64,000 bases of DNA, taken from NCBI RefSeq assembly GCF_008806955.1, contig NZ_CP031727.1, positions 2,370,001 through 2,434,000 on the forward strand, written 5' to 3'. This document shows positions 1 to 64,000 of the stretch, in pieces. The notes under the pieces are model-generated. The model searched no databases and was not told where the DNA came from. It saw only the letters and a program-made list of their open reading frames with translations. Position 1 is the stretch's first letter. Each line of letters starts with the position of its first letter. This DNA is from Cellvibrio sp. KY-YJ-3. GTDB lineage: Bacteria > Pseudomonadota > Gammaproteobacteria > Pseudomonadales > Cellvibrionaceae. Position numbers and translations under genes: made by a program.

Positions 1-644
1 CTGATAAAACCTGAGCTGCTGATCAGCGCAATAATTAGTAGCGATGTACTCACCGCCTGCGCCATGCTCACCGCACTCAGTGCCAGCAGCAGCGGCACAA
101 TTAAAAACCCGCCGCCCACACCAAACAGACCCGATAAAACTCCAACCACTAAACCGCCGATCAGCAAACCACTCACACATCGTGGCCGCAATTCAAATTG
201 GCCGGTGGGATTGAGATTGCACAGGTGATCCGGGCTGGGTGTGTTGGCAAAATTGCCAGCGCGAACGACCAATGCCGCCTGTGGATTTTTTTGCGCATTT
301 ATCCACATGCGCAGCGCAATCATGGCAGCGAGTAAGCTGAAGCCGCTAATTAACCATAGCTCACTGAGCTGCAGGCCCAGCCATTTTCCGGCGGGTGCAC
401 TGAGTGCGCCGCTAATCGCCAAAATCAGCCCCGGCTGCCAAAGAATGGGGGATTGGTTGCGCGCCAGTGAGTTGCGCAAGCTGGCGTAGAGTGTGCTGAC
501 GGCAACCGCACCTAACGAAATACCCGTGGCATCGACCATGGACATGCCGCCCAGCAATAACAGCAGCGGCACGGCAAATACCGAGCCGCCAGCGCCGGTG
601 AGGCCGAGAATTAACCCAATTAATAACCCAATCAGCAGCAACAC
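1..644 (-). CDS. TauE/SafE-family sulfite/sulfonate exporter (partial, runs off the left edge)
   Basis: Inner-membrane anion exporter of the TauE/SafE type, probably moving sulfite or another small sulfur compound out of the cell. The reading frame opens at a GTG at 644, seven to eight bases after a GAGGA ribosome site, and stays open to base 1; about 214 residues are visible and the C-terminus is missing. The N-terminus LLIGLLIGLILGLTGAGGS and the internal repeat GVLSGLFGVGGGFLIVPLL are the two glycine-rich signature segments of the family, separated by several hydrophobic helices. It is the last visible gene of a minus-strand operon behind the ArsR repressor and the rhodanese, a grouping known from BigR/SqrR persulfide-response operons. 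Substrate is inferred from that context only. Confidence 0.88.
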   Translation of the reverse strand, partial: MLLLIGLLIGLILGLTGAGGSVFAVPLLLLLGGMSMVDATGISLGAVAVSTLYASLRNSLARNQSPILWQPGLILAISGALSAPAGKWLGLQLSELWLISGFSLLAAMIALRMWINAQKNPQAALVVRAGNFANTPSPDHLCNLNPTGQFELRPRCVSGLLIGGLVVGVLSGLFGVGGGFLIVPLLLALSAVSMAQAVSTSLLIIALISSSGFI

Positions 645-698
645 GTTTTTATTCCTCGCATGAGGTCATAAATAGCTCGCGTTATGTGTTTCCGGTGT

Positions 699-1229
699 TT
701 ATTTATTCCAGGGCGCTTTGGCGATCAGCATTCCCATGGGGCAAATATCGGTTACACCGGCAAACACCAGCCCCGCGCCGACAAACGCCGACAAACCATA
801 AAACGCCGGGTTAAACCAAGTGCCCAATACCGCGCCGGTGATCACTAATAAACCGGCGGCGATACGCACCTGGCGCTCCAGTGGAATCACTTTTTTCCCC
901 TGTGCGGCCAGCGGAATATTGGATTGTTTGACCGCATTCATGCCGCCTTCAATAACCACCAGTTCGGCGTCGAGCTTGCCTTTTAACTGATCCGCCGCCA
1001 TTTCGGCGCGTTTGCCGCCCTGGCACAGCAGATAAACGACCTTGCCATCTTTACCGCTTTTGGCGATCTCGGCTTGCAGGCGTTCGGGGGTTAAATCATG
1101 CAGGGGAATATGCAGGCAGTCGGGCAGGCCAGCCGCTTTTACCTCGGCGGTGGTGCGCACATCCAAAATGCACAGATCGGCGGTTCTGTTGGCCATTAAA
1201 TCTACCGGGTGAATACGTTTGTGGCTCAT
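699..1229 (-). CDS. Rhodanese-domain protein with C-terminal DUF2892 membrane segment (YgaP-like)
   Basis: Membrane-anchored sulfurtransferase. Residues about 5-105 form a rhodanese domain whose active-site loop reads LLCQGGKR, with the catalytic cysteine at residue 69. Residues about 110-170 are a DUF2892-type hydrophobic hairpin (PLERQVRIAAGLLVITGAVL onwards), the same two-part layout as E. coli YgaP. A second in-frame ATG lies at 1235, but a GAGG ribosome site ends only one base before it and is correctly spaced for the ATG at 1229, so the shorter form (176 residues) is preferred. It lies 25 bases after the ArsR gene and 55 bases before the TauE gene, all on one strand. Likely handles persulfide sulfur during sulfide stress. 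Confidence 0.9.
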   Translation of the reverse strand: MSHKRIHPVDLMANRTADLCILDVRTTAEVKAAGLPDCLHIPLHDLTPERLQAEIAKSGKDGKVVYLLCQGGKRAEMAADQLKGKLDAELVVIEGGMNAVKQSNIPLAAQGKKVIPLERQVRIAAGLLVITGAVLGTWFNPAFYGLSAFVGAGLVFAGVTDICPMGMLIAKAPWNK

Positions 1230-1254
1230 GGTCATACCTCGTGGCTGTAATGAA

Positions 1255-1584
1255 TCAAGATGGATCAGTAGGGCAGTAAATGGATTGCAGCACGGCGATA
1301 ACTTGTGTCGCTTCGTTGCCCTCCAGCCGGTAGTAAACGGTCTGCGCTTCTTTGCGTGTGCTGACCAATCCGGCTTCGCGCAAACTGGCTAAATGTTGCG
1401 AGAGGGCAGATTGGCTCAAGGGCACTCTTTCGTTTAATTCGCCGACAGACATTTCACCGCCGATCAATGTGCACATAATCATCAAGCGGTTTTCATTGGC
1501 CAGCGCCTTGAGCAGGCCCGCTGCCGCTTGGGCGTGGCTTTGCATATCGGAAAGGCGGCTTAGGTTGATCTGGGGTGTGTTCAT
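1255..1584 (-). CDS. ArsR-family repressor of the BigR/SqrR/YgaV persulfide-sensing type
   Basis: Winged-helix repressor of 109 residues. The helix-turn-helix is around residues 46-72 (MSVGELNERVPLSQSALSQH), followed by the beta-wing STRKEAQTVYYRLEG. Only two cysteines occur, C38 (IMCTL) and C104 (IYCPT), 66 residues apart. That is the spacing of the reactive pair in SqrR/BigR-type proteins, which form a disulfide or tetrasulfide and release DNA when persulfide is present. It heads an operon with a rhodanese and a TauE exporter, matching the regulator-rhodanese pairing of E. coli ygaVP. It probably represses its own operon through the palindrome at 1628-1649. Persulfide sensing is inferred from the cysteine pattern and context. 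Confidence 0.9.
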   Translation of the reverse strand: MNTPQINLSRLSDMQSHAQAAAGLLKALANENRLMIMCTLIGGEMSVGELNERVPLSQSALSQHLASLREAGLVSTRKEAQTVYYRLEGNEATQVIAVLQSIYCPTDPS

Positions 1585-1627
1585 GGGAGATCCTCGGTTG
1601 TCATGAAAATAGTTTATTAGTATTTAT

Positions 1628-1649
1628 TAAATTAGCAATATCTAATTTA
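1628..1649. promoter_or_regulatory. Palindromic operator upstream of the ArsR-rhodanese-TauE operon
   Basis: A perfect inverted repeat with arms TAAATTAG and CTAATTTA separated by six bases sits 44-65 bases upstream of the ArsR start in a very AT-rich stretch. ArsR-family repressors of the BigR type bind AT-rich imperfect palindromes that overlap their own promoter, so this is the expected autoregulatory site. The sequence shows only the palindrome; binding is inferred. Confidence 0.7.
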
Positions 1650-1824
1650 GTTATTTTTAATTTTGCTGCCTGATTTTGCTGCAGGAGGTTGAGTCGCAGC
1701 TTTGGGATAACGCAATCGACCAACACATGGGTTTGGCTTGTGCTGGATCAAAAAAGAGAAATGTTGTTTTTGATGACAGCGCAACTGCGCCATTCTGGGC
1801 TAGGCTGAGAGTACAAAACTGGGC

Positions 1825-3525
1825 TTGAACAAAAGTGGGGTAGCTGTGGAGCGGTGGAAAAAAATTCATGGGCTTGGGCGCTTGCGCCATGAGTTCCTTG
1901 ATCAAATTTGGCGCCACCTCGCTTGGTTGACTCTCATCCTGATCCCCCTGTCGTTATTTCGTATCAAATTTACTGGCTGGTTACCGCTCTACGGGGTGCA
2001 CCTTGGGCTTGCCACGGCGGTGGTGTTGATTGCGTTTTATCGCCAGCGCTTACCCATTCGCTACAAAGCTCCTCTGTTGATCGGGGTGTTTTGGATGGTA
2101 GGGGTGAGCGGGGTATTCAATTTTGGTTTGGCCTCCGCCGGGCTCTGGTGGTTGATGATGGGCGCGGTGGTGAGTGGTGCGGTCTATTCCCTGCGTCACG
2201 GTATTGTGATGGGCATCGCTGTGTTGTTGGTGCTGCTGTTATTTATGCTTGCGTTTGCGACAGGGCTGTTGGAGCCACGGGCCGACCTCAATCGCTACAA
2301 CGCTCACCCGGCTGCCTGGGTAAATATGGTCGTGGGCACGGCGCTGTGTATTGCGGTGGTGGTGCGCTCAATTGTTCTTTATCACCATTCACTGGTGCGC
2401 GAAACGGAGCATCGTTTTCAGCAATGGGTGGAGGACATGCCCACCGCTATGCTGGTGCTGGATAGCGATGCACAGGTGTCTTTTGCCAATAGTCGCGCGC
2501 GCGACATCTTGGGTTACTCCAGTAGCTTGAACTACTCAGAACGCATAGTGCTGAACCACTTGGGGCATTTTTATCGCGCGGGCACCGATACGCCATATCC
2601 CCTGGACGAACTGCCGCCAATCCGCGCGCTCAAGGGGGAGCCGGCGATGGTTGACGATGTGGATCTGGTGGTTGATGGGCGCCGCACCAGTTTGCAGATA
2701 TGGGGTAAACCTGGTGTGGATTGGCGCGGCAATACCCGTTTTGCCATTACCACGCTGGAGGATATTACCGAGCGCCGCCGTGCGGAAACCATGAAAAGTG
2801 AGTTTGTGGCCACGGTCAGTCACGAATTGCGTACACCGCTTACCTCTATTCGCGGTTCATTGGGGTTGTTGAAATCCAACGCGCTGGGTGAACTGCCGGA
2901 GAAAATGCAGTCGGTAGTGAATATCGCCAGCACCAATACTGACCGTTTACTGCTGTTGATTAATGACATTCTGGATATGCAGAAAATCGCCACAGGGCAT
3001 ATGAGCTTTAGCATAGCGCCCGTCAAAATCATGCCTTTGCTGATGCGTTTAAAGGATGAGTTGAGCGCTTATGCCCATCAGTTTGGCGTTAGCTATTTTA
3101 TTAGTGAAGGCGTGGCAGAACAGGAAGCGGTGTTGGGGGATGAGAACCGGCTCATTCAGGCACTGGGTAATTTAATGTCCAATGCCGCCAAGTTTTCACC
3201 GCCCGGCGCCAGCGTTACCCTGGCGGTGAGGCTGACCGATGATGCGCACCTGTGTATTTCAGTGCGCGATCAGGGGCTGGGTATACCGGAAGATTTCAAA
3301 GCCCATATTTTTGAACCTTTTAGTCAGGCCGATACCTCCAGCAAGCGCAATAAAGGGGGCACCGGCTTGGGCTTGGCCATCACCAAAGACCTGATTGAAC
3401 GGCAGCAGGGCAGTATTCATTTTGTCAGCGAGCCGGGCGAAGGCACCTGCTTTTATGTCACCTTGCCCCGCGCGTTGGGCGGGGTAGCTGAATTGCCTCC
3501 ATCAACTCCCCTGAAAGAAATGTAA
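1825..3525 (+). CDS. Membrane PAS-domain sensor histidine kinase
   Basis: Two-component sensor kinase of about 566 residues. The N-terminal third (residues about 30-190) has roughly six hydrophobic helices with little periplasmic loop. A PAS domain follows (about 200-315, beginning near EDMPTAMLVLDSDAQVSFAN). The kinase core is complete: H-box VSHELRTPL with the phospho-accepting H333, N-box LGNLMSNAAKFS, G1 box DQGLGIP, F box IFEPFSQ and G2 box GGTGLGLAI. No HAMP domain or receiver domain is present and no response regulator lies next to it, so it is an orphan kinase. The start is uncertain: a TTG at 1825 is used here, but a GTG at 1846 is equally possible and neither has a convincing ribosome site. 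Confidence 0.88.
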   Translation: MNKSGVAVERWKKIHGLGRLRHEFLDQIWRHLAWLTLILIPLSLFRIKFTGWLPLYGVHLGLATAVVLIAFYRQRLPIRYKAPLLIGVFWMVGVSGVFNFGLASAGLWWLMMGAVVSGAVYSLRHGIVMGIAVLLVLLLFMLAFATGLLEPRADLNRYNAHPAAWVNMVVGTALCIAVVVRSIVLYHHSLVRETEHRFQQWVEDMPTAMLVLDSDAQVSFANSRARDILGYSSSLNYSERIVLNHLGHFYRAGTDTPYPLDELPPIRALKGEPAMVDDVDLVVDGRRTSLQIWGKPGVDWRGNTRFAITTLEDITERRRAETMKSEFVATVSHELRTPLTSIRGSLGLLKSNALGELPEKMQSVVNIASTNTDRLLLLINDILDMQKIATGHMSFSIAPVKIMPLLMRLKDELSAYAHQFGVSYFISEGVAEQEAVLGDENRLIQALGNLMSNAAKFSPPGASVTLAVRLTDDAHLCISVRDQGLGIPEDFKAHIFEPFSQADTSSKRNKGGTGLGLAITKDLIERQQGSIHFVSEPGEGTCFYVTLPRALGGVAELPPSTPLKEM

Positions 3526-3599
3526 AGCTTGCCGGGCGGGTTGATCCGCGAGTTTCTTTGGCGCGTAGAACCACCTATCTATTACAACAGGTAATGATC

Positions 3600-4874
3600 A
3601 TGGCTGGTTCTTATAACGTGGTTTTAGTCTTCGCCTCCTACTGTGTGGCGGTCATCGCCTCTTACACTGCTATTTATTTTGGTACCCGGGTATTCAGCTT
3701 GAGCGGGGGTTCGCGCCGTTTCTGGTTGGGCATGGGGGCTCTGTGTTTGGGTAGCGGTATTTGGTCTATGCATTTTGTGGGCATGAGCGCTTACACCATG
3801 CCGATGCATATGCACATGACGTTCAGTGCGACTTTAACCCTGCTCTCCTGGATTCCCGCCGTGCTGGCCTCGGCCCTCGCTCTTTATGTTATTACCCTTT
3901 CCAAGGTCTCCCTAAAAACTATCGCCTCCAGTGCCTTGATTATGGGCGCGGGTATTTTTGCTATGCATTATGGCGGCATGTACGCCATGCAAATGCACCC
4001 CGGTATTGAATACAACACCTTGTTGGTGATCCTTTCGGGAGTGATTGCGGTTGTCGCTTCCGGCGCAGCGCTGGTGATTTGCCGCAAGGTGCGCGATGTT
4101 CCCCCGCAGTATGCCCTGCTGACCAAAGTGGTGGCAGCGCTGGTGATGGGTGCGGCAATCTGCGGTATGCACTACACCGGCATGGCGGCGGCGACTTATC
4201 CCGAAGGTGCAACGTCACACCCGGATAATTTGCTGCGCGGCGATTGGATGGGCGTTCCCACGGCGATTGCGGCGAGTATTTTGTTGCTGTTGGCGATTTA
4301 CTCCGCCTACACCGATTTCCGCGCCATGGAGCGCGCCCGCCAGGAGGAGCGCACGCGCAACGAGGCGGCGCGTCAAACCGCCTTTTATGATTCCATCACC
4401 GGTTTGGCTAACCGCTCTTTTTTGGAGGCCAAGGTATTGGAAAAACTCACAGTAACCACTGCTGACACCACACCCGCGCCATTCATGTTGGTCTATTTTG
4501 AGCTGACCGATTATCGCGAGTTGTGGCAGCGTTACGGTGAACCCTATGCCCAGGCACTTACCCAATACGTAGTGGCCGAGTTACAAGCGCAATTGCCCAC
4601 TGCTGAGCTTATCGCCCGTTACAGTGGCAACAGTTACATGGCGATTCTGCCCTCCAACAACCGGCAGATGATCCAGACATTGTTACAACGTGTATCCCGG
4701 CGTTTCAGTGCCACTGTCACCATCAATGGCCAGCCAACTATTTGTAATTGGGGTTTTGGTTACAGTGAGTACCCGGCATCCGGCACCAATAGCCGCAACC
4801 TGATCCGCGCCGCCCAGCGTATCCGCAAATTATCGATGGAGGCGGGTGGTGAGTTGCAGCTGGAGCTGATGTGA
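3600..4874 (+). CDS. MHYT-domain membrane protein with degenerate GGDEF domain
   Basis: Integral membrane sensor of about 424 residues. The N-terminal half has three MHYT repeats (MHFVGM, MHYGGM, MHYTGM), each in a pair of hydrophobic helices; the family is proposed to bind a metal and sense oxygen, CO or NO. The C-terminal half (about 255-420) is GGDEF-like, beginning FYDSITGLANRSFLE, but the catalytic loop reads RYSGNSYMAIL at residues 340-350 instead of GGDEF. No EAL domain follows. It therefore probably cannot make c-di-GMP and may act as a receptor or partner protein. The ATG at 3600 is chosen because an AGGT site lies seven bases before it; the ATG at 3594 is too close. It follows the histidine kinase by 75 bases and may share a pathway with it. 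Confidence 0.85.
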   Translation: MAGSYNVVLVFASYCVAVIASYTAIYFGTRVFSLSGGSRRFWLGMGALCLGSGIWSMHFVGMSAYTMPMHMHMTFSATLTLLSWIPAVLASALALYVITLSKVSLKTIASSALIMGAGIFAMHYGGMYAMQMHPGIEYNTLLVILSGVIAVVASGAALVICRKVRDVPPQYALLTKVVAALVMGAAICGMHYTGMAAATYPEGATSHPDNLLRGDWMGVPTAIAASILLLLAIYSAYTDFRAMERARQEERTRNEAARQTAFYDSITGLANRSFLEAKVLEKLTVTTADTTPAPFMLVYFELTDYRELWQRYGEPYAQALTQYVVAELQAQLPTAELIARYSGNSYMAILPSNNRQMIQTLLQRVSRRFSATVTINGQPTICNWGFGYSEYPASGTNSRNLIRAAQRIRKLSMEAGGELQLELM

Positions 4875-5232
4875 CCGGCTTCGCGTTGTGTGCAGATTTA
4901 TTTTTCGCAGGTTTATTGGTGCGCCAGGTTCGCCTGGCGATGGTTTAGTCATACGTCCCATTTTTATCCAAACCCTTGTGGCACAAGGGCTTCAAGTGCC
5001 GGTATCTATTGAAGGTTTTGCTTGTGGCCGCTGTTGAGTGGCGGCCAGAGGTTCGACTTTTCTCTCCCTTTGCAGATTAAAACACCTTCCGCTGTTCACT
5101 TTTTAAACCCATCAGAGTGGGACGACAGCCACTTTTACCCCTCGTAAACTCCTTTCCGACTGGCAACTCCACGCCGTTTCGGGCCTGCCAGCCGCTATCT
5201 AACAATAACGACAGACAACGAGGAAACATCAG
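4875..5232 (+). promoter_or_regulatory. Long hairpin-rich leader before the di-haem protein gene
   Basis: This 358-base gene-free stretch holds at least four inverted repeats. At 4922-4939, CGCCAGG and CCTGGCG close a TTCG tetraloop. At 4973-4989, CCCTTGT and ACAAGGG enclose three bases. At 5025-5047, TGGCCGC and GCGGCCA enclose nine bases. At 5160-5191, CTGGCA and TGCCAG enclose twenty bases. The first may end transcription of the MHYT gene, although no T-run follows it. The others could form a structured 5' leader. A ribosome site (GAGGA) lies eight bases before the ATG at 5233. No known riboswitch class was recognised. Confidence 0.45.
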
Positions 5233-8034
5233 ATGCGAATTATGCAATTCGGTCGGCGGATGCTATTGGCGCTAGTCGCGCTCAGCAGCGTCTCCGCCAT
5301 AGCGCAAACCATCAATATCAACCCCGTATCGGCCACTGGCAGCACCAGCCTGCAACCGGCCAGCTATGCCATCGACAACATCGGCACCACGCGCTGGGAA
5401 TCCAATCACGGTGTATCACCCAGCTCGCTCACTCTGGATTTAGGCCAGGTCTACAACCTGTCGCAGGTGGTGATTTTGTGGGAGGCCGCCAATGCCGAGC
5501 GCTATGAAATTCTCGGCTCCAATAACAACTCTACCTGGACGCAACTGGCCCTGCGTACCGGCGGCACTTTCGGCAACCGTACCGACACTGTGCTGCTTGC
5601 GGGCAGTTATCGCTACGTGCGGATGAACGCCATCACCCGCAGCGCTGGCAATAACTGGGGCTACTCGATTTTTGAGATGGATGTATTTGGCGCCGTTCCG
5701 GTCGCTTCATCCAGTTCATCTGCCGCGCCCAGCTCATCCGGCAGTTGCGCGCTCGGCTGCGTGACCACCTTGAATAGCACCACCATGCGCGCGACAGTTA
5801 CCGGCGGCGATGTGGTGGATATCCATTACACCGTCAACGGCGGCGCCCAGCAAAACGTGCGGATGAACCTCGCCAACGGTGTATGGACTTACGACATCGG
5901 CGGCTTGCCGGCGGGCGCTGTAGTGCGCGCCAACTTCACCATTATCAAAAATGGTGCGGGGCAGGATACCGAGTGGAAGAATTACACCCTGGGTGCCGGG
6001 TCTTCCAGCCTACCCAGTTCATCGCGGTCAAGTAGCTCAGTGCCCAGCTCAGTACCGCCCAGTAGCAGTTCTATTGCACCACCCAGTTCCAGTTCGGTAG
6101 CCAGCAGTACACCGCTGGGCAACATAGTGCCGCTGTATAACAACACCACGGCGCTGGAACCGGTGATCAAGTTTGATCGCGGTGACGCACTGGTCACCCG
6201 TATTGCCGACCGCGCGCGCGATCGCCATGCCAAGGAAAACCATTTCCAAGCCTACGATCACTACCTCACCTTTTATTGGGAGCAGCGCACGGCAGCTATT
6301 GAGATTGTGGATTACGTCGCCAAAGGCGGTACCACAGTGCGCATGAACGTAGTCACCCAAGGCCGTTTGGATGACCTGCAAGCGGAGAACCGCTGGTTCT
6401 ACATCGGCATGAATACCCTTGCCGAATACTGTGGCAACGGGGTGATGAATCGCATTAACGACTTTAACTACTGGAAGGAAGCCAGCTGGAATTGCCGCGA
6501 GAATCGCCCCATTCAAATTGGCGACCGCTTGGAATTTGAACTCAGCCAATTCCTCGACAAAAACAGCGTGATTCGCGGCCGCGACAACTATTACGGCACC
6601 ACCTATTTGTACATAGTCGGGCAGGGCATAGTGCCGTGGGATGTGACCGACAAGGTTCCGTTTGTGGGCGGTGTTTATAAGCAGCGCGATTCTATGCCCA
6701 TGCCGGCCAATGCCCGTTTGGGTGGCGATACCAGCTTGCACGTACAAATGACCGCCGAGCCCGACGGCCACTTCCAGCAGATGGCGACCAACCTGAGCGC
6801 GGTGAATGGTCAGGCGTTTGTGCTCGGTCGTCGCGTACATCACACCTCCTTTATTAACGGTGGTCACGACGAGAACCCGGAAAACGGTGTTTTCAGTGAG
6901 ATGGTGGGTAAATCCGGCACCCGTTATGTGAGTGATCGCTGCTCGCACTGCCATGAACGCAATGGCCGCGCACCCGTAGCGGCGGTAGGTGAGGCGCTGG
7001 ATCGCTGGGTATTTAAAGTCGGCAATGCACAGGGCAATCCGCATCCACAAATGGGCCGTGTATTGCAACCGCAAGCCAATGGCGGTGCGACCAGCGAAGG
7101 CACTCCGTCCATCGCTTTCTGGACTGAGTCAGGCGGTTTGCGTTCACCCAACTACCAGTTCACCGGCTTGCGCCCCGAGACTTTCTCCGCCCGTTTGGCG
7201 CCGCAGTTAGTGGGTATCGGCCTGCTGGAGGCAATTCCCGAATCCACTATTCTCGCCCGTGAAGATATTAACGACGCCAATGGCGATGGTATTTCCGGTC
7301 GCGCCCAACGCATTGCCGATCCGGTCACCGGGCAAACCCGGTTGGGTCGCTTTGGTTACAAAGCCGGCACTACCAGCGTGAAGCATCAAGTGGCATCGGC
7401 GTTTAATACTGACATGGGGGTGATGACCAGCGTATTGCCGAACCCCGATTGCGGCAGCAGCCAAACCAACTGTGGCCCGAGCGGTTCGGAACTGGCCAAC
7501 CAACATTTGGATAATTTGGTCAAATACGTTGCCTTGCTCGGGGTTCGCCCACAGCGCGACTACAACAACGCGCAGGTCATTAATGGTCGCACCGTGTTTA
7601 ACAATATCGGCTGCGCTGGCTGCCATGTGGAGAGCATGACCACCAGCCAATACCACCCCTTCGCTGAACTGCGCTCGCAAACCATTCGCCCCTATACCGA
7701 CATGCTGTTGCACGACATGGGCCCCGGCCTTGCGGACAATTTGGGTGAAGGCCAAGCCAGCGGCGCCGAATGGCGTACCGCGCCACTCTGGGGCTTGGGT
7801 GTTTCTGCCTGTGTTACCGGTGGTGTGACTGGTCAACCGGGCGGTGTACCTTTTGGGGTGGATGGCAACGAAGTTTGCGTACCTAAAGCCAGCTACTTGC
7901 ACGACGGCCGCGCCCGCACGATTGAAGAGGCCATCCTCTGGCATGGCGGTGAAGGTCAAAACGCCAAAAACAATTATTCGGCCTTATCCGCCAGCCAAAA
8001 ACAGGATCTGCTGCGCTTCCTGCAATCGCTGTAA
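5233..8034 (+). CDS. Secreted discoidin/CBM32-like protein fused to a di-haem c-type cytochrome oxidoreductase domain
   Basis: A 933-residue exported redox protein. Order of parts: signal peptide ending near residue 25 (ALSSVSAIAQ); F5/8 type C (discoidin, CBM32-like) domain about 26-153; serine linker; a small beta domain with a CALGC pair about 170-250; a second serine/proline linker to about 292; an unassigned beta-rich domain about 295-470; and a COG3488/DUF1111-type di-haem oxidoreductase region to the end. Two covalent haem sites are visible, CSHCH at residues 570-574 and CAGCH at 794-798. The layout suggests an electron-transfer protein tethered to polysaccharide, comparable in concept to the CBM-bearing redox proteins of Cellvibrio and Saccharophagus proposed to feed lytic polysaccharide monooxygenases. 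The partner is unknown. A strong terminator follows at 8063-8088. Confidence 0.85.
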   Translation: MRIMQFGRRMLLALVALSSVSAIAQTININPVSATGSTSLQPASYAIDNIGTTRWESNHGVSPSSLTLDLGQVYNLSQVVILWEAANAERYEILGSNNNSTWTQLALRTGGTFGNRTDTVLLAGSYRYVRMNAITRSAGNNWGYSIFEMDVFGAVPVASSSSSAAPSSSGSCALGCVTTLNSTTMRATVTGGDVVDIHYTVNGGAQQNVRMNLANGVWTYDIGGLPAGAVVRANFTIIKNGAGQDTEWKNYTLGAGSSSLPSSSRSSSSVPSSVPPSSSSIAPPSSSSVASSTPLGNIVPLYNNTTALEPVIKFDRGDALVTRIADRARDRHAKENHFQAYDHYLTFYWEQRTAAIEIVDYVAKGGTTVRMNVVTQGRLDDLQAENRWFYIGMNTLAEYCGNGVMNRINDFNYWKEASWNCRENRPIQIGDRLEFELSQFLDKNSVIRGRDNYYGTTYLYIVGQGIVPWDVTDKVPFVGGVYKQRDSMPMPANARLGGDTSLHVQMTAEPDGHFQQMATNLSAVNGQAFVLGRRVHHTSFINGGHDENPENGVFSEMVGKSGTRYVSDRCSHCHERNGRAPVAAVGEALDRWVFKVGNAQGNPHPQMGRVLQPQANGGATSEGTPSIAFWTESGGLRSPNYQFTGLRPETFSARLAPQLVGIGLLEAIPESTILAREDINDANGDGISGRAQRIADPVTGQTRLGRFGYKAGTTSVKHQVASAFNTDMGVMTSVLPNPDCGSSQTNCGPSGSELANQHLDNLVKYVALLGVRPQRDYNNAQVINGRTVFNNIGCAGCHVESMTTSQYHPFAELRSQTIRPYTDMLLHDMGPGLADNLGEGQASGAEWRTAPLWGLGVSACVTGGVTGQPGGVPFGVDGNEVCVPKASYLHDGRARTIEEAILWHGGEGQNAKNNYSALSASQKQDLLRFLQSL

Positions 8035-8062
8035 ATTTTCTGCTAGTGATTTTCTCCCTTGT

Positions 8063-8088
8063 GCCCCGGCTTGCCGGGGCTTTTTTTT
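8063..8088 (+). terminator. Rho-independent terminator of the di-haem protein gene
   Basis: Perfect 8-bp stem GCCCCGGC / GCCGGGGC with a two-base loop, followed by eight T residues. Its T-run overlaps the last bases of the convergent esterase gene. Confidence 0.92.
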
Positions 8089-9163
8089 AGCAATATTTCT
8101 TACGCTGGGCAAAAAGAAAAAAACTGGTGAATAACAAGAGTAAAGCGCTTATTGAACCGCCGCCGGAAGAGGAGCCTGCTTTCGCAGATGAACTACTGCC
8201 CGCAACACTGGTGGTGCTACTTAAGGCTATGGAGGATTGCGCCGAACTGCTCGTTGCAGAGGATGAACTCATCGCGCTGCTACTGGATTCCACGTCGGGC
8301 AAGGTTGATGTGCGGTCAATTTTTTCGAGCATAATTTGCGCATAGCGTATGCCGAACTCACGCACTGACTCCGTGGAGAAGTGTGCACCATCGCCAGGAA
8401 TATTGGGTAAACCAGCGGCGGATGCGACGAAGCTGTTGCTGAGCAGGTCTGGCAATTTATTAATTTCCGGGTTGTGCCAGTGACAGCAGCCATTGTAGTC
8501 CGCGTAAAGTAATTCCCCCGCGATAAAGGGAACATCACCGATGTTCAAATCCTCGCGCAAGTTGGTCACGATTTCTTTTACTTTGAACTTCCATTGTTGG
8601 TCAGACGTATTGCTTTCGCCTTGATGAAAGATAATGCCTTTTATTACACCGCTGGCTTGTGCTTTTTTTGCCATATCCAAAAGCCATGCATAACCGCCAT
8701 CAAATTGTGCAGGGATATTTGCATTGTTCCGTCCAATAGGTGCACTTTTTTGAAATAGTTCAATAGGCGTACCGGGCACAGAGGCGGGCACTAAACCAAT
8801 AGTGACAGTGCTCGACATTCCGTCCGCCATGGTCTTGCCAAAGTAATCACCTGGGCCCAAGCCAATCCAGGTTGTTAGTGGGTGCTGGCAGCGATTAAGT
8901 GGTGGCGCTGCGGTGTACCAACTCCCATAAGTCCGTCCCAAGTCGCTGCAATTTAAATTTGCCATGACTTTGACGCGATCATTCGTGACCTTGTCTTGTG
9001 GTTCTATGGCAGCTGACCCATCCATATTTGATTGGCCGAACATCAAGTAGATATGAAAATTGGGGTCTGGCTCTGCCTGGGTAAAAAAAGCGATTGATGA
9101 CAATGTCATCAGGGTTAAACCTTTAACAAGGTGTTTTCCAAAACGGTTCAATGTGAGTGGCAT
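8087..9163 (-). CDS. Secreted SGNH carbohydrate acetylesterase (CE6/SASA-like) with GlyGly-CTERM tail
   Basis: A 358-residue esterase probably removing O-acetyl groups from plant polysaccharide such as xylan. A signal peptide (ending near FFTQA, residue 30) precedes the catalytic block I motif MFGQSNMDGS, with nucleophile S45. HQGESN and the C-terminal DGAHFS (Asp-His of the triad) complete the CE6/sialate-acetylesterase pattern. The C-terminus is a serine-rich linker followed by GGGS, a hydrophobic helix and a basic RKK end. This is the GlyGly-CTERM signal cut by rhombosortase on type II-secreted proteins. The start at 9163 is preferred over upstream ATGs because it begins the signal peptide and has a GGA site about 12 bases before it. 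It converges on the di-haem protein gene. Confidence 0.85.
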   Translation of the reverse strand: MPLTLNRFGKHLVKGLTLMTLSSIAFFTQAEPDPNFHIYLMFGQSNMDGSAAIEPQDKVTNDRVKVMANLNCSDLGRTYGSWYTAAPPLNRCQHPLTTWIGLGPGDYFGKTMADGMSSTVTIGLVPASVPGTPIELFQKSAPIGRNNANIPAQFDGGYAWLLDMAKKAQASGVIKGIIFHQGESNTSDQQWKFKVKEIVTNLREDLNIGDVPFIAGELLYADYNGCCHWHNPEINKLPDLLSNSFVASAAGLPNIPGDGAHFSTESVREFGIRYAQIMLEKIDRTSTLPDVESSSSAMSSSSATSSSAQSSIALSSTTSVAGSSSSAKAGSSSGGGSISALLLLFTSFFLFAQRKKYC

Positions 9164-9529
9164 AAAAAATATTCCGGAGCATGCGCAGCTTGCGTTCAGC
9201 CTTTGCGAATTTTCAAAAGACTTGGCAGGCTTGGCTTGTGATTTATTAATCATTATTAATGACACGGGGCTACTGCCACTAAGCAAATGGCAGTGGCGCG
9301 GAGGATAGGGGGTAAGTCGTTCGTGGGCTTGTTGGAATCGCCCAAAGAGTTGCACTTTGTCAAAATTGGTAGTTTTAATTCAAAAACTACAGATCGGGGG
9401 AGTGATAAACGTCCGCCATCCAGCGGTTGCTTACATTTATCCTTTATTAGTGATGATGGCTGTCACTCCTGTTAAGGGCAGTGATGGTGGTAAGTTGTTA
9501 TCTCCCCCTCTAAATCACGGAGAGAGATC
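9164..9529. other. Divergent intergenic region
   Basis: This 366-base gap separates the minus-strand esterase from the plus-strand VOC gene and must hold both promoters. The one clear element is the inverted repeat at 9369-9390, listed separately. No conserved open frame or RNA gene was seen. Confidence 0.5.
9369..9390. promoter_or_regulatory. Palindromic candidate operator
   Basis: Perfect inverted repeat with arms GTAGTTTT and AAAACTAC separated by six bases, in the middle of a divergent intergenic region. The arm and spacer sizes suit a dimeric repressor. No neighbouring regulator gene identifies the binder. Confidence 0.45.
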
Positions 9530-9937
9530 ATGAGTACTGAAAACCCCAGCATCATTTCGCATCTATCCATAGGCACTAACGATTACGAAAGCGCACGCGC
9601 GTTTTACGATGCAGTGCTGCCATCACTCGGCATTCAGGTGATTATGGAGCACCCCGGCGCTGTCGCTTATGGGCGACTCTACCCCGAGTTTTGGGTGCAA
9701 CTGCCACACGACGGCAAACCCGCCACCGTCGGCAACGGCTTCCATATGGGGTTTATCGCCCAAACCAAACAACAAGTGCACGATTTTTACGATGCAGCCA
9801 TCGCCGCAGGCGCCACTTGCGATGGCCCACCCGGCCCGCGCCCGCTATACGGTGAACCCTATTACGGCTGTTTTGTGCGCGACCTGGAAGGCCACAAAAT
9901 TGAAGCCGCGTTTTGGGATGAAACCCTGGGCCAGTAA
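9530..9937 (+). CDS. VOC-family (glyoxalase/bleomycin-resistance fold) protein
   Basis: A 135-residue single-domain protein of the vicinal oxygen chelate superfamily. It starts ISHLSIGTNDYESARAFYDA, the usual first beta-alpha unit with a metal-binding His, and ends with DLEGHKIEAAFW, where the final Glu normally ligates the metal. Members act as lyases, isomerases, dioxygenases or resistance proteins, and the substrate cannot be read from the sequence. A strong GGAGAGAG site precedes the ATG. The ABM-domain gene starts 40 bases downstream on the same strand, so the two are probably cotranscribed. Confidence 0.88.
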   Translation: MSTENPSIISHLSIGTNDYESARAFYDAVLPSLGIQVIMEHPGAVAYGRLYPEFWVQLPHDGKPATVGNGFHMGFIAQTKQQVHDFYDAAIAAGATCDGPPGPRPLYGEPYYGCFVRDLEGHKIEAAFWDETLGQ

Positions 9938-9977
9938 ACATCACCACCAGCCATTTGTACTCAACTAAGGAATACCT

Positions 9978-10328
9978 ATGTCAAATCAAGCAAGTGTCGA
10001 GTCTGCACGGGCCTATCGCTTGGATAGATTTATTGTGCCCCATGCCGCGCGCGAAGAATTTCTCCCCCGTATTCACTCCATTCACGCACTGCTCAAAACC
10101 CAGCCGGGTTTTATTCAGGATTTTCTATTAGAACAACCCATCGACGACCAGTGTTTTTCACTGGTCACGCTGGTGGAATGGCAGGATCAGGCATCCATTG
10201 CGGCCGCGCGTATGGAGGTAAAAGCCCGCTACGAGAAAACTGGTTTTAACCCCCAGCAGGCGATGGAGCAATTGGGCATTACCATGGAAATGGGTAACTA
10301 CAAATCCCTCCCTGCCGCTCTTGGTTAA
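9978..10328 (+). CDS. Antibiotic biosynthesis monooxygenase (ABM) domain protein
   Basis: A small cytoplasmic protein of 116 residues with a ferredoxin-like ABM fold: a beta strand (YRLDRFIVP), then HAAREEFLPRIHSIHALLKT, a core strand GFIQDFLLEQ and the typical SLVTLVEWQDQASIAAARM. Such proteins are heme-degrading, quinol-oxidising or uncharacterised monooxygenases; no specific substrate is evident. An AAGGAA ribosome site lies just before the ATG. It follows the VOC gene in the same direction. Confidence 0.8.
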   Translation: MSNQASVESARAYRLDRFIVPHAAREEFLPRIHSIHALLKTQPGFIQDFLLEQPIDDQCFSLVTLVEWQDQASIAAARMEVKARYEKTGFNPQQAMEQLGITMEMGNYKSLPAALG

Positions 10329-10345
10329 AGGGAGGAGTTCATTTT

Positions 10346-10367
10346 TCCCCCTTTGAAAAAAGGGGGA
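10346..10367. repeat. Palindromic intergenic repeat, copy 1 (CCCCCTTT hairpin with GAAA loop)
   Basis: Stem TCCCCCTTT / AAAGGGGGA closed by a GAAA tetraloop, just after the ABM gene. The same element occurs inverted at 58438-58461, where the loop reads TTTC. It may act as a terminator for the ABM gene and is probably one of many copies in the genome. Confidence 0.7.
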
Positions 10368-10455
10368 TTCTAAACAGCCTGTTTCTCCCGCCGGGTGATT
10401 CAAGCGTATAATGCGCGCCTTTTCTCCTTTATCGATTCGCACAAAAGGCCGTTTC

Positions 10456-11970
10456 ATGTCTGAAGTCCGCACCCGTATTGCCCCATCGCCCACCGGCGAC
10501 CCCCACGTAGGCACCGCCTATATTGCTCTGTTCAACCTGTGTTTTGCCCGTCAACACGGTGGCAAATTCCTGTTGCGCATTGAAGATACCGACCAAACCC
10601 GCAGCACGCCCGAATCCGAACAAGCGATTCTGGACAGCCTGCGCTGGTTAGGTTTGGAGTGGGACGAAGGCCCGGACGTGGGCGGCCCGCACGGCCCCTA
10701 TCGCCAAAGCGAGCGGATGGATATCTACGGTAAATACGCGTTCGAGCTGGTCGAGAAAGGCCATGCCTTTTATTGCTTCGCGACTGCGGAAGAGTTGGAC
10801 GAAATGCGCCGCGAGCAACAAGCGCGCGGTGAAACGCCCAAGTACGACGGCCGCGGTTTGAAATTATCGCCCGCCGAAGTACAAGCCAAGTTGGATGCGG
10901 GCGAGCCTTATGTGATCCGCATGAAAATCCCGGAAGAGGGCGTGTGTGAAATCGACGATATGCTGCGCGGCAAGATCGAGATCGAATGGTCGCAAGTGGA
11001 TATGCAAGTGCTGCTCAAAGGCGACGGCATGCCCACCTATCACCTCGCCAACGTGGTGGACGATCACCTTATGCAAATCACCCACGTGATTCGCGGCGAA
11101 GAGTGGATCAACTCTGCGCCCAAGCATTTGAAACTTTACGAATACTTCGGTTGGCAAGCGCCAGTGCTGTGCCATTTGCCGCTGCTGCGCAATCCGGATA
11201 AATCCAAACTCAGCAAACGCAAAAACCCCACCAGCATTCTTTATTACAAGCGCATGGGTTATTTGCCAGAAGCCATGCTCAACTACCTCGGCCGCATGGG
11301 CTGGTCAATGCCGGACGAGCGCGAGAAATTCACCCTCGCCGAAATGCAGGAACATTTTGACCTGCTGCGCGTGTCATTAGGCGGCCCGATTTTCGACGTG
11401 GAAAAACTCAACTGGCTCAGCAGCCTGTGGATTCGCGAGAACTTCACCGTTGAACAACTTGCCGAGCGTTTGCACGGTTGGGCACTCAACCAAGAAACCC
11501 TGCTGCAAGCACTGCCACACGCCCAATCGCGCATGACCACCCTGAGCGATTTCGCCCCGCTGGCCGGCTTCCTCGTTAGCGGCATGATGCCGGTGAACGA
11601 AGCGAGTTTCGCAGGCAATAAGCTGGATATCGAAAAGCAAAAAGAATATCTGCAATTCGCCCTCTGGCGCTTGGAAGCCCTGCGCACCTGGGAGCGCGAC
11701 AACCTGTTTGTCGAACTCAAACTGCTTGCGGATCAAATGGGCATCAAGATCAAAGACGCCCTCGCGCCGGTCTTCGTCGCCATCGCAGGCACCACCGCGA
11801 GCTTCTCGGTAGTGGACTCCATGCATATCATCGGCCCCGACATGAGCCGCGCCCGCATCCGCCACGCAATCAACGCCTTGGGCGGCTTCGGCAAAAACAA
11901 ACAGAAAGACTTGGAGAAAATCTTCGACAAGTTAGGCACAGCCCAAGAGGAGCCAGCGGTTAATAGTTAA
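10456..11970 (+). CDS. gltX: Glutamyl-tRNA synthetase
   Basis: Class I aminoacyl-tRNA synthetase, 504 residues, which charges tRNA-Glu. The HIGH-equivalent motif appears as [13 protein letters not shown] near residue 10 and the KMSKS-equivalent as KSKLSKRKN in the middle. The remaining half is the all-helical anticodon-binding domain. An in-frame start exists 45 bases upstream, but the ATG at 10456 gives the normal N-terminus ([14 protein letters not shown]) and has an AAGG site at proper distance. The tRNA-Ala(GGC) gene follows at once, a neighbourhood also seen in other gammaproteobacteria such as E. coli. Confidence 0.97.
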
Positions 11971-12082
11971 CCGCTTGATTTCCCAATAAAAAACCGGAGT
12001 ACAAGCCCAAAACTTTTGCTTGACACTCCGGAACCGGCTGCATAAAATGCGCGCCACTCAGAGACAGGATGTCGACGAATCT

Positions 12083-12158
12083 GGGGCTATAGCTCAGCTG
12101 GGAGAGCGCAACACTGGCAGTGTTGAGGTCAGCGGTTCGATCCCGCTTAGCTCCACCA
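12083..12158 (+). tRNA. tRNA-Ala (anticodon GGC)
   Basis: A 76-base cloverleaf. The acceptor arm GGGGCTA pairs with TAGCTCC and includes the G3-U70 wobble that defines tRNA-Ala. The D-arm is GCTC-AGCTGGGA-GAGC, the anticodon arm CAACA-CTGGCAG-TGTTG carries GGC, the T-arm contains GGTTCGATCCC, and CCA is encoded. A strong terminator follows. Confidence 0.97.
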
Positions 12159-12162
12159 AATT

Positions 12163-12197
12163 AAAAACCCGCTTATCGCAAGATAAGCGGGTTTTTT
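12163..12197 (+). terminator. Terminator of the tRNA-Ala transcript
   Basis: Long stem ACCCGCTTATC / GATAAGCGGGT with a GCAA tetraloop, flanked by an A-run upstream and six T residues downstream; it could work in both directions. Confidence 0.9.
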
Positions 12198-12426
12198 GTT
12201 TTCCAGGGCCTGATTTAGATGGGCTTTTGATCTATCCACTACATGTTTTTTTTAGATGTGTATATGCGGAAGCTAATGCAACAGATTAAGTGGTTATTAG
12301 TTGTAACTTGCTGTTGTGCATTTAATAAGTATGATTGATGACTTGTGCGGTCTTAAACAGAAAACGACGTTCGTGTAGCTATATGGTCTACCTTTGTATC
12401 TTTCAAATGAATCAAATGGAATAAAT

Positions 12427-14568
12427 ATGCTAACTGAAAAAAATAGAGAAGAGTTCTTTAAGGTTGCCGATTCACTGAAAAGATTTAAACGGGCAGAAAT
12501 AAAGGATGAGCATGAGCGGTCATTAATAGACAAACTTTATACGGATCTTTTGCCTGAAAATCAGGTATATAAAATGATTCTTTCTGATAATACGTCCTTT
12601 TTGGTGGGTAGAAAAGGGACTGGGAAATCTACAATAATTTTGCGTTTGGAAAGTGAGTATCGAAAAAGGGAGGATTATCTTCCTTGCTATATTGATACAA
12701 AAACAGTTTTTGAAAGCACAAAAAGCGACTACCAGAATTTAGATTATTTAAAAGGTAAAATACCATCAGAAGCTCTTGAAAAGTACCTTGTGGAACGTTC
12801 GTTTATCCAAAGTGTATTGAAGGCAATAGTAAAAGAACTGGAACTAAAAACTGACTCCTATCTTAGTAAGTTTGCCAATGTTATAGGTCTTAGTAGAACA
12901 ACAGCTGTAAAGGATCGTGTTGCTGGTCTTTACATTAAAATTGAAAATAATCAACACCTTAAAGCCATTGAGTTGCCAGTCATCAACGAGTATGTAAACT
13001 CAATATCCGCGTCAACGGAGAAAGAATCTGCAGTAGCAAATAAGCAAGATGGTGCGATTAGTTTTGGTGTGGATGGTGGTGGGCCAAATTTTGATTTAAA
13101 TGGCGCGTTAGGGAATACAAAGACAGATCGATCTAAACAAATTGATGTTTGGGAAAAGAAATTTTCCGGTGCATTGTTAAAAGTTTTTCAAATTAAAGAT
13201 GTCATAGATGAAGTTAAAGAGATTTTATCGGTCCTTCACGTAAAAAAATTAGTCATATTTCTTGATGATTTTTCTGAAGTCGAAGAGGCAACCATAAAGA
13301 ATTTTGTTGATGTTGTTCTTTCACCTCTGAATAATTGGGGCGATGAATTTATCTGTTTTAAAGTTGCGGCGTATCCAAACCGCTTATATTTTGGCGACAT
13401 CGATAAAGGAAAGGTCGATGTGATTGATTTGGATTTTTACAACCTCTACTCAAATTATGACAAAAATACAATGGAGTCTCTTTCTCTTGACTTCACTAAA
13501 AGACTTGTCGGCACGAGAGTCAAATATTTTAGTACGAATGCTATAGATGAATTTTTTGATGTAAATAATACTACCTCTATAGATGATTATATGGAGCTGC
13601 TGTTCAAGGCATCTTTAAATGTTCCTAGAATTATTGGGTACTTACTTTTTTACTGTCATCAAACTCATATTTCAGTTGGAAAAAAAATAACAAAATCAGC
13701 AATAGATTCTGCTGCACAAAAATATTATGAAAAGGTCGTCTATTCTTTTTTTGAGGTAACTAGTCATAGCTTGCTTTCGTTTGACGAGAAAGTTTCCGAA
13801 TTGCAGCAGAGAGAGCTTCTGAATGTCTTTATCAATAAGCTAAAGCAAGTGCGCCGTCAAGTTATCACTGGCGAGTTGTCCGGTGCAGTATATCAATCTG
13901 ATAAAAACAATCCCTTTACTAGCCATTTCTACTTTTCTCCCAATTTAGAAAAGTTTGTTAGAACATTAGAGTTAAATTTTTTTGTTTCAAAATATGCTGA
14001 AATGAGCGATAGGGACGGAAGAAAAATATCCGTTTATTGTCTTAATTATGGGCTGACCTTGCTAGAAAATATGAAGTGGGGGAAGCCCATTGGATCGGAC
14101 TATCGAAAGTATTTTATTGCTAGGCCATTTGACTTCGAATCTATTTTTGAAGAGTTTTTGCGAAACTCCAAACATATCAAATGCATAAATCCTGACTGTG
14201 CTCGCAAGTATCCTTACGAGCAGCTTCAGTTTTTAGAATTTAACAAAATGAAGTGTGTTGATTGTCAGTGTCAGGTTCATGTGCAGGCGATTTCAGATGG
14301 CATTAAAACTGAGCTAGAAAAAATAGATAAGTCAAAGTTGCTACCAAGAATTGAGCTTGGAATTTTGCATGAGTTGAATAGTAGCGATAGTCAATTGTAT
14401 GCAAAGGATTTGGCGGAGGAATTAGATATTTCGTCCTATCTGGTTGCTAAAAGGGCGGAGAAGTTAGATAGAAAGCATGGTCTGATAACTAGGAATAGAA
14501 TGAATGGAGCACTTATTAAATATGCAATTTCAGACAAGGGTAAAAATGAGTACTTTAATGAAAATTAA
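12427..14568 (+). CDS. P-loop ATPase with zinc ribbon and C-terminal winged helix, function unknown (possibly acquired)
   Basis: A 713-residue cytoplasmic protein of no firmly recognised function. Walker A is GRKGTGKS (residues 61-68) and Walker B is LVIFLDDF (about 275-282), resembling Sll1717-type or STAND-like P-loop ATPases. A helical region of about 250 residues follows. A zinc-ribbon-like cluster comes next: C586-x4-C591 and C610-x2-C613 with C615. The last 80 residues look like a winged helix (YAKDLAEELDISSYLVAKRA). The DNA is visibly AT-rich compared with its neighbours and lies just after a tRNA gene, both suggesting horizontal acquisition. The ATG at 12427 is preferred to an upstream TTG at 12394. 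Large sensor-like ATPases on single-gene islands are often defence proteins, but nothing here proves that. Confidence 0.75.
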   Translation: MLTEKNREEFFKVADSLKRFKRAEIKDEHERSLIDKLYTDLLPENQVYKMILSDNTSFLVGRKGTGKSTIILRLESEYRKREDYLPCYIDTKTVFESTKSDYQNLDYLKGKIPSEALEKYLVERSFIQSVLKAIVKELELKTDSYLSKFANVIGLSRTTAVKDRVAGLYIKIENNQHLKAIELPVINEYVNSISASTEKESAVANKQDGAISFGVDGGGPNFDLNGALGNTKTDRSKQIDVWEKKFSGALLKVFQIKDVIDEVKEILSVLHVKKLVIFLDDFSEVEEATIKNFVDVVLSPLNNWGDEFICFKVAAYPNRLYFGDIDKGKVDVIDLDFYNLYSNYDKNTMESLSLDFTKRLVGTRVKYFSTNAIDEFFDVNNTTSIDDYMELLFKASLNVPRIIGYLLFYCHQTHISVGKKITKSAIDSAAQKYYEKVVYSFFEVTSHSLLSFDEKVSELQQRELLNVFINKLKQVRRQVITGELSGAVYQSDKNNPFTSHFYFSPNLEKFVRTLELNFFVSKYAEMSDRDGRKISVYCLNYGLTLLENMKWGKPIGSDYRKYFIARPFDFESIFEEFLRNSKHIKCINPDCARKYPYEQLQFLEFNKMKCVDCQCQVHVQAISDGIKTELEKIDKSKLLPRIELGILHELNSSDSQLYAKDLAEELDISSYLVAKRAEKLDRKHGLITRNRMNGALIKYAISDKGKNEYFNEN

Positions 14569-14590
14569 ATAAGAATATATCTCTTTCATA

Positions 14591-14618
14591 AGGCGGCTCA
14601 AAAAGCCGCCTCAATTTT
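14591..14618 (+). terminator. Terminator after the P-loop ATPase gene
   Basis: Stem AGGCGGCT / AGCCGCCT with a CAAAA loop and a short CAATTTT tail, starting 22 bases after the stop codon. Confidence 0.75.
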
Positions 14619-14772
14619 ATCTACTCTGCTTTTCAACAATCCCCCTAACCCGAAACAACAAATCCCCCAATCCTGCAATTGCCTGTGCAGGCAATTCCAC
14701 CTCTTGAGTAGTTTTCTCGCAAAGTGATTGCAGTAAAACAATCTGCTCTTGTGATTGAGTGTCTTGTTCTTC
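14617..14772 (-). pseudogene. 3' remnant of a degraded gene
   Basis: Reading the minus strand gives 51 sense codons ending in TAA at 14617. The peptide is well behaved (SLCEKTTQEVELPAQAIAG, then GDLLFRVRGIVEKQ) and helix-prone. It is closed upstream by an in-frame TAG at 14773-14775 and has no plausible start. It looks like the C-terminal end of a gene whose front was lost, perhaps when the neighbouring AT-rich ATPase gene arrived. The parent family was not recognised. Confidence 0.4.
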
Positions 14773-15092
14773 CTATTTTTTTCTCCGGTGTTTTTTCTTA
14801 AAAGTTGTAACCAATACTTTCCAGATATTCACCTCCAGGTAAATGGATTTCTATGCAGCTTTGTTTCTGGTAGCTGAACGGAAAGGGATCTGGTCATTTC
14901 CGGGAAACGACCGCATTATCCGGAAAAGCGCCGTTGTTGCTATTTTTAGCAGAGAAATAGCCGCTATTATTTGGACGTACTACTATCGAGCTAAATATTT
15001 TTAAAATTTCTTGTCACACTTTGCACTACAGATTCGTCATGGTTGTGTAGCACCCAAAAACATCAAAATGACAGGTAATTCTTGAGGACAGG
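14773..15092. other. Intergenic region upstream of the ECF sigma factor
   Basis: About 320 bases without a convincing gene. The right part carries the ECF41-type promoter at 15012-15038 and a GAGGACAGG ribosome site before the ATG at 15093. Nothing else was identified. Confidence 0.5.
15012..15038 (+). promoter_or_regulatory. ECF41-type promoter, probable autoregulation
   Basis: TGTCACA at 15012-15018 and CGTC at 15035-15038 are separated by 16 bases. This matches the published ECF41 promoter pattern, which typically lies upstream of the sigma gene or its partner gene. The start codon is 55 bases downstream. Confidence 0.75.
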
Positions 15093-16007
15093 ATGGAAAA
15101 GAGCGATTGGTTGACAACACAATTTGAAACAACGCGACACCATTTACAGGCGGTGGCTTATCGCATGTTGGGTTCGCGCAGTGAGGCGGAGGATGCGGTG
15201 CAGGAGGCGTGGATCAGGTTGAATCGGTCTGATTCGGAAACTATCGAGAACCTTGGCGGCTGGCTCACTACTGTGGTAGCCAGAGTCTGCTTGGATATGT
15301 TGCGTGCACGCAAGGCGGGGCGTGAGGAATCGCTTGAGGAAATGTTGGTTGATCTGCCGGAGGAAGGTGAGGGCGATTTGGAGGAGAAATTATTGATCGC
15401 CGATTCAATTGGGCCTGCGTTGTTGCTGGTGTTGGATAAGCTCACGGCCGCGGAGCGTATCGCGTTTGTGCTGCATGATTTATTTGATTTACCGTTTGAT
15501 GAAATCGCGCCGATTATTGAACGCTCGGAATCGGCAACACGACAATTGGCTAGCCGTGCGCGCCGATGTGTTCGGGGGGCGGCTATGCCGCGCAAAGATG
15601 TGCAGCGCCAGCAGCAAGTGGTTGCTGCGTTTATGCAGGCGTCGCGGCAAGGTAATTTTGAGGCGCTGATCCGGCTGTTACACCCTGAGGTTGTGCTGCG
15701 TGCTGATGAAACGGCGATTAAAGTTTCCACGGCGAATAAAGCGCGCGGTGCACCGCAATTTGCAGCGGAGATCGCGGGCGCCAAGGCGGTGGCAGATACC
15801 TTGAATGGCAGTGCGCAGGGTGCGCAGCTGGCATTAGTGAATGGGTTTGCTGGCGCGACCTGGGGGATGAATGGAAAAACGGTGGTGGCGTTTTGCTTTG
15901 TGGTTAGCGATGGAAAAATCACAGCCATTGATATCGTTATGGACAAACAGGTTCTTGAAAATTTTGATATTCAACTCATCGACAATAACAGTGGGGTTAA
16001 CGCATGA
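15093..16007 (+). CDS. ECF41/SigJ-type RNA polymerase sigma factor with C-terminal SnoaL-like domain
   Basis: Alternative sigma factor of 304 residues. Region 2 is near residues 10-75 (AYRMLGSRSEAEDAVQEAWI; GGWLTTVVARVCLDMLRAR). Region 4 is near 105-165 (LTAAERIAFVLHDLFDLPFD; RSESATRQLASRARR). A SnoaL-like extension follows at about 170-300. In the ECF41 group this extension replaces a separate anti-sigma factor and tunes activity. A matching ECF41 promoter lies upstream. The stop overlaps the ATG of the DoxX-like gene by four bases, so the two are translationally coupled, and DoxX-like proteins are among the usual partners of ECF41 factors. The signal sensed is unknown. Confidence 0.92.
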   Translation: MEKSDWLTTQFETTRHHLQAVAYRMLGSRSEAEDAVQEAWIRLNRSDSETIENLGGWLTTVVARVCLDMLRARKAGREESLEEMLVDLPEEGEGDLEEKLLIADSIGPALLLVLDKLTAAERIAFVLHDLFDLPFDEIAPIIERSESATRQLASRARRCVRGAAMPRKDVQRQQQVVAAFMQASRQGNFEALIRLLHPEVVLRADETAIKVSTANKARGAPQFAAEIAGAKAVADTLNGSAQGAQLALVNGFAGATWGMNGKTVVAFCFVVSDGKITAIDIVMDKQVLENFDIQLIDNNSGVNA

Positions 16008-16375
16008 ATATTTTTTTATGGATTTTGCAAATTCTGCTCGCGCTGCATACCGTGATGGGCGCGGTGTGGAAATTCTCCCACAGCGCTGAACAAACCATGC
16101 CGTCGCTGAAAGCCATTCCGTCAGGTATTTGGTGGGCGCTCGCAGGTGTTGAGCTGTTGTGCGCGCTGTGCTTGATTTTGCCTGGGCTCTACAAACCTGC
16201 GGCAGTGTTAGTGCCTGTTGCGGCAACCTGTATTGCGGTGATTATGTTGTCCTTCTGTGCGATACATTTTCTTGCGGGAAATACAGACCTGGGTTCACCG
16301 ATTTATTGGTTGGTTGTTGCGGCGCTGTGTGCGTTTATTGCTTACGCCAGAGCGGTATTGCAACCCTTGGGGTAA
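16004..16375 (+). CDS. DoxX-like small membrane protein
   Basis: A 123-residue inner-membrane protein with four hydrophobic helices (IFLWILQILLALHTVMGAVW; the middle pair GIWWALAGVELLCALCLIL and AAVLVPVAATCIAVIMLSF; and a C-terminal helix). The pattern fits the DoxX/DoxD-like family. It overlaps the sigma factor by ATGA and is the likely regulated partner of the ECF41 factor. Its biochemical role is not known. Confidence 0.82.
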   Translation: MNIFLWILQILLALHTVMGAVWKFSHSAEQTMPSLKAIPSGIWWALAGVELLCALCLILPGLYKPAAVLVPVAATCIAVIMLSFCAIHFLAGNTDLGSPIYWLVVAALCAFIAYARAVLQPLG

Positions 16376-16422
16376 ACCCGGGGGAGTTGGTGAGGCGAGT
16401 GGTTTGATCATTTAAATCCAGT

Positions 16423-16462
16423 AAAACAAAACCCGAGACCTTGCGGCCTCGGGTTTTGTTTT
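16423..16462. terminator. Bidirectional terminator between the DoxX-like gene and the GH5 gene
   Basis: Arms AAAACAAAACCCGAGACC and GGCCTCGGGTTTTGTTTT close a TTGC loop with one internal mismatch. A-run and T-run on the two sides make it work for both convergent genes. Confidence 0.9.
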
Positions 16463-16501
16463 TACGCGTTGGGAATTGTGGTTATTCCTGCGAGCAGGAA
16501 A

Positions 16502-18742
16502 TTACAGTCCCCATAGGTCATTCAACAGCTCGGTTTTACGTGGGTCGAAACCAGTCCATTGCCCCCAACTGGTGTTGGCGGAGACAGGATCCCAAGGGGT
16601 TAAGTACCAGCCCATGGTATCTGCTGACTCGGGGTTGATCGACCAGTAGCAGGCATTGATACCCTTTTTCTTGAAGTAGTTAGCCGCTGTTTGTTGCCAT
16701 TGTTGATCCACATTGGTGGTGATGTGGCTCCACAGGGCACGGTCTGCCGGGCTGGCTTTTGCAGCTGGCCAATCCATGTTGCCGCCGAACTCACCAATCA
16801 AAATGCCGTAACCCAACTCACGCAGGTAACCAAAGTGCTCTTCCCAGCCTTGTTCCAACAGCTCGGGGTTGATCACGATACGGCAGTCGGCGTGGCCCGC
16901 TTCATCACCTTCCAAACCTTCACACTCGGTTTGGGTTGGGTCCATGAATTGTTTTTGTACAAACACGGAAGGCCCGTAGGTGTGAGGTGAGAACAAGAGG
17001 CGATCTTTAGGAATATTCAGCGGGTTGGTACCAGCTTCGTAGAGGTTTTCACCCCAGTTAGGGTTCAAATCAAGGCTGCCGTGCGGAACAGGAACTTTGG
17101 TATCCGGTGTTCCGTCCTGGGTGTTGGCGTTAGCGGAGAGGCCTTCAACAATAATGATCATGTTGGGGTTCACTTCGTTAATCGCCTCATAGGCATCCTC
17201 AACCAGACCTTTCCACTCGGCCCAAGTGTAATCATAGGGCTCGTTGAATACATCGATACCGATGATGTTATCTACACCCAACTGCTCGGACAGACCTGCA
17301 ATCTCTCTCAGGTTAGCCAGCCATTTTTCCTTGTCATAAGCATGGATTTTGGTGACTGAACTTGGGTTGCCGGTGGCAGAGCATGAATACTCTTCGCGGG
17401 TAAAGTCATAACCTACGCGGGTGGCATCCACATAGGGTGGACGGGCATCCAAACGGCCTGCGCGCCAGCCAACATAGTTAGAGCAGGAGTGGATATCAAC
17501 GAACAATTGGATGTCATTCTGGTCAGCCAGTTTGATGAAATCCTCCAATGCCTGACGTGCGGTAGTTTGACGTACCGACTGATGGTTTTTCAGGTTGGGG
17601 TCCATGCCTTGGGGGTTGTTTGCTTCCAATGTCTGGGGCGCAATAGGCAGGCGCAGCATGGTAATACCTTGCTGTTTCAGCTCGGTCATAGTCTGCTGGA
17701 TGGTACGACCTGAACCCTGGCTGTTGTTGACCCACCACATATTGCCCACATACAACTCCATTGGTGCACCGCTGGGGTTGTTGGCGTCATTCGATGGCTC
17801 ATGGCGACCTTCAAGGCCGAACCAGTTACCGCAACGCGCTGGCACTAATTCACCGTCTTTTGTCAGGTTCCCTTGGGTATTGATGCGGAACACACCGCTA
17901 CCCGGAGGTGTTACTGATGACGATGAGCTGGATGACATAGAGCTCAGGCTTGAGCTGCTAATAACCGAGCTGGAGCTGACAACAGAACTGGATGAGCTGC
18001 TCGGCACTGATGAACTGCTTGGTGCTAATGAGCTGCTAGGTACAGATGAACTGCTGGGAGCAATGCTGGATGAACTGGACGAACCGGGATTGACCGGGCC
18101 CCATGGGTCTGGCTGGGCATCGCAGGTTGAGAAAGATATACAGCTTCTGTTGTTCTCATAACCCCAACCCGAGGCAGTGCTGGTACACATGGGGTAAAGG
18201 GTGCCGTACCAGTTACATTGCGCCCCATTGGCAATGGATGACGAACTGACAACGCTGGAGCTGCTGGAAACGGGGGGTACGCTGCTGGATGAAGGCGCCG
18301 AGCTAGCAACGCTGGATGAACTGGAAGAAGGCGTGCCACCAGTACAAGCAGCGCCATTTACAGTGGGGCGCTCAACCGCACCGCCATTGGTAACACCCTG
18401 GAAACCAAACTCGACGGTTTGGCCCGGCGGTATAGTGCCGTTCCAACCTAGGTTGGTCGCCGCATAGGGATTGCTACCCGACAGGTTGGCATTCCATAAA
18501 TTCGTCACGCGGTTAGTGTTGTATTGCCAGCTAACATTCCAGCCATTGATGGCGGTCGAACTGGTGTTCGAAATACGGATCGCCGCAGTAAAACCCGAAC
18601 CCCAGCTGTTGGTCACAACATATTCACAGCCAGCAGCGGCGGCATTCGAAAATGCGGCCAGCGCAATGCTGACGCCGAGAAGGCTTACCGCTCGTTTCAC
18701 CGGAGCAGGCATGCGAGTGGAAGGAGATACTCTATGTCCCAT
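16502..18742 (-). CDS. Secreted GH5 endo-beta-glucanase with CBM2 and CBM10
   Basis: A 746-residue modular cellulase. Signal peptide to about residue 37 (ALAAFSNAAAAG); CBM2 about 38-137 (CEYVVTNSWGSGFTAAIRI; WNANLSGSNPYAATNLGWNG); serine linker; CBM10 about 173-217 (CNWYGTLYPMC; GWGYENNRSCI); very long serine linker to about 275; GH5 domain to the end. The acid/base is E501 in DVFNEPYD and the nucleophile is E651 in LIGEFGGN. It hydrolyses beta-1,4-glucan outside the cell, with both binding modules targeting crystalline cellulose. A GAGGA site seven bases before the ATG supports this start rather than the internal ATG at residue 11. The gene sits alone, convergent with the ECF41 pair. Confidence 0.94.
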   Translation of the reverse strand: MGHRVSPSTRMPAPVKRAVSLLGVSIALAAFSNAAAAGCEYVVTNSWGSGFTAAIRISNTSSTAINGWNVSWQYNTNRVTNLWNANLSGSNPYAATNLGWNGTIPPGQTVEFGFQGVTNGGAVERPTVNGAACTGGTPSSSSSSVASSAPSSSSVPPVSSSSSVVSSSSIANGAQCNWYGTLYPMCTSTASGWGYENNRSCISFSTCDAQPDPWGPVNPGSSSSSSIAPSSSSVPSSSLAPSSSSVPSSSSSSVVSSSSVISSSSLSSMSSSSSSSVTPPGSGVFRINTQGNLTKDGELVPARCGNWFGLEGRHEPSNDANNPSGAPMELYVGNMWWVNNSQGSGRTIQQTMTELKQQGITMLRLPIAPQTLEANNPQGMDPNLKNHQSVRQTTARQALEDFIKLADQNDIQLFVDIHSCSNYVGWRAGRLDARPPYVDATRVGYDFTREEYSCSATGNPSSVTKIHAYDKEKWLANLREIAGLSEQLGVDNIIGIDVFNEPYDYTWAEWKGLVEDAYEAINEVNPNMIIIVEGLSANANTQDGTPDTKVPVPHGSLDLNPNWGENLYEAGTNPLNIPKDRLLFSPHTYGPSVFVQKQFMDPTQTECEGLEGDEAGHADCRIVINPELLEQGWEEHFGYLRELGYGILIGEFGGNMDWPAAKASPADRALWSHITTNVDQQWQQTAANYFKKKGINACYWSINPESADTMGWYLTPWDPVSANTSWGQWTGFDPRKTELLNDLWGL

Positions 18743-19197
18743 TATTCAATCCTCAATTTATTATGGTGACTGCCAATGCGTAGCCCGCCAAGCGCAAGCT
18801 AGCGTAAAAACAGCCGAGAAAAAGATCGCAATAAATTTGCGGTCTCCAGTATCTGGACTGGGGAGACACCTCGTCACCCCGGCCCAAAACTTCTTCTCAC
18901 GTTCTCCTTCGTCACCACATTGTTGTATTGATAATGGCTCACCCGATCATAGAATCCGTTGGTTGAAAATATGATAACCGGGGGAGTAGCGGCACCCTTT
19001 ATTATGCAAGCGCTGAAACGCGCTTTATGACCGCTGTGCAGGACAATTGATATTTATACGGGAAAAATACTAGTACATCTGTTGACTAGGTCTCATTGAC
19101 CATTTGTTCGCGGAGGAGTGAAGCGCCAAAAAACACAAAACTTTAAAAGCTGTCGTTTAAGTTTGCAATTTCACTTTTGCAGGCAGTTAAAAATTAT
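18743..19197. other. Intergenic region upstream of the GH5-CBM2-CBM10 gene
   Basis: About 455 bases. A hairpin at 18842-18867 pairs GTCTCC-AGT with ACT-GGGGAGAC, leaving a two-base bulge, and could lie in the 5' leader of the GH5 gene. No coding sequence or recognised operator was seen. Confidence 0.4.
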
Positions 19198-19566
19198 TTA
19201 TCGCAGTGTTATTACCAGACCCACTGCTAAAAATAATCCCCAGGACAGCGCAAGCAGCGCCCAGGGTAAGCGCGAAGGGTTTTGTACGGCTGCGGTTTCT
19301 GTGTGGTTCTCCGGATTTTTTTGTTGTGTTAGTTGAGTTGATAATTGTTTTACTTTTTTAACCCGCTTATCCAATTCTCGCGTTTTCTCACTTTGTTGCC
19401 GTAAAAACATTTCCATGCCGCGTTGAATTCCTGTCGCAATCGCTTTGGTTTCCACCGGCGATTGGCCTTCTATTTTTATACTGTTGGCAATTTTTAATGC
19501 GTCGGCGCGAATATCGCGCGCGTCTTTTTTCTGTTTGGTTTTTAAGGTGGATGATGCGTGTGTCAT
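19198..19566 (-). CDS. DUF2956 family protein with one C-terminal membrane helix
   Basis: A 122-residue protein. The N-terminal 75 residues are highly charged and match the DUF2956 pattern (KQKKDARDIRADALKIANSI; ETKAIATGIQRGMEMFLRQQ), then a Lys-rich coiled segment. A single hydrophobic helix (LPWALLALSWGLFLAVGLVI) ends the protein, so it is probably anchored with the charged part in the cytoplasm. The function of the family is unknown. The ATG at 19566 is chosen over one at 19629, because the longer form would overlap the thioesterase gene by 29 bases and add residues outside the family pattern. It follows the thioesterase in the same direction. Confidence 0.78.
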   Translation of the reverse strand: MTHASSTLKTKQKKDARDIRADALKIANSIKIEGQSPVETKAIATGIQRGMEMFLRQQSEKTRELDKRVKKVKQLSTQLTQQKNPENHTETAAVQNPSRLPWALLALSWGLFLAVGLVITLR

Positions 19567-19600
19567 AGCGTGAATCTCAGCTGGGCGTTGGAAAAATAAA

Positions 19601-20074
19601 TCAAACAAAAATCTGCATTTCGTCGCCAATTTTTTTGCGCATTTCCATCAGTTTGATGGCCGTGGCGTGTTGTTGTTTGTCTGCTTCGGTTTGCGGAACC
19701 CATACCGGGACTTTAACTGGCTGGCCACTTTCGTCCACGGCGACCATGATCACGATGCAGTGGGTGGTAAGGCGACGGTTAAGTGATTTAGGGTCGCAGG
19801 CATTTACTTCTATGGCGATGTGCATGGAAGTGTTGCCGGTGTAAATAATTTTTGCGCTCACTTCAACCAAATTGCCCACATGAATGGGCGATACAAAACG
19901 AATTCCACCGGCATACACGGTGATGCAATAGCGGCTGCTCCACCCGGCGGCGCAGGCGTAGGCGGCGAGGTCGATCCATTTCATTACCGCGCCACCGTGC
20001 ACCTTGCCACCAAAATTTACATCTTGTGGTTCGGCCAGAAAACGAAGGGTGATATCGCGTTGGGGGCTGCTCAT
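19601..20074 (-). CDS. Hotdog-fold acyl-CoA thioesterase (YciA-like)
   Basis: A cytoplasmic thioesterase of 157 residues that hydrolyses acyl-CoA. The hotdog signature FGGKVHGGAVMKWIDLAAYA includes the usual HGG-x3-WID segment. GGIRFVSPIHVGNLVEVSAK is the second core strand pair. Length and motifs match the acyl-CoA thioesterase family that includes YciA. A GAGAG site precedes the ATG. The DUF2956 gene lies 34 bases downstream on the same strand. Confidence 0.9.
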   Translation of the reverse strand: MSSPQRDITLRFLAEPQDVNFGGKVHGGAVMKWIDLAAYACAAGWSSRYCITVYAGGIRFVSPIHVGNLVEVSAKIIYTGNTSMHIAIEVNACDPKSLNRRLTTHCIVIMVAVDESGQPVKVPVWVPQTEADKQQHATAIKLMEMRKKIGDEMQIFV

Positions 20075-20439
20075 GATTGGCTCTCGCTTTAAATAAAGAG
20101 AAGTCGTTGGGGGACTAGTATTGGTGTGCAGGATAAAGGAGTTCTGCGCTGTTTTGTTGCTACAGCGCGTGTTTTACCCGGGGTTGTTCACATGCATTGA
20201 TCTGCTTTTATCTATAAAAACAATTTTGTTTGTGATTCGTTTCGCATAATACAGTTTTTGTCGCCTCAGGCATCTTATCCCAAGTAACCCCAAGTCTTAT
20301 TCAATCCATTACTGGCATAGCATATGGTTCTGCTGACTATTTTGTGAGCGCAGTAGGTAGTTCAAGGCAGATCCTCCCGTGCAGGCGCAGGTATTTCTTG
20401 CGGCGGGTCAATAACCAATAACGACAGGAGTACAACTGG
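20075..20439. other. Divergent intergenic region before the second GH5 gene
   Basis: About 365 bases carrying the promoters of the thioesterase (minus) and the GH5 gene (plus). An AGGAG ribosome site lies before the ATG at 20440. No palindrome or phased repeat of note was seen. Confidence 0.4.
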
Positions 20440-22131
20440 ATGAATATTTCACGACTTAAATTGTGGGGCGCCGCCGCGCTCCTGGGCATGGGTTTATTCA
20501 CACCCCAAGTATCGCTAGCGCAGAGCGCTAGCTGTAAATATGTGGTGACCAATAGCTGGGGCAGCGGTGCAACGGCGAATATTGAAATTACCAATACCGG
20601 TTCAACAGTGCTCAATGGTTGGAGTGTGAATTGGAGTTATACCAACAACCGTATTAGCAATTTATGGAACGCCAACCTGAGTGGGTCCAACCCCTACAGT
20701 GCATCCAACTTGAGTTGGAATAGCACCTTACAACCGGGGCAAACCATCACCTTTGGTATGCAAGTCAATGCAAATGGCGCGATAGAAACGCCGGTAGTAA
20801 CCGGCGCGATTTGTGGTTCATCTTCTCTATCAAGTGTTAGTCCATCAAGTATTAGTTCATCCAGCGTGAGTTCGTCATCGCGCTCATCCAGCAGTGTGTC
20901 ACTCTCCAGTTCATCCATGAGTTCCAGAAGCAGTTCATCCTTCAGTTCAGGTCTGAGTTGCCCGCAAGGTAATAGCTGGCCTGATTGCCCGCCACATACC
21001 TGGAGCGATGAATACTGTGCGATGCACCCAGGTATTTGTATCAGAAGTTCCTCCAGCCGTTCGATGAGTTCAAGCAGCTCCAGCAGTTCGGTCAGCTCCG
21101 GTGTGACCAGTGTTGAACTTACGCAATTAATGGGTATTGGTTGGAATGTGGGAAATACATTGGATGCCGTGGGTGGTGAAACCAATTGGGGCAACCCGTT
21201 AATTACCCAGCAATTAATTAATTCGGTAAAAGCCGCTGGCTTTAAAACCATTCGCCTGCCTGTGGCCTGGAGTAAATTTTCTGACCCGCAAAATTTTGTG
21301 ATTCAAACGGCGTGGATGGATCGTGTTGAGCAAGTAGTGAATTACGCGCTCAATGCCGACATGTATGTGGTGGTGAATATCCACTGGGACGGTGGCTGGA
21401 TGCAACCCACTTATGCGCAGCAAACTTATGTAAATAATCGCCTCAATATTATGTGGACGCAAATCGCCAACCGTTTTAAAAATTACGATGATCGTTTGTT
21501 ATTTGCCGGTACTAACGAAGTGATGGTGGATGGCGATTACGGCACGCCAACGGTTGAGTACTACACGGTACAAAATAGTTTTAACCAAACTTTTGTGGAT
21601 ACCGTGCGTGCGACTGGCGGCAAAAATGCAACGCGGCATTTGGTAGTGCAGGGCTTTAATACCAACATCGATCACACGGTCAATTTTGCGGTGATTCCAG
21701 TGGATACCGTGAATGATCGCCTGATGATGGAAGTGCATTATTACGACCCCTACAACTTCACCTTGAATACCAACAGCAATATTACCCAGTGGGGTTCAAT
21801 CGCTACCAACCCGAATGCCACCGAAACCTGGGCGAACGAAGCTTATACCGATGCACAATTCCAAAAAATGAAAACCCATTTTGTGGATCAAGGCATCGGC
21901 GTGATTTTGGGTGAATACGGTGTAGTGTCGCGGTTGAATGTGTCGGGCCACGCCACCTATCGCAACTACTGGAACGAGTACATCACCCAGTCAGCCTATG
22001 ACCGTGGTTTGGTGCCAATCTATTGGGACAACGGTTACTCAGGTGATGGCGGTTTTGCCTTGTTTAATCGCAACACCGGTGCGCAACTTGAGCCCGCGTT
22101 AATTCAAGCGATTGTAAAAGCCGACGATTAA
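20440..22131 (+). CDS. Secreted GH5 (GH5_4-like) endoglucanase/xyloglucanase with CBM2
   Basis: A 563-residue modular glucanase. Signal peptide to about residue 27 (QVSLAQ); CBM2 about 28-127 (CKYVVTNSWGSGATANIEIT); serine linker; a small four-cysteine module C174-C200 of unknown type; another serine linker; then GH5. The catalytic domain opens GIGWNVGNTLDAVGGETNWG, the form typical of GH5_4 enzymes, which include xyloglucanases. Acid/base is E360 (GTNEVM) and nucleophile is E492 (LGEYGV). It may cut xyloglucan or mixed glucans at the cell wall. A hairpin terminator follows at 22169. It is not linked to the neighbouring rhamnogalacturonan genes except by position. Confidence 0.92.
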   Translation: MNISRLKLWGAAALLGMGLFTPQVSLAQSASCKYVVTNSWGSGATANIEITNTGSTVLNGWSVNWSYTNNRISNLWNANLSGSNPYSASNLSWNSTLQPGQTITFGMQVNANGAIETPVVTGAICGSSSLSSVSPSSISSSSVSSSSRSSSSVSLSSSSMSSRSSSSFSSGLSCPQGNSWPDCPPHTWSDEYCAMHPGICIRSSSSRSMSSSSSSSSVSSGVTSVELTQLMGIGWNVGNTLDAVGGETNWGNPLITQQLINSVKAAGFKTIRLPVAWSKFSDPQNFVIQTAWMDRVEQVVNYALNADMYVVVNIHWDGGWMQPTYAQQTYVNNRLNIMWTQIANRFKNYDDRLLFAGTNEVMVDGDYGTPTVEYYTVQNSFNQTFVDTVRATGGKNATRHLVVQGFNTNIDHTVNFAVIPVDTVNDRLMMEVHYYDPYNFTLNTNSNITQWGSIATNPNATETWANEAYTDAQFQKMKTHFVDQGIGVILGEYGVVSRLNVSGHATYRNYWNEYITQSAYDRGLVPIYWDNGYSGDGGFALFNRNTGAQLEPALIQAIVKADD

Positions 22132-22168
22132 CCATAGTTTCGTAAATAGTTTCGTAAATTGTGCAGCT

Positions 22169-22204
22169 AAAACCCCAAGGCGATGTTATTGCCTTGGGGT
22201 TTTT
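22169..22204 (+). terminator. Terminator of the GH5_4-like gene
   Basis: Stem AAAACCCCAAGGC / GCCTTGGGGTTTT around a nine-base loop, followed by more T residues; it is 38 bases past the stop codon. Confidence 0.9.
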
Positions 22205-22235
22205 AATTTTCAGTGTTATCGCCAATTGTTTGATC

Positions 22236-22270
22236 GGTCAAATTCAATCAGTTAATATCACATTCAGTCA
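22236..22270. promoter_or_regulatory. Phased pentamer array F (four RRTCA-type units, 10-bp period)
   Basis: GGTCA 22236-22240, AATCA 22246-22250, TATCA 22256-22260 and AGTCA 22266-22270 repeat exactly every 10 bases. They lie between the terminator of the GH5 gene and the sugar isomerase start at 22309. The same units recur before the other transcription units of the rhamnogalacturonan locus. Here the units are in the opposite orientation to the downstream gene, unlike the other arrays. Confidence 0.65.
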
Positions 22271-22308
22271 AATTATCTAATTAACAACCAGCTGAGCGGT
22301 ATAACTGA

Positions 22309-23187
22309 ATGAAACCTCTTTTTGGCCTGCGGGCACATGATTTTGGCACCTTTCCTCCACAAGAACTCGCAGCGCGTATTGCCAGTTCCGGCGCAACTTG
22401 CGTGCAACTGGCCTTGGCCAAGGCATTTCCCGGTGGGCATTTAATGCCAGCAGAATTTGGCGATGCCGGCTTGGCGGAAATTCGCACTGCGTTTGCAGCG
22501 AATGGCATTAGTGTCGCGGTGATTGGCTGTTACATAGATACCGTTGCGCTGGATGAAAGCGCGCGCGAATTTTCGTTCAAACGTTTTGAGGCGCATATCG
22601 ATGCCGCCGCTGCACTGGGTTGCAATGTTATCGGTACCGAAACCGGTTCACCTATGCCTTATCTTGAACAACCTGACGGGCGCGACATCGCCTTTCGTAT
22701 TGCGCTACAAGGTTTGCATCGCCTGGTAAAAGCGGCGGAGCAAAAAGGCATTCGCGTGGGGGTGGAGGCGGTAGCGGAATACCACGCGCTATCCACAATC
22801 GAACATATCCGCATTATGATTGAAGAATTTAATTCCCCGGCGTTGGGTATTATTTTTGATCCGGTCAATTTAATTCCGCTGGTGGGAGTGGCGGATATGG
22901 ATGCATTTTTGGATGAATGTTTTGCCACCTTTGGTGAGCGCATAGTGGCGATCCACGCGAAAGATTACCAAATGGTGCCCAGCGAAAAGGGCTTGGTGAA
23001 ACTCGGCGATTTACCCGTAGGCACTACCGGTGTGATGGATTGGGTGGGGGTATTTAAACGGCTAATCGCCGCAGGTAAACACCAGGTGCCAATTTTATTG
23101 GAAGACACCAGCCCCGCCCACGCCGTGGATTCATTTGCCTATTTACAGCGCGCGTGGGATCAGGCAGTAAAGGAGCTTGAGGTTTAA
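22309..23187 (+). CDS. TIM-barrel sugar phosphate isomerase/epimerase family protein
   Basis: A cytoplasmic protein of 292 residues with the xylose-isomerase-like TIM barrel (AP endonuclease 2 family). Putative metal ligands can be read along the barrel: Glu in RVGVEAVAEYH, Asp in GIIFDPVNL, His and Asp in AIHAKDYQM, and Glu in ILLEDTSP. Members isomerise or epimerise sugars and sugar phosphates, but the substrate is not predictable. It lies at the edge of the rhamnogalacturonan locus, behind a phased regulatory array, and converges on the GPH symporter. A role in converting a uronate or deoxy-sugar released by the locus enzymes is an inference. The ribosome site is weak. Confidence 0.8.
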   Translation: MKPLFGLRAHDFGTFPPQELAARIASSGATCVQLALAKAFPGGHLMPAEFGDAGLAEIRTAFAANGISVAVIGCYIDTVALDESAREFSFKRFEAHIDAAAALGCNVIGTETGSPMPYLEQPDGRDIAFRIALQGLHRLVKAAEQKGIRVGVEAVAEYHALSTIEHIRIMIEEFNSPALGIIFDPVNLIPLVGVADMDAFLDECFATFGERIVAIHAKDYQMVPSEKGLVKLGDLPVGTTGVMDWVGVFKRLIAAGKHQVPILLEDTSPAHAVDSFAYLQRAWDQAVKELEV

Positions 23188-23224
23188 TCACCGGTAAATA
23201 ATATTAGGAAAACTCTGAAAAAAA

Positions 23225-23272
23225 TAACCCCCGGTGCGAGTCTGTTGTATTACAGGAGCGAACCGGGGGTTA
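23225..23272. terminator. Hairpin between convergent isomerase and symporter genes
   Basis: Arms TAACCCCCGGT and ACCGGGGGTTA enclose 26 bases between two convergent genes. The long loop and lack of a long T-run make it a moderate terminator candidate for both directions. Confidence 0.6.
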
Positions 23273-23344
23273 ATTGTTTGTGCATAATCGAATGGAAAAT
23301 AATTGGTAAAAATTATCGCTCCAATTGGCTATTTTCCTATGTGG

Positions 23345-24838
23345 CTATTTGCCCACATTATTCTTGCCCCACAATTTCTCATAAGGCCAGCCGGATAAAT
23401 CTTCCACTACGGCGCGGCTCTGTGCGCTGGAAGGTTCGGTGGCGCCAGATTTTAAATGAGCGATTTCGTTCATTAACAATTCGTGGGTGTCTTTATTTAA
23501 TTTAAAACGGCTCGCCACAAAAAATCCGAAGAGTAATAACAGAATCGGGCCAATTACCATGACCAGTACGATGGTATTAATTGCCTCGGTAGTCTGGGTT
23601 TCACTGCCCGACATAAAGCCACCCCATTCAATCACTATGCCCACAAACATCACCGCCACGGCTTGCGCTGCTTTGCGGATAAAGGTCATCACCCCGGCAA
23701 AACTACCTTCGCGGCGTTTGGCAGTAACAATTTGATCCACGTCGGCAATATAGTTGTACACGTTCCAGGGAATATAGTTGAGTGCGCCGCGCCCCAAACC
23801 AGCCAGCACTACCGCACCGAGTAATAAATACAGCGGTGGCAATTCACTGAAGGTTAAAAACAAAATCAGTAGCGCAACAATCCCGGCGATATAAAACGAT
23901 ACCGCTAAGCGATAGGTATAGGACGGGCCTATGCGAATGACCAGTGCAATCGCCAACGCAACGGCAAGCAATTGTGCAATGTAAGTATTGGCGATAAGCG
24001 ATGAAGCAATCGCCACCGAACCACCTAATGCAAACACAATAAAATAAGTGAAGGCCGCGTTAAAAATATCCTGGCTAATATAACCACCCAAATACATGCC
24101 CAAATGCAAGCGGAAGGCGCGAATCCGTAACGTGGAGGATAGGTTCACAAATACCATTTTGAGTGCATTAAACGCGGAGGTTTTGGGTTTGTCAGGCTCT
24201 TCTGCTTCTACTACCGGTGCGCGCTCCCAAGTAAATAAATAGGTTACGGTAATGACCAGCATAAATGCCAGCGCAAAAATAATTCCCATAATCAGGAAAG
24301 TATCTGAATTTTCTTTGCCACCTACATAGTTAACAATCCAGTTGGGCAAAATGCCGGCAAAAATGGCAGACACTTGCCCGGTTAAAATTCGCGCCCCGGC
24401 AAATTTGGCTTTTTTTGCGTAGTCGTCGGTCATTTCGGCAGCAAGGGTTTCGTAGGGAATTAATACCGAGGCATAAACCAATTCAAAAAATACAAAAGTG
24501 AAGAGGTAATACCAATAGTGCTGATCGGCAACCCACATAAGGGCGAAGCTGGGCAATAAAGGAATAGCCGCTAATAAAAAAATGCGGCGACGGCCAAAGC
24601 GACGGCCGAGTTTGGTTTTATTTAAATTGTCGGAAATATGGCCAATCAACGGACTGGCAACGGCGTCGATAATACGCGCGATCGCAAAAATAGAGGCGGC
24701 TTGTATCGCCGATAAACCACAAAAGGTGGTGTAGAAAAAAATTAACCAGCCACTGATAACCGCCATGGAACCGGCACCCAGTACATCGGTGAGGCCATAA
24801 GCCACATAATTTCGGGTTTTTATTTCGCGTATAGTCAT
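23345..24838 (-). CDS. GPH-family (MelB-like) sugar:cation symporter, probably for rhamnogalacturonides
   Basis: A 497-residue transporter with about twelve membrane helices. The N-terminus has the glycoside-pentoside-hexuronide family pattern: YGLTDVLGAGSMAVISGWLI, then ARIIDAVASPLIGHISDN and the basic loop KLGRRFGRRR. It lies 85 bases after a cytoplasmic GH105 gene on the same strand. In Dickeya the equivalent pair is rhiT (GPH transporter of unsaturated rhamnogalacturonides) and rhiN (GH105). The same job is therefore likely: import of unsaturated RG-I oligosaccharides across the inner membrane for the GH105 enzyme. A CCCCGC / GCGGGG hairpin in the gap (24882-24909) may adjust the ratio of the two products. 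Confidence 0.87.
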   Translation of the reverse strand: MTIREIKTRNYVAYGLTDVLGAGSMAVISGWLIFFYTTFCGLSAIQAASIFAIARIIDAVASPLIGHISDNLNKTKLGRRFGRRRIFLLAAIPLLPSFALMWVADQHYWYYLFTFVFFELVYASVLIPYETLAAEMTDDYAKKAKFAGARILTGQVSAIFAGILPNWIVNYVGGKENSDTFLIMGIIFALAFMLVITVTYLFTWERAPVVEAEEPDKPKTSAFNALKMVFVNLSSTLRIRAFRLHLGMYLGGYISQDIFNAAFTYFIVFALGGSVAIASSLIANTYIAQLLAVALAIALVIRIGPSYTYRLAVSFYIAGIVALLILFLTFSELPPLYLLLGAVVLAGLGRGALNYIPWNVYNYIADVDQIVTAKRREGSFAGVMTFIRKAAQAVAVMFVGIVIEWGGFMSGSETQTTEAINTIVLVMVIGPILLLLFGFFVASRFKLNKDTHELLMNEIAHLKSGATEPSSAQSRAVVEDLSGWPYEKLWGKNNVGK

Positions 24839-24923
24839 GGTGATTATCGCTCTTATTGTTATAGGAAGCTGTTATAAAAAGCCCCGCGCTGCGAGTGGCA
24901 ACAGCGGGGAAGGAGGTTTGAAA

Positions 24924-26030
24924 TTAAATATAGCGATTCATATATTCCACCAGCGCCAAAATCGCCATGGATTGGCCGTAAGGCATGGAGGTCAATGGAA
25001 TATCGCGATAGCCTTGCAGGTCATCAAATACCGGTGTACCAAACGAAACCTGTTGTAATTCGCCGTCGTCGCTAATGTTGGCGAGCACTGCTTTAATCGC
25101 TTTAACGGCCATGGCTTCGTATTTGGAATCCAAATAACCTTTGCGCACCGCTTTCAAAATACCGTAGGCAAAACCAGCGGCGGCAGAGGCTTCCAGGTAG
25201 GAAGATTTGTCATTAATCAGCGTATGCCACAAGCCGCTTTCATCTTGATAACCCTCCAGCGCTTTTACTTGCGCTTCCAGGGTTTCAATTAAAAATAACC
25301 GGGTGCTGTCGTGTGGTGGTAAATCCAGCAGTTCAATAAATTCCGGAATCGCAATAGTTACCCAGCAGTTGCCGCGCGCCCAGAGTGCATCGGCAAAATT
25401 GTGGCGACCATCAAAGGTCCAACCGTGAAACCACAAACCGGTTTTGCGATCTGCCAGATATTTGGTGTGCAACATAAACTGACGTTTGGCTTCTTCGACA
25501 TAGGCCGGGCGATTCATGAGCAAACCGATTTTGGCGAGCGGGAGCACACACATCATTAAGGTGTCATCCCAAATTTGTTGGTAGTTCACCGAGTTAAACA
25601 CTATGTGTTGCAAACCGCCTTCTTCAGTGCGCGGCATTTCATTCATTACCCACTCAGCCCAGACATCCAAATAGGGCAGGTAGCTGCGGGTGCCCAAACG
25701 CTCGGCCAAATAGGCGAGGGTGAGGAAGGGAGAAACGGTATTAACGTTTTTAGTAGGCGTGCCCGCTTCAAAACGATTTTTAAACCAGTCCTGCATGATG
25801 TGTAGCGGTTTTTCGTCGCCGGTAATATCCCACAGCTTTAACAAACCGTAGAGGCCCACACCGTGGGTCCACTCCCAGTCATTCCAACCTTTGGTATCAA
25901 TCACGCGGCCATCATCCAAACGCAGCAGGAATTCACCGCTGGTGTCTTTAATGTTAACCAGATTATCAATCAGCTTATCAATGGTGCGCGTCAACTCGGT
26001 GCGCGCAATACCTTCTACTGTAGCAACCAT
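24924..26030 (-). CDS. Cytoplasmic GH105 unsaturated rhamnogalacturonyl hydrolase
   Basis: A 368-residue enzyme that removes the 4,5-unsaturated uronate from the end of oligosaccharides made by rhamnogalacturonan lyases. The alpha6/alpha6 barrel shows NDWEWTHGVGLYGLLKL near the start, the segment IWDDTLMMCVLPLAK whose first Asp corresponds to the catalytic residue of the family, and WARGNCWV. There is no signal peptide. An ATG 42 bases upstream is discarded because GTGAG lies six bases before the ATG at 26030 and the extra residues are not family-like. The phased array at 26114-26160 sits just upstream. It is cotranscribed with the GPH symporter. Confidence 0.92.
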   Translation of the reverse strand: MVATVEGIARTELTRTIDKLIDNLVNIKDTSGEFLLRLDDGRVIDTKGWNDWEWTHGVGLYGLLKLWDITGDEKPLHIMQDWFKNRFEAGTPTKNVNTVSPFLTLAYLAERLGTRSYLPYLDVWAEWVMNEMPRTEEGGLQHIVFNSVNYQQIWDDTLMMCVLPLAKIGLLMNRPAYVEEAKRQFMLHTKYLADRKTGLWFHGWTFDGRHNFADALWARGNCWVTIAIPEFIELLDLPPHDSTRLFLIETLEAQVKALEGYQDESGLWHTLINDKSSYLEASAAAGFAYGILKAVRKGYLDSKYEAMAVKAIKAVLANISDDGELQQVSFGTPVFDDLQGYRDIPLTSMPYGQSMAILALVEYMNRYI

Positions 26031-26113
26031 AAAATACTCACAATTTATTGTTGGCAAAAAAAATGTTGGCAAAAACCGGATTCAGGGATCTTGAAGTGAT
26101 CATAACAGCGATC

Positions 26114-26160
26114 TTTCAATGTGTCGATCATATTCAATCATATGTAGTCAATATGATTCA
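26114..26160. promoter_or_regulatory. Phased pentamer array A (five units, 12+10+10+10 bp)
   Basis: TTTCA 26114-26118, GATCA 26126-26130, AATCA 26136-26140, AGTCA 26146-26150 and ATTCA 26156-26160. The region is shared by the divergent GH105 and exolyase genes. Read along the GH105 coding strand the units are TGAYY-like. The 14-base string ATCATATTCAATCA is identical to one in array C. Confidence 0.7.
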
Positions 26161-26254
26161 AGTGTGATACAAATAGGACATGCTTCATGTGCAGCTTAGT
26201 ATCCAATAAACGATAAAAGAGCGCCCTTCAGGGTGCATGCAGTGAGTAGAGTCC

Positions 26255-28993
26255 ATGAACCGCCGAGAACTTTTCAGATACAGCGCTATGGCCGCCAGCC
26301 TGCCGTTAATGGCGGGTACCCGCCTGACAGCAGCGCAATCCAGTACCAGCAACCCGCTACTTACCAAATCCAATCAGCTGGGTTGGTTGGATACCGCCGA
26401 ACCACGCGCACGCTGCGGTTATACCTGGGGGCAGCCCTGGCCGCAGGGTAGGCTCAAAACAAATGATGCACTGCATTTAGTGGATCAAGCTGGTAAATAC
26501 CAGCCATTACAAACCTGGGTAATGGCGACCTGGCCAGACGGTTCAGTGAAATGGACGGGGCATGCCACAGCTGCCGGGCAAGCGCTGGGGCAAACTTTCC
26601 ATATCGAAAAAAGTGAATTAAAAGGCCGCGCGCCTAAGGCAAAACACAGCGTAACAATTGGAGAATCCGGCAAAAAATTGTTGATTGATACCGGCGTGAT
26701 TCGCTGTGTAGTGAATACCCAAGGCGAGGTGATTATTGATGAAATTACCCGCGCGAAAAAAACATTGCTGCAAAACGCGCGATTTATTGGCCAGCGACAA
26801 AATCAAGCGGAAGCGGACGGCGAGCAGCCGCTGCAAATAGAACATTTTTCCGCGCAGATAAAACAGGCCGACATAGAACAGCGCGGGCCCTTGCGCGCGG
26901 TGGTGAAATTATCGGGTATGCACCGCACGGCAAATGGTCGCGAGTGGCTGCCGTTTTCATTGCGTTTGTATTTTCATGCTGGTGGCGATGCGGTGCGCAT
27001 TAGCCACAGCTTTATTTTTGACGGCGATGAACAACAGGATTTTATTCGCGCACTCGGTTTACGTTTTGATGTACCGCAGCGCGATGAAACCTATAACCGT
27101 CATGTGCGTTTTGTGGGTGAGGGCAATGGCCTCTGGGCGGAGTCGCCGCAAGGCATTACCGGTTTGCGGCGCGACCCCGGCAAGGCGGTGCGCGAGGCAC
27201 AAATTAATGGCGTCGCTACTCCTGCACTGAATACCTGGGATAAACGCGTGAGCGAACGCCTGCAATTTATTCCGGTGTGGAATGATTATTCGCTCTCACA
27301 ATTAAACGCCAATGGCTTCAGCATTAAAAAGCGCACCAAAGCGGGCCATGCCTGGATCGATGTGGATCAAGGCAAGCGTGCTGGCGGCGTTGCTTATGTG
27401 GGTGGCGCGAGTGGTGGTGTTCTGTTTGGCATGCGCGATTTTTGGCAATTGCATCCCACACAAATTGATATTCGCAATGCGGGCACACCAACAGCACAAG
27501 CGACAATGTGGATCTGGTCGCCCGATGCACCGCCGATGGATTTGCGCTTTTATCACGACGGCATGGGCATGGACACCTACGCCAAACAAATCGAAGGTTT
27601 GGAAATCACCTACGAGGACTACGAGCCAGGTTTTGGATCGCCTCAAGGTATTGCGCGCACAACGGACATGATGCTTTACGCATTGGATGCAACTCCATCG
27701 CGCGAACAATGTATCGATCTGGCCGATTCCATTCGCACTCCCGCACAAATTATTGCTGCGCCGCAAACCTATTTGGACGCCGGTGTATTTGGTGGTCTGT
27801 GGAGCCTGCCGGATCGTTCAACACCGATTAAAAAAATAGTGGAAGACCGGCTGGACTGGTCGATTGATTTTTATCAAAAACAAATCGACCAACGCCATTG
27901 GTATGGCTTTTGGAATTATGGCGATGTGATGCACACCTACGATACTGATCGTCATGTATGGCGCTACGACGTGGGTGGTTTTGCCTGGGATAACTCCGAA
28001 CTCTCGCCGGATTTATGGCTCTGGTATTCGTTCCTGCGCAGTGGTGATGCCCGCGCATTTCGTATCGCCGAAGCCATGACTCGCCACACCCGCGATGTGG
28101 ATATTTATCACCTTGGTCGCTTTGCCGGTTTGGGTACCCGCCACAATGTGCAGCATTGGGGTTGCAGTGCCAAACAATTGCGCATTAGCACTGCCGCCTA
28201 TCGCCGCTTCCATTATTTTTTAACCGCCGATGAACGCACCGGCGATGTGCTCTGGGAAGTAGCAGAAGCGGATAAACAGCTGGTGAATTTATTGCCCACA
28301 CGCAAAGTAAACCCGGAGGCGGCGGCCGATAAAAATACCCATATTGGAATTGGTACGGATTGGGGTTCAGCGGCAGCCAATTGGTTAACTGCCTGGGAGC
28401 GCACCGGTGATGCACGCTATAAAACCTGGCTGGAAAATGCGATGCGCACAATTGGCGGTAACGACTTGGGCTTTTTTGCCAAGGGTTACCACTTTGATAT
28501 AAATAGTAAAGCCATGACCGTTATTCCCGCTGATCCATTAGAATCTGGCCGCCCAAAACGCGTGTCGCACCTCAATGCGGTGTTTGGTTTGATTGAAATC
28601 TGTGCCGAGTTAAATCAATTAATTGATGTACCTGAATTCAAAGCGGCGTGGTTACGCTACGGGCGTTTTTATAGTGCACCGGCTGCGCAGCAAGCGGCTG
28701 AATTCGGGGTGAGTTTAACGGGCAACAATCTTACCAATGCGCATTCGCGACTCACTGCCTATGTGGCGCAGCAAACTGGTGATACTGCACTTGCAAAACG
28801 GGCGTGGGATGAATTTTTCCGCGAGGCGAATCATGTGCCTGAGGTTAAGCGGGTTGAGGGGCCGCTGGTATTAAACCCGGTTGATGAAGCCGCGTGGGTT
28901 TCCACTAACGACAGCGCGCAATGGGGTTTGGCGGCAATCCAGAATTTGGCGTTGATTGGTAGCTCGCTGGCGGGTAGTGCGCTGAAAAAATAA
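26255..28993 (+). CDS. Exo-rhamnogalacturonan lyase family protein (PL26, PcRGLX/YetA-like), Tat-exported
   Basis: A 912-residue protein that probably releases unsaturated disaccharides from the end of rhamnogalacturonan-I chains. The N-terminus NRRELFRYSAMAAS is a twin-arginine type signal. Residues about 40-330 are beta-rich (GWLDTAEPRARCGYTWGQPW; WPDGSVKWTGHATA), and a large helical toroid domain follows (FWNYGDVMHTYDTDRHVWRY; FAGLGTRHNVQHWGCSAKQL). This order and the length match the PcRGLX/YetA-like family, of which Penicillium PcRGLX (PL26) is the studied member. Assignment rests on recall of family features. It is the first gene of a plus-strand run with lldD, the tandem CE12 and PL11. 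Confidence 0.75.
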   Translation: MNRRELFRYSAMAASLPLMAGTRLTAAQSSTSNPLLTKSNQLGWLDTAEPRARCGYTWGQPWPQGRLKTNDALHLVDQAGKYQPLQTWVMATWPDGSVKWTGHATAAGQALGQTFHIEKSELKGRAPKAKHSVTIGESGKKLLIDTGVIRCVVNTQGEVIIDEITRAKKTLLQNARFIGQRQNQAEADGEQPLQIEHFSAQIKQADIEQRGPLRAVVKLSGMHRTANGREWLPFSLRLYFHAGGDAVRISHSFIFDGDEQQDFIRALGLRFDVPQRDETYNRHVRFVGEGNGLWAESPQGITGLRRDPGKAVREAQINGVATPALNTWDKRVSERLQFIPVWNDYSLSQLNANGFSIKKRTKAGHAWIDVDQGKRAGGVAYVGGASGGVLFGMRDFWQLHPTQIDIRNAGTPTAQATMWIWSPDAPPMDLRFYHDGMGMDTYAKQIEGLEITYEDYEPGFGSPQGIARTTDMMLYALDATPSREQCIDLADSIRTPAQIIAAPQTYLDAGVFGGLWSLPDRSTPIKKIVEDRLDWSIDFYQKQIDQRHWYGFWNYGDVMHTYDTDRHVWRYDVGGFAWDNSELSPDLWLWYSFLRSGDARAFRIAEAMTRHTRDVDIYHLGRFAGLGTRHNVQHWGCSAKQLRISTAAYRRFHYFLTADERTGDVLWEVAEADKQLVNLLPTRKVNPEAAADKNTHIGIGTDWGSAAANWLTAWERTGDARYKTWLENAMRTIGGNDLGFFAKGYHFDINSKAMTVIPADPLESGRPKRVSHLNAVFGLIEICAELNQLIDVPEFKAAWLRYGRFYSAPAAQQAAEFGVSLTGNNLTNAHSRLTAYVAQQTGDTALAKRAWDEFFREANHVPEVKRVEGPLVLNPVDEAAWVSTNDSAQWGLAAIQNLALIGSSLAGSALKK

Positions 28994-29027
28994 TTTAATT
29001 AACAATATTTTTACCGAGGTGAATCCT

Positions 29028-30170
29028 TTGATTGCTGCAAACGTTGAAGACTATCGCTTACTGGCTAAACGTCGCTTACCGAAATTCTTGTTTGAATATA
29101 TTGATGGTGGTTCTTTTAGTGAAACCACCTTGCGCAACAACTGCGCCGATTTACAAACCATTGGTTTGCGTCAGCGGGTGCTGCGCGATATTTCCACTAT
29201 CAACACTGAAACCGAATTATTCGGCCAGAATTTAAAACTGCCGATTATTCTCGGGCCGGTGGGTATTGCCGGGTTAAACGCGCGTCGCGGTGAAGTATTG
29301 GCGGCGCAGGCAGCGCAGGAAAAAGGTGTGCCCTTTTGTTTGTCAACTGTATCGGCTTGTTCGATTGAAGAGGTGCGTTCACAAACACAAGACCCACTCT
29401 GGTTCCAGTTATACATGATTAAAGATCGCGGCTTTTTAAATGCGATGTTGGATCGCGCCGTGGAGGCGGGCACTAAAACATTAATGTTCACTGTGGATAT
29501 GCCGGTACCTTCATCGCGCTACCGCGATATTCGTTCTGGTTTGTCAGGCGGCAGTATGTTCCGCCGTCAAAGTGCGCGCATGTTGCAATCCATGATGAGT
29601 CCACGCTGGGCCTGGGACGTGGGTATTTGTGGTCGCCCGCATTCACTCGGCAACGTCGCCCACGTATTGGGCAAGGGCGCAGGCATCGATGAATTCTGGA
29701 GTTGGATGAGCAAAAATTTTGACGCGAGTGTGACCTGGAAAACCCTGGAGCAAATTCGCGATAAATGGAAAGGCGATTTAATTATTAAAGGTATTTTGGA
29801 CCCGGAAGATGCGCTGGAAGCCAAAAAACTGGGCGCCGATGGTTTGATTGTTTCTAACCATGGCGGCCGTCAGTTGGATGGTGCACTCTCCTCCATTCGT
29901 GCACTGCCACCGATTGCGGATGCAGTCCAGGGCGATATCAAAATTTTGTTGGACAGCGGTATTCGCACGGGGCTGGATATAGTGCGCGCTATGGCACTCG
30001 GTGCTGACGCGGTGGTGATTGGTCGCGCCTGGGTTTATGGCTTGGCCGCGCAAAAGAAACAAGGCGTTAGTAATGTATTGGATATTTTAGGCAATGAATT
30101 GCGCGTGGCTATGGCGCTTTCTGGTTGCGCATCGCTCAAAGAAATTACGTCAGATATTTTGGTGAAATAA
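29028..30170 (+). CDS. lldD: FMN-dependent L-lactate dehydrogenase
   Basis: Membrane-associated flavoenzyme of 380 residues oxidising L-lactate to pyruvate and passing electrons to the respiratory chain. The alpha-hydroxyacid dehydrogenase fold is clear: DYRLLAKRRLPKFLFEYIDG at the N-terminus, FMN-site strand PIILGPVGIAGL, and the active-site segment VSNHGGRQLDGA with catalytic H278. A TTG at 29028 is chosen over the GTG at 29019. GAGGTG is the ribosome site for the TTG and overlaps the GTG, and the resulting N-terminus (MIAANVEDYR) aligns with E. coli LldD. Its place inside the rhamnogalacturonan locus fits L-rhamnose catabolism, where L-lactaldehyde can be oxidised to L-lactate and then pyruvate. 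Confidence 0.9.
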   Translation: MIAANVEDYRLLAKRRLPKFLFEYIDGGSFSETTLRNNCADLQTIGLRQRVLRDISTINTETELFGQNLKLPIILGPVGIAGLNARRGEVLAAQAAQEKGVPFCLSTVSACSIEEVRSQTQDPLWFQLYMIKDRGFLNAMLDRAVEAGTKTLMFTVDMPVPSSRYRDIRSGLSGGSMFRRQSARMLQSMMSPRWAWDVGICGRPHSLGNVAHVLGKGAGIDEFWSWMSKNFDASVTWKTLEQIRDKWKGDLIIKGILDPEDALEAKKLGADGLIVSNHGGRQLDGALSSIRALPPIADAVQGDIKILLDSGIRTGLDIVRAMALGADAVVIGRAWVYGLAAQKKQGVSNVLDILGNELRVAMALSGCASLKEITSDILVK

Positions 30171-30196
30171 TCCCGCCAATCAAAACGAGGCTAATA

Positions 30197-31780
30197 ATGA
30201 AAATAAATAATCTAACGCGCTGTATTTTACAGCGCGGCTTGTGGTTCTTTTTCTTGTTAATCAGCGCTGGAGCCTGCGCGGATGACAGTGCGCCTAATAA
30301 AACGAGTAAAACGAAAATTTTTATCGCCGGTGACTCCACAGCAGCGACTTACAGTCAACCCGATCAGCAAGGCTGGGGCGCGCTATTGGGTGATTATGTG
30401 GATGCCACTAAAGCGGAAGTGATTAATCGTGCACGCGGCGGCCGTAGTAGTCGCACATTTATCGCGGAAGGCTTGTGGCAAGCCTTAATCGATGAAGTCT
30501 CTGCAGGCGATATAGTCATCATCCAATTTGGCCATAACGATGCCAGCCCGATAAATGATACAACCCGTGCACGCGGCACCTTGCCGGGTATAGGCACAGA
30601 AGCTATCACCATTAATAACCTGCTCACCCAACAGCAGGAAACGGTTTACACCTTCGGCCACTACATCCGCAAGATGGTGAATGACGTGCGCGCAAAAAAT
30701 GCCACGCCGATTTTAATGTCGCTCACCCAGCGCAATGTATGGCAAGCCGGAAAACTGGAGCGAAATGGCAGCTACGGGCGCTGGGCTTATGAATTGGCAT
30801 TAGAGCTGAATACGCATTTTGTGGATATGAATAATCTCGTGGCCGATAAGTTGGAAGCGCTGGGCGAAGAAAAAACTGCCGCACTTTATCCAAAAGATCA
30901 CACTCACTTTAACCCGCAGGGTGCGCAGCTTCATGTGGAAACAGCACTAGCCGCCTTTAAAGGTTTGCGCCCCTTATTATCTAATAAACGCTTATCTGAT
31001 GAACTGTTATTTAATGGTCTGCTCAATGAAAAAGGTGCGGCGGTTGCTGCCGACGAAATGACCTGGCTGCGCTTGCCAATGCCTGCCAACAATAATTTGC
31101 GTTCGGTCTTTTTAATTGGCGATTCAACCGTGCGCAACGGCGGTGGTATTGGCGGCAATGGCGAATGGGGTTGGGGCGATTTTTTGCAACCGCATTTAAA
31201 CAGTAAAAAAATCAATGTAGTAAACCGCGCGGTAGGCGGATTGAGCAGCCGTACTTTTTATACTGGCGGTTACTGGCAGCGCACCTTAAATATGATGCGC
31301 CCTGGCGATGTATTGGTGATGCAATTTGGTCACAACGATAACGCTCCTATTAACGACAACAGCCGTGCGCGCGGTACGCTCAAAGGTGTTGCCGACAACT
31401 ATGAACAAATAGAGAACCAACTGACTGGAAAGCCGGAAACCGTATACAGCTACGGTGGTTATTTGCGCAAATTTATTGGCGAAGCCCGTGCTCGCGGCAT
31501 TATTACCGTGGTCTGCTCGCCGGTGCCGCGCAAAATATGGGAAGGTAAAAAAATCGCCCGCTCACCAGATTCCTATCCCGATTGGGCGCGTCAGGTGGCG
31601 CTACAAAGCGGTAGTGCATTTATCGATTTAAATACTGTTATCGCTGCTGAATATGAGCAATTAGGTGCGAAAAAAGTGGATGCCCTTTTTGCTGACAAAC
31701 ATACCCATACCAGCAAAGCTGGAGCGGAATTAAATGCAGGGTTTGTCGCCGCAGAATTAAAACCCTTGTTGGGTCTGTGA
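30197..31780 (+). CDS. Tandem CE12 rhamnogalacturonan acetylesterase (two SGNH domains in one chain)
   Basis: An exported 527-residue protein with two complete CE12 esterase domains that remove acetyl groups from galacturonate in RG-I. Domain 1 (about 35-265): FIAGDSTAA with S47, RGGRSSRTF, IIQFGHNDAS and catalytic KDHTHFN. Domain 2 (about 300-525): FLIGDSTVRN with S310, VGGLSSRTF, VMQFGHNDNA and ADKHTHTS. The N-terminus has a hydrophobic signal; a cysteine in SAGAC could make it a lipoprotein, but the lipobox is weak. The ATG at 30197 is supported by GAGG six bases before it. It lies between lldD and PL11 on the same strand. Both domains keep all triad residues, so a simple decayed duplicate is unlikely. 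Confidence 0.9.
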   Translation: MKINNLTRCILQRGLWFFFLLISAGACADDSAPNKTSKTKIFIAGDSTAATYSQPDQQGWGALLGDYVDATKAEVINRARGGRSSRTFIAEGLWQALIDEVSAGDIVIIQFGHNDASPINDTTRARGTLPGIGTEAITINNLLTQQQETVYTFGHYIRKMVNDVRAKNATPILMSLTQRNVWQAGKLERNGSYGRWAYELALELNTHFVDMNNLVADKLEALGEEKTAALYPKDHTHFNPQGAQLHVETALAAFKGLRPLLSNKRLSDELLFNGLLNEKGAAVAADEMTWLRLPMPANNNLRSVFLIGDSTVRNGGGIGGNGEWGWGDFLQPHLNSKKINVVNRAVGGLSSRTFYTGGYWQRTLNMMRPGDVLVMQFGHNDNAPINDNSRARGTLKGVADNYEQIENQLTGKPETVYSYGGYLRKFIGEARARGIITVVCSPVPRKIWEGKKIARSPDSYPDWARQVALQSGSAFIDLNTVIAAEYEQLGAKKVDALFADKHTHTSKAGAELNAGFVAAELKPLLGL

Positions 31781-31782
31781 TT

Positions 31783-31813
31783 ATGGATACCCGCGTTCGC
31801 GGGTATGACGAAA
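31783..31813. repeat. REP-like palindromic repeat, copy 1
   Basis: Perfect palindrome ATACCCGCGTTCGCGGGTAT (31787-31806) within a conserved unit that starts ATGG and ends GACGAAA. Three further copies lie at 39412, 48542 and 51170, all in gaps of the rhamnogalacturonan locus. Confidence 0.85.
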
Positions 31814-31873
31814 AATAAACTTTCACTGCTTTCCTGACGGCTCATTATAAAAATCAATCAGCGAGGTTTTCCA

Positions 31874-33910
31874 ATGCATTTTTTAACCACTAATACTGCT
31901 TTCAATAGACTAAAGCTGGTTTCAGCGCCTGTGGTATTGGCACTGGCTGTAGTTGGCTGCTCAGAGCAAACGGCTGAAACAGTGCAATCTACAGTGATCA
32001 GTTCATCTGTTGCTGATGTAGAGACACAAGTTGGGGCGGCTACAAATTCCCAGCAAGTTGCGCGGCAAATGGAAGCGCTGGATCGCGGTTTGATCGCCGT
32101 GCCCGCTGCAGAAGGAGTGTTGGTTAGCTGGAGAAAAATGCACGAGGACGCAGCAGACTTTGCGGTGGATGTGTATCGCGATGGTAATAAAGTTTCTTCT
32201 GTGGCTATCACTGAACGCAGTAATTTTTTGGATACAGAAGGCAAGGCCGGTGCAAGTTATGAATTACGTGCCGGTGAACAAGTTATTGCCACTGCACGTG
32301 CATGGGATCAACCCTATCTTAATATTTCAATTACACCACCGGCCGATGATAAAACCCCCGATGGTCAGATTTATTCCTACACCGCCAATGACGCGAGTGT
32401 AGGGGATTTAGATGGCGATGGCCGTTACGAAATTGTATTGAAGTGGGACCCAAATAATTCTAAAGATAACGCCTTTGGTGGTTATACAGGTGTTACCTAT
32501 TTGGATGCCTATACGCTGGAGGGAAAACAACTCTGGCGAATTAATTTAGGTAAAAATATTCGCTCAGGTGCGCATTACACCCAATTTATGGTGTACGACT
32601 TTGACGGCGATGGTCGCGCTGAAATCGCCCTGAAAACCGCAGATGGCACAACCGATGGTGAGGGAACAATCATCGGTGACGACAAGGCGGATTGGGTGAG
32701 TCATGGTGGCGAATTGGAGGTAAGTGATCGCACCGGTTCTGTAGTAACACCGGAAGGAAAATATATGGGGCAATTAGTCGGCCGCGTATTAACCGGGCCG
32801 GAATATTTTTCCGTATTTGAAGGCGCAACCGGAAAAGTATTGGATACCGTGCCCTATATTCCCCAGCGTGCACCGGGCAATAACAATCCAACCGCCGAGC
32901 AAATGAAAGCTGTATGGGGCGATGGTTACGGCAATCGCTCCGAGCGTTATTTAGCGGGTGTCGCCTATTTGGATGGTGCGCGCCCGAGTGTCATTATGGC
33001 GCGCGGTTATTACGCTCGCAGCGTAGTCGCCGCCTACGATTTCCGCGAGGGGAAAATCTCCACGCGCTGGGTTTTTGATTCTGCAGCACATGACGTTCCC
33101 GAAGGTTTTAGCGGGCAGGGCAATCATCAATTATCCGTTGCTGATATCGACAGCGATGGTAAAGACGAAATTATTTACGGCGCTATGGCTATTGATCACG
33201 ATGGCTCGCCTAAATGGACAACCAGGTTTGGCCACGGCGATGCACTGCATGTATCAGATTTGAATTTGGAAAATCCCGGTTTGGAGGTGTTTGGTGTGTA
33301 TGAATCCCCGCGCAGTAATGGCGGTATAGGTTCTGCGCTAATCAACGCCGCTGACGGGAAAGTGTTGTGGAGTAAACCTACTGAAAAAGATAACGGCCGC
33401 GGTTTGGCGGCAGATATAGATCCGCGTCACCCAGGTGCAGAAAACTGGGCACTCAATGCACCGGAATTATTTAATGCCAAAGGCGAAGTTGCGGCACCCG
33501 CGCGACCAAAACAGGTGAATTTTGCCATTTGGTGGGACGGCGATTTGCTGCGTGAATTATTGGATGGCACAACCATTTATAAATGGGATTGGAACAATAA
33601 TACCAGTGTGCCGCTTTTAGTCACCGAAGGTACTAGCTCCAACAACGGCACCAAAGCTAATCCGGCCCTGTCGGCTGATTTGTTCGGCGATTGGCGTGAG
33701 GAATTAATCTTGCGTGCGGCGGACAATCAATCCCTGCGTATTTATTCCACCAACATTCCGACAGACATCGGCCTGACAACCTTGATGCAAGATCCGCAAT
33801 ACCGCGTTGCAATTGCCTGGCAAAACACCGCCTACAACCAACCGCCACATCCGAGCTTTTATGTGGGTGAGGATATGAAGTCGCCTGTAAAAACCAGTAA
33901 ACAAGACTAA
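31874..33910 (+). CDS. PL11 rhamnogalacturonan lyase, lipoprotein form
   Basis: A 678-residue endo- or exo-lyase that cleaves the rhamnose-galacturonate backbone by beta-elimination. The signal ends in a lipobox-like AVVGC, so it is probably anchored to a membrane. The N-terminal beta domain is followed by the eight-bladed propeller with its calcium sites DLDGDGRYE, DFDGDGRAE and DIDSDGKDE, and the PL11 signature LGKNIRSGAHYTQF. It ends shortly after NQPPHPSFY, so it lacks the C-terminal extension present in the second PL11 at 40889. GAGG is placed correctly before the ATG. It is the last gene of the plus-strand run and ends at the terminator at 33937. Confidence 0.93.
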   Translation: MHFLTTNTAFNRLKLVSAPVVLALAVVGCSEQTAETVQSTVISSSVADVETQVGAATNSQQVARQMEALDRGLIAVPAAEGVLVSWRKMHEDAADFAVDVYRDGNKVSSVAITERSNFLDTEGKAGASYELRAGEQVIATARAWDQPYLNISITPPADDKTPDGQIYSYTANDASVGDLDGDGRYEIVLKWDPNNSKDNAFGGYTGVTYLDAYTLEGKQLWRINLGKNIRSGAHYTQFMVYDFDGDGRAEIALKTADGTTDGEGTIIGDDKADWVSHGGELEVSDRTGSVVTPEGKYMGQLVGRVLTGPEYFSVFEGATGKVLDTVPYIPQRAPGNNNPTAEQMKAVWGDGYGNRSERYLAGVAYLDGARPSVIMARGYYARSVVAAYDFREGKISTRWVFDSAAHDVPEGFSGQGNHQLSVADIDSDGKDEIIYGAMAIDHDGSPKWTTRFGHGDALHVSDLNLENPGLEVFGVYESPRSNGGIGSALINAADGKVLWSKPTEKDNGRGLAADIDPRHPGAENWALNAPELFNAKGEVAAPARPKQVNFAIWWDGDLLRELLDGTTIYKWDWNNNTSVPLLVTEGTSSNNGTKANPALSADLFGDWREELILRAADNQSLRIYSTNIPTDIGLTTLMQDPQYRVAIAWQNTAYNQPPHPSFYVGEDMKSPVKTSKQD

Positions 33911-33936
33911 CGGGAATTTAGGGCATATTGGGCCAA

Positions 33937-33973
33937 AAAAATCCCCATGATCCGAAAAATCATGGGGATTTTT
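33937..33973. terminator. Terminator after the lipoprotein PL11 gene
   Basis: Stem AAAAATCCCCATGAT / ATCATGGGGATTTTT with a seven-base loop. A- and T-runs on both sides let it serve both convergent genes. Confidence 0.92.
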
Positions 33974-34033
33974 TACGTTTGGATGTTCAGATAAATAACA
34001 TAACAACGGTGTTGATAAAAAATATTGTTTACA

Positions 34034-35458
34034 TCAAAACGACGCCATCAATCGCCCTAAGATTTTCATCGCTTCTTCTATGTGTGGCGTCCAGCTATTG
34101 CCATAGTTTAAGCGGATACAGTGGCGGAAGCGGCGGGAGGCGGAGAAGATGGGGCCGGGGGCAATGCTAATGCCTTGGGCAAGGGCGAGTTTAAATAGTT
34201 GCAGTGAATCTACCTGCGTGGGTAATTCTACCCACAAAAAATAACCCCCCTTGGGTTGGGTTACGCGGGTGCCGCTGGGGAAATATTTTTCGATTGCCAG
34301 TAACATGTGTTGTTGCTGCGCTTCAAGGGTTTCGCGCAGTTTGCGCAAGTGGCGATCAAAACCGCCGTGCTGCAAATAATCGGCAATCGCTGCTTGTGCA
34401 GGCACCGAAGGGGAGATAGTGCTCATGAGTTGCAGGCGATAAATTTTTTCGGCGAACTTTCCACCGGCTACCCAACCGACTCTATAGCCTGGCGCCAGGC
34501 TTTTAGAAAATGAACTGCAATACATAATTAAATTATGTTGATCAAAACTTTTTAAGGGTTTGGCTTGCTGGTTGCCAAAATAAAGTTCGGCGTAAACATC
34601 GTCCTCAATCGTGGGAATTTGGTGTTGTGCAATTAACTCGCAAAATGCCTTTTTCTTTTCATCACTCATGCTGGCGCCGAGCGGATTGTGGTAACTGCTC
34701 ATTACCCATATGGCTTTTATGGGCAGACGGGTGAGGGTGTCGGCCAAAATATCCAAGTCCATGCCTTCGCTTGGATGAACCGGAATTTCTACCGCTTTTA
34801 ATTTCAACCGTTCCAGCACTTGCAAGCAGGCATAAAAAGCCGGTGACTCAATCGCCACCATATCGCCGGGGCTGGTTACGGTTTGCAGCGATAAACTCAG
34901 CGCTTCCAAGGCACCGCTGGTAATAATTAATTCATCGGCGGTGTATTTGTTGTTGGCGGTCATGGCCCGCAGCAAAATTTGGCGACGCAAATTGGCATTG
35001 CCGCTGGTCATGTCGGTCACTATGGCTTGCGGCGACATATCGCGCAGCGCTTTATTCATGGAGCGCGCCAGCCGTGGCAGGGGGAATAAATCCGGGCTGG
35101 GAAAGGCGGAACCCAAGGGAATGGTGTGTGGGTCTTTAATGGAATCCAACACAGAAAAAACCAATTCACTGACATCCACCTCGGTAGCCGCAATTTCATG
35201 CCGCGCTTGCGCGTTGTCATTTAATTGCGGTTCGGCGAGCAGGCTGCCCGCATTGTTGCGCACCACATAACCGGAGCGCGCGCGGGCTTCAATGAGCCCG
35301 CGCCGCTCCAATAAGTAATAGGCCTGAAAAACGGTGGCGGCACTGATGCTATGGGTGCGGCTGGCGGTACGCACCGACGGAATTTTTTCGCCCGGCTTCA
35401 AAGTGCCGGTGCGAATCAGTTCGGCGATGTTTTCTGCAAATTGTTCATAGAGTTTCAT
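34034..35458 (-). CDS. MocR/PdxR-type regulator (GntR helix-turn-helix plus aminotransferase domain)
   Basis: A 474-residue regulator. Residues 1-75 form a GntR winged helix (LKPGEKIPSVRTASRTHSIS; AYYLLERRGLIEARARSGYV). Residues about 110-470 form a fold-type I aminotransferase domain, with the PLP lysine in SSFSKSLAPGYRVG and the phosphate/ring-binding region IWVMSSYHNPLG. Members use PLP or an amino-acid adduct as ligand and control vitamin B6, GABA or amino-acid genes. Nothing links it functionally to the sugar genes. It converges on the PL11 gene and runs in the same direction as ccoG, 50 bases from it. Target genes are unknown. Confidence 0.9.
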   Translation of the reverse strand: MKLYEQFAENIAELIRTGTLKPGEKIPSVRTASRTHSISAATVFQAYYLLERRGLIEARARSGYVVRNNAGSLLAEPQLNDNAQARHEIAATEVDVSELVFSVLDSIKDPHTIPLGSAFPSPDLFPLPRLARSMNKALRDMSPQAIVTDMTSGNANLRRQILLRAMTANNKYTADELIITSGALEALSLSLQTVTSPGDMVAIESPAFYACLQVLERLKLKAVEIPVHPSEGMDLDILADTLTRLPIKAIWVMSSYHNPLGASMSDEKKKAFCELIAQHQIPTIEDDVYAELYFGNQQAKPLKSFDQHNLIMYCSSFSKSLAPGYRVGWVAGGKFAEKIYRLQLMSTISPSVPAQAAIADYLQHGGFDRHLRKLRETLEAQQQHMLLAIEKYFPSGTRVTQPKGGYFLWVELPTQVDSLQLFKLALAQGISIAPGPIFSASRRFRHCIRLNYGNSWTPHIEEAMKILGRLMASF

Positions 35459-35508
35459 AAGCGAATGATAAGCCAGCCCCCGGTGTTCCGATAGTGTTGC
35501 CCAACTGC

Positions 35509-36939
35509 CTATTTACCCTGGTAGATAAAACTGGCGGATTGATCAATGGTTTGTTTCGGCTGATTTACATTGCTCATCTGGAAATTAAAATCGATATGGC
35601 TACCCGTGTTGTGGATCGGATCATGTTTTTTTAGGGCCACCGCGACCGGTAATTCTACGCGTTCACCGGCGGCCAAAGTCAGCTGATAAGTTTTGGTTAA
35701 ATACAGCGGTTTATCGCTTGCCAAGGTGAGTTGATAGGTCTGTATTTGTTGGGTTTTGTTGGTTAATTTCAGGCGATAAACATTCACTTTTTCACCGAGT
35801 GAATTGGTGCGCAATACATTGCGGTCGCGATAAGCACTCAGTGCCATTTGCTCGCGCGCATTTAAGCTCAGCGCAAGAATTGCCAGTAGTGCGGCAATGG
35901 CGACCGCATAGGCAATGAGGCTGGTGCGCCAGCGAATGCCGGGTTTTATCGCGCTGCGTTGCGTGGGCGGCAGCTCCAATAGGCGTTCACTGGTATAACT
36001 TACCAAACCGCGCGCATAACCCATTTTATCCATCACCGAGTCGCAGGCATCCACACAGGCGGCGCAACCGATGCAGTCCATTTGCAAACCGTTGCGAATA
36101 TCAATGCCGGTTGGACAAACCTGCACGCACATATGGCAGTCGATGCAATCACCCAAATTTTTTGCGTGATGATCTTCATCTTTTCTGCGCGCTCCACGAC
36201 TCTCACCACGCTGCACATCGTAACCGATAATTAATGTGTCTTTATCAAACATCACGCTTTGGAAGCGCGCGTAAGGGCACATGTGGGTACAGACTTTTTC
36301 GCGCAGCCAGCCGCCATTGAGGTAAGTCATACCGGCGATAAAAAATACCCAAAATGCGTAATTGCCTTCCAGTTGCACAGTGACTAAATCGCTCAACAAA
36401 TCTCGCACCGGCATAAAGTAGCCCATAAACGCGATGCCGGTGGCGAGCGATGCCATTAGCCACAAACAATGTTTGCTACTGCGACGAAAAAACTTATTGA
36501 GTGACCAGGGAGCTGCATCCAGTTTTACGCGTTGATAACTATCGCCTTCAGTAATTTTTTCCATCCACATAAATGCCCAGGTCCAGGTGCTTTGTGGGCA
36601 GGCGTAACCGCACCAGACTCGCCCGGCTATTACCGTAACGGCGAGCAATAAAAATGCGCTGATGCTCATGACAAACGCGAGCAGTAAAAAATCCTCAGGT
36701 AAAAATGTGGTGCCAAACACATAGAATTTTCGCTCGCTTAAATCCCACAGCACCGCTTGGTGGCCGTCCCAGTTAATCCAGGCAGTACCAAAAAATAATA
36801 GTGCCAGTACACCGGCGATACTGATGCGCAGGCGGCGAAAAACCCCGGTAAAACTGCGCGTATGAATTTTCCCGCCGCGTTCAGCGGGTGTGGGTTTGTG
36901 AGAGGAGGGCAGCTGTTGTACAGGAATATGTTCGCTCAT
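35509..36939 (-). CDS. ccoG: Cytochrome c oxidase accessory protein CcoG (FixG/RdxA)
   Basis: Inner-membrane iron-sulfur protein of 476 residues that reduces copper during assembly of cbb3 oxidase. The N-terminal half has membrane helices and the segment VWCGYACPQSTW. Two ferredoxin-type cysteine clusters follow, CIDCHMCVQVCP and CIGCAACVDACD. One more helix and a C-terminal periplasmic immunoglobulin-like domain of about 120 residues complete the family layout. No cbb3 operon is in the window. It is divergent from the reductase gene at 37185. Confidence 0.94.
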   Translation of the reverse strand: MSEHIPVQQLPSSHKPTPAERGGKIHTRSFTGVFRRLRISIAGVLALLFFGTAWINWDGHQAVLWDLSERKFYVFGTTFLPEDFLLLAFVMSISAFLLLAVTVIAGRVWCGYACPQSTWTWAFMWMEKITEGDSYQRVKLDAAPWSLNKFFRRSSKHCLWLMASLATGIAFMGYFMPVRDLLSDLVTVQLEGNYAFWVFFIAGMTYLNGGWLREKVCTHMCPYARFQSVMFDKDTLIIGYDVQRGESRGARRKDEDHHAKNLGDCIDCHMCVQVCPTGIDIRNGLQMDCIGCAACVDACDSVMDKMGYARGLVSYTSERLLELPPTQRSAIKPGIRWRTSLIAYAVAIAALLAILALSLNAREQMALSAYRDRNVLRTNSLGEKVNVYRLKLTNKTQQIQTYQLTLASDKPLYLTKTYQLTLAAGERVELPVAVALKKHDPIHNTGSHIDFNFQMSNVNQPKQTIDQSASFIYQGK

Positions 36940-37153
36940 GACGTGCTTCTCTTCGTTTGGTCAGTCATTGTGCGGTCAGTATGCGATTCCATCTGTACTG
37001 GTAACAGATTCAGTTTCAGCGAAAAACACCGTAGCAGATGCCGCCGTTCAGGCTCGTGTAGTGCGTATCTGATCTGTAGTAATTCTGATTATCTGCAACT
37101 GTTTTGCAGTACAGAGCAAGGCTAAGGTAAGCGATCAACCTTGGCTGCCAATC

Positions 37154-37188
37154 TGGTGCTCTGTTATGTGTGTGGTGCTCTGTTATGT
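37154..37188. repeat. 19-bp tandem duplication overlapping the reductase start
   Basis: The string TGGTGCTCTGTTATGT occurs at 37154-37169 and again at 37173-37188, a 19-base tandem duplication. It duplicates the ATG and its upstream context, so two candidate starts exist; the second ATG, at 37185, gives the recognisable protein. Confidence 0.75.
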
Positions 37189-38879
37189 ATAGCTACGATG
37201 ATTATGATTACGCGCTGGTGCGTGAACGGGTGGAACAATTCAGGGATCAAGTTGCGCGCCGCTTGAATGGTGAGCTGACGGAGGAGGAGTTTTTACCGCT
37301 GCGTTTGCAAAATGGTTTGTATATGCAAAAACACGCCTACATGTTGCGTGTGGCGATTCCTTACGGCGTGTTATCCGGCAATCAGTTGCGCACGCTGGCG
37401 CACATTGCACGTACTTATGATAAAGGTTACGGCCATTTCACCACGCGCCAGAATATTCAATTTAATTGGATTCAATTAGAACAGACGCCGGGTATTCTGG
37501 ATTGCCTGGCCGCTGCGCAAATGCATGCGATTCAAACCTCTGGCAACTGTGTGCGCAATGTCACCACCGAAGCTTTTGCCGGTGTCGCGGCGGATGAAAT
37601 TATCGACCCGCGGCCCTTCGCTGAATTATTGCGCCAATGGTCAACCATCAACCCGGAATTTTTATTTTTACCGCGCAAATTTAAAATTGCGATTTCCTCG
37701 GCCGAACAAGATCGCGCCGCGATAAAAGTGCATGATATTGGCTTGCATGTTTATCGCGCGACTAACGGTGAAATGCTGCTGCGCGTTTATGTGGGCGGTG
37801 GTTTGGGGCGCACGCCAATTATCGGTTTGGCGATTAAAGAGGATTTGCCTTGGCGCCATTTGCTCTCCTACGTGGAGGCCATTTTGCGTGTATACAATCG
37901 CCACGGTCGGCGGGATAACAAATACAAAGCGCGCATTAAAATTCTGGTGAAGGCGCTGGGTATTGCTGCGTTTGCAGAGGAAGTGCAGCGCGAGTGGCAA
38001 GCGATTAATGCTGGCCCGGCGGAAATTACTGATCAGGAATACCAGCGTATTGCCGCCGCGTTTGTTGCACCGGCCTATGAATTTTTACCCGCACAGAATT
38101 TTGATTACAACACCCAGTTGTTTAAGCATGCGGAATTTTCCCGCTGGGTTGCGCGCAGTGTAATCGCGCATAAAGTGACGGGTTATGCGGCGGTTATTAT
38201 TTCCACCAAGCCGGGCATAAGCGCGCCGCCGGGTGATGTTACCGCTGAACAAATGGAGGTGATTGCTTTACTCGCCGAACAATTTGGTTTTGGTGAAGTG
38301 CGTGTCGCCCACGAGCAAAATCTAGTGCTGCCTGATGTGCGCAAAGCGGATTTATTTGCTTTGTGGCAAGCGCTGGATCTGATCGGCATGGCCACACCCA
38401 ACGCCGGGCTGCTCACCGATATTATCGCTTGCCCCGGTGGCGATTACTGCTCGCTTGCCAACGCCAAATCCATTCCCATCGCCCAGGCAATTCAACAGCG
38501 TTTTGAGGATCTGGACTATTTGCACGATGCCGGTGACGTTAGTTTAAATATTTCCGGCTGTATGAATGCCTGTGGTCATCACCACATTGGCAACATAGGC
38601 ATATTGGGTGTGGATAAAAACGGCAGCGAGTTTTATCAAGTCACACTGGGTGGCGCTCAGGGCAATGACAGTCGTTTAGGTAAGGTGATTGGCCCGGCAT
38701 TTTCTGCCGCAGAAATGCCAGATGTGATTGAAAAAATAATCACCACTTACAAAGATTATCGCGAAGTGGATGAACCTTTTATTGATGTGGTGCAGCGAAT
38801 TGGTATTGATCCCTTTAAAGAAAACCTCTACCAAAACTCAGCGTCACCGCAGCAGCAACCCATGGAGGTTTTGCCATGA
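37185..38879 (+). CDS. Sulfite/nitrite reductase hemoprotein (CysI-like, ferredoxin-type)
   Basis: A 564-residue sirohaem enzyme reducing sulfite to sulfide or nitrite to ammonia. It has the two-repeat layout of the family. The sirohaem/[4Fe-4S] ligands are C416-x5-C422 (CPGGDYC) and C459-x3-C463 (CMNAC), and the substrate-side segment GHFTTRQNIQFNWI is intact. It is followed, with a four-base overlap, by a DUF934 gene. That pairing is typical of the assimilatory sulfite reductases of pseudomonads and relatives, so sulfite is the likelier substrate. No strong ribosome site precedes the ATG at 37185, which lies in a 19-base tandem duplication. Confidence 0.9.
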   Translation: MYSYDDYDYALVRERVEQFRDQVARRLNGELTEEEFLPLRLQNGLYMQKHAYMLRVAIPYGVLSGNQLRTLAHIARTYDKGYGHFTTRQNIQFNWIQLEQTPGILDCLAAAQMHAIQTSGNCVRNVTTEAFAGVAADEIIDPRPFAELLRQWSTINPEFLFLPRKFKIAISSAEQDRAAIKVHDIGLHVYRATNGEMLLRVYVGGGLGRTPIIGLAIKEDLPWRHLLSYVEAILRVYNRHGRRDNKYKARIKILVKALGIAAFAEEVQREWQAINAGPAEITDQEYQRIAAAFVAPAYEFLPAQNFDYNTQLFKHAEFSRWVARSVIAHKVTGYAAVIISTKPGISAPPGDVTAEQMEVIALLAEQFGFGEVRVAHEQNLVLPDVRKADLFALWQALDLIGMATPNAGLLTDIIACPGGDYCSLANAKSIPIAQAIQQRFEDLDYLHDAGDVSLNISGCMNACGHHHIGNIGILGVDKNGSEFYQVTLGGAQGNDSRLGKVIGPAFSAAEMPDVIEKIITTYKDYREVDEPFIDVVQRIGIDPFKENLYQNSASPQQQPMEVLP

Positions 38880-39394
38880 ATAATGTTATTGCACTTGCGC
38901 AAAGCGGTGCGCACATTGTGGAGCAAGACCCCTGGGTGTTTATTAATTCTGAAACTGAATTGGTTGAGGCTTCTGCGCACCAAAAACTGATTCTGCCCTT
39001 TTCGCTGTGGCAAAAGTGTCAGCCGGATGCCGTACTGCGCGGCGAACAGCAAAGCGTACAGGGTTTTTGGCTCGCGCCTGAGGAAGAGGAAGAACCCGTA
39101 AAGCAATGGTTAGCAGTAGTACCGCTGATTGCGCTGCAATTTCCGAGCTTTCGCGATGGCCGCGCATACACCCAAGCCTACGTATTGCGCACCCGCTTGG
39201 GTTGGGCCGGGGAATTGCGTGCGGTGGGTGATGTATTGCGCGACCAGCTTAGCCATATGCGCCAATGCGGCTTCACCAGCTTTGCCATTCGCACCGACAA
39301 ATCTGTTACGGATGCGCTCAAAGGGTTGTCGGGTATAAGTGTGCTCTATGGCCGCTCAGTCATTCAGCCGCTGCTATTATTTCGGCGGCGATGA
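38876..39394 (+). CDS. DUF934 protein, partner of sulfite reductase
   Basis: A 172-residue cytoplasmic protein of the DUF934 family, annotated elsewhere as a probable oxidoreductase for sulfite reduction. Recognisable segments are LILPFSLWQ, the core IALQFPSFRDGRAYTQA and GDVLRDQLSHMRQCGFTSF. The ATG overlaps the stop of the reductase gene (ATGA) and has a GGAGG ribosome site within that gene, so the two are translationally coupled. Its exact biochemical role is not established. Confidence 0.9.
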   Translation: MNNVIALAQSGAHIVEQDPWVFINSETELVEASAHQKLILPFSLWQKCQPDAVLRGEQQSVQGFWLAPEEEEEPVKQWLAVVPLIALQFPSFRDGRAYTQAYVLRTRLGWAGELRAVGDVLRDQLSHMRQCGFTSFAIRTDKSVTDALKGLSGISVLYGRSVIQPLLLFRRR

Positions 39395-39411
39395 TTTTTA
39401 AATCATCATTG

Positions 39412-39435
39412 CGATACCCGCGTTAGCGGGTATCC
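39412..39435. repeat. REP-like palindromic repeat, copy 2 (inverted)
   Basis: ATACCCGCGTTAGCGGGTAT (39414-39433) followed by CC, the reverse orientation of copy 1. A second small palindrome, GATGATTTTTAAATCATC, lies directly before it at 39390-39407 and overlaps the end of the DUF934 gene. Confidence 0.8.
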
Positions 39436-39471
39436 ATTTTCAGCCTCAAGTGAAAAATAAATGGCTGAATA

Positions 39472-40800
39472 TTATGGCTGTGAATAATCCACCCAGGGAT
39501 CAAACATCAAATCCTTTACCGCTTGTTTTTCAGCATTGCGGCGTTGGTCTTCACGCACCTGCTCGGGAGTTGGGTTGGCGGGTAACGGGCTGGGGGGAAT
39601 ATCGCTGGCGTGATATTCCGGTTTGGGCGGTTTGGGTAATGGCAGCGGTAGTTTAGTAATCGGTTGATTTAAATTGGCGATTTCCAAGCCCGCTAAAATA
39701 AAGGCGCCCGAGGCATAAAGCGCTGTAGTTTCGCGTTTGGTGGGTACGGGTTGATCGCCCGCAGATTGCACCTGGCCCAATATGCCGTTGGGCAAAATAT
39801 AATTATTTAAACCCGCCCAGCCTCTCAGCACTTGCAGTAAATACTTATCGCGCTCGAGTAAACCGTGGTTAATGCCAAAGGCTAGTGCATAGGTAAAAAA
39901 TGCGGTGCCGGAGGTTTCCGGTTCCGGGTAGGCTTCCAGATCCAACAAGCTTGCGCGCCAGAGTCCGTCCGGTTGTTGGAGTTTGGCGATACTGGCCATC
40001 ATCTCCTGGAATAGTGTCACATACTGCGGGCGGCTTGGATAATTCTCCGGCATGGCTTCCAGAATACGGGCGAGTCCTGCTACTACCCAACCTTGTCCGC
40101 GCGACCAGAATATTTTTTTGCCGTTGGCGGAGCGGCGCTCGATAAAACGTTCATCGCGCGCAAATAAATTAACGTCTTTGTCGTAGAGGCGCTCGTACAC
40201 GCGCCAAAATTGTTTATCCATGGCATCGATATATTTTGCATCGCCGGTAATTGCCGACATGCGTGTTAATACCGGCGGCGCCATAAATAATGAATCGCAC
40301 CACCACCAGACTAATTTTTGTGGCGCAGGTGTGAGGCTTAAATAGGGTAGGGTGTAATCCAGCCGCTGTTGCAGCGGCATAAGCACGCCGGGCAAACCGG
40401 TGCGTAAATAAATAGCTTGATATAAATCACCAATGGCTTGATCGTCGGCATTAATTAAATGTACCGGCGCGCCGTGGCCTTGGTGGGCGTAGTTAAAACG
40501 CTGTGCAGTTTCCATGTTAAACGCGAGCACATCTGACACATTGGCAACATCCACTAATTTGGCGGTACCGACAAAAAATGTGGCGGAAATCCAGTTGGTG
40601 TTAATGTGCCGCCGTTTTAATTCAGGTTTGGTTTCTATTTCTTTTAGTCTCGCCACCTCCGCTAAGGCAAGTTTTTTAATTGTGGTGATAGTTTGTTCGC
40701 GCTCAGGGATTTTATTGCTAATGGTTTCTGCCTGAGGTGACGTAAACATCAAGCTACTGCTAATCGTTAGTGCGATGGCGAGTGTTTGTGTGAGCTTCAC
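39472..40800 (-). CDS. Exported GH105/GH88-like unsaturated glycuronyl hydrolase
   Basis: A 442-residue alpha6/alpha6-barrel hydrolase acting on unsaturated oligosaccharides in the periplasm. Family segments are LVWWWCDSLFMAPPVL with the probable catalytic Asp, FWSRGQGWVVAGL and EPETSGTAFFTYALAFG. The mature part follows a signal peptide (LAIALTISSSLMFTSPQA). A GTG at 40800 is used as the start: GAGGA lies seven bases before it and the protein then begins with the signal peptide, whereas the ATG at 40836 adds an unlikely leader. It runs in the same direction as, and downstream of, the PL11 and TonB receptor genes. Together with the cytoplasmic GH105 it offers the same reaction in two compartments. 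Confidence 0.88.
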   Translation of the reverse strand: MKLTQTLAIALTISSSLMFTSPQAETISNKIPEREQTITTIKKLALAEVARLKEIETKPELKRRHINTNWISATFFVGTAKLVDVANVSDVLAFNMETAQRFNYAHQGHGAPVHLINADDQAIGDLYQAIYLRTGLPGVLMPLQQRLDYTLPYLSLTPAPQKLVWWWCDSLFMAPPVLTRMSAITGDAKYIDAMDKQFWRVYERLYDKDVNLFARDERFIERRSANGKKIFWSRGQGWVVAGLARILEAMPENYPSRPQYVTLFQEMMASIAKLQQPDGLWRASLLDLEAYPEPETSGTAFFTYALAFGINHGLLERDKYLLQVLRGWAGLNNYILPNGILGQVQSAGDQPVPTKRETTALYASGAFILAGLEIANLNQPITKLPLPLPKPPKPEYHASDIPPSPLPANPTPEQVREDQRRNAEKQAVKDLMFDPWVDYSQP

Positions 40801-40837
40801 AATAAATCCTCGTTGTGGTAATAAATGATCGGGCAAT

Positions 40838-40877
40838 AAAAAAATGCCGAGCTGTAAAAAACAGTCGGCATTTTTTT
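40838..40877 (-). terminator. Terminator between PL11 and exported GH105 genes
   Basis: Arms AAAAAAATGCCGA and TCGGCATTTTTTT around a short CTG/CAG-closed loop, 12 bases after the PL11 stop. It may end or attenuate the minus-strand transcript before the GH105 gene. Confidence 0.85.
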
Positions 40878-40888
40878 GATGCGGAGTT

Positions 40889-43705
40889 TTAGTATGTAAT
40901 GCTGGCTTCCGGTATGGTATTTACCGTGGTGCCATCAGTCATAGTGAGTTTGAACATATACCAATAGGTTGTTCCTGCTACTACGCCGGTATCTACTAGC
41001 GTTCCCTCTTGCGGAGCGCTGGCGATAACACGGGTTCTACCACTGGCTTGGTTGCGGGTATTGCGATAGATCTCAACTACGCGAATAGATGGGAAGTCTT
41101 GCAGCTTCCAGCTCAAATTAATGCCATTGCTAACTTTACTACTCACTAGATTGGTTTTTGGTTCGAGTATTGTGTCGACGTAAGCAGGCTCTGTGCGCAC
41201 CAATTCGTTTGTTGTCGCGTTATCAAACTCAACCCAGTAGTAATAATTTTTACCGGCAGTGGCGGTGGTGTCCTGCCAGCTAATGCTATCAGCGGTGGCG
41301 GTGCCGACTAATTGACTGCTGGAAAAATCCGCCGGTTGTGTATTGTCTGGCGTTTCTGCGCGATAAATATGAATGCTGCGTAATTCCATATTTTCGCTGC
41401 GCCAGGTTAGCTGTACTGGCACCATGTTGTTGATAATATTTAATTCCACTTGCGGAATTAAGCTAACTGACAATTGGGTTTTGGATGTTCCAGCATCGAG
41501 TTGACGATGTTTTTTACCACCGCGCAGTTCAGCGGAGTAAATATAATTTACATCCGGCACTACATTGGTATCGATCAGTTCACCTTGATCGCCATGAACA
41601 TAACCAATTCGAATTTTATTGTCTGGTGCGTCCTCAGTGCTGCGGAAAATATGAGCACCGTTAAATTTTGCTTTGTTGCTATACAGGCGCACAGTCACTT
41701 TGTTCGTATCGCCTTGTGCGACTAATTTTGCCCAGCGAGTACCTTTAACACTGGTTGTGGCATAGTCGGGCACTGTTTGCATATCGCTACCCAAATAGAA
41801 GCTCGGGTGCGGTGGTTGGTTGTAACCTACATTTTGCCAGGCAATCGCTACACGGTATTGCGGGTTTTGCATCAGGGTAGGAATGCGATGATTGGTGGGA
41901 ATCGGGCTGGAGAAAATCATTAGCTCGCTGCTGTCCGCTTTGGCCCAAACCACTTCTTCGCGCCAATCACCAATAATATCAGCAGAAATAGCAGGTGTGG
42001 CTTTGGTGCCATTGGCAGACACTGCGCTGTATAAATCGCCATTCAAAATAATATTGGAAACACTATTTTCGTAATCCCATTTATATACTTTGTTACCGTC
42101 CAGAATTTCGCGTAACAAATCACCATCCCACCAGAGTGCAAAATTAACTTGGGGTGGGCGAACATCACCAATTAATTGACCATTGGCTGCTACCAAGCCA
42201 GCAACGGCAGAAGAACTCCAGTTTTCATTGCCTGCAAAACGGGGGTCTATATCAATACTTACACCGCGACCAATATCGCCACCGTTAGTTGGGCGGCTCC
42301 ACAATATTTGGCCGGTGGCCGCATCGTGCAATTCCACTCCGTATTCCACACCGTCTTTGGTGTAGCAGGAGGGGCATTCATGCACCATAAAAATTTCCTG
42401 GCCGGGGCGAGTAGGGTCTATGTCGGAAACATGCAGTGCATCGCCGTGGCCTAAACCTGTGCTGTAAAGTGCATGGCCGTTATCGTCGATGGTAGCAGCG
42501 CCGTAAATAATTTCATCGCGGCCATCGCTATCCACATCGGCAACCGACACACTGTGTGCACCCTGGCCGTAAACAATTTCATCGCCATTGGCGTTATTGG
42601 TATCAAACACCCAGCGCTCGCTGAATTTTCCATCGACCCAATCAAATGCAGCAACCACCGCGCGGGTGTAATAACCACGGGCCATAAATAAACTTGGTGT
42701 TTCACCATTCAAATAAGCGACGCCCGCCAGGAAACGATCCACGCGGTTGCCATAGGTATCGCCCCAGCTGCCGACATTGCCGCGCTGAGGAACATAATCA
42801 ATAGTGTCCAGTGCTTCGCCCGACAAACCATCAAACATGGTTAAATATTCTGGACCATTTAAAATATAACCGCTGCTGTTGCGATAATCGGCACTTGCAT
42901 CCCCAATCACTGTACCGCGACCATCGACTGTGCCATCTGCAGTTTTCATCGCAATTTCAGCGCGACCATCGCCATCAAAGTCGTAGGCGATAAATTGGGT
43001 GTAGTGCGCACCGGCGCGAATATTTTTGCCCAAATTAATTCGCCAGAGTTGTTCGCCTTCCAGGGTATAAGCGTCGATAAACACATTACCGGTATAACCG
43101 CTTTGGGAGTTGTCCTTGGCGTTGCTGGGGTTCCATTTCACAATTACTTCATAGTCGCCATCACCATCCAAATCGGCAACACTTGCATCGTTCGCGCTGT
43201 AATCGTGCATCATACCCAAAATGGAATCACCTTTGGGTTTGTTGAGTGGAATACTTAAATAAGCGTTGCTCCATGCCGTTGCGCTATTCGCTTTTTTATC
43301 TTGCAGGTGATGTTCACCTTCAATCATCACATGATATTTATCCCCCGCTTTGCCTTGGGTATCCATAAAAAAAGTGGCGGATGCCAGCGGCTTTTTGGTT
43401 AATTTTTTACCATTGCGAAATACATGAAAGCCTTTTTTGGTAGGATCTTTTTGCAGCAGACGCCAGCTAATGGCATTGCCGTTTTCGGTGGGAATGACAA
43501 CTAAACCGCGATCCAGATTCTCCACAGATTTTTTAATTTCACAGGTTTGTGATTCACGGCAATCGGGTTTTTTCTTATCCTGCTGTTGATGCGCTTGGCT
43601 CAGCGGGACTGATAAAGCGGTGAGCGCACAAACTGAAAAAACTGCCTTGCGCAACCAAGGCTGCTTTAGGCTATTAAGGGATGTGTTGATATAAGAGAGT
43701 TTCAT
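40889..43705 (-). CDS. PL11 rhamnogalacturonan lyase with C-terminal FN3-like domains
   Basis: A 938-residue secreted lyase cutting the RG-I backbone. Signal peptide to about residue 38 (LTALSVPLSQA). The PL11 catalytic propeller has DLDGDGDYE, DFDGDGRAE and DVDSDGRDE calcium loops and LGKNIRAGAHYTQF, and it ends near NQPPHPSFY about residue 645. The last 290 residues are a set of fibronectin-III-like repeats (VQLTWRSENMELRSIHIYRA; INLSWKLQDFPSIRVVEIYR), probably spacer or binding modules. AAGGAG precedes the ATG by eleven bases. It lies 70 bases after the TonB receptor gene on the same strand, separated by a hairpin. It is a paralogue of the lipoprotein PL11 at 31874. Confidence 0.94.
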   Translation of the reverse strand: MKLSYINTSLNSLKQPWLRKAVFSVCALTALSVPLSQAHQQQDKKKPDCRESQTCEIKKSVENLDRGLVVIPTENGNAISWRLLQKDPTKKGFHVFRNGKKLTKKPLASATFFMDTQGKAGDKYHVMIEGEHHLQDKKANSATAWSNAYLSIPLNKPKGDSILGMMHDYSANDASVADLDGDGDYEVIVKWNPSNAKDNSQSGYTGNVFIDAYTLEGEQLWRINLGKNIRAGAHYTQFIAYDFDGDGRAEIAMKTADGTVDGRGTVIGDASADYRNSSGYILNGPEYLTMFDGLSGEALDTIDYVPQRGNVGSWGDTYGNRVDRFLAGVAYLNGETPSLFMARGYYTRAVVAAFDWVDGKFSERWVFDTNNANGDEIVYGQGAHSVSVADVDSDGRDEIIYGAATIDDNGHALYSTGLGHGDALHVSDIDPTRPGQEIFMVHECPSCYTKDGVEYGVELHDAATGQILWSRPTNGGDIGRGVSIDIDPRFAGNENWSSSAVAGLVAANGQLIGDVRPPQVNFALWWDGDLLREILDGNKVYKWDYENSVSNIILNGDLYSAVSANGTKATPAISADIIGDWREEVVWAKADSSELMIFSSPIPTNHRIPTLMQNPQYRVAIAWQNVGYNQPPHPSFYLGSDMQTVPDYATTSVKGTRWAKLVAQGDTNKVTVRLYSNKAKFNGAHIFRSTEDAPDNKIRIGYVHGDQGELIDTNVVPDVNYIYSAELRGGKKHRQLDAGTSKTQLSVSLIPQVELNIINNMVPVQLTWRSENMELRSIHIYRAETPDNTQPADFSSSQLVGTATADSISWQDTTATAGKNYYYWVEFDNATTNELVRTEPAYVDTILEPKTNLVSSKVSNGINLSWKLQDFPSIRVVEIYRNTRNQASGRTRVIASAPQEGTLVDTGVVAGTTYWYMFKLTMTDGTTVNTIPEASITY

Positions 43706-43738
43706 TATTGGTTATTCTCCTTAAAGGTTGATAATAAA

Positions 43739-43763
43739 AAACCCCGAGGATTAGTCGGGGTTT
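43739..43763 (-). terminator. Terminator after the first TonB receptor gene
   Basis: Stem AAACCCCGA / TCGGGGTTT with a seven-base loop. On the minus strand it is followed by a T-run. The PL11 gene begins 34 bases beyond, so partial readthrough is likely. Confidence 0.85.
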
Positions 43764-43775
43764 AGCGAACAAAAA

Positions 43776-46748
43776 TTACATTTTATAGGTTAGGCCAATG
43801 GCAAATTCTCTGCCTGAATAGTCATATTGGGACATACGACCTTCGCCTGAGTTATATACCAATACTTCTTTGGTCAGGTTGCGGCCATCGATATAAAATT
43901 TTAGTTTTTCGGTCAGGTTGTAATTAAATTTTGCATCCAAATAACCGCCATCATCGACGTACAGTGGGTTGCCTGAGCGATCAGATGCCCGCCATAAATA
44001 TTCGCCCCGGAAGTTGTAGGCAAGACGTACACCCCATACATCGGTTTCGTAAAACGCACTGATGTTGTAGCTGTCTTGTGATTGTTGAGGGAAGGGCAAT
44101 TCCTCGCCCGTAATGCCATCAAATAAACCTACATCTTCGGCTTTCATGTAAGTGTAGTTAACGCTGCCACCTAAACCATCGAAGGGGGCAGGCAACATGG
44201 TGAACATAGTACTTGCCTGAAGTTCAACGCCTTTGGTGGTTGCACCGGTATTGTTATATCGTTGACGCACATCCCACACGCGGCCATCGTTAAAAAAATC
44301 CACGTTATACTGGGTGTCCGGATCAAAAATCCAGTTATCCATTTTTTTGGTAAAGAAGGCAGCAGATACAATCGAATCTTCATTCGGATACCAGGTTAAC
44401 GCGAGATCCAATTGATTCGCGACATAAGGATTTAATGCCGGATTTCCTGCCGTACAGGTATTGGGTAGATCATCAATTTGAGCTTGGGTGTAGTCGTTAA
44501 TCACGCAGGTTGCGTTTACGTTAATGTCTGCAATGCGCGGATGTGCCATGACTTTTGCGGCACCAAAAAATAATTCCAATTCATCCGGAATTAAACCAAG
44601 TGTCAGGTTCAAACTTGGCAAAGTTTCTGTGTAGCCTTCCTTAATCGTTTTGCGACCGTTGAAGGCATCCGGGTGATCGATAGCTTCAATAGGGGCTGCA
44701 TAAGCGCCGGTAACAGGGTTAACGACAGGGTTGCCGTTGGCATCCAACTGATCCACCATCACACGGATAGTGACATCACCATTGGCTGTGGTTTTAGTAT
44801 CCACTACACGCACACCAAAGTTACCTTTTAATGGCATGCTACCAATGGCCATTTCAAAGTTGGCTTGGCCATAAAACGCATTGGTCGCTACGTCCACATC
44901 AAAATTTCCGCGATTAATATTCAAGTCGTTGCGGGTAGTATTGTCTGCACTGATGGCTCTCAACTCTTCCAGAATTGCCTTGGAATCGAGTGCTTGCCAG
45001 GTACTGGGGGCATAAGTGTTGAGGCTGAAATTTTTAAAGAAATCGGGCGTGCTTTTTGTACGGCCTTCAATCAGCGCAACTTGATCGGCCATAGTCCACT
45101 CTTGGCCGTTATAGTTAGCACCAACGTTGCGAACTATGTTGTAGGCATAATTTGCATTGGTAAATTCCTGGGTGTTGTATTGGTAACCGGTTTGGAATTT
45201 GGTGAAGAACCCGCTATCTGGCGAATAGGCAAAATCCAGTTTTGCCATGTCTTCCTGGGTTTCATCTTCCATAGGGCGATAGTTATAAGATCCCCCACCA
45301 GAATAACTGGCAGGATTATTCATATCGAACTTATTGGAGGTATCGGTTAAATCACTGGCATTGCGGATATAGGCATTGCTTAAATCGATGTTTGGTAAAC
45401 CCTCACGGTTTAATGTCACTTCCATATCGACAATCCCACCAGCCCATACGGTGGTGCCGCGCGAATCAATATCTTGTTCAGACGTTGAGCGTGCAATAAC
45501 GCCAGAAGCCTGAAATTTATCCTGACTATATTCAAAACCGGTTTCAAGCATACTGGTTTCTTGATACCAATCGATATCCAGTACACGGTTGCTGACGGTC
45601 GCATCACGTGTTTTAAAACCAACAACATTTTTGCGATCATCAACAACAACTGACTCAGGTTTTAAGCGCGCTGCAGAGTTGGTTTCAAACTGCATATTAA
45701 TATCGTAGGCCGACTTATCCCGCTCGTTATAGGTGTAACCTACATAAGCCGAGAGGCTATCGGTGAAGGCGTATTGCACCATGGTGTTTGCGCTTAAACG
45801 ATCTTCCTTGCGTGCCCAGATTCCATAACGCGGTAAGTAGGGTACAAATTCTTGCCACTGTGCCAAACACACATTGCGATCAGCGACAACAGAAATGCTG
45901 GAGCAACCGGATTGTTCGGTTATGTTTTCGTATTTGGGGTTAACCGATGTTTTTGCTGCATCGCCATCGTAGTCAGCAAAGCGCGCCCACTCCGTATTGC
46001 GAATACCGTGCAGTACTGTGTCTTTGTTGGCAGCGGTAACGTTTACCAAGACACCGAGTTTTTCATTAAATTTGTATACACCAATTAAATTGGTTTTAGG
46101 CATGGCATCGCCAATCAAATCGTTGTATTGCACTTCGCCATTGGCCGAAAAAAAGTTATTTTCAAATTCATTCGGCTTACGGGTGTTTACTTGAATCGTG
46201 CCGCCAATACCACCTTCAGTTAAACGCGCTTCGGAACCTTTAATAACGTCCAACGATTTAACTAATTCAGAAGCCATATCGCGGAAGTCCACGCCGCGGC
46301 TGCCGCCCATACCCATAGCGCCAACGCTGTTTAATTCCACGCGCAGTAAATCCGGGTCTACACCACGCACACTTACCGATGAGCCTTCGCCGTTGTCGCG
46401 GCCAATTTGTACACCGGGAATGCGTTGCAATGCTTCAGCGATATTTTTATCGGGGAAGGCGCCAATATCTTCGGCTACCAATGAGTCAGTCATGGTCACT
46501 GCCGCTTTTTTGCGGTCCAGTGCACTGCGTTGGCTGAAACGAATGCCGGATACCTCTACTTCTTCAATATCTTTATCTGCGGTAGTGGTTACTGTCGCGG
46601 ATTGCTGCGCAAAAGCGCCGGGGCTAAGCACGGCCAAACCGGCACTGGCAACCAACATGGATGCAATACCGCTGGCGAGGAGCTTGCGCGAAAAGGGGAT
46701 GTTGGTGTTTTCTACTCGTGTTGACTTGATTTGACTGAAGGTAGTCAT
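43776..46748 (-). CDS. TonB-dependent receptor for pectic oligosaccharides
   Basis: A 990-residue outer-membrane transporter. Signal peptide ends near SPGAFAQ (about residue 48). A TonB-box-like IEEVEVSGIR follows, then the plug (DIGAFPDKNIAEALQRIPGV; SSVSVRGVDPDLLRVELNSV) and a 22-strand barrel ending in aromatic residue-rich strands (REFAIGLTYKM). The start at 46748 is chosen because GAGAGGG lies four bases upstream and the signal peptide begins there; an ATG at 46811 falls inside the regulatory array. It heads a minus-strand unit with PL11 and the exported GH105. The substrate, probably RG-I fragments, is inferred from neighbours. Confidence 0.93.
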   Translation of the reverse strand: MTTFSQIKSTRVENTNIPFSRKLLASGIASMLVASAGLAVLSPGAFAQQSATVTTTADKDIEEVEVSGIRFSQRSALDRKKAAVTMTDSLVAEDIGAFPDKNIAEALQRIPGVQIGRDNGEGSSVSVRGVDPDLLRVELNSVGAMGMGGSRGVDFRDMASELVKSLDVIKGSEARLTEGGIGGTIQVNTRKPNEFENNFFSANGEVQYNDLIGDAMPKTNLIGVYKFNEKLGVLVNVTAANKDTVLHGIRNTEWARFADYDGDAAKTSVNPKYENITEQSGCSSISVVADRNVCLAQWQEFVPYLPRYGIWARKEDRLSANTMVQYAFTDSLSAYVGYTYNERDKSAYDINMQFETNSAARLKPESVVVDDRKNVVGFKTRDATVSNRVLDIDWYQETSMLETGFEYSQDKFQASGVIARSTSEQDIDSRGTTVWAGGIVDMEVTLNREGLPNIDLSNAYIRNASDLTDTSNKFDMNNPASYSGGGSYNYRPMEDETQEDMAKLDFAYSPDSGFFTKFQTGYQYNTQEFTNANYAYNIVRNVGANYNGQEWTMADQVALIEGRTKSTPDFFKNFSLNTYAPSTWQALDSKAILEELRAISADNTTRNDLNINRGNFDVDVATNAFYGQANFEMAIGSMPLKGNFGVRVVDTKTTANGDVTIRVMVDQLDANGNPVVNPVTGAYAAPIEAIDHPDAFNGRKTIKEGYTETLPSLNLTLGLIPDELELFFGAAKVMAHPRIADINVNATCVINDYTQAQIDDLPNTCTAGNPALNPYVANQLDLALTWYPNEDSIVSAAFFTKKMDNWIFDPDTQYNVDFFNDGRVWDVRQRYNNTGATTKGVELQASTMFTMLPAPFDGLGGSVNYTYMKAEDVGLFDGITGEELPFPQQSQDSYNISAFYETDVWGVRLAYNFRGEYLWRASDRSGNPLYVDDGGYLDAKFNYNLTEKLKFYIDGRNLTKEVLVYNSGEGRMSQYDYSGREFAIGLTYKM

Positions 46749-46805
46749 TTTTCCCTCTCTATTATTGTGTTTAACGATTATTTTGAACGAACCACCGAAT
46801 ACTAT

Positions 46806-46872
46806 TATCATATTAATTCATGGTCAATCATAAACAATCATTTTATCGGTCATTGGTAATCATTTGTGGTCA
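46806..46872. promoter_or_regulatory. Phased pentamer array B (seven units)
   Basis: TATCA 46806, ATTCA 46816, AATCA 46826, AATCA 46836, GGTCA 46848, AATCA 46858 and GGTCA 46868 (first bases given): periods 10, 10, 10, 12, 10, 10. It ends 58 bases before the receptor start. The far end, read along the receptor strand, has TGACCACAAATGATT, 14 of 15 bases identical to the start of array E. Confidence 0.8.
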
Positions 46873-46980
46873 TAGGTAACACTGGCTGTAACCAACGGAA
46901 AATTGCGTTCAAAAATGGCGCATTAATCATTAAAAAAGGAATGCCTTAAAACCTGAGGGAGGAGCGAGAGTGCTGACGTT

Positions 46981-47108
46981 GGAAAAAACAACACAAAAAA
47001 GAAGAGGTACTAAAAAGAAAATAAGAAGAGAGAGATGAAAGAGAGAAATAAAAATAAAAAAGCAATAAAAATAAAAGAGTAGTGAAAGAGAAAATAAACA
47101 TTAACAAG
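46981..47108. other. A/G-rich low-complexity tract in a 407-base gap
   Basis: From about 46981 to 47108 the plus strand is almost entirely A and G with few pyrimidines, for example GAAGAGAGAGATGAAAGAGA. It lies between the phased array before the TonB receptor gene and the terminator of the PL22-like gene. No coding sense is apparent on either strand. The rest of the gap (46749-47155) holds array B and the terminator listed separately. Confidence 0.6.
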
Positions 47109-47115
47109 AAAAATA

Positions 47116-47140
47116 CTGGTTTGAACTTTTGCCAAACCAG
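47116..47140 (-). terminator. Terminator of the PL22-like gene
   Basis: Stem CTGGTTTG / CAAACCAG with a nine-base loop; on the minus strand it is followed by TATTTTTCTTG. It lies 16 bases past the stop codon. Confidence 0.8.
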
Positions 47141-47155
47141 CAGTACAACAAATAC

Positions 47156-48517
47156 TTAAAGTTCTACGGCGTAGGCGTGGATTGGGCCGTGCATATTAGA
47201 GCGGAAGACTAAATATTTTCCATCCGGCGAGAACTGCAAGTTGGGTTCTACACGGTAGTCGTGTTTATGCATGTCCACGAGCTTGGTTGTTTTTAATTTA
47301 CCGGGGCGAATTAATTGCGCTGCATTGGGCGCACTGACGGCTATGTCTTGAATAATTTCCGGTTCAAACAAATAAATATATTTGCCGTCCTCGGCGCGTG
47401 CGACCATTTCGTGGTCGCCGCCATCACCGGCTAGCAATTTTCCATCGCGCGATATTTGGTAATGCACTGACCACTCGTTGCGTTCAAGGTGATACCAATG
47501 GCGCTGTTGGGTTTCCAGATTGTAAGTGGCTAACCAAAAAACTTCGCCGCGCGGGGTTTGCAGATCGTAATACACCGTTTTGCCATCAAACGAAAAAAAT
47601 TCATGGCCTGCAATTTCCATATTCATGCTGCGCTGGTGAATTTTTTGTTTATTTTTGCCATTGATATCAATCGTCCAGATCCTATCCACCATATGCCAGG
47701 GGCCTTCGTGGCAATACATAATTTTGCGCGGGTCGGCAGGGGAGAACTGCACATGGTTTAGCCAATCGCGTGAACTGGTAACCACTTTGCGTTTACCGGT
47801 TTTAATATCGATGGTAAAAATTTCCATGGGAATATTTTTAGCCAGGCGCTCAGCCATACGCAGTTCTTTAGCTTCAGCGAAGTTCAGTGGTTTGCCGTCT
47901 GGCCCTAAGGCGTTATAGCCACCGTCGGTATTGGCGACTTTAGGGCCGGGTTGCAATTCTACAAATTCAGTGGCGTAGGCGCCTGCCATTAAAGTGTCAT
48001 CGGCATTGATGGAGGTGATAAAACCCTGGGGAAAAATACCAATAAACGTTTGTTTTCCGCTGGGAATATCAATCGCATAGTATTCGACATTATCAAATAG
48101 ATTGGCGTTGTCTTTACCTTTGAATTCAGCGGTATATTTGCGCGCATAACAAATAGGTTTGGCGTAGGACACCATAATCACTTCATACTGGCCTTCGGCT
48201 AACAGCGAATGGCTATGGGTTGAAAAATCATACAGGCCTATACCCTCAGGGGTATTCATAACCATGTAGCGGCTGTCGTGAGTAAACGCATTGTCGTGAA
48301 AGTAAAGGGATTTTGAATTATCAATTTGCGACAGGCGGATAATCTTTTTCTTGCTTATCGGATCAATCCATTCGGTGGGAATAACTCCGTGGGTGTTAGC
48401 GGCAATAGGTACGCTAGTAGATTGTGAGGAAGGTAAATCTGCAGCCATTGAATGTTTATTCAGCATCAACAGCGCGCTGCCAATAGCGGAGGAAATTAAT
48501 AAGTCTCTTCGTTTCAT
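47156..48517 (-). CDS. PL22-like oligogalacturonate lyase with an export signal
   Basis: A 453-residue seven-bladed propeller lyase that splits short galacturonate oligomers into unsaturated monomers. The propeller carries the histidines expected to hold the metal (HVQFSPADP, YCHEGPWHM, AGHEFFSFDG, VHYQIS). The N-terminus MKRRDLLISSAIGSALLML is an export signal with an RR pair, possibly Tat. Classical PL22 enzymes are cytoplasmic, so this location is unusual. The ATG at 48517 has AGGA nine bases upstream, while the earlier ATG at 48553 has no site. It is the last gene of the minus-strand series TonB receptor, GH28, RhaT, PL22. Confidence 0.85.
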   Translation of the reverse strand: MKRRDLLISSAIGSALLMLNKHSMAADLPSSQSTSVPIAANTHGVIPTEWIDPISKKKIIRLSQIDNSKSLYFHDNAFTHDSRYMVMNTPEGIGLYDFSTHSHSLLAEGQYEVIMVSYAKPICYARKYTAEFKGKDNANLFDNVEYYAIDIPSGKQTFIGIFPQGFITSINADDTLMAGAYATEFVELQPGPKVANTDGGYNALGPDGKPLNFAEAKELRMAERLAKNIPMEIFTIDIKTGKRKVVTSSRDWLNHVQFSPADPRKIMYCHEGPWHMVDRIWTIDINGKNKQKIHQRSMNMEIAGHEFFSFDGKTVYYDLQTPRGEVFWLATYNLETQQRHWYHLERNEWSVHYQISRDGKLLAGDGGDHEMVARAEDGKYIYLFEPEIIQDIAVSAPNAAQLIRPGKLKTTKLVDMHKHDYRVEPNLQFSPDGKYLVFRSNMHGPIHAYAVEL

Positions 48518-48541
48518 AGGTTTTATCCTAACGATTTTTAT

Positions 48542-48570
48542 GGATACCCGCATTCGCAGGTATGATGAAA
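48542..48570. repeat. REP-like palindromic repeat, copy 3
   Basis: GGATACCCGCATTCGCAGGT then ATGATGAAA; imperfect version of the palindrome (one mismatch between the arms) in the gap between rhaT and the PL22-like gene. Confidence 0.8.
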
Positions 48571-48626
48571 CTCACAAATGTTAAAGCTGGCAAATGACGA
48601 ACCTGTAGAAGGTAAGTGCTCGCCGA

Positions 48627-49691
48627 TTACACCAAAGAATTGCCGTAGCCGATCACAATAGTGGAACTCACTAAACAACTGAGGCCAAGGAATACATAAT
48701 TCAGGGTTTTACGGCTGGAACCTTTCCATTCTTTTAGTGCAAACCCCCAGAGTGACGAAAAGATAATGACAGAAGCCATATGCAGCGTCCAGGAGGAAAA
48801 ACCATACTCGCCCATTTGGCTTTCACCCATGACATAAAAGAAAAATTGGAAATACCAGAGCACGCCTGCCAATGCGCACCAGAGTAAATTAATACCGCTG
48901 GTAGCGGGGCGCTCATTCGCTGAACGCATTTTGGGTTGGAGGATTTCCGCAGCGGTTTTATTTTTTACAATTAAATAACCACACCACAGAAAATTAGTCG
49001 TGGCACCGCCAATCAATACAATACAAATAACCGGTAAACCTTTGAATAGCGGATTAGTTCCTGCGGCGGCTGATAATGCTGCCAGCGGTTCACCAGCGGA
49101 AATGCCGAAGGCAAAACAAGAGGACATGAGCCCGCAAAATAACGCGACTAATAAACCTTTTTTTAAATCGAATTCAGCGATATTTTTCTGCCGCTCTTCG
49201 GGTGGGCTTTCTTTTTCTTTGCAGATTCCACCTGCACCTACAATCGCAATACCTAGCAAACACATTGCCAGCCCGACCAACACAATTTTTCCGTGGGTGG
49301 TGGGTAACACCTCCGTAAAAAATACGCCTTTGAGCATAGGTGGAATAATGGTGCCAAAAAATGCACATAGCCCGAGTGCAACTGCCATACCTAGCGACAA
49401 GCCCAGGTAGCGCATAGTCAAACCAAAAGTTAAGCCACCCAGCCCCCAGAGCAGACCGTACACAATACATTGAATCAGTGTGTTGCTATCGACAGCGGCA
49501 ATCACGCCAAATAAATCCTCAGTGCGGAAATAGGCAAAAATCCAGGGGGCGAAAATCCACGAGAAAAATCCGCCCATTAACCAATAGATTTCCCAAGACC
49601 AACCGCGCACTTTGCGAAAGGGAACATAAAAGCTGGCAGACGCTAATCCGCCCAGCCAATGGAATAAAACCCCGAGTAATGGATTTGACAT
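48627..49691 (-). CDS. rhaT: L-rhamnose/proton symporter
   Basis: A 354-residue inner-membrane protein with ten hydrophobic helices and the RhaT family pattern: LFHWLGGLASASFYVPFRKV at the N-terminus, LLWGLGGLTFGLTMRYLGLS, and the helix VALGLCAFFGTIIPP. It imports L-rhamnose set free from RG-I. The ATG at 49691 lies directly after the GH28 stop, so it is probably translated by coupling. Presence of RhaT next to a GH28 and a TonB receptor shows that free rhamnose is a main product of the locus. Confidence 0.93.
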   Translation of the reverse strand: MSNPLLGVLFHWLGGLASASFYVPFRKVRGWSWEIYWLMGGFFSWIFAPWIFAYFRTEDLFGVIAAVDSNTLIQCIVYGLLWGLGGLTFGLTMRYLGLSLGMAVALGLCAFFGTIIPPMLKGVFFTEVLPTTHGKIVLVGLAMCLLGIAIVGAGGICKEKESPPEERQKNIAEFDLKKGLLVALFCGLMSSCFAFGISAGEPLAALSAAAGTNPLFKGLPVICIVLIGGATTNFLWCGYLIVKNKTAAEILQPKMRSANERPATSGINLLWCALAGVLWYFQFFFYVMGESQMGEYGFSSWTLHMASVIIFSSLWGFALKEWKGSSRKTLNYVFLGLSCLVSSTIVIGYGNSLV

Positions 49692-49693
49692 AA

Positions 49694-51145
49694 TTATTGC
49701 GCCGCTGATCTTAGGTAAGTGATTTCGCCTTTGGTGTTGGCGACATCATCAAAAATAACGGCATCGGGGTCAGTCGTTTCAATGGTTACATTATCAAAAC
49801 TAAATCCGCGCCCATGAGTGATTGCACCGGAGGCTGCGGCGGTAATGTGCATATTGCTGAAGTGAACATTTTGCAGCGGCGCTTCTGCATAACCCTGCAT
49901 CAAAAATGCGGCGTTGGCATCGGCTTTTATGTTGCTGATATGAATGTCCCGCAGTTTCGGCATGCCCTTTTCTTTGGGTACCGGGGTCGCAAGAATTTTC
50001 CAATGTTCCGGCACATTTTTAATGCCGGGTGGAATGACCGGGTAGGAATAAACGGGCAGCCAATTTAAATCCACGCGCACCGCGGCTTCGGCATTTTGTA
50101 CTTTCATATCGCGGATACGAATGTCAGATACAGTGCCACCGCGTACATGGGCAGATTTAAAAAATATGCCGCTGTACACCGGGCCTTGCACATCCAGATT
50201 GTAAACATCGATATTGCGAATACTGCCGGAGGTCTCGCTGCCAAAAGTAACACCGGCTTCGGCGTGGCGAATAATGGAATCGCGGATTACCACGTGTTCG
50301 GTGGGGCGGTTCACGCGCAATCCGTCGGCATCGCGCCCGGCTTTTAAACAGAGTGCATCGTCGTTGACATCAATGTCGGCTTTTTCTACCAGTACATGGT
50401 GCGATGAATCTATATCGATACCATCGGTGGAGGGGCCTTTGCCATCGGAGTTGTTGCGAATAACTACGTTGGATACTTTTACATCGTTGGAATAGACAAT
50501 TTGTAGCGTCCAAAAACCGGCGCGGTGCATCTGTAAACCGCCACCCAATTCAATGCGTTTTGAATTATAGACTTGAATTAAACGCGGGCGCTCAGCGTCG
50601 TAATCGGCCGCCCAGCGCAAGCCCTTACCTTCATACACATTACGTTTATCCCAAAAGGTTTGCCAAAACACCATGCCATTACCGTCGATGGTGCCTTCAC
50701 CATAAATGTGTACATCAGCTTGTTCGTATACATTCAATAGCGCAGAAGGCCATACAATATCGATCCCGGCGATGCGGGTTTTTTGACGCGGATAGGATTC
50801 AATATTCTGTTTGCCGGTAAGCGTTACGCCTTTATCCAAACGCAGCGCCATGTTGGATTTTAAGAATAGCGACCCGGTAAGGTAAGTACCCGGTTGTAAT
50901 ACCAACGTCGCCTTTTTTGCGGCGGTCGCATCAATTGCTTTTTGTAATGCGATGGTATCGTCGGTTGTTCCATCACCTTTTGCACCGAAGTCGCTGGCGT
51001 TAATTTCAAGGGCATTAATATTTTTTGGTACGGCGACTGTTAATTCGGTGCGCTCTAACACTGTGGGATTGGGTTCGGCCTGCGCGGGAAGTGTTATGAG
51101 GCTTGCGAGTAAAACGATATAAGCAGGAAGGGTTAAACATTTCAT
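49694..51145 (-). CDS. Exported GH28 pectinase (polygalacturonase / rhamnogalacturonan hydrolase type)
   Basis: A 483-residue right-handed beta-helix hydrolase. Signal peptide LPAYIVLLASLITLPAQA; then the pectate-lyase-3-like start INASDFGAKGDGTTDDTIAL. GH28 catalytic aspartates are visible in STDGIDIDSS and NVNDDALCLKAG. In place of the classical GHG motif it has TFGSETSG, a form found in exo-acting or rhamnogalacturonan-directed members. The true substrate, galacturonate or unsaturated RG-I ends, cannot be fixed. The ATG at 51145 is chosen for its GGAG site and for the signal peptide. rhaT follows with a two-base gap. Confidence 0.9.
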   Translation of the reverse strand: MKCLTLPAYIVLLASLITLPAQAEPNPTVLERTELTVAVPKNINALEINASDFGAKGDGTTDDTIALQKAIDATAAKKATLVLQPGTYLTGSLFLKSNMALRLDKGVTLTGKQNIESYPRQKTRIAGIDIVWPSALLNVYEQADVHIYGEGTIDGNGMVFWQTFWDKRNVYEGKGLRWAADYDAERPRLIQVYNSKRIELGGGLQMHRAGFWTLQIVYSNDVKVSNVVIRNNSDGKGPSTDGIDIDSSHHVLVEKADIDVNDDALCLKAGRDADGLRVNRPTEHVVIRDSIIRHAEAGVTFGSETSGSIRNIDVYNLDVQGPVYSGIFFKSAHVRGGTVSDIRIRDMKVQNAEAAVRVDLNWLPVYSYPVIPPGIKNVPEHWKILATPVPKEKGMPKLRDIHISNIKADANAAFLMQGYAEAPLQNVHFSNMHITAAASGAITHGRGFSFDNVTIETTDPDAVIFDDVANTKGEITYLRSAAQ

Positions 51146-51169
51146 TGCACCATCTCCATTTATTTTTAT

Positions 51170-51200
51170 GGATACCACGCATTTGCGGGTATGACGAAAG
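51170..51200. repeat. REP-like palindromic repeat, copy 4
   Basis: GGATACCACGCATTTGCGGG then TATGACGAAAG; a mutated copy with one inserted base in the left arm, placed between the second TonB receptor gene and the GH28 gene. Confidence 0.8.
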
Positions 51201-51267
51201 CGTATTTTCAGAGTTCCGTGGGAAATAAAAATCAACCAATAAAAATAGGTAATAGAAATTAGAGAAT

Positions 51268-51297
51268 AAAAAAGGCTGCCGGAAAATTCCGGCAGCC
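51268..51297 (-). terminator. Terminator after the second TonB receptor gene
   Basis: Perfect 11-bp stem GGCTGCCGGAA / TTCCGGCAGCC with a two-base loop; a six-T run follows on the minus strand. GH28-rhaT-PL22 lie beyond it, so they need readthrough or their own promoter. Confidence 0.9.
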
Positions 51298-51318
51298 AAC
51301 AGGCCTTGCTATGGTTTG

Positions 51319-54225
51319 TTAAAACTTGGCACTAACACCAACAGTGAGGGTGCGGCCAATAACGGTTTCAAACAGTGTGTCCTGACGGTTACTGTCGATG
51401 TACAAGGTGTTGCGTTCGTCGGTGAGGTTTTGTGCTTCCACAATCAACTTCACATTGTCGGTCAGGTTGTACGACGCTGATGCATCCACGAAGAAGGTGG
51501 ATTTGTTGCCCAATACGTCACTGTCGTTGCCGCCAGAGGGAATTGCGCGCAAATAACCTGAGCGATAGCTACCGGTAGTACGGAAACTGAAGGCGTCATT
51601 TTCGTAGTAAATAGTGGTACTGGCCGCATCTTTTGACAAACCAATCAAGTCATTGGTCGTGGTCAGCGTGGGTACACCGTTGGCGCTTTGCAACACGTAA
51701 TCAATATCTGAAGTTACGTGGGTATAGTTTGCCAATAAACCAAAGTCTTGCCAGAAACCTGGCAGGAACGTAAATGGCAATTGCAGATTTAATTCGTAAC
51801 CTTTGAGTGGGCCACCTTCGGTATTGGTGGAGCGGTTAACCGTAAACAAATCGGTTGCCGTTGCCGCTGAACCTTCTAAGAGTGTGGTAGGTAGACCCAG
51901 TTCGGTGTAGGGCACCAAGCTGGAAATAGATTGAATGTAGGTATCTATATCTTTTTCAAAATAAGCGACGGAGGCTAATGCACCTTCATCAAAATACCAC
52001 TCCAATCCCGCGTCATAGGTTTTGGCGCGAATCGGTTCCAGGAAGGGGTTGCCCACTGATGCTGTGCGTGTGGTTGGGTTCATCGAACCGCTTGGAATTA
52101 ACAAACCCAATTCCGGACGCGACATTACTTCTGCAAATGAGAAGCGTGCGAGTAATGACGGATTAATTTCCACCACGATGTTGGTGGATGGCAACAAGTC
52201 ATCGTATTTACGGCCTACAGTGACCGGATTGGCAACGGTGGGGTAAGCCGAGCCTGCAGGTGCTGCAGTGGGAACAAAGCCCAAGCTCTCTTGATCGGTT
52301 TCTACGTAGCGCACACCCAAATCACCGCGTATCGGCATGGCAAGTGTGTCGAAGTTGAACTCGGTCATCACAAAGGCGCTATTAATTTTTTCATTCACTT
52401 CTGGTGATTGCGCACCGCACTCAGCGCCACACCACACAAAATCGTCAAAGCCTACTGCTTCTTTCCATTTCTCGTGATCGACACCCACGTAATCACCCAG
52501 TGTGCCTGAACCTAACACGTCATTTACACCATTAACACTCAATGTGAAGTCCGACACACTCACACCGGCAGGCAAATTGCGGGTTGCTGTGAATGCGGGT
52601 GCAACGATTCGGCTGCGGGTTTTGTAGTCACTCTCGCGGCTTTGTGCACCAAACTTGAGTTTGTAGGTTTCGTTTATTTGCCAAGTGAAATTTGCTTCAG
52701 CGGTGGTGTTTTCTGTGGTGCGGGTCAGGTTGCGAGTGTTCCAGTTACCCAGTACTGTGCCGTCTGCCAAACCAGCGCCGTATTGGAAAATGGATGGGTC
52801 GTTTACATCCACACCGTATTGCAGCAATGGAATATTGCCGCCGTTGCGGAAATCCATCACGTAGTTGTCGGTGTCGATTGCATCCAGGTTAACTGTCAAA
52901 CGCTCTGGGTTATCAAACTCGGACATAGAATTGCCGAGCAAAATATTCATTTCAAAGTCATCGCTAAAATTGTGTGTCACATTCAAATTAGTTTGACGGA
53001 AGGTAGAGGTAAAGCGATCCACCAAACTCTCTGAGCGCAAATCTACACCATCAAATAAACCGTAAACCAATGAACCTTTATCATCGATTTCCAATTCTTT
53101 GACTGACACCATTGGTTGGCCATTGTTGTTGGCGTTACGTGCAAAGGAGAGTGCATCAATATAGTTGTCGCGACGCACTACGTCGTATTTTGAGTGCAAG
53201 TTATCCAGAGAAATATTGGTATTTTCGTTCGGTTCCCATTCAAGGGTAATAGAGCCACCGGTGCGTTCGGCATCCTGTTCGGAATTCAAATAGCGCGGAA
53301 TACGCGGCATAAATACACCGCCGCCAAAACTGCCGGAAACGCCGGTGGTAGTGCGCATTAATTCATAAGCTTCGATGCTGCCAGTACGCGGGTTGCCAGT
53401 GCTGCAGTTAAGTGCATCGGCACCTTTAGCGGCGTTAGTCGCGGGAACTTGTGTACCGGTGTAACCCACAGGTGAACAGAAACCACCGTTCACATAGCTA
53501 GGTAAAATATTTACGGCGGAGTAACCCACTTCACGAATATTGCGTTCGGAGTGAGCGAAGGAAACCAATACGCCAAAAGTGTCATCAGCAAATTTTTTGG
53601 CAATCAAACCTGACATGCGTGGGTCAGTCGATTCACTCACTTCATTGTAAACACCGCGCAGTGTACCGGTCATGGTGAGTTCTTCGCTAAACGACAGCGG
53701 TTTTGGCGCTTTTAAATCAACCGTTGCACCCAATGAACCTTCTTCAATATCGGCGCTCGGGGTTTTGCGCACGGTCAATTCAGAGAAAATTTCTGATGGA
53801 AATACGTTGAAGTCGAAGCTACGGCCCGCGTTACCTGCGCCATAAATGTCGGAAGAACCTGTCTGCGAGGTGCCTTCCATGCCGTTGATGCGTACACGGG
53901 TAAATTCTGCACCCAGGCCACGCACTGAAATGTTTTTACCTTCACCGCCGTCGCCACGAGACAAAGCAACACCGGGAATACGCTGCATGGATTCAGCGAG
54001 GTTAGAGTCGGGGAACTTACCAATATCTTCAGAAACAATACTGTCTACAGCGGCAGCGCTTTCGCGTTTTTGCATCAGCGCGGTATTCAATGAGGCTCTA
54101 AAACCCGTAACAGTCACTTCTTCGAGTTGGTCGTCGCCATTGCCTTGTGCTTGTACTGCCGTGGCAAGGCTCAGGGTGATAACGGCTGCTGCCAATGGGT
54201 TGATTGCAAAGCTGGTGTGTTTCAT
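51319..54225 (-). CDS. TonB-dependent receptor, second copy of the locus
   Basis: A 968-residue outer-membrane transporter. Signal peptide (ITLSLATAVQAQ, about residue 27), TonB-box-like EEVTVTGFRASL, plug (DIGKFPDSNLAESMQRIPGV; KNISVRGLGAEFTRVRINGM) and a barrel ending TVGVSAKF. It differs clearly from the receptor at 43776, so the two probably take up different fragments. The ATG at 54225 has GGAGA before it and begins the signal peptide; the ATG at 54264 would add an unlikely leader. Array C is 98 bases upstream. Confidence 0.93.
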   Translation of the reverse strand: MKHTSFAINPLAAAVITLSLATAVQAQGNGDDQLEEVTVTGFRASLNTALMQKRESAAAVDSIVSEDIGKFPDSNLAESMQRIPGVALSRGDGGEGKNISVRGLGAEFTRVRINGMEGTSQTGSSDIYGAGNAGRSFDFNVFPSEIFSELTVRKTPSADIEEGSLGATVDLKAPKPLSFSEELTMTGTLRGVYNEVSESTDPRMSGLIAKKFADDTFGVLVSFAHSERNIREVGYSAVNILPSYVNGGFCSPVGYTGTQVPATNAAKGADALNCSTGNPRTGSIEAYELMRTTTGVSGSFGGGVFMPRIPRYLNSEQDAERTGGSITLEWEPNENTNISLDNLHSKYDVVRRDNYIDALSFARNANNNGQPMVSVKELEIDDKGSLVYGLFDGVDLRSESLVDRFTSTFRQTNLNVTHNFSDDFEMNILLGNSMSEFDNPERLTVNLDAIDTDNYVMDFRNGGNIPLLQYGVDVNDPSIFQYGAGLADGTVLGNWNTRNLTRTTENTTAEANFTWQINETYKLKFGAQSRESDYKTRSRIVAPAFTATRNLPAGVSVSDFTLSVNGVNDVLGSGTLGDYVGVDHEKWKEAVGFDDFVWCGAECGAQSPEVNEKINSAFVMTEFNFDTLAMPIRGDLGVRYVETDQESLGFVPTAAPAGSAYPTVANPVTVGRKYDDLLPSTNIVVEINPSLLARFSFAEVMSRPELGLLIPSGSMNPTTRTASVGNPFLEPIRAKTYDAGLEWYFDEGALASVAYFEKDIDTYIQSISSLVPYTELGLPTTLLEGSAATATDLFTVNRSTNTEGGPLKGYELNLQLPFTFLPGFWQDFGLLANYTHVTSDIDYVLQSANGVPTLTTTNDLIGLSKDAASTTIYYENDAFSFRTTGSYRSGYLRAIPSGGNDSDVLGNKSTFFVDASASYNLTDNVKLIVEAQNLTDERNTLYIDSNRQDTLFETVIGRTLTVGVSAKF

Positions 54226-54322
54226 TTGGTTCTCCATTCTTAGAATTAGCGTTGGACAAAACAAAGCACTAAGGAGTTACCCTGTGTTTTTTGGCATCGT
54301 AATACAGGTTTTTTTGCAAAAC

Positions 54323-54357
54323 AATCATATTCAATCAATGTCAATCTAAAGGGGTCA
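54323..54357. promoter_or_regulatory. Phased pentamer array C (four units, 10-bp period)
   Basis: AATCA 54323-54327, AATCA 54333-54337, AATCT 54343-54347 (one mismatch) and GGTCA 54353-54357, exactly ten bases apart. It precedes the second TonB receptor gene and shares the 14-base string ATCATATTCAATCA with array A. Confidence 0.7.
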
Positions 54358-54427
54358 TTAAGTTCCAATACCATTCGTTACCGGTGACGTAATTTGAGTA
54401 TTTAGGTAGCAGTAACAGCGCGGTTTG

Positions 54428-55774
54428 TTAGTTGCCATCCGGTCTCAGGCTGGAAGCCTGTGGGCTAGGTGCCAAAACAAAGTGTTCGACCGGATCTGGT
54501 TGTGCGGGGTGGTAAGCCGGTTGATTGGATAGTTGGGCTGCCAACGCCAGTGATGATTGGCGGATGCTCTCTGTTACACAGCGCGCCAATTGATAGGCAC
54601 CATAGTTGTTGTGGTGAGTGGCATCTTTGCCATTGTCATTAAATGCGAGCGGTGCCTTATTTACACCGAGTGCTTCATAAAGCTGCACGCTCATTTTATC
54701 CAAATCGATTAAGGTGATATTTTTTTCGCGCGCTACTTCGCGCACGGCTTGCGGATACAAGCCATGGCTATTAACGATTTTTCCCTGGTCATTAAAAGTG
54801 CGGCGCTGCATTGAGGTAATTAATACGGAGGTCGCACCGCGCAGGCGTGCTTCAGCAATAAATACGTTTAAATAATCTTTATAAGTGGTAGTGGCCTCGA
54901 CGTAGGTTTGTGGCCATTGTTTTTTCTGATCGTTGTGGCCGAATTGAATCAATAAATAATCACCGGCTTTCATGCGTTCAAGCACTTTGGCAAAACGCCC
55001 GGCAGTGATAAATGATTTCATCGTCTCGCCGGATTCAGCATGGTTCGCGATGGCGATTTCCCCTTTAAATAAAGGCGCTGTGAAGAAGTAGGGCAACATT
55101 TGCCCCCAGCTTGCGGCAGGCTCATAGGGTTGATCGGTTACCGTGGAATCACCTACCAAATAAACAGTGGGCACATTGACTTGTTGCAGGCTTATCGAGC
55201 GCACCTGCGGCGCTGCGCCATTAAATTCCAGTGTTAATTTATTATCCCAATGTAAACGGTGTTGCTCTAATTCTTTTAAGGTAACCCGAGTAGCACCTGG
55301 TGCGTTTAATTCCGGCGCTTGTAATAAACCGTTGCGAATATTGACGATAAAACTGCGCTGGATAAATTCGCCGGCAGCCGTTGTTAAATCCTTTACATAC
55401 AGGCGGCGCAATTCAGCGCGCAACGTATTGGTGGAGGCGAGTGTGGTATGGCCAAACTCCACAATGACCCGGTAATTTCCTTCAGGTACTGCTACCGAAA
55501 AATAAAAAGGATCGTTGTTATTGGTGGGGTGGGTTTGCAAATCAAAACCATAACCGCTTTGTTCTGTGTACTGCTGATCGGGGGAAACCTTGTGTTCACC
55601 ACTGGCTCCTTGGTGATTATCAAACCGGAAAATTTGCGGTTGAGTGAAATCCAATTCTGCTGCGGGAGAGTGGCTCATAGTGTTGTTTGCTGTCGGTTGG
55701 GCGTTACACCCCAGGTTGCCGATGGCTGCCAAGAGGATGAAACACAGTGAAACAAGTGGCTGATTAATGATCAT
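54428..55774 (-). CDS. CE12 rhamnogalacturonan acetylesterase with N-terminal beta domain (YesT/RgaE-like)
   Basis: A 448-residue exported esterase. A hydrophobic signal ends near NLGC, suggesting a lipoprotein. Residues about 45-195 form a beta-sandwich like those found before CE12 domains (FRFDNHQGASGEHKVSPDQQ; YRVIVEFGHTTLASTNTLRA), perhaps a binding module. The SGNH domain has YLVGDSTVTDQ with S210, HAESGETMKSF, IQFGHNDQK and, near the end, DATHHNNYGAY carrying the Asp and His. It removes acetyl groups so that lyases can work on RG-I. It is divergent from the GH42 gene, with array D between them. Confidence 0.9.
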   Translation of the reverse strand: MIINQPLVSLCFILLAAIGNLGCNAQPTANNTMSHSPAAELDFTQPQIFRFDNHQGASGEHKVSPDQQYTEQSGYGFDLQTHPTNNNDPFYFSVAVPEGNYRVIVEFGHTTLASTNTLRAELRRLYVKDLTTAAGEFIQRSFIVNIRNGLLQAPELNAPGATRVTLKELEQHRLHWDNKLTLEFNGAAPQVRSISLQQVNVPTVYLVGDSTVTDQPYEPAASWGQMLPYFFTAPLFKGEIAIANHAESGETMKSFITAGRFAKVLERMKAGDYLLIQFGHNDQKKQWPQTYVEATTTYKDYLNVFIAEARLRGATSVLITSMQRRTFNDQGKIVNSHGLYPQAVREVAREKNITLIDLDKMSVQLYEALGVNKAPLAFNDNGKDATHHNNYGAYQLARCVTESIRQSSLALAAQLSNQPAYHPAQPDPVEHFVLAPSPQASSLRPDGN

Positions 55775-55819
55775 TGGAGCTTAACTCTGCTGTTATTTTT
55801 AGGGGTGATAATAACCAAG

Positions 55820-55869
55820 TGTCATGATTGGTCAATAAAAATTCGATACAAAATAGTCATAATCAATCA
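55820..55869. promoter_or_regulatory. Phased pentamer array D (two 10-bp pairs)
   Basis: TGTCA 55820-55824 with GGTCA 55830-55834, and AGTCA 55855-55859 with AATCA 55865-55869. Each pair is spaced ten bases; an extra AATCA lies at 55861-55865. It is a weaker array, in the divergent region between the CE12 and GH42 genes. The 10-base string ATGATTGGTC is also in array E. Confidence 0.5.
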
Positions 55870-55960
55870 ATAATGCGCATTCATTAGAAGAATACTTGTC
55901 GGAAATGACTGCTTTTCACGTAATATAGGATAAACCAGATAATTAAAACGAGAGATAACA

Positions 55961-58090
55961 ATGAATACCACTCGACGTGATGCCATGAAATTCATGGCCT
56001 CCGCTGCCAGCCTTACTGCAGCGGCTCCCTACCTCAGTGCAACAGCGGCGGCCGGTGCAACTGCTGTAAGCAGTGTTGACTACACCATGAACAAACTTTG
56101 GCACGGTGTCTGTTATTACCCCGAGCTTTGGCCGGTGGAGGATATAGCGCGCGATATTGCCGAGATGAAAAAGTTGGGCATTAATGTCATTCGTATCGGT
56201 GAATTTACTTGGTCCACACTGGAGCCCCGCGAAGGAAAAATATCGACCCAATTTATGCGTGAGGTGATGGATAAATTTCACGCTGCTGATATCGCCGTGG
56301 TGTTTTGTACTCCCACGCCAACACCGCCGGTGTGGTTAACCCACGGTCATCCGGATCGTTTATTTGTGAACGCAGACGGTGAGCGTTTAATTCACGGTGC
56401 GCGTCAACATGTGAGTTATGAGCATCCGGCAGTGCGCAAAGCCTGTTTTCGTATAGTGGAAGCGATTGCAAAAAATCTGGGCGATCACCCGGCCATTATT
56501 GCCTGGCAAATTGACAATGAATTGAAGTGCCATGTCGCTGAGGATTTTAGTCCGGCCGCGATTGCGGCCTGGCATAAATGGTTGCAAAAACGCTATGTCA
56601 CTATTGAGCGCTTAAATGAAGACTGGGGCACCCATATGTGGAGCACTCACTATCAATCTTTTGAGCAAGTACCTGCGCCGTTAAAAACACCGTTTTTGCA
56701 CAATGCGTCATTAAGCACGGCGTATAGATTATTTAATCGCGAAAGTATTGCGGAGTTTTCCGATCTCCAGTGCGACATTATTCGCCAATATTCCAAAGCG
56801 CCCATTACTCACAATACCAACCCCGCATTTAATGTCAGCCATGAGCGCCTGTTTAAAAATCTGGATTTCGCCGCATACGATGCTTATCCCTCCAGCAAAG
56901 AATGGCAGGCACTGGTATTTCGCAGCGATATGTACCGCGCCGCAAAACCAGGCCGTCCGTTTTGGTTAATGGAAACCAGCGTGAGTCACAACGGTTGGCT
57001 TGGTAATCACAGTGCCATGCATCCGGACGGTTTTTTAAAAGCCGAAGCCGTTTTAGTTTATGGTTTGGGCGGGGAGGGCGTTAATTATTGGCTCTGGCGC
57101 CAGCAGCGCAGCGGTGCGGAAATTAGCCACAGCGCGGTGATGAGCAGTTGGTTTAAGCCCACCACCGGGTACGCACAAGTAAAACAAGTGGAGGCTGCGC
57201 GCAAACAGTTAGAGCCGTTAATGATAGCGAGTAAACCGCTGGTGCCAGAAATTGCAGTGACCTGGTCTGACCATGCGCGCGCCATGATTGAAACCGAAGC
57301 GATGGATAAAGAGCCTGGTTTTCCGGAAACCTACGGCGGCCTGGTACAGCTGTGGCATGGTTTGTTATTCGAGCAAGGTTACCACCGCGATGTGCGTTTT
57401 GAAGGCGCAACTCTGGAAGGGCTGAAGTTATTAATTACTCCCGCTATGCCTTATGTGAGCGAAGAATTTTTGCAGCGGGTAATCGCTTTTGTAAAAGCGG
57501 GGGGCGTGTGGTTGATTGCACCTGGCACTGGTACCCGCACCCGCGAACACACAGTGCATACCGACAGTGGCATGGGGCTTTTGGATGCGGTGGCTGGCGT
57601 GGAAACCCAATATGTATTTCCGCTCACAGCAACCGGCATTACCGGTACCGCTGGCGATAAAACCCTTAATTTCACCGGTTGGTGCGCTGCAGTCACGGCG
57701 GCAACTAGCGATACCAAAGTGCTGGGCACACTCAACTCACCGCTGGTTCCTGGCACTGCATTTTTAACTGAGCGCCGTTTGGGGAAAGGCAAAGTTGTGT
57801 TGCTATCGGCACATCCCACCGGCGATGAAGGCAAAGTATTTATCAAAAATTTAATTCAAGGTTATGCACAAGCATTAAATATCGCCACGCCCTTTGTCGC
57901 GACGCAGGGGACGGTTGTCTGCCCACGTGTAGACAAACAAGGCAAACATTTATGGGTGATTATTAATATGGATGGTGTAGGTGGGACAGTGAATATTCCA
58001 GCGAATACGCGTGATGCTATTACAGGGCAGATTGTTGCAACTACGCAGTTGCAATTGGGTGCCTATGAGTGGCGGGTAGTTAGTGTGTAA
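55961..58090 (+). CDS. GH42 beta-galactosidase with twin-arginine signal
   Basis: A 709-residue exported beta-galactosidase, likely trimming galactan side chains of RG-I. The start NTTRRDAMKFMASAASL is a Tat-type signal. The GH42 barrel opens with GVCYYPELWP and has acid/base E187 in AWQIDNELK and nucleophile E338 in WLMETSVSHNG. A trimerisation-like domain (about 420-620; LLITPAMPYVSEEFLQRVIA) and a small C-terminal beta domain follow, as usual for the family. GAGAG precedes the ATG. It is the first gene of the plus-strand run GH42, rhaM, GH43-like, GH115. Confidence 0.9.
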   Translation: MNTTRRDAMKFMASAASLTAAAPYLSATAAAGATAVSSVDYTMNKLWHGVCYYPELWPVEDIARDIAEMKKLGINVIRIGEFTWSTLEPREGKISTQFMREVMDKFHAADIAVVFCTPTPTPPVWLTHGHPDRLFVNADGERLIHGARQHVSYEHPAVRKACFRIVEAIAKNLGDHPAIIAWQIDNELKCHVAEDFSPAAIAAWHKWLQKRYVTIERLNEDWGTHMWSTHYQSFEQVPAPLKTPFLHNASLSTAYRLFNRESIAEFSDLQCDIIRQYSKAPITHNTNPAFNVSHERLFKNLDFAAYDAYPSSKEWQALVFRSDMYRAAKPGRPFWLMETSVSHNGWLGNHSAMHPDGFLKAEAVLVYGLGGEGVNYWLWRQQRSGAEISHSAVMSSWFKPTTGYAQVKQVEAARKQLEPLMIASKPLVPEIAVTWSDHARAMIETEAMDKEPGFPETYGGLVQLWHGLLFEQGYHRDVRFEGATLEGLKLLITPAMPYVSEEFLQRVIAFVKAGGVWLIAPGTGTRTREHTVHTDSGMGLLDAVAGVETQYVFPLTATGITGTAGDKTLNFTGWCAAVTAATSDTKVLGTLNSPLVPGTAFLTERRLGKGKVVLLSAHPTGDEGKVFIKNLIQGYAQALNIATPFVATQGTVVCPRVDKQGKHLWVIINMDGVGGTVNIPANTRDAITGQIVATTQLQLGAYEWRVVSV

Positions 58091-58116
58091 ATTCAAAAGA
58101 CAAGTGAGAAGATACA

Positions 58117-58431
58117 ATGGAAAAAATCGCTTTTGTAATGACCTTAAAACCCGGCTTTGAAGCGGAATATAAAAAACGTCACGACGAACTGTGGCCAGAC
58201 TTAGCCGTTGAATTAAAAAACGCCGGCATTTCTGATTACTCTATTTATTTGCATCCGCAATCGCTAAAGTTATTTGCAGTATTAAAACGCACAGATAATC
58301 ACACGATGGATAATTTACCAGCGACGGTGGCGGTAAAAAAATGGTGGGCGTTTATGGCAGATATTATGGAAACCAATCCTGACAACAGCCCGGTAGTGGA
58401 ATCGCTGGAGCAGGTGTTTCATTTTGAGTAA
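58117..58431 (+). CDS. rhaM: L-rhamnose mutarotase
   Basis: A 104-residue dimeric enzyme interconverting alpha- and beta-L-rhamnose. Recognised by AFVMTLKPGFEAEYKKRHDE with the family residues Y18 and H22, then LWPDL, SIYLH and the WW pair in VKKWWAFMADIM. GAGAAG precedes the ATG and the GH42 stop is 26 bases away. Together with rhaT it shows that the locus supports L-rhamnose catabolism. Confidence 0.95.
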   Translation: MEKIAFVMTLKPGFEAEYKKRHDELWPDLAVELKNAGISDYSIYLHPQSLKLFAVLKRTDNHTMDNLPATVAVKKWWAFMADIMETNPDNSPVVESLEQVFHFE

Positions 58432-58437
58432 TTTAAA

Positions 58438-58461
58438 TCCCCCCTTTTTTCAAAGGGGGGA
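58438..58461. repeat. Palindromic intergenic repeat, copy 2 (inverted relative to 10346-10367)
   Basis: Stem TCCCCCCTTT / AAAGGGGGGA with a TTTC loop, directly after rhaM. It may double as a terminator or attenuator within the operon. Confidence 0.7.
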
Positions 58462-58503
58462 TTCGCTTTTAATCATTTTCCACTGCACAGGCCAATAACA
58501 ATA

Positions 58504-59559
58504 ATGCGCTATTTAATTATTCTTTTTTCACTCTTTTTGTCTGGCTGTGCGGATGTTGCATCGCTAAACCAGAACCAGCAAATCGGTGCGCTCGCCCTCA
58601 AACCGCTTTATCGCGACCCTGTGTTCGATGGTGCTGCAGATCCTTCCATTATTTTTAGTACAGCTGAAAAAAAATGGTTGATGTTTTATACCAATCGTCG
58701 TGCGAATGTGCCCGGCCTAACGAACGTTAGCTGGGTACACGGTACCCCGATTGGAATTGCGGAATCTGTTGATGGAGCGAACTGGTCTTATCGCGGCACA
58801 GTCAATTTTCCTAAGGATATTCCCGGCACTAGCGACGTTGAAACTGCGACCTACTGGGCACCTGCCGTACTTGAGCATGAAGGTATTTATCACATGTACC
58901 TCACCATAGTTCCGGGTGTATTTGAGGATTGGAATCACCCGCGCACTATTGTTCACCTCACCAGCGCTGATTTAAAAAATTGGGCTTACCAAAGCACCTT
59001 GCCATTAACCAGTGACAGAGTGATTGATGCCAGTGTATTGCAATTGCCCGATGGCCGCTGGCGCTTGTGGTACAACGATGAACTAGCCGGTAAAAAAACA
59101 TTTTATGCCGACAGTAAAGATCTTTATCACTGGGAAGATAAAGGTTCTGCCAATTTACCCAATGATCGCGGTGAAGCACCGCTCGCTTTTTATTGGAAAG
59201 GACATTACTGGTTGATCAATGATTTGCTCGGCAATATCGGTTTGGGAGTTTATAAATCAAGCGATGCGCTCAATTGGCAGCGCCAAAGCAGTAATTTATT
59301 GGATATTCCCGGCACAGGTGTTGACGATCAAAATGGCGGCCATCACCCCGAGGTGATTGTGAGTGGCGAGCGCGCATTTCTTTATTATTTTGTGCACCCC
59401 GGAGTAAATGCTGAGAGTGTTTATGAGAAAGAGCCGGCATTGGATGTCAAACGCAGTTCAATCCAGGTGGTGGAATTGCAGTATGTTGATGGTTGGTTAG
59501 TCGCACAACGCAATAATCCTACTTATGTGTCGCTGCTGCCTGGCAGCACACGACAATAA
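58504..59559 (+). CDS. GH43-like five-bladed propeller glycosidase, lipoprotein
   Basis: A 351-residue lipoprotein (lipobox FLSGC at residues 11-15). The beta-propeller begins with RDPVFDGAADPSIIF, the GH43-type first Asp; VIDASVLQLPDGRWRLWYND supplies a second Asp; and GEAPLAFYWKGHYWLINDL contains a Glu in the place of the acid. Members act on arabinan, galactan or xylan side chains. The exact subfamily and substrate were not recognised. It follows rhaM by 72 bases with a repeat hairpin between. Confidence 0.75.
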   Translation: MRYLIILFSLFLSGCADVASLNQNQQIGALALKPLYRDPVFDGAADPSIIFSTAEKKWLMFYTNRRANVPGLTNVSWVHGTPIGIAESVDGANWSYRGTVNFPKDIPGTSDVETATYWAPAVLEHEGIYHMYLTIVPGVFEDWNHPRTIVHLTSADLKNWAYQSTLPLTSDRVIDASVLQLPDGRWRLWYNDELAGKKTFYADSKDLYHWEDKGSANLPNDRGEAPLAFYWKGHYWLINDLLGNIGLGVYKSSDALNWQRQSSNLLDIPGTGVDDQNGGHHPEVIVSGERAFLYYFVHPGVNAESVYEKEPALDVKRSSIQVVELQYVDGWLVAQRNNPTYVSLLPGSTRQ

Positions 59560-59591
59560 TGTTTCCGTGTTAACAATCAGGTCGCCTCACC

Positions 59592-62162
59592 ATGTTGTAT
59601 AAAAGACTGTTGCTCAGTATTGGGCTATTGTATTTTCTTCTGGTTGCAATCACCGCGCAGGCACAGGCGCAAACAAAATTTAACTGGGTTGATAGCCGCG
59701 CGCACAGTGGCGATTTCCCTTTGGTTGCAAAGAAAAAACCAGCGCCCATTGTGGTGGCAGCAGAAGATTTTAAGGTGGTGGAGATTGCCGCACAGGATTT
59801 GGCGCAAGATATCAACAGGGTTACTGGCCACAAACCGCTCATAGTAAGCACAAACCAAAATGCATTACAGGATTTAAAAACCCCGGCGGTATTTATCGGC
59901 ACTTTGGGGCGTAGCCCGTTTATCGATAATTTGGCGGCGACTGGCAAGTTGGATGTGAGCGAGTTGCGCGGCAAGTGGGAAAGTTTTCTTATCACTGTTG
60001 TTGAGCAGCCTCATGCAGGAATGAAACGCGCACTGGTGATTGTGGGTAGCGATAGGCGTGGCACCGCCTATGGGGTTTATGAGCTTTCACAGGCAATTGG
60101 TGTGTCGCCCTGGTATTGGTGGGCAGATGTGGTACCAGAGAAAAAGCCTGCACTTTATGTAAGTGCGGGAATGCGTCAGTTCGGGCCGCCTTCCGTAAAA
60201 TATCGAGGTATTTTTATTAACGATGAAGGTTGGGGTATTCATCAGTGGGCGGCAAAAACCTTTGAACCGGAAAACGGTGTTATAGGGCCAAAAACCTATG
60301 AAAAAATGTTTGAATTAATGTTGCGCTTGAAAGCGAATACGCTCTGGCCAGCAATGCACCCGGTGACCAAACCCTTCAATGATTTTCCACAACATGCACA
60401 GCTCGCTGACGACTATGCGATTGTGATGGGGTCATCCCATGCCGAACCCATGCTGCGCAACAACGTGGGAGAGTGGAAGTTGCCGCAAGAACACTACAAT
60501 TATCTGTCTCATCGCACACAGGTGCAGGGTTATTGGGAAGCGCGGATGCAAACCAATGGCAAGTTTGAAAATATCTACACTATGGGTATGCGCGGTATTC
60601 ATGACTCCTACATGCAGGGCCCCAGAAACGATGCGGAGCGCATTGAGCTGCTGCAGAAAATATTTACTGATCAGCGGACACTCATAAAAAAATACACGCA
60701 GCAACCAGTTGAGCAAGTACCGCAAATGTTTTGCGCCTACAAAGAAGTATTGGGTTTATATCGCCAGGGTTTACACGTGCCGGACGATATTACTATCGTC
60801 TGGCCGGACGATAATTTTGGTTACATGCGCAATTTTTCCAATGCCGAAGAGCGTAATCGTGCAGGCGGATTTGGGGTTTATTACCATCTCTCCTATTTGG
60901 GGGCGCCTATGGCGTATCTTTGGTTGAACACCACACCACCTGCATTAATTTGGCAGGAAATGCATAAGTCCTATGCCATGGGTGCCGACCGTATCTGGAT
61001 CGCTAATGTGGGCGATTTAAAACCGGCGGAAATAGGTACCGAATTATTTTTGCAAATGGCGTGGGATATCAATCGTTGGCAATTACATAACCAGCAAGAT
61101 TTTTTACGCACATGGGCGGCGCGCGAATTTGGCGATAAATACGCAACAGAGATTGCGGGTTTAATGCGCGACTACTATCAACTCAACTACCAGCGCAAAC
61201 CTGAGCATTTGCAGTGGTGGTTGCCGCGTAGCTCACCGCGGTTGAGCGATTTAAATGCAACAGAGCGCAGTGAGCGTATAGAGGCATTTCAGCAACTGCG
61301 TTTGCGCACTGAACAGCTGCGTAAAAAAATAAGTGATGCAAAGCAATATGCGTTTTTTCAATTAGTAAGTTACCCGATCAATGGCTCTGCGCTGGCGAAT
61401 ATTCGCTTTCTGCAAGGCGAACGCGGCAATAAAACGGCCGCTTTGGCGGCGGATGCACAGCTGAATGAAGAAACTGCGCTGTGGAGTAACTGGTTGGTGG
61501 ATGGCAAATGGAAACATTTTATGGCGGTGGAACCCGCCAGCAGCGAATGGGATAAATACCGTATCGCCCCGTGGGAAATGCCGAAGGCGCCTCCTCATCA
61601 CACCGCCAATACCGAATCAGTTACATCAGCAAAAACACAAAAACCGCGTTACTCATTTGCACTGGAAGCTGAAAACTTTAGCCGCAAACTGGATCGCTCT
61701 GGTACTGGTTGGCAAGTAGTTGCAGGGCTGGGGCGCACCGGAAAAGGTGCAGTAGCGCTTTACCCGGTGACTGCACCCGCGAGCAATATTGATAAGTTGC
61801 CACAGCAAGCGCCGCGTTTGGAATACGACGTCAACTTTCCCAAGACTGGTACAGTGACCCTGCATTTTTATTTAATTCCCACTCATCCATTAAGTGGCAA
61901 TAAATTACGTTTTGCGGTGGCGCTCAATAATCGCCCTGCGCAATTGGTGGAACTGGATGTAAACGATGGCAGTACTGAATGGGCACAGGGTGTACTTAAT
62001 GCTACACGTGTAGTGAGCGGCAACATGGAGGTAACAACAGCCTCACAAACCGGCACACAAACCTTACAGGTTTATGCTGTGGATGCCGGTGTAGTGCTGG
62101 ATAAAATAGTTGTCGATATTGATGGTTTACCAGCAAGTTATTTAGGTTTGCCGGAAGAATAA
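59592..62162 (+). CDS. GH115 alpha-glucuronidase-like protein
   Basis: A large exported glycosidase of 856 residues. Signal peptide to about residue 28 (LVAITAQAQAQ). The GH115 domains are in order: N-terminal domain with AALIVGSDRRGTAYGVYELS-like text (here ALVIVGSDRRGTAYGVYELS), the barrel with YRGIFINDEGWGIHQWA, NTLWPAMHPV and DDITIVWPDDNFGYMRN, a helical domain, and a C-terminal beta domain (FALEAENFSRKL). The family removes glucuronic or 4-O-methylglucuronic acid from xylan and from side chains of other polysaccharides; here glucuronate on pectic side chains is a reasonable guess. It ends the plus-strand run. Confidence 0.88.
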   Translation: MLYKRLLLSIGLLYFLLVAITAQAQAQTKFNWVDSRAHSGDFPLVAKKKPAPIVVAAEDFKVVEIAAQDLAQDINRVTGHKPLIVSTNQNALQDLKTPAVFIGTLGRSPFIDNLAATGKLDVSELRGKWESFLITVVEQPHAGMKRALVIVGSDRRGTAYGVYELSQAIGVSPWYWWADVVPEKKPALYVSAGMRQFGPPSVKYRGIFINDEGWGIHQWAAKTFEPENGVIGPKTYEKMFELMLRLKANTLWPAMHPVTKPFNDFPQHAQLADDYAIVMGSSHAEPMLRNNVGEWKLPQEHYNYLSHRTQVQGYWEARMQTNGKFENIYTMGMRGIHDSYMQGPRNDAERIELLQKIFTDQRTLIKKYTQQPVEQVPQMFCAYKEVLGLYRQGLHVPDDITIVWPDDNFGYMRNFSNAEERNRAGGFGVYYHLSYLGAPMAYLWLNTTPPALIWQEMHKSYAMGADRIWIANVGDLKPAEIGTELFLQMAWDINRWQLHNQQDFLRTWAAREFGDKYATEIAGLMRDYYQLNYQRKPEHLQWWLPRSSPRLSDLNATERSERIEAFQQLRLRTEQLRKKISDAKQYAFFQLVSYPINGSALANIRFLQGERGNKTAALAADAQLNEETALWSNWLVDGKWKHFMAVEPASSEWDKYRIAPWEMPKAPPHHTANTESVTSAKTQKPRYSFALEAENFSRKLDRSGTGWQVVAGLGRTGKGAVALYPVTAPASNIDKLPQQAPRLEYDVNFPKTGTVTLHFYLIPTHPLSGNKLRFAVALNNRPAQLVELDVNDGSTEWAQGVLNATRVVSGNMEVTTASQTGTQTLQVYAVDAGVVLDKIVVDIDGLPASYLGLPEE

Positions 62163-62185
62163 TGCAGTTTTTATTCAGCTATTAA

Positions 62186-63025
62186 TTAACTGGCATCCAT
62201 GTAGTTTTCGTAGTCCTTGCGTTCGGTGGCGTAATTAAATACCGGTGCCAGTGAAAAAACCTTATTACAAATAGCGCGGAAGTGCTGCAGGTTTGAATTG
62301 GCGCAACCAATTAATAGCCCATCTACATCGGGCTGGGCGATGAGGTTTAATGCGTTGTCGTGATTGACACTGCCCCCATAAATAATGGCAATTTTATTGG
62401 CCTGTGTTGCACCAAGAATATCACTCAGCAAACGGCGAATATCGGCATGAACTGCCTGTGCAAACACCGGTGTCAATGCCTGGCTACTGCTAATCGCATA
62501 TGCGGGTTCGTAAACAATGTAAAGCGGTGTGTTATCGCCCAGGGTAATACCTGCAAGGGCTTGGGTTATTTGTTGGTGCAGAACCGTGTAGGTTTTACCG
62601 GCTAATTTTTCCTCCAACGTTTCACCAATACACAGTGCGGGGGAAACACCTGCGGCCAATAATTGTTTCACTTTAATGTGATAACTGTAGTTGCCTTCGT
62701 TGAGCGCCGTGCGCCGCTCGGCATGCCCTACGAGGCAGAGTTTGCAGCCCATTGCTTTGGCGGTGTGTGCGGAGAGTTCGCCAGTAAACGTGTGCGGGTC
62801 AGTATTAATATTTTTGCAGCCGATCAATAATTTATTGCTGATTTGCATGGCGAGTTGAATCATTTCACCCACGTAAATACTGGGTGAACAAATCGCCAGC
62901 GTAAAGTTATTTGCAGCATGATGCGGGTTGATGGCTTGCCCCAACTCCACTAGCGTGTCTTGCATAAGTTGCTTGCTGCCATTGAGTTTCCAATTGCCGA
63001 TAATAATTTTTTCGCGCTTGTTCAT
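62186..63025 (-). CDS. Triosephosphate isomerase paralogue with altered active-site loop
   Basis: A 279-residue TIM barrel of the triosephosphate isomerase family. Catalytic residues are present: K13 in IIGNWKLN, H101 in LVGHAERR and E173 in VYEPAYAI. The usual loop 6 sequence (PVWAIGTGK) is replaced by PAYAISSSQ, and VGHSERR is VGHAERR, so this is not the standard housekeeping copy. It may serve the dihydroxyacetone phosphate arising from rhamnulose-1-phosphate cleavage, or a related ketose or tetrose. The ATG at 63025 gives the normal N-terminus; an upstream ATG at 63172 adds 49 unlikely residues. It is divergent from the FGGY kinase, with array E between. Confidence 0.85.
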   Translation of the reverse strand: MNKREKIIIGNWKLNGSKQLMQDTLVELGQAINPHHAANNFTLAICSPSIYVGEMIQLAMQISNKLLIGCKNINTDPHTFTGELSAHTAKAMGCKLCLVGHAERRTALNEGNYSYHIKVKQLLAAGVSPALCIGETLEEKLAGKTYTVLHQQITQALAGITLGDNTPLYIVYEPAYAISSSQALTPVFAQAVHADIRRLLSDILGATQANKIAIIYGGSVNHDNALNLIAQPDVDGLLIGCANSNLQHFRAICNKVFSLAPVFNYATERKDYENYMDAS

Positions 63026-63133
63026 ATGACCTGGGTTCCTGTTACGACCATGCCGAAGGTTGACGATGTATGGATAGTTTTTGTTATTGAGTGGCGACCT
63101 GGAGTTTTCGGGCGCTGTGTTAGAGTCTACATC

Positions 63134-63195
63134 TGACCACAAAAGATTGAAAGTGATTAATTTTGCTTGCAAAAGATTGTCTTGTCGCTATGATT
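63134..63195. promoter_or_regulatory. Phased pentamer array E
   Basis: TGACC 63134, AGATT 63144, TGATT 63154, TGCTT 63164 and AGATT 63174 (first bases) at exact 10-base steps; another TGATT lies at 63191-63195, 46 bases before the kinase ATG. The units run in the direction of the kinase gene and overlap the divergent upstream region of the isomerase gene. Confidence 0.65.
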
Positions 63196-63240
63196 GGTCG
63201 CACTTACCCTGATATAGCCTGAATTACAGAATCATCACTA

Positions 63241-64000
63241 TGAAAGCTGTCCTCGATATAGGTAAAACCAACGTTAAACTGCAGCTGGTGGACAGTTCCG
63301 ATCAGCTTTGTGACAGCTATTCCCGTAGAAATATGCCGATAGAGACTGCGCCATACCCCCATGCCGATGTCGCGGGTATTTGGCACTGGCTGGAACAAAC
63401 GTTGGTGAATTACCCGCGCGTTCACGAAATTAGTGCCCTGGTTGTGACAACCCACGGCGCTACGGCGGCACTGGTTAACAGCAAGCTTTCACTGGCAGAT
63501 GGCTTAGCTCTTCCGGTATTGGATTATGAATATGCGGGCATCAATGATTGTGATTCGGCCTACCACTCGCTGCGCCCGGATTTTGCCGAAACTCTCTCGC
63601 CCGATTTGCCTGCAGGGTTGAATTTGGGGCGGCAGATTTTTTGGCTACAGCAGCAATTCCCCGGGCCATTTGCAACAGCGACACACTTATTGATGTACCC
63701 ACAATATTGGGGCTGGCGCTTAACCGGCCAATTGGCAGGGGAGGTGACATCGCTTGGTTGCCATACGGATTTATGGGCACCGCGCGCGCATCACTATTCG
63801 TCGCTGGTAGAAAAATGCCATTGGCAGGGGTTGATGCCACCGCTGCAATCGGCTTGGGAAACCTTGGGCACTATCCGCCCTCTCGTTGCAGAGAGCATGG
63901 GCTTAAGGGCAGATTGCAAGGTCTATGTCGGCCTGCATGATAGTAATGCCAGCTACCTGCGTTATTTGTGTGCCAACCGCACCGAAGCGGCCAGTTTTAC
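63241..64000 (+). CDS. FGGY-family carbohydrate kinase (rhamnulokinase-like), partial
   Basis: The frame opens at ATG 63241 and stays open to the right edge, giving 253 residues of a kinase normally near 450-500 residues long. The phosphate-binding start VLDIGKTNVKLQLVD and the core strand ALVVTTHGATAALV are typical of the FGGY family, as are LLMYPQYWGWRLTG and VYVGLHDSNASYL. In this setting it most likely phosphorylates L-rhamnulose, but fuculose or another ketose is possible. Array E lies just upstream. The ribosome site is weak. The remaining rhamnose catabolic genes, if present, would lie to the right. Confidence 0.85.

Follow-up and report, generated by a model that had tools for sequence, protein, structure and literature searches.

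The locus analysed here raises the question of what a haem enzyme does when it is exported on the same chain as modules for binding polysaccharides. The 933-aa protein is encoded by a single open reading frame in the window, that is, in the whole 64,000-nt stretch of Cellvibrio sp. KY-YJ-3 DNA that was analysed (contig NZ_CP031727.1, positions 2,370,001 to 2,434,000). The translation bears out the original prediction of an exported chain with a CBM32-like module, as it begins with a signal-like sequence and matches PF00754 (F5/8 type C) with 61.5 bits versus a cut-off of 28.2, and the two haem-c motifs named there are both present. The solved structures nearest to the CBM32 module were modules of Paenibacillus glucanase/chitosanase (phmmer E 9e-13). 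The two linkers described originally were retained only in their serine-rich parts, while the stretch between them is not a plain linker, as it holds a CBM56 module that had been overlooked (80.5 bits versus a cut-off of 27). We consider the domain anatomy of the protein to be secure (Table 1).

Table 1. Features of the di-haem oxidoreductase gene and its product, in window coordinates
Feature	Residues	Window position	Strand	Basis
Whole gene, exported multi-domain di-haem oxidoreductase	933 aa	5233..8034	+	Open frame; Pfam domains
N-terminal signal-peptide-like sequence, RRMLLALVALSSVSAIAQ	about 1-25	5233..5307	+	Sequence reading
CBM32 / F5-8 type C module	about 34-153	5332..5691	+	Pfam PF00754, E 1.1e-16
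CBM56 module, beta-1,3-glucan type	176-246	5758..5970	+	Pfam PF22184, E 1.1e-22
Serine-rich linker	about 253-294	5989..6114	+	Sequence
Unclassified middle domain, predicted Ig-like beta-sandwich, signature RxxxRHAxE	about 295-488	6115..6696	+	Pfam-blank; model; alignment
Complete DHOR domain	489-933	6697..8031	+	Pfam PF06537, E 9e-61; hhalign
H537, H545, E547		6841..6873	+	Alignment of 76 middle-domain members and 6 plain DHORs
Haem-c motif 1, CSHCH, at the bCCP/MauG peroxidatic haem position	570-574	6940..6954	+	Translation; alignment
Predicted distal pocket	Q719 and D727	7387..7413	+	Alignment to bCCP/MauG catalytic Gln and Glu
Haem-c motif 2, CAGCH, at the electron-transfer haem position	794-798	7612..7626	+	Translation; alignment
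Predicted sixth ligand of haem 2	H904	7942..7944	+	Alignment to bCCP Met / MauG Tyr ligand

The surroundings of the gene were also inspected. The region just upstream (1825-4874, plus strand) encodes, on the strand of the DHOR gene, a MASE11-PAS histidine kinase as well as an MHYT-GGDEF diguanylate cyclase. The convergent neighbour (8087-9355, minus strand) is a SASA-type carbohydrate esterase that has a serine-rich linker and ends in a hydrophobic tail. Elsewhere in the window, an island of low G+C content (0.36 versus about 0.50; 12394-14568, plus strand), possibly a recent acquisition, encodes a 724-aa P-loop-ATPase-like protein, and a secreted endoglucanase of the CBM2-CBM10-GH5 type with serine-rich linkers was recognized by eye at 16502-18742 (minus strand).

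The haem part of the protein was matched by PF06537 (DHOR) with 206 bits versus a curated cut-off of 22. Pfam by itself covers this domain only from residue 653 on (profile position 214). Profile-profile alignment using hhalign to 13 plain DHORs from other gammaproteobacteria showed that the domain is complete, starting at about residue 489 and including both haems (36% identity over 413 columns, with the plain DHORs covered from residue 23 to their end). The plain DHOR (DUF1111, PF06537) proteins thus resemble the Cellvibrio protein in the complete domain, the same haem motifs and His904, but they are shorter (about 450-565 aa) and have no middle domain, no CBMs and no counterparts of H537, H545 and E547.

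The existence of an unrecognized domain between the linker and the haem part had been claimed originally, together with a proposal to predict its structure. Such a domain is indeed present, blank in Pfam and extending from residue 295 to about 488; residues 295-504 scanned alone gave no Pfam matches, and a profile of the middle domain found nothing among PDB sequences even at an E value of 10. After an earlier shallow model (pLDDT 63.5) had been set aside, an AlphaFold2 model of residues 295-933 with an input of 82 sequences reached a mean pLDDT of 94 and a pTM of 0.94, and in this model the middle domain is all-beta with pLDDT mostly above 90. The structure prediction thus gave a confident beta-sandwich with no significant match in the PDB: a Foldseek search with the core model found no PDB chain at E 1e-3 or better, and the top matches of the middle domain were scattered immunoglobulin-like folds with low, non-significant scores. 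From the model we infer that the middle domain is probably an Ig-like sandwich. It is conserved across 76 aligned members. The idea that it could be a divergent N-terminus of DHOR was rejected, because hhalign found no counterpart of it in the 13 plain DHORs and because the complete DHOR domain comes after it.

The combination of these domains had been regarded as uncommon, which is contradicted by its distribution. The core, consisting of the middle domain and DHOR, was found in 18 of 21 Cellvibrio genomes, frequently with multiple copies per genome, and a scan of named genomes revealed at least 275 loci encoding it, from gammaproteobacteria to Planctomycetes. The middle domain was present in all eight searched genomes of a second Cellvibrionaceae genus, in one of them at marginal significance only, in 3 of 369 genomes of the class in a single-sequence search that counted the present genome, and in 10 of 398 genomes of the phylum in a profile search. 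The detailed set consisted of the best 80 of the at least 275 named loci, so that its domain shares are biased toward close relatives; it includes Rheinheimera, Gilvimarinus, Microbulbifer, Reinekea, Colwellia, Pseudoalteromonas, Halioglobus, Planctomycetes and Myxococcales. Haem motif 1 lies about 270 residues after the middle domain in all of these best 80 loci, and haem motif 2 then follows in 77 of the 77 that are free of contig-end truncation. A chance or artefact origin of the architecture was rejected, as the haem and pocket residues are invariant in 76 members and 6 plain DHORs. The protein is a real, conserved and under-described variant of DHOR, and not a new category. Two further observations concern the relatives themselves. 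In 21 of the best 80 loci (e.g., L099, about 196-316 aa) a PF03640 "secreted repeat" directly precedes the middle domain, replacing the CBMs or standing beside them. Very divergent relatives of the core in a Gilvimarinus-type genus (L207 and L208) have different N-terminal modules and a shortened DHOR, and they retain H537, H545, E547 and His904.

The features of the haem sites were then compared with those of characterized di-haem enzymes. Pfam gave no PF03150 (CCP_MauG) match in the 933-aa protein. A remote profile alignment, run in forced global mode against di-haem peroxidases of related genomes, had an hhalign probability of 99.2% and matched haem 1 to the peroxidatic and haem 2 to the electron-transfer haem, which suggests that the DHOR part is a remote relative of bCCP/MauG. 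Both kinds of protein carry a pair of haem-c domains in matching order and a YxHDG...EA motif, and the remote alignment also pairs a distal glutamine and an acidic residue. Gln719, which is present in 76 of 76 members, was aligned with the catalytic Gln of bCCP/MauG, and position 727, which is Asp in 73 and Glu in 3 of the 76, was remotely aligned with the catalytic Glu, with a spacing between the two residues of 8 here versus 10 in bCCP. Mutation of these distal Gln/Glu residues inactivates bCCP (PMC10094543). His904 is likewise present in all 76 middle-domain members, is kept in plain DHORs as well, and aligns where bCCP has the Met and MauG-type enzymes have the Tyr ligand of haem 2 (PMC6405878). 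Hence, the Cellvibrio protein differs from bCCP/MauG in having His at this ligand position and Asp in place of Glu. In BthA, replacement of the Tyr by His led to the loss of the bis-Fe(IV) signal, while H2O2 reduction was retained (PMC6405878). A role in MauG-type protein modification is disfavoured by His904, and the predicted arrangement is a bis-His electron-transfer haem together with a peroxide-reactive haem that would work without MauG-type chemistry. Residues H537, H545 and E547 were found in 76 of 76 middle-domain members and in none of the 6 plain DHORs compared.

To which polysaccharide the enzyme is directed was considered from the modules and genes that accompany the core. Among the best 80 named loci, GH16 is fused to the core in 17, with the catalytic motif ExDxxE intact in every one of them, and GH81 is fused to it in one, from Thalassomonas. 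CBM56 occurs in 38 of these loci, CBM32 in 33 and a CBM6-type module in 19; because 16 of the 80 relatives contain none of the searched modules, the core may function more broadly. GH16 is also the most frequent Pfam family among adjacent genes (10 of 86), and phmmer detected it in 14 of 147 adjacent ORFs versus 1 of 191 ORFs lying farther away at the same loci (Fisher p 5.6e-5, a value uncorrected for relatedness and with related strains counted separately). In the present genome CBM56 is found only on one GH81-CBM56-CBM6 protein and on two DHOR proteins, and in a second Cellvibrio genome it is likewise restricted to a GH81 protein and DHOR proteins. In Cellvibrio the gene belongs to no evident operon with glucanases. 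Activity of GH81 towards both curdlan and pachyman is raised by other CBM56 modules (PMC9609564), and in a beta-1,3-glucanase from Paenibacillus the F5/8C module binds to laminarin as well as to chitin (PMC2789033). Overall, the sequence data make a link of the core to beta-1,3-glycans appear well supported.

Several observations were made on other CBM56 proteins. The second DHOR protein of this genome (L199 8332-17238, at about 1.255-1.264 Mb) carries two CBM56 modules and a middle domain that is 74-76% identical, and its gene lies upstream of a TonB-dependent receptor gene and a tryptophan-halogenase-like gene. At two Cellvibrio loci (L158 and L159) a thaumatin-like domain is fused to CBM56, which is possibly another beta-1,3-glucan-active protein. 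The C. japonicus copy was considered as the necromass-induced cbp26A, on the assumption that an old CBM26 label meant CBM56, and this identification was rejected, since genuine CBM26 proteins are encoded elsewhere in C. japonicus.

A protein of related design has been described in Gilvimarinus xylanilyticus HB14, where the secreted 1,3-xylanase Xyn65 is reported to have the arrangement GH26-CBM31-CBM6-Big-DHOR; the authors put forward the idea that it might act as an oxidoreductase on 1,3-xylan (PMC9638140). Xyn65 is similar in being secreted and in joining beta-1,3-glycan CBMs, an Ig-like domain and DHOR in a single chain, while the Cellvibrio protein differs, by comparison with the published domain description, in having no hydrolase domain and in carrying CBM32 and CBM56. 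Because Xyn65 has already been reported, the present protein is not a first sighting, and the link to beta-1,3-glycans is firmer. What is added here beyond Xyn65 is the family, the middle domain and the active-site prediction. DHORs are otherwise known, in the open-access literature, from imelysin iron-uptake operons (PMC3143127).

The explanation that best fits these data, and to which as a whole we would give about an even chance, is that the protein could be a glycan-anchored, peroxide-using di-haem enzyme that works beside beta-1,3-glucanases. The exported enzyme would anchor through CBM56 and CBM32 to beta-1,3-linked glycans, most likely beta-1,3-glucan in the walls of fungi or algae, and the anchored chain would present the DHOR domain, a member of the di-haem peroxidase superfamily, at the glycan. 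Haem 1, with His574 as the proximal residue and Gln719 and Asp727 on the distal side, would activate H2O2, and haem 2, with His798 and His904 as predicted ligands, would pass electrons to or from haem 1. The middle beta-sandwich would pack before DHOR and probably shapes a site for the substrate or a partner. Most likely H2O2 would be used to oxidize a wall component or an extracellular reductant, or it would be removed at the glucan surface, and the enzyme would act next to the GH16 or GH81 glucanases with which it is fused in relatives. Domain composition, homology, residue conservation and the fusion or adjacency to glucanases are observed; glycan binding by this protein, its haem ligation and the molecule it oxidizes are inferred, and peroxide use is a reasoned prediction.

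The alternative that survives best is a protective peroxidase, which would only remove H2O2 near the polysaccharide and so protect both the cell and its secreted hydrolases against oxidative bursts of fungi, plants or algae. The bCCP-like pocket and the absence of a CCP_MauG-type peroxidase from this genome are consistent with it, as is the induction of a plain DHOR gene of Leptospira by H2O2 and iron limitation (PMC13066512). However, such an enzyme would require a steady extracellular electron donor, none of which is known, and this role leaves the extra conserved domain and the specific tie to beta-1,3-glucanases unexplained, which makes it rather unlikely.

Another alternative is that haem 1 together with H2O2 or O2 directly breaks or modifies beta-1,3 chains, which would make the protein a new haem-based auxiliary-activity enzyme. 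The authors of Xyn65 raised such a possibility for 1,3-xylan (PMC9638140). The fusion of the core to endo-acting GH16 or GH81 and to CBMs that target insoluble beta-1,3-glucan points in this direction, as do the family-specific and invariant H537, H545 and E547, which precede haem 1. On the other hand, His904 would by analogy speak against high-valent chemistry of the MauG type, and cleavage would be unprecedented, since we know of no di-haem peroxidase of this superfamily that cleaves glycans. Direct cleavage by this protein is therefore unlikely. It is quite doubtful that the beta-sandwich/di-haem core as such is a haem-based auxiliary-activity family using H2O2 (or O2) to cleave or modify beta-1,3-glycans together with GH16, GH81 and GH26, independently of copper LPMOs.

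A third role, that of a carbohydrate-tethered cytochrome that donates electrons to an LPMO by reducing the AA10 copper, has been proposed for Cbp2D/Cbp2E of C. japonicus and was advanced for the present protein in the original prediction, whose view of a polysaccharide-targeted di-haem oxidoreductase stands, while the part on LPMOs is weakened. Tethering of redox proteins is an accepted idea, an LPMO gene is present in the same genome, encoding one LPMO_10 protein, and Lpmo10B can be reduced by a c-type cytochrome domain taken on its own from Cbp2D (PMC8981238, cited in PMC12542752). Cbp2D and Cbp2E are also extracellular carbohydrate-bound redox proteins of the same genus, but they are built from CBM2, X158 (YceI-like) and mono-haem X183/X132 modules and are directed to cellulose, and DHOR is undescribed there (PMC12542752, PMC8981238). 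The sole LPMO_10 of the present genome carries CBM5/12, a module type different from CBM56, the 25 most frequent families in the 86 adjacent genes include no LPMO, and the invariant haem-1 pocket of peroxide-using enzymes would be needless for a pure electron carrier. The fused and neighbouring partners of the core are GH16 or GH81 and not LPMOs. Moreover, of 11 non-Cellvibrio genomes that contain the core, 6 lack LPMO_10, and electron donation to LPMOs is therefore unsupported as a general function; it is very improbable as the explanation, although the protein might still act as a redox partner in the present species alone. Finally, a degenerate haem domain kept for binding or structure with no redox function, an option named by the Xyn65 authors (PMC9638140), is extremely improbable, given that both CXXCH motifs, Gln719, Asp/Glu727 and His904 are (nearly) invariant in 76 members.

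With the family, the residues for mutation and a single-chain construct now named, direct testing of the proposed glycan-anchored, peroxide-using enzyme becomes possible. Oxidative attack on insoluble polysaccharides has so far been credited mainly to copper LPMOs. A widespread di-haem/beta-1,3-glycan family, if true, would represent a second, haem-based oxidative route, or a bacterial means of handling H2O2 where fungal or algal walls are digested, and the core may act as a so far unstudied oxidative aid to the digestion of such walls.
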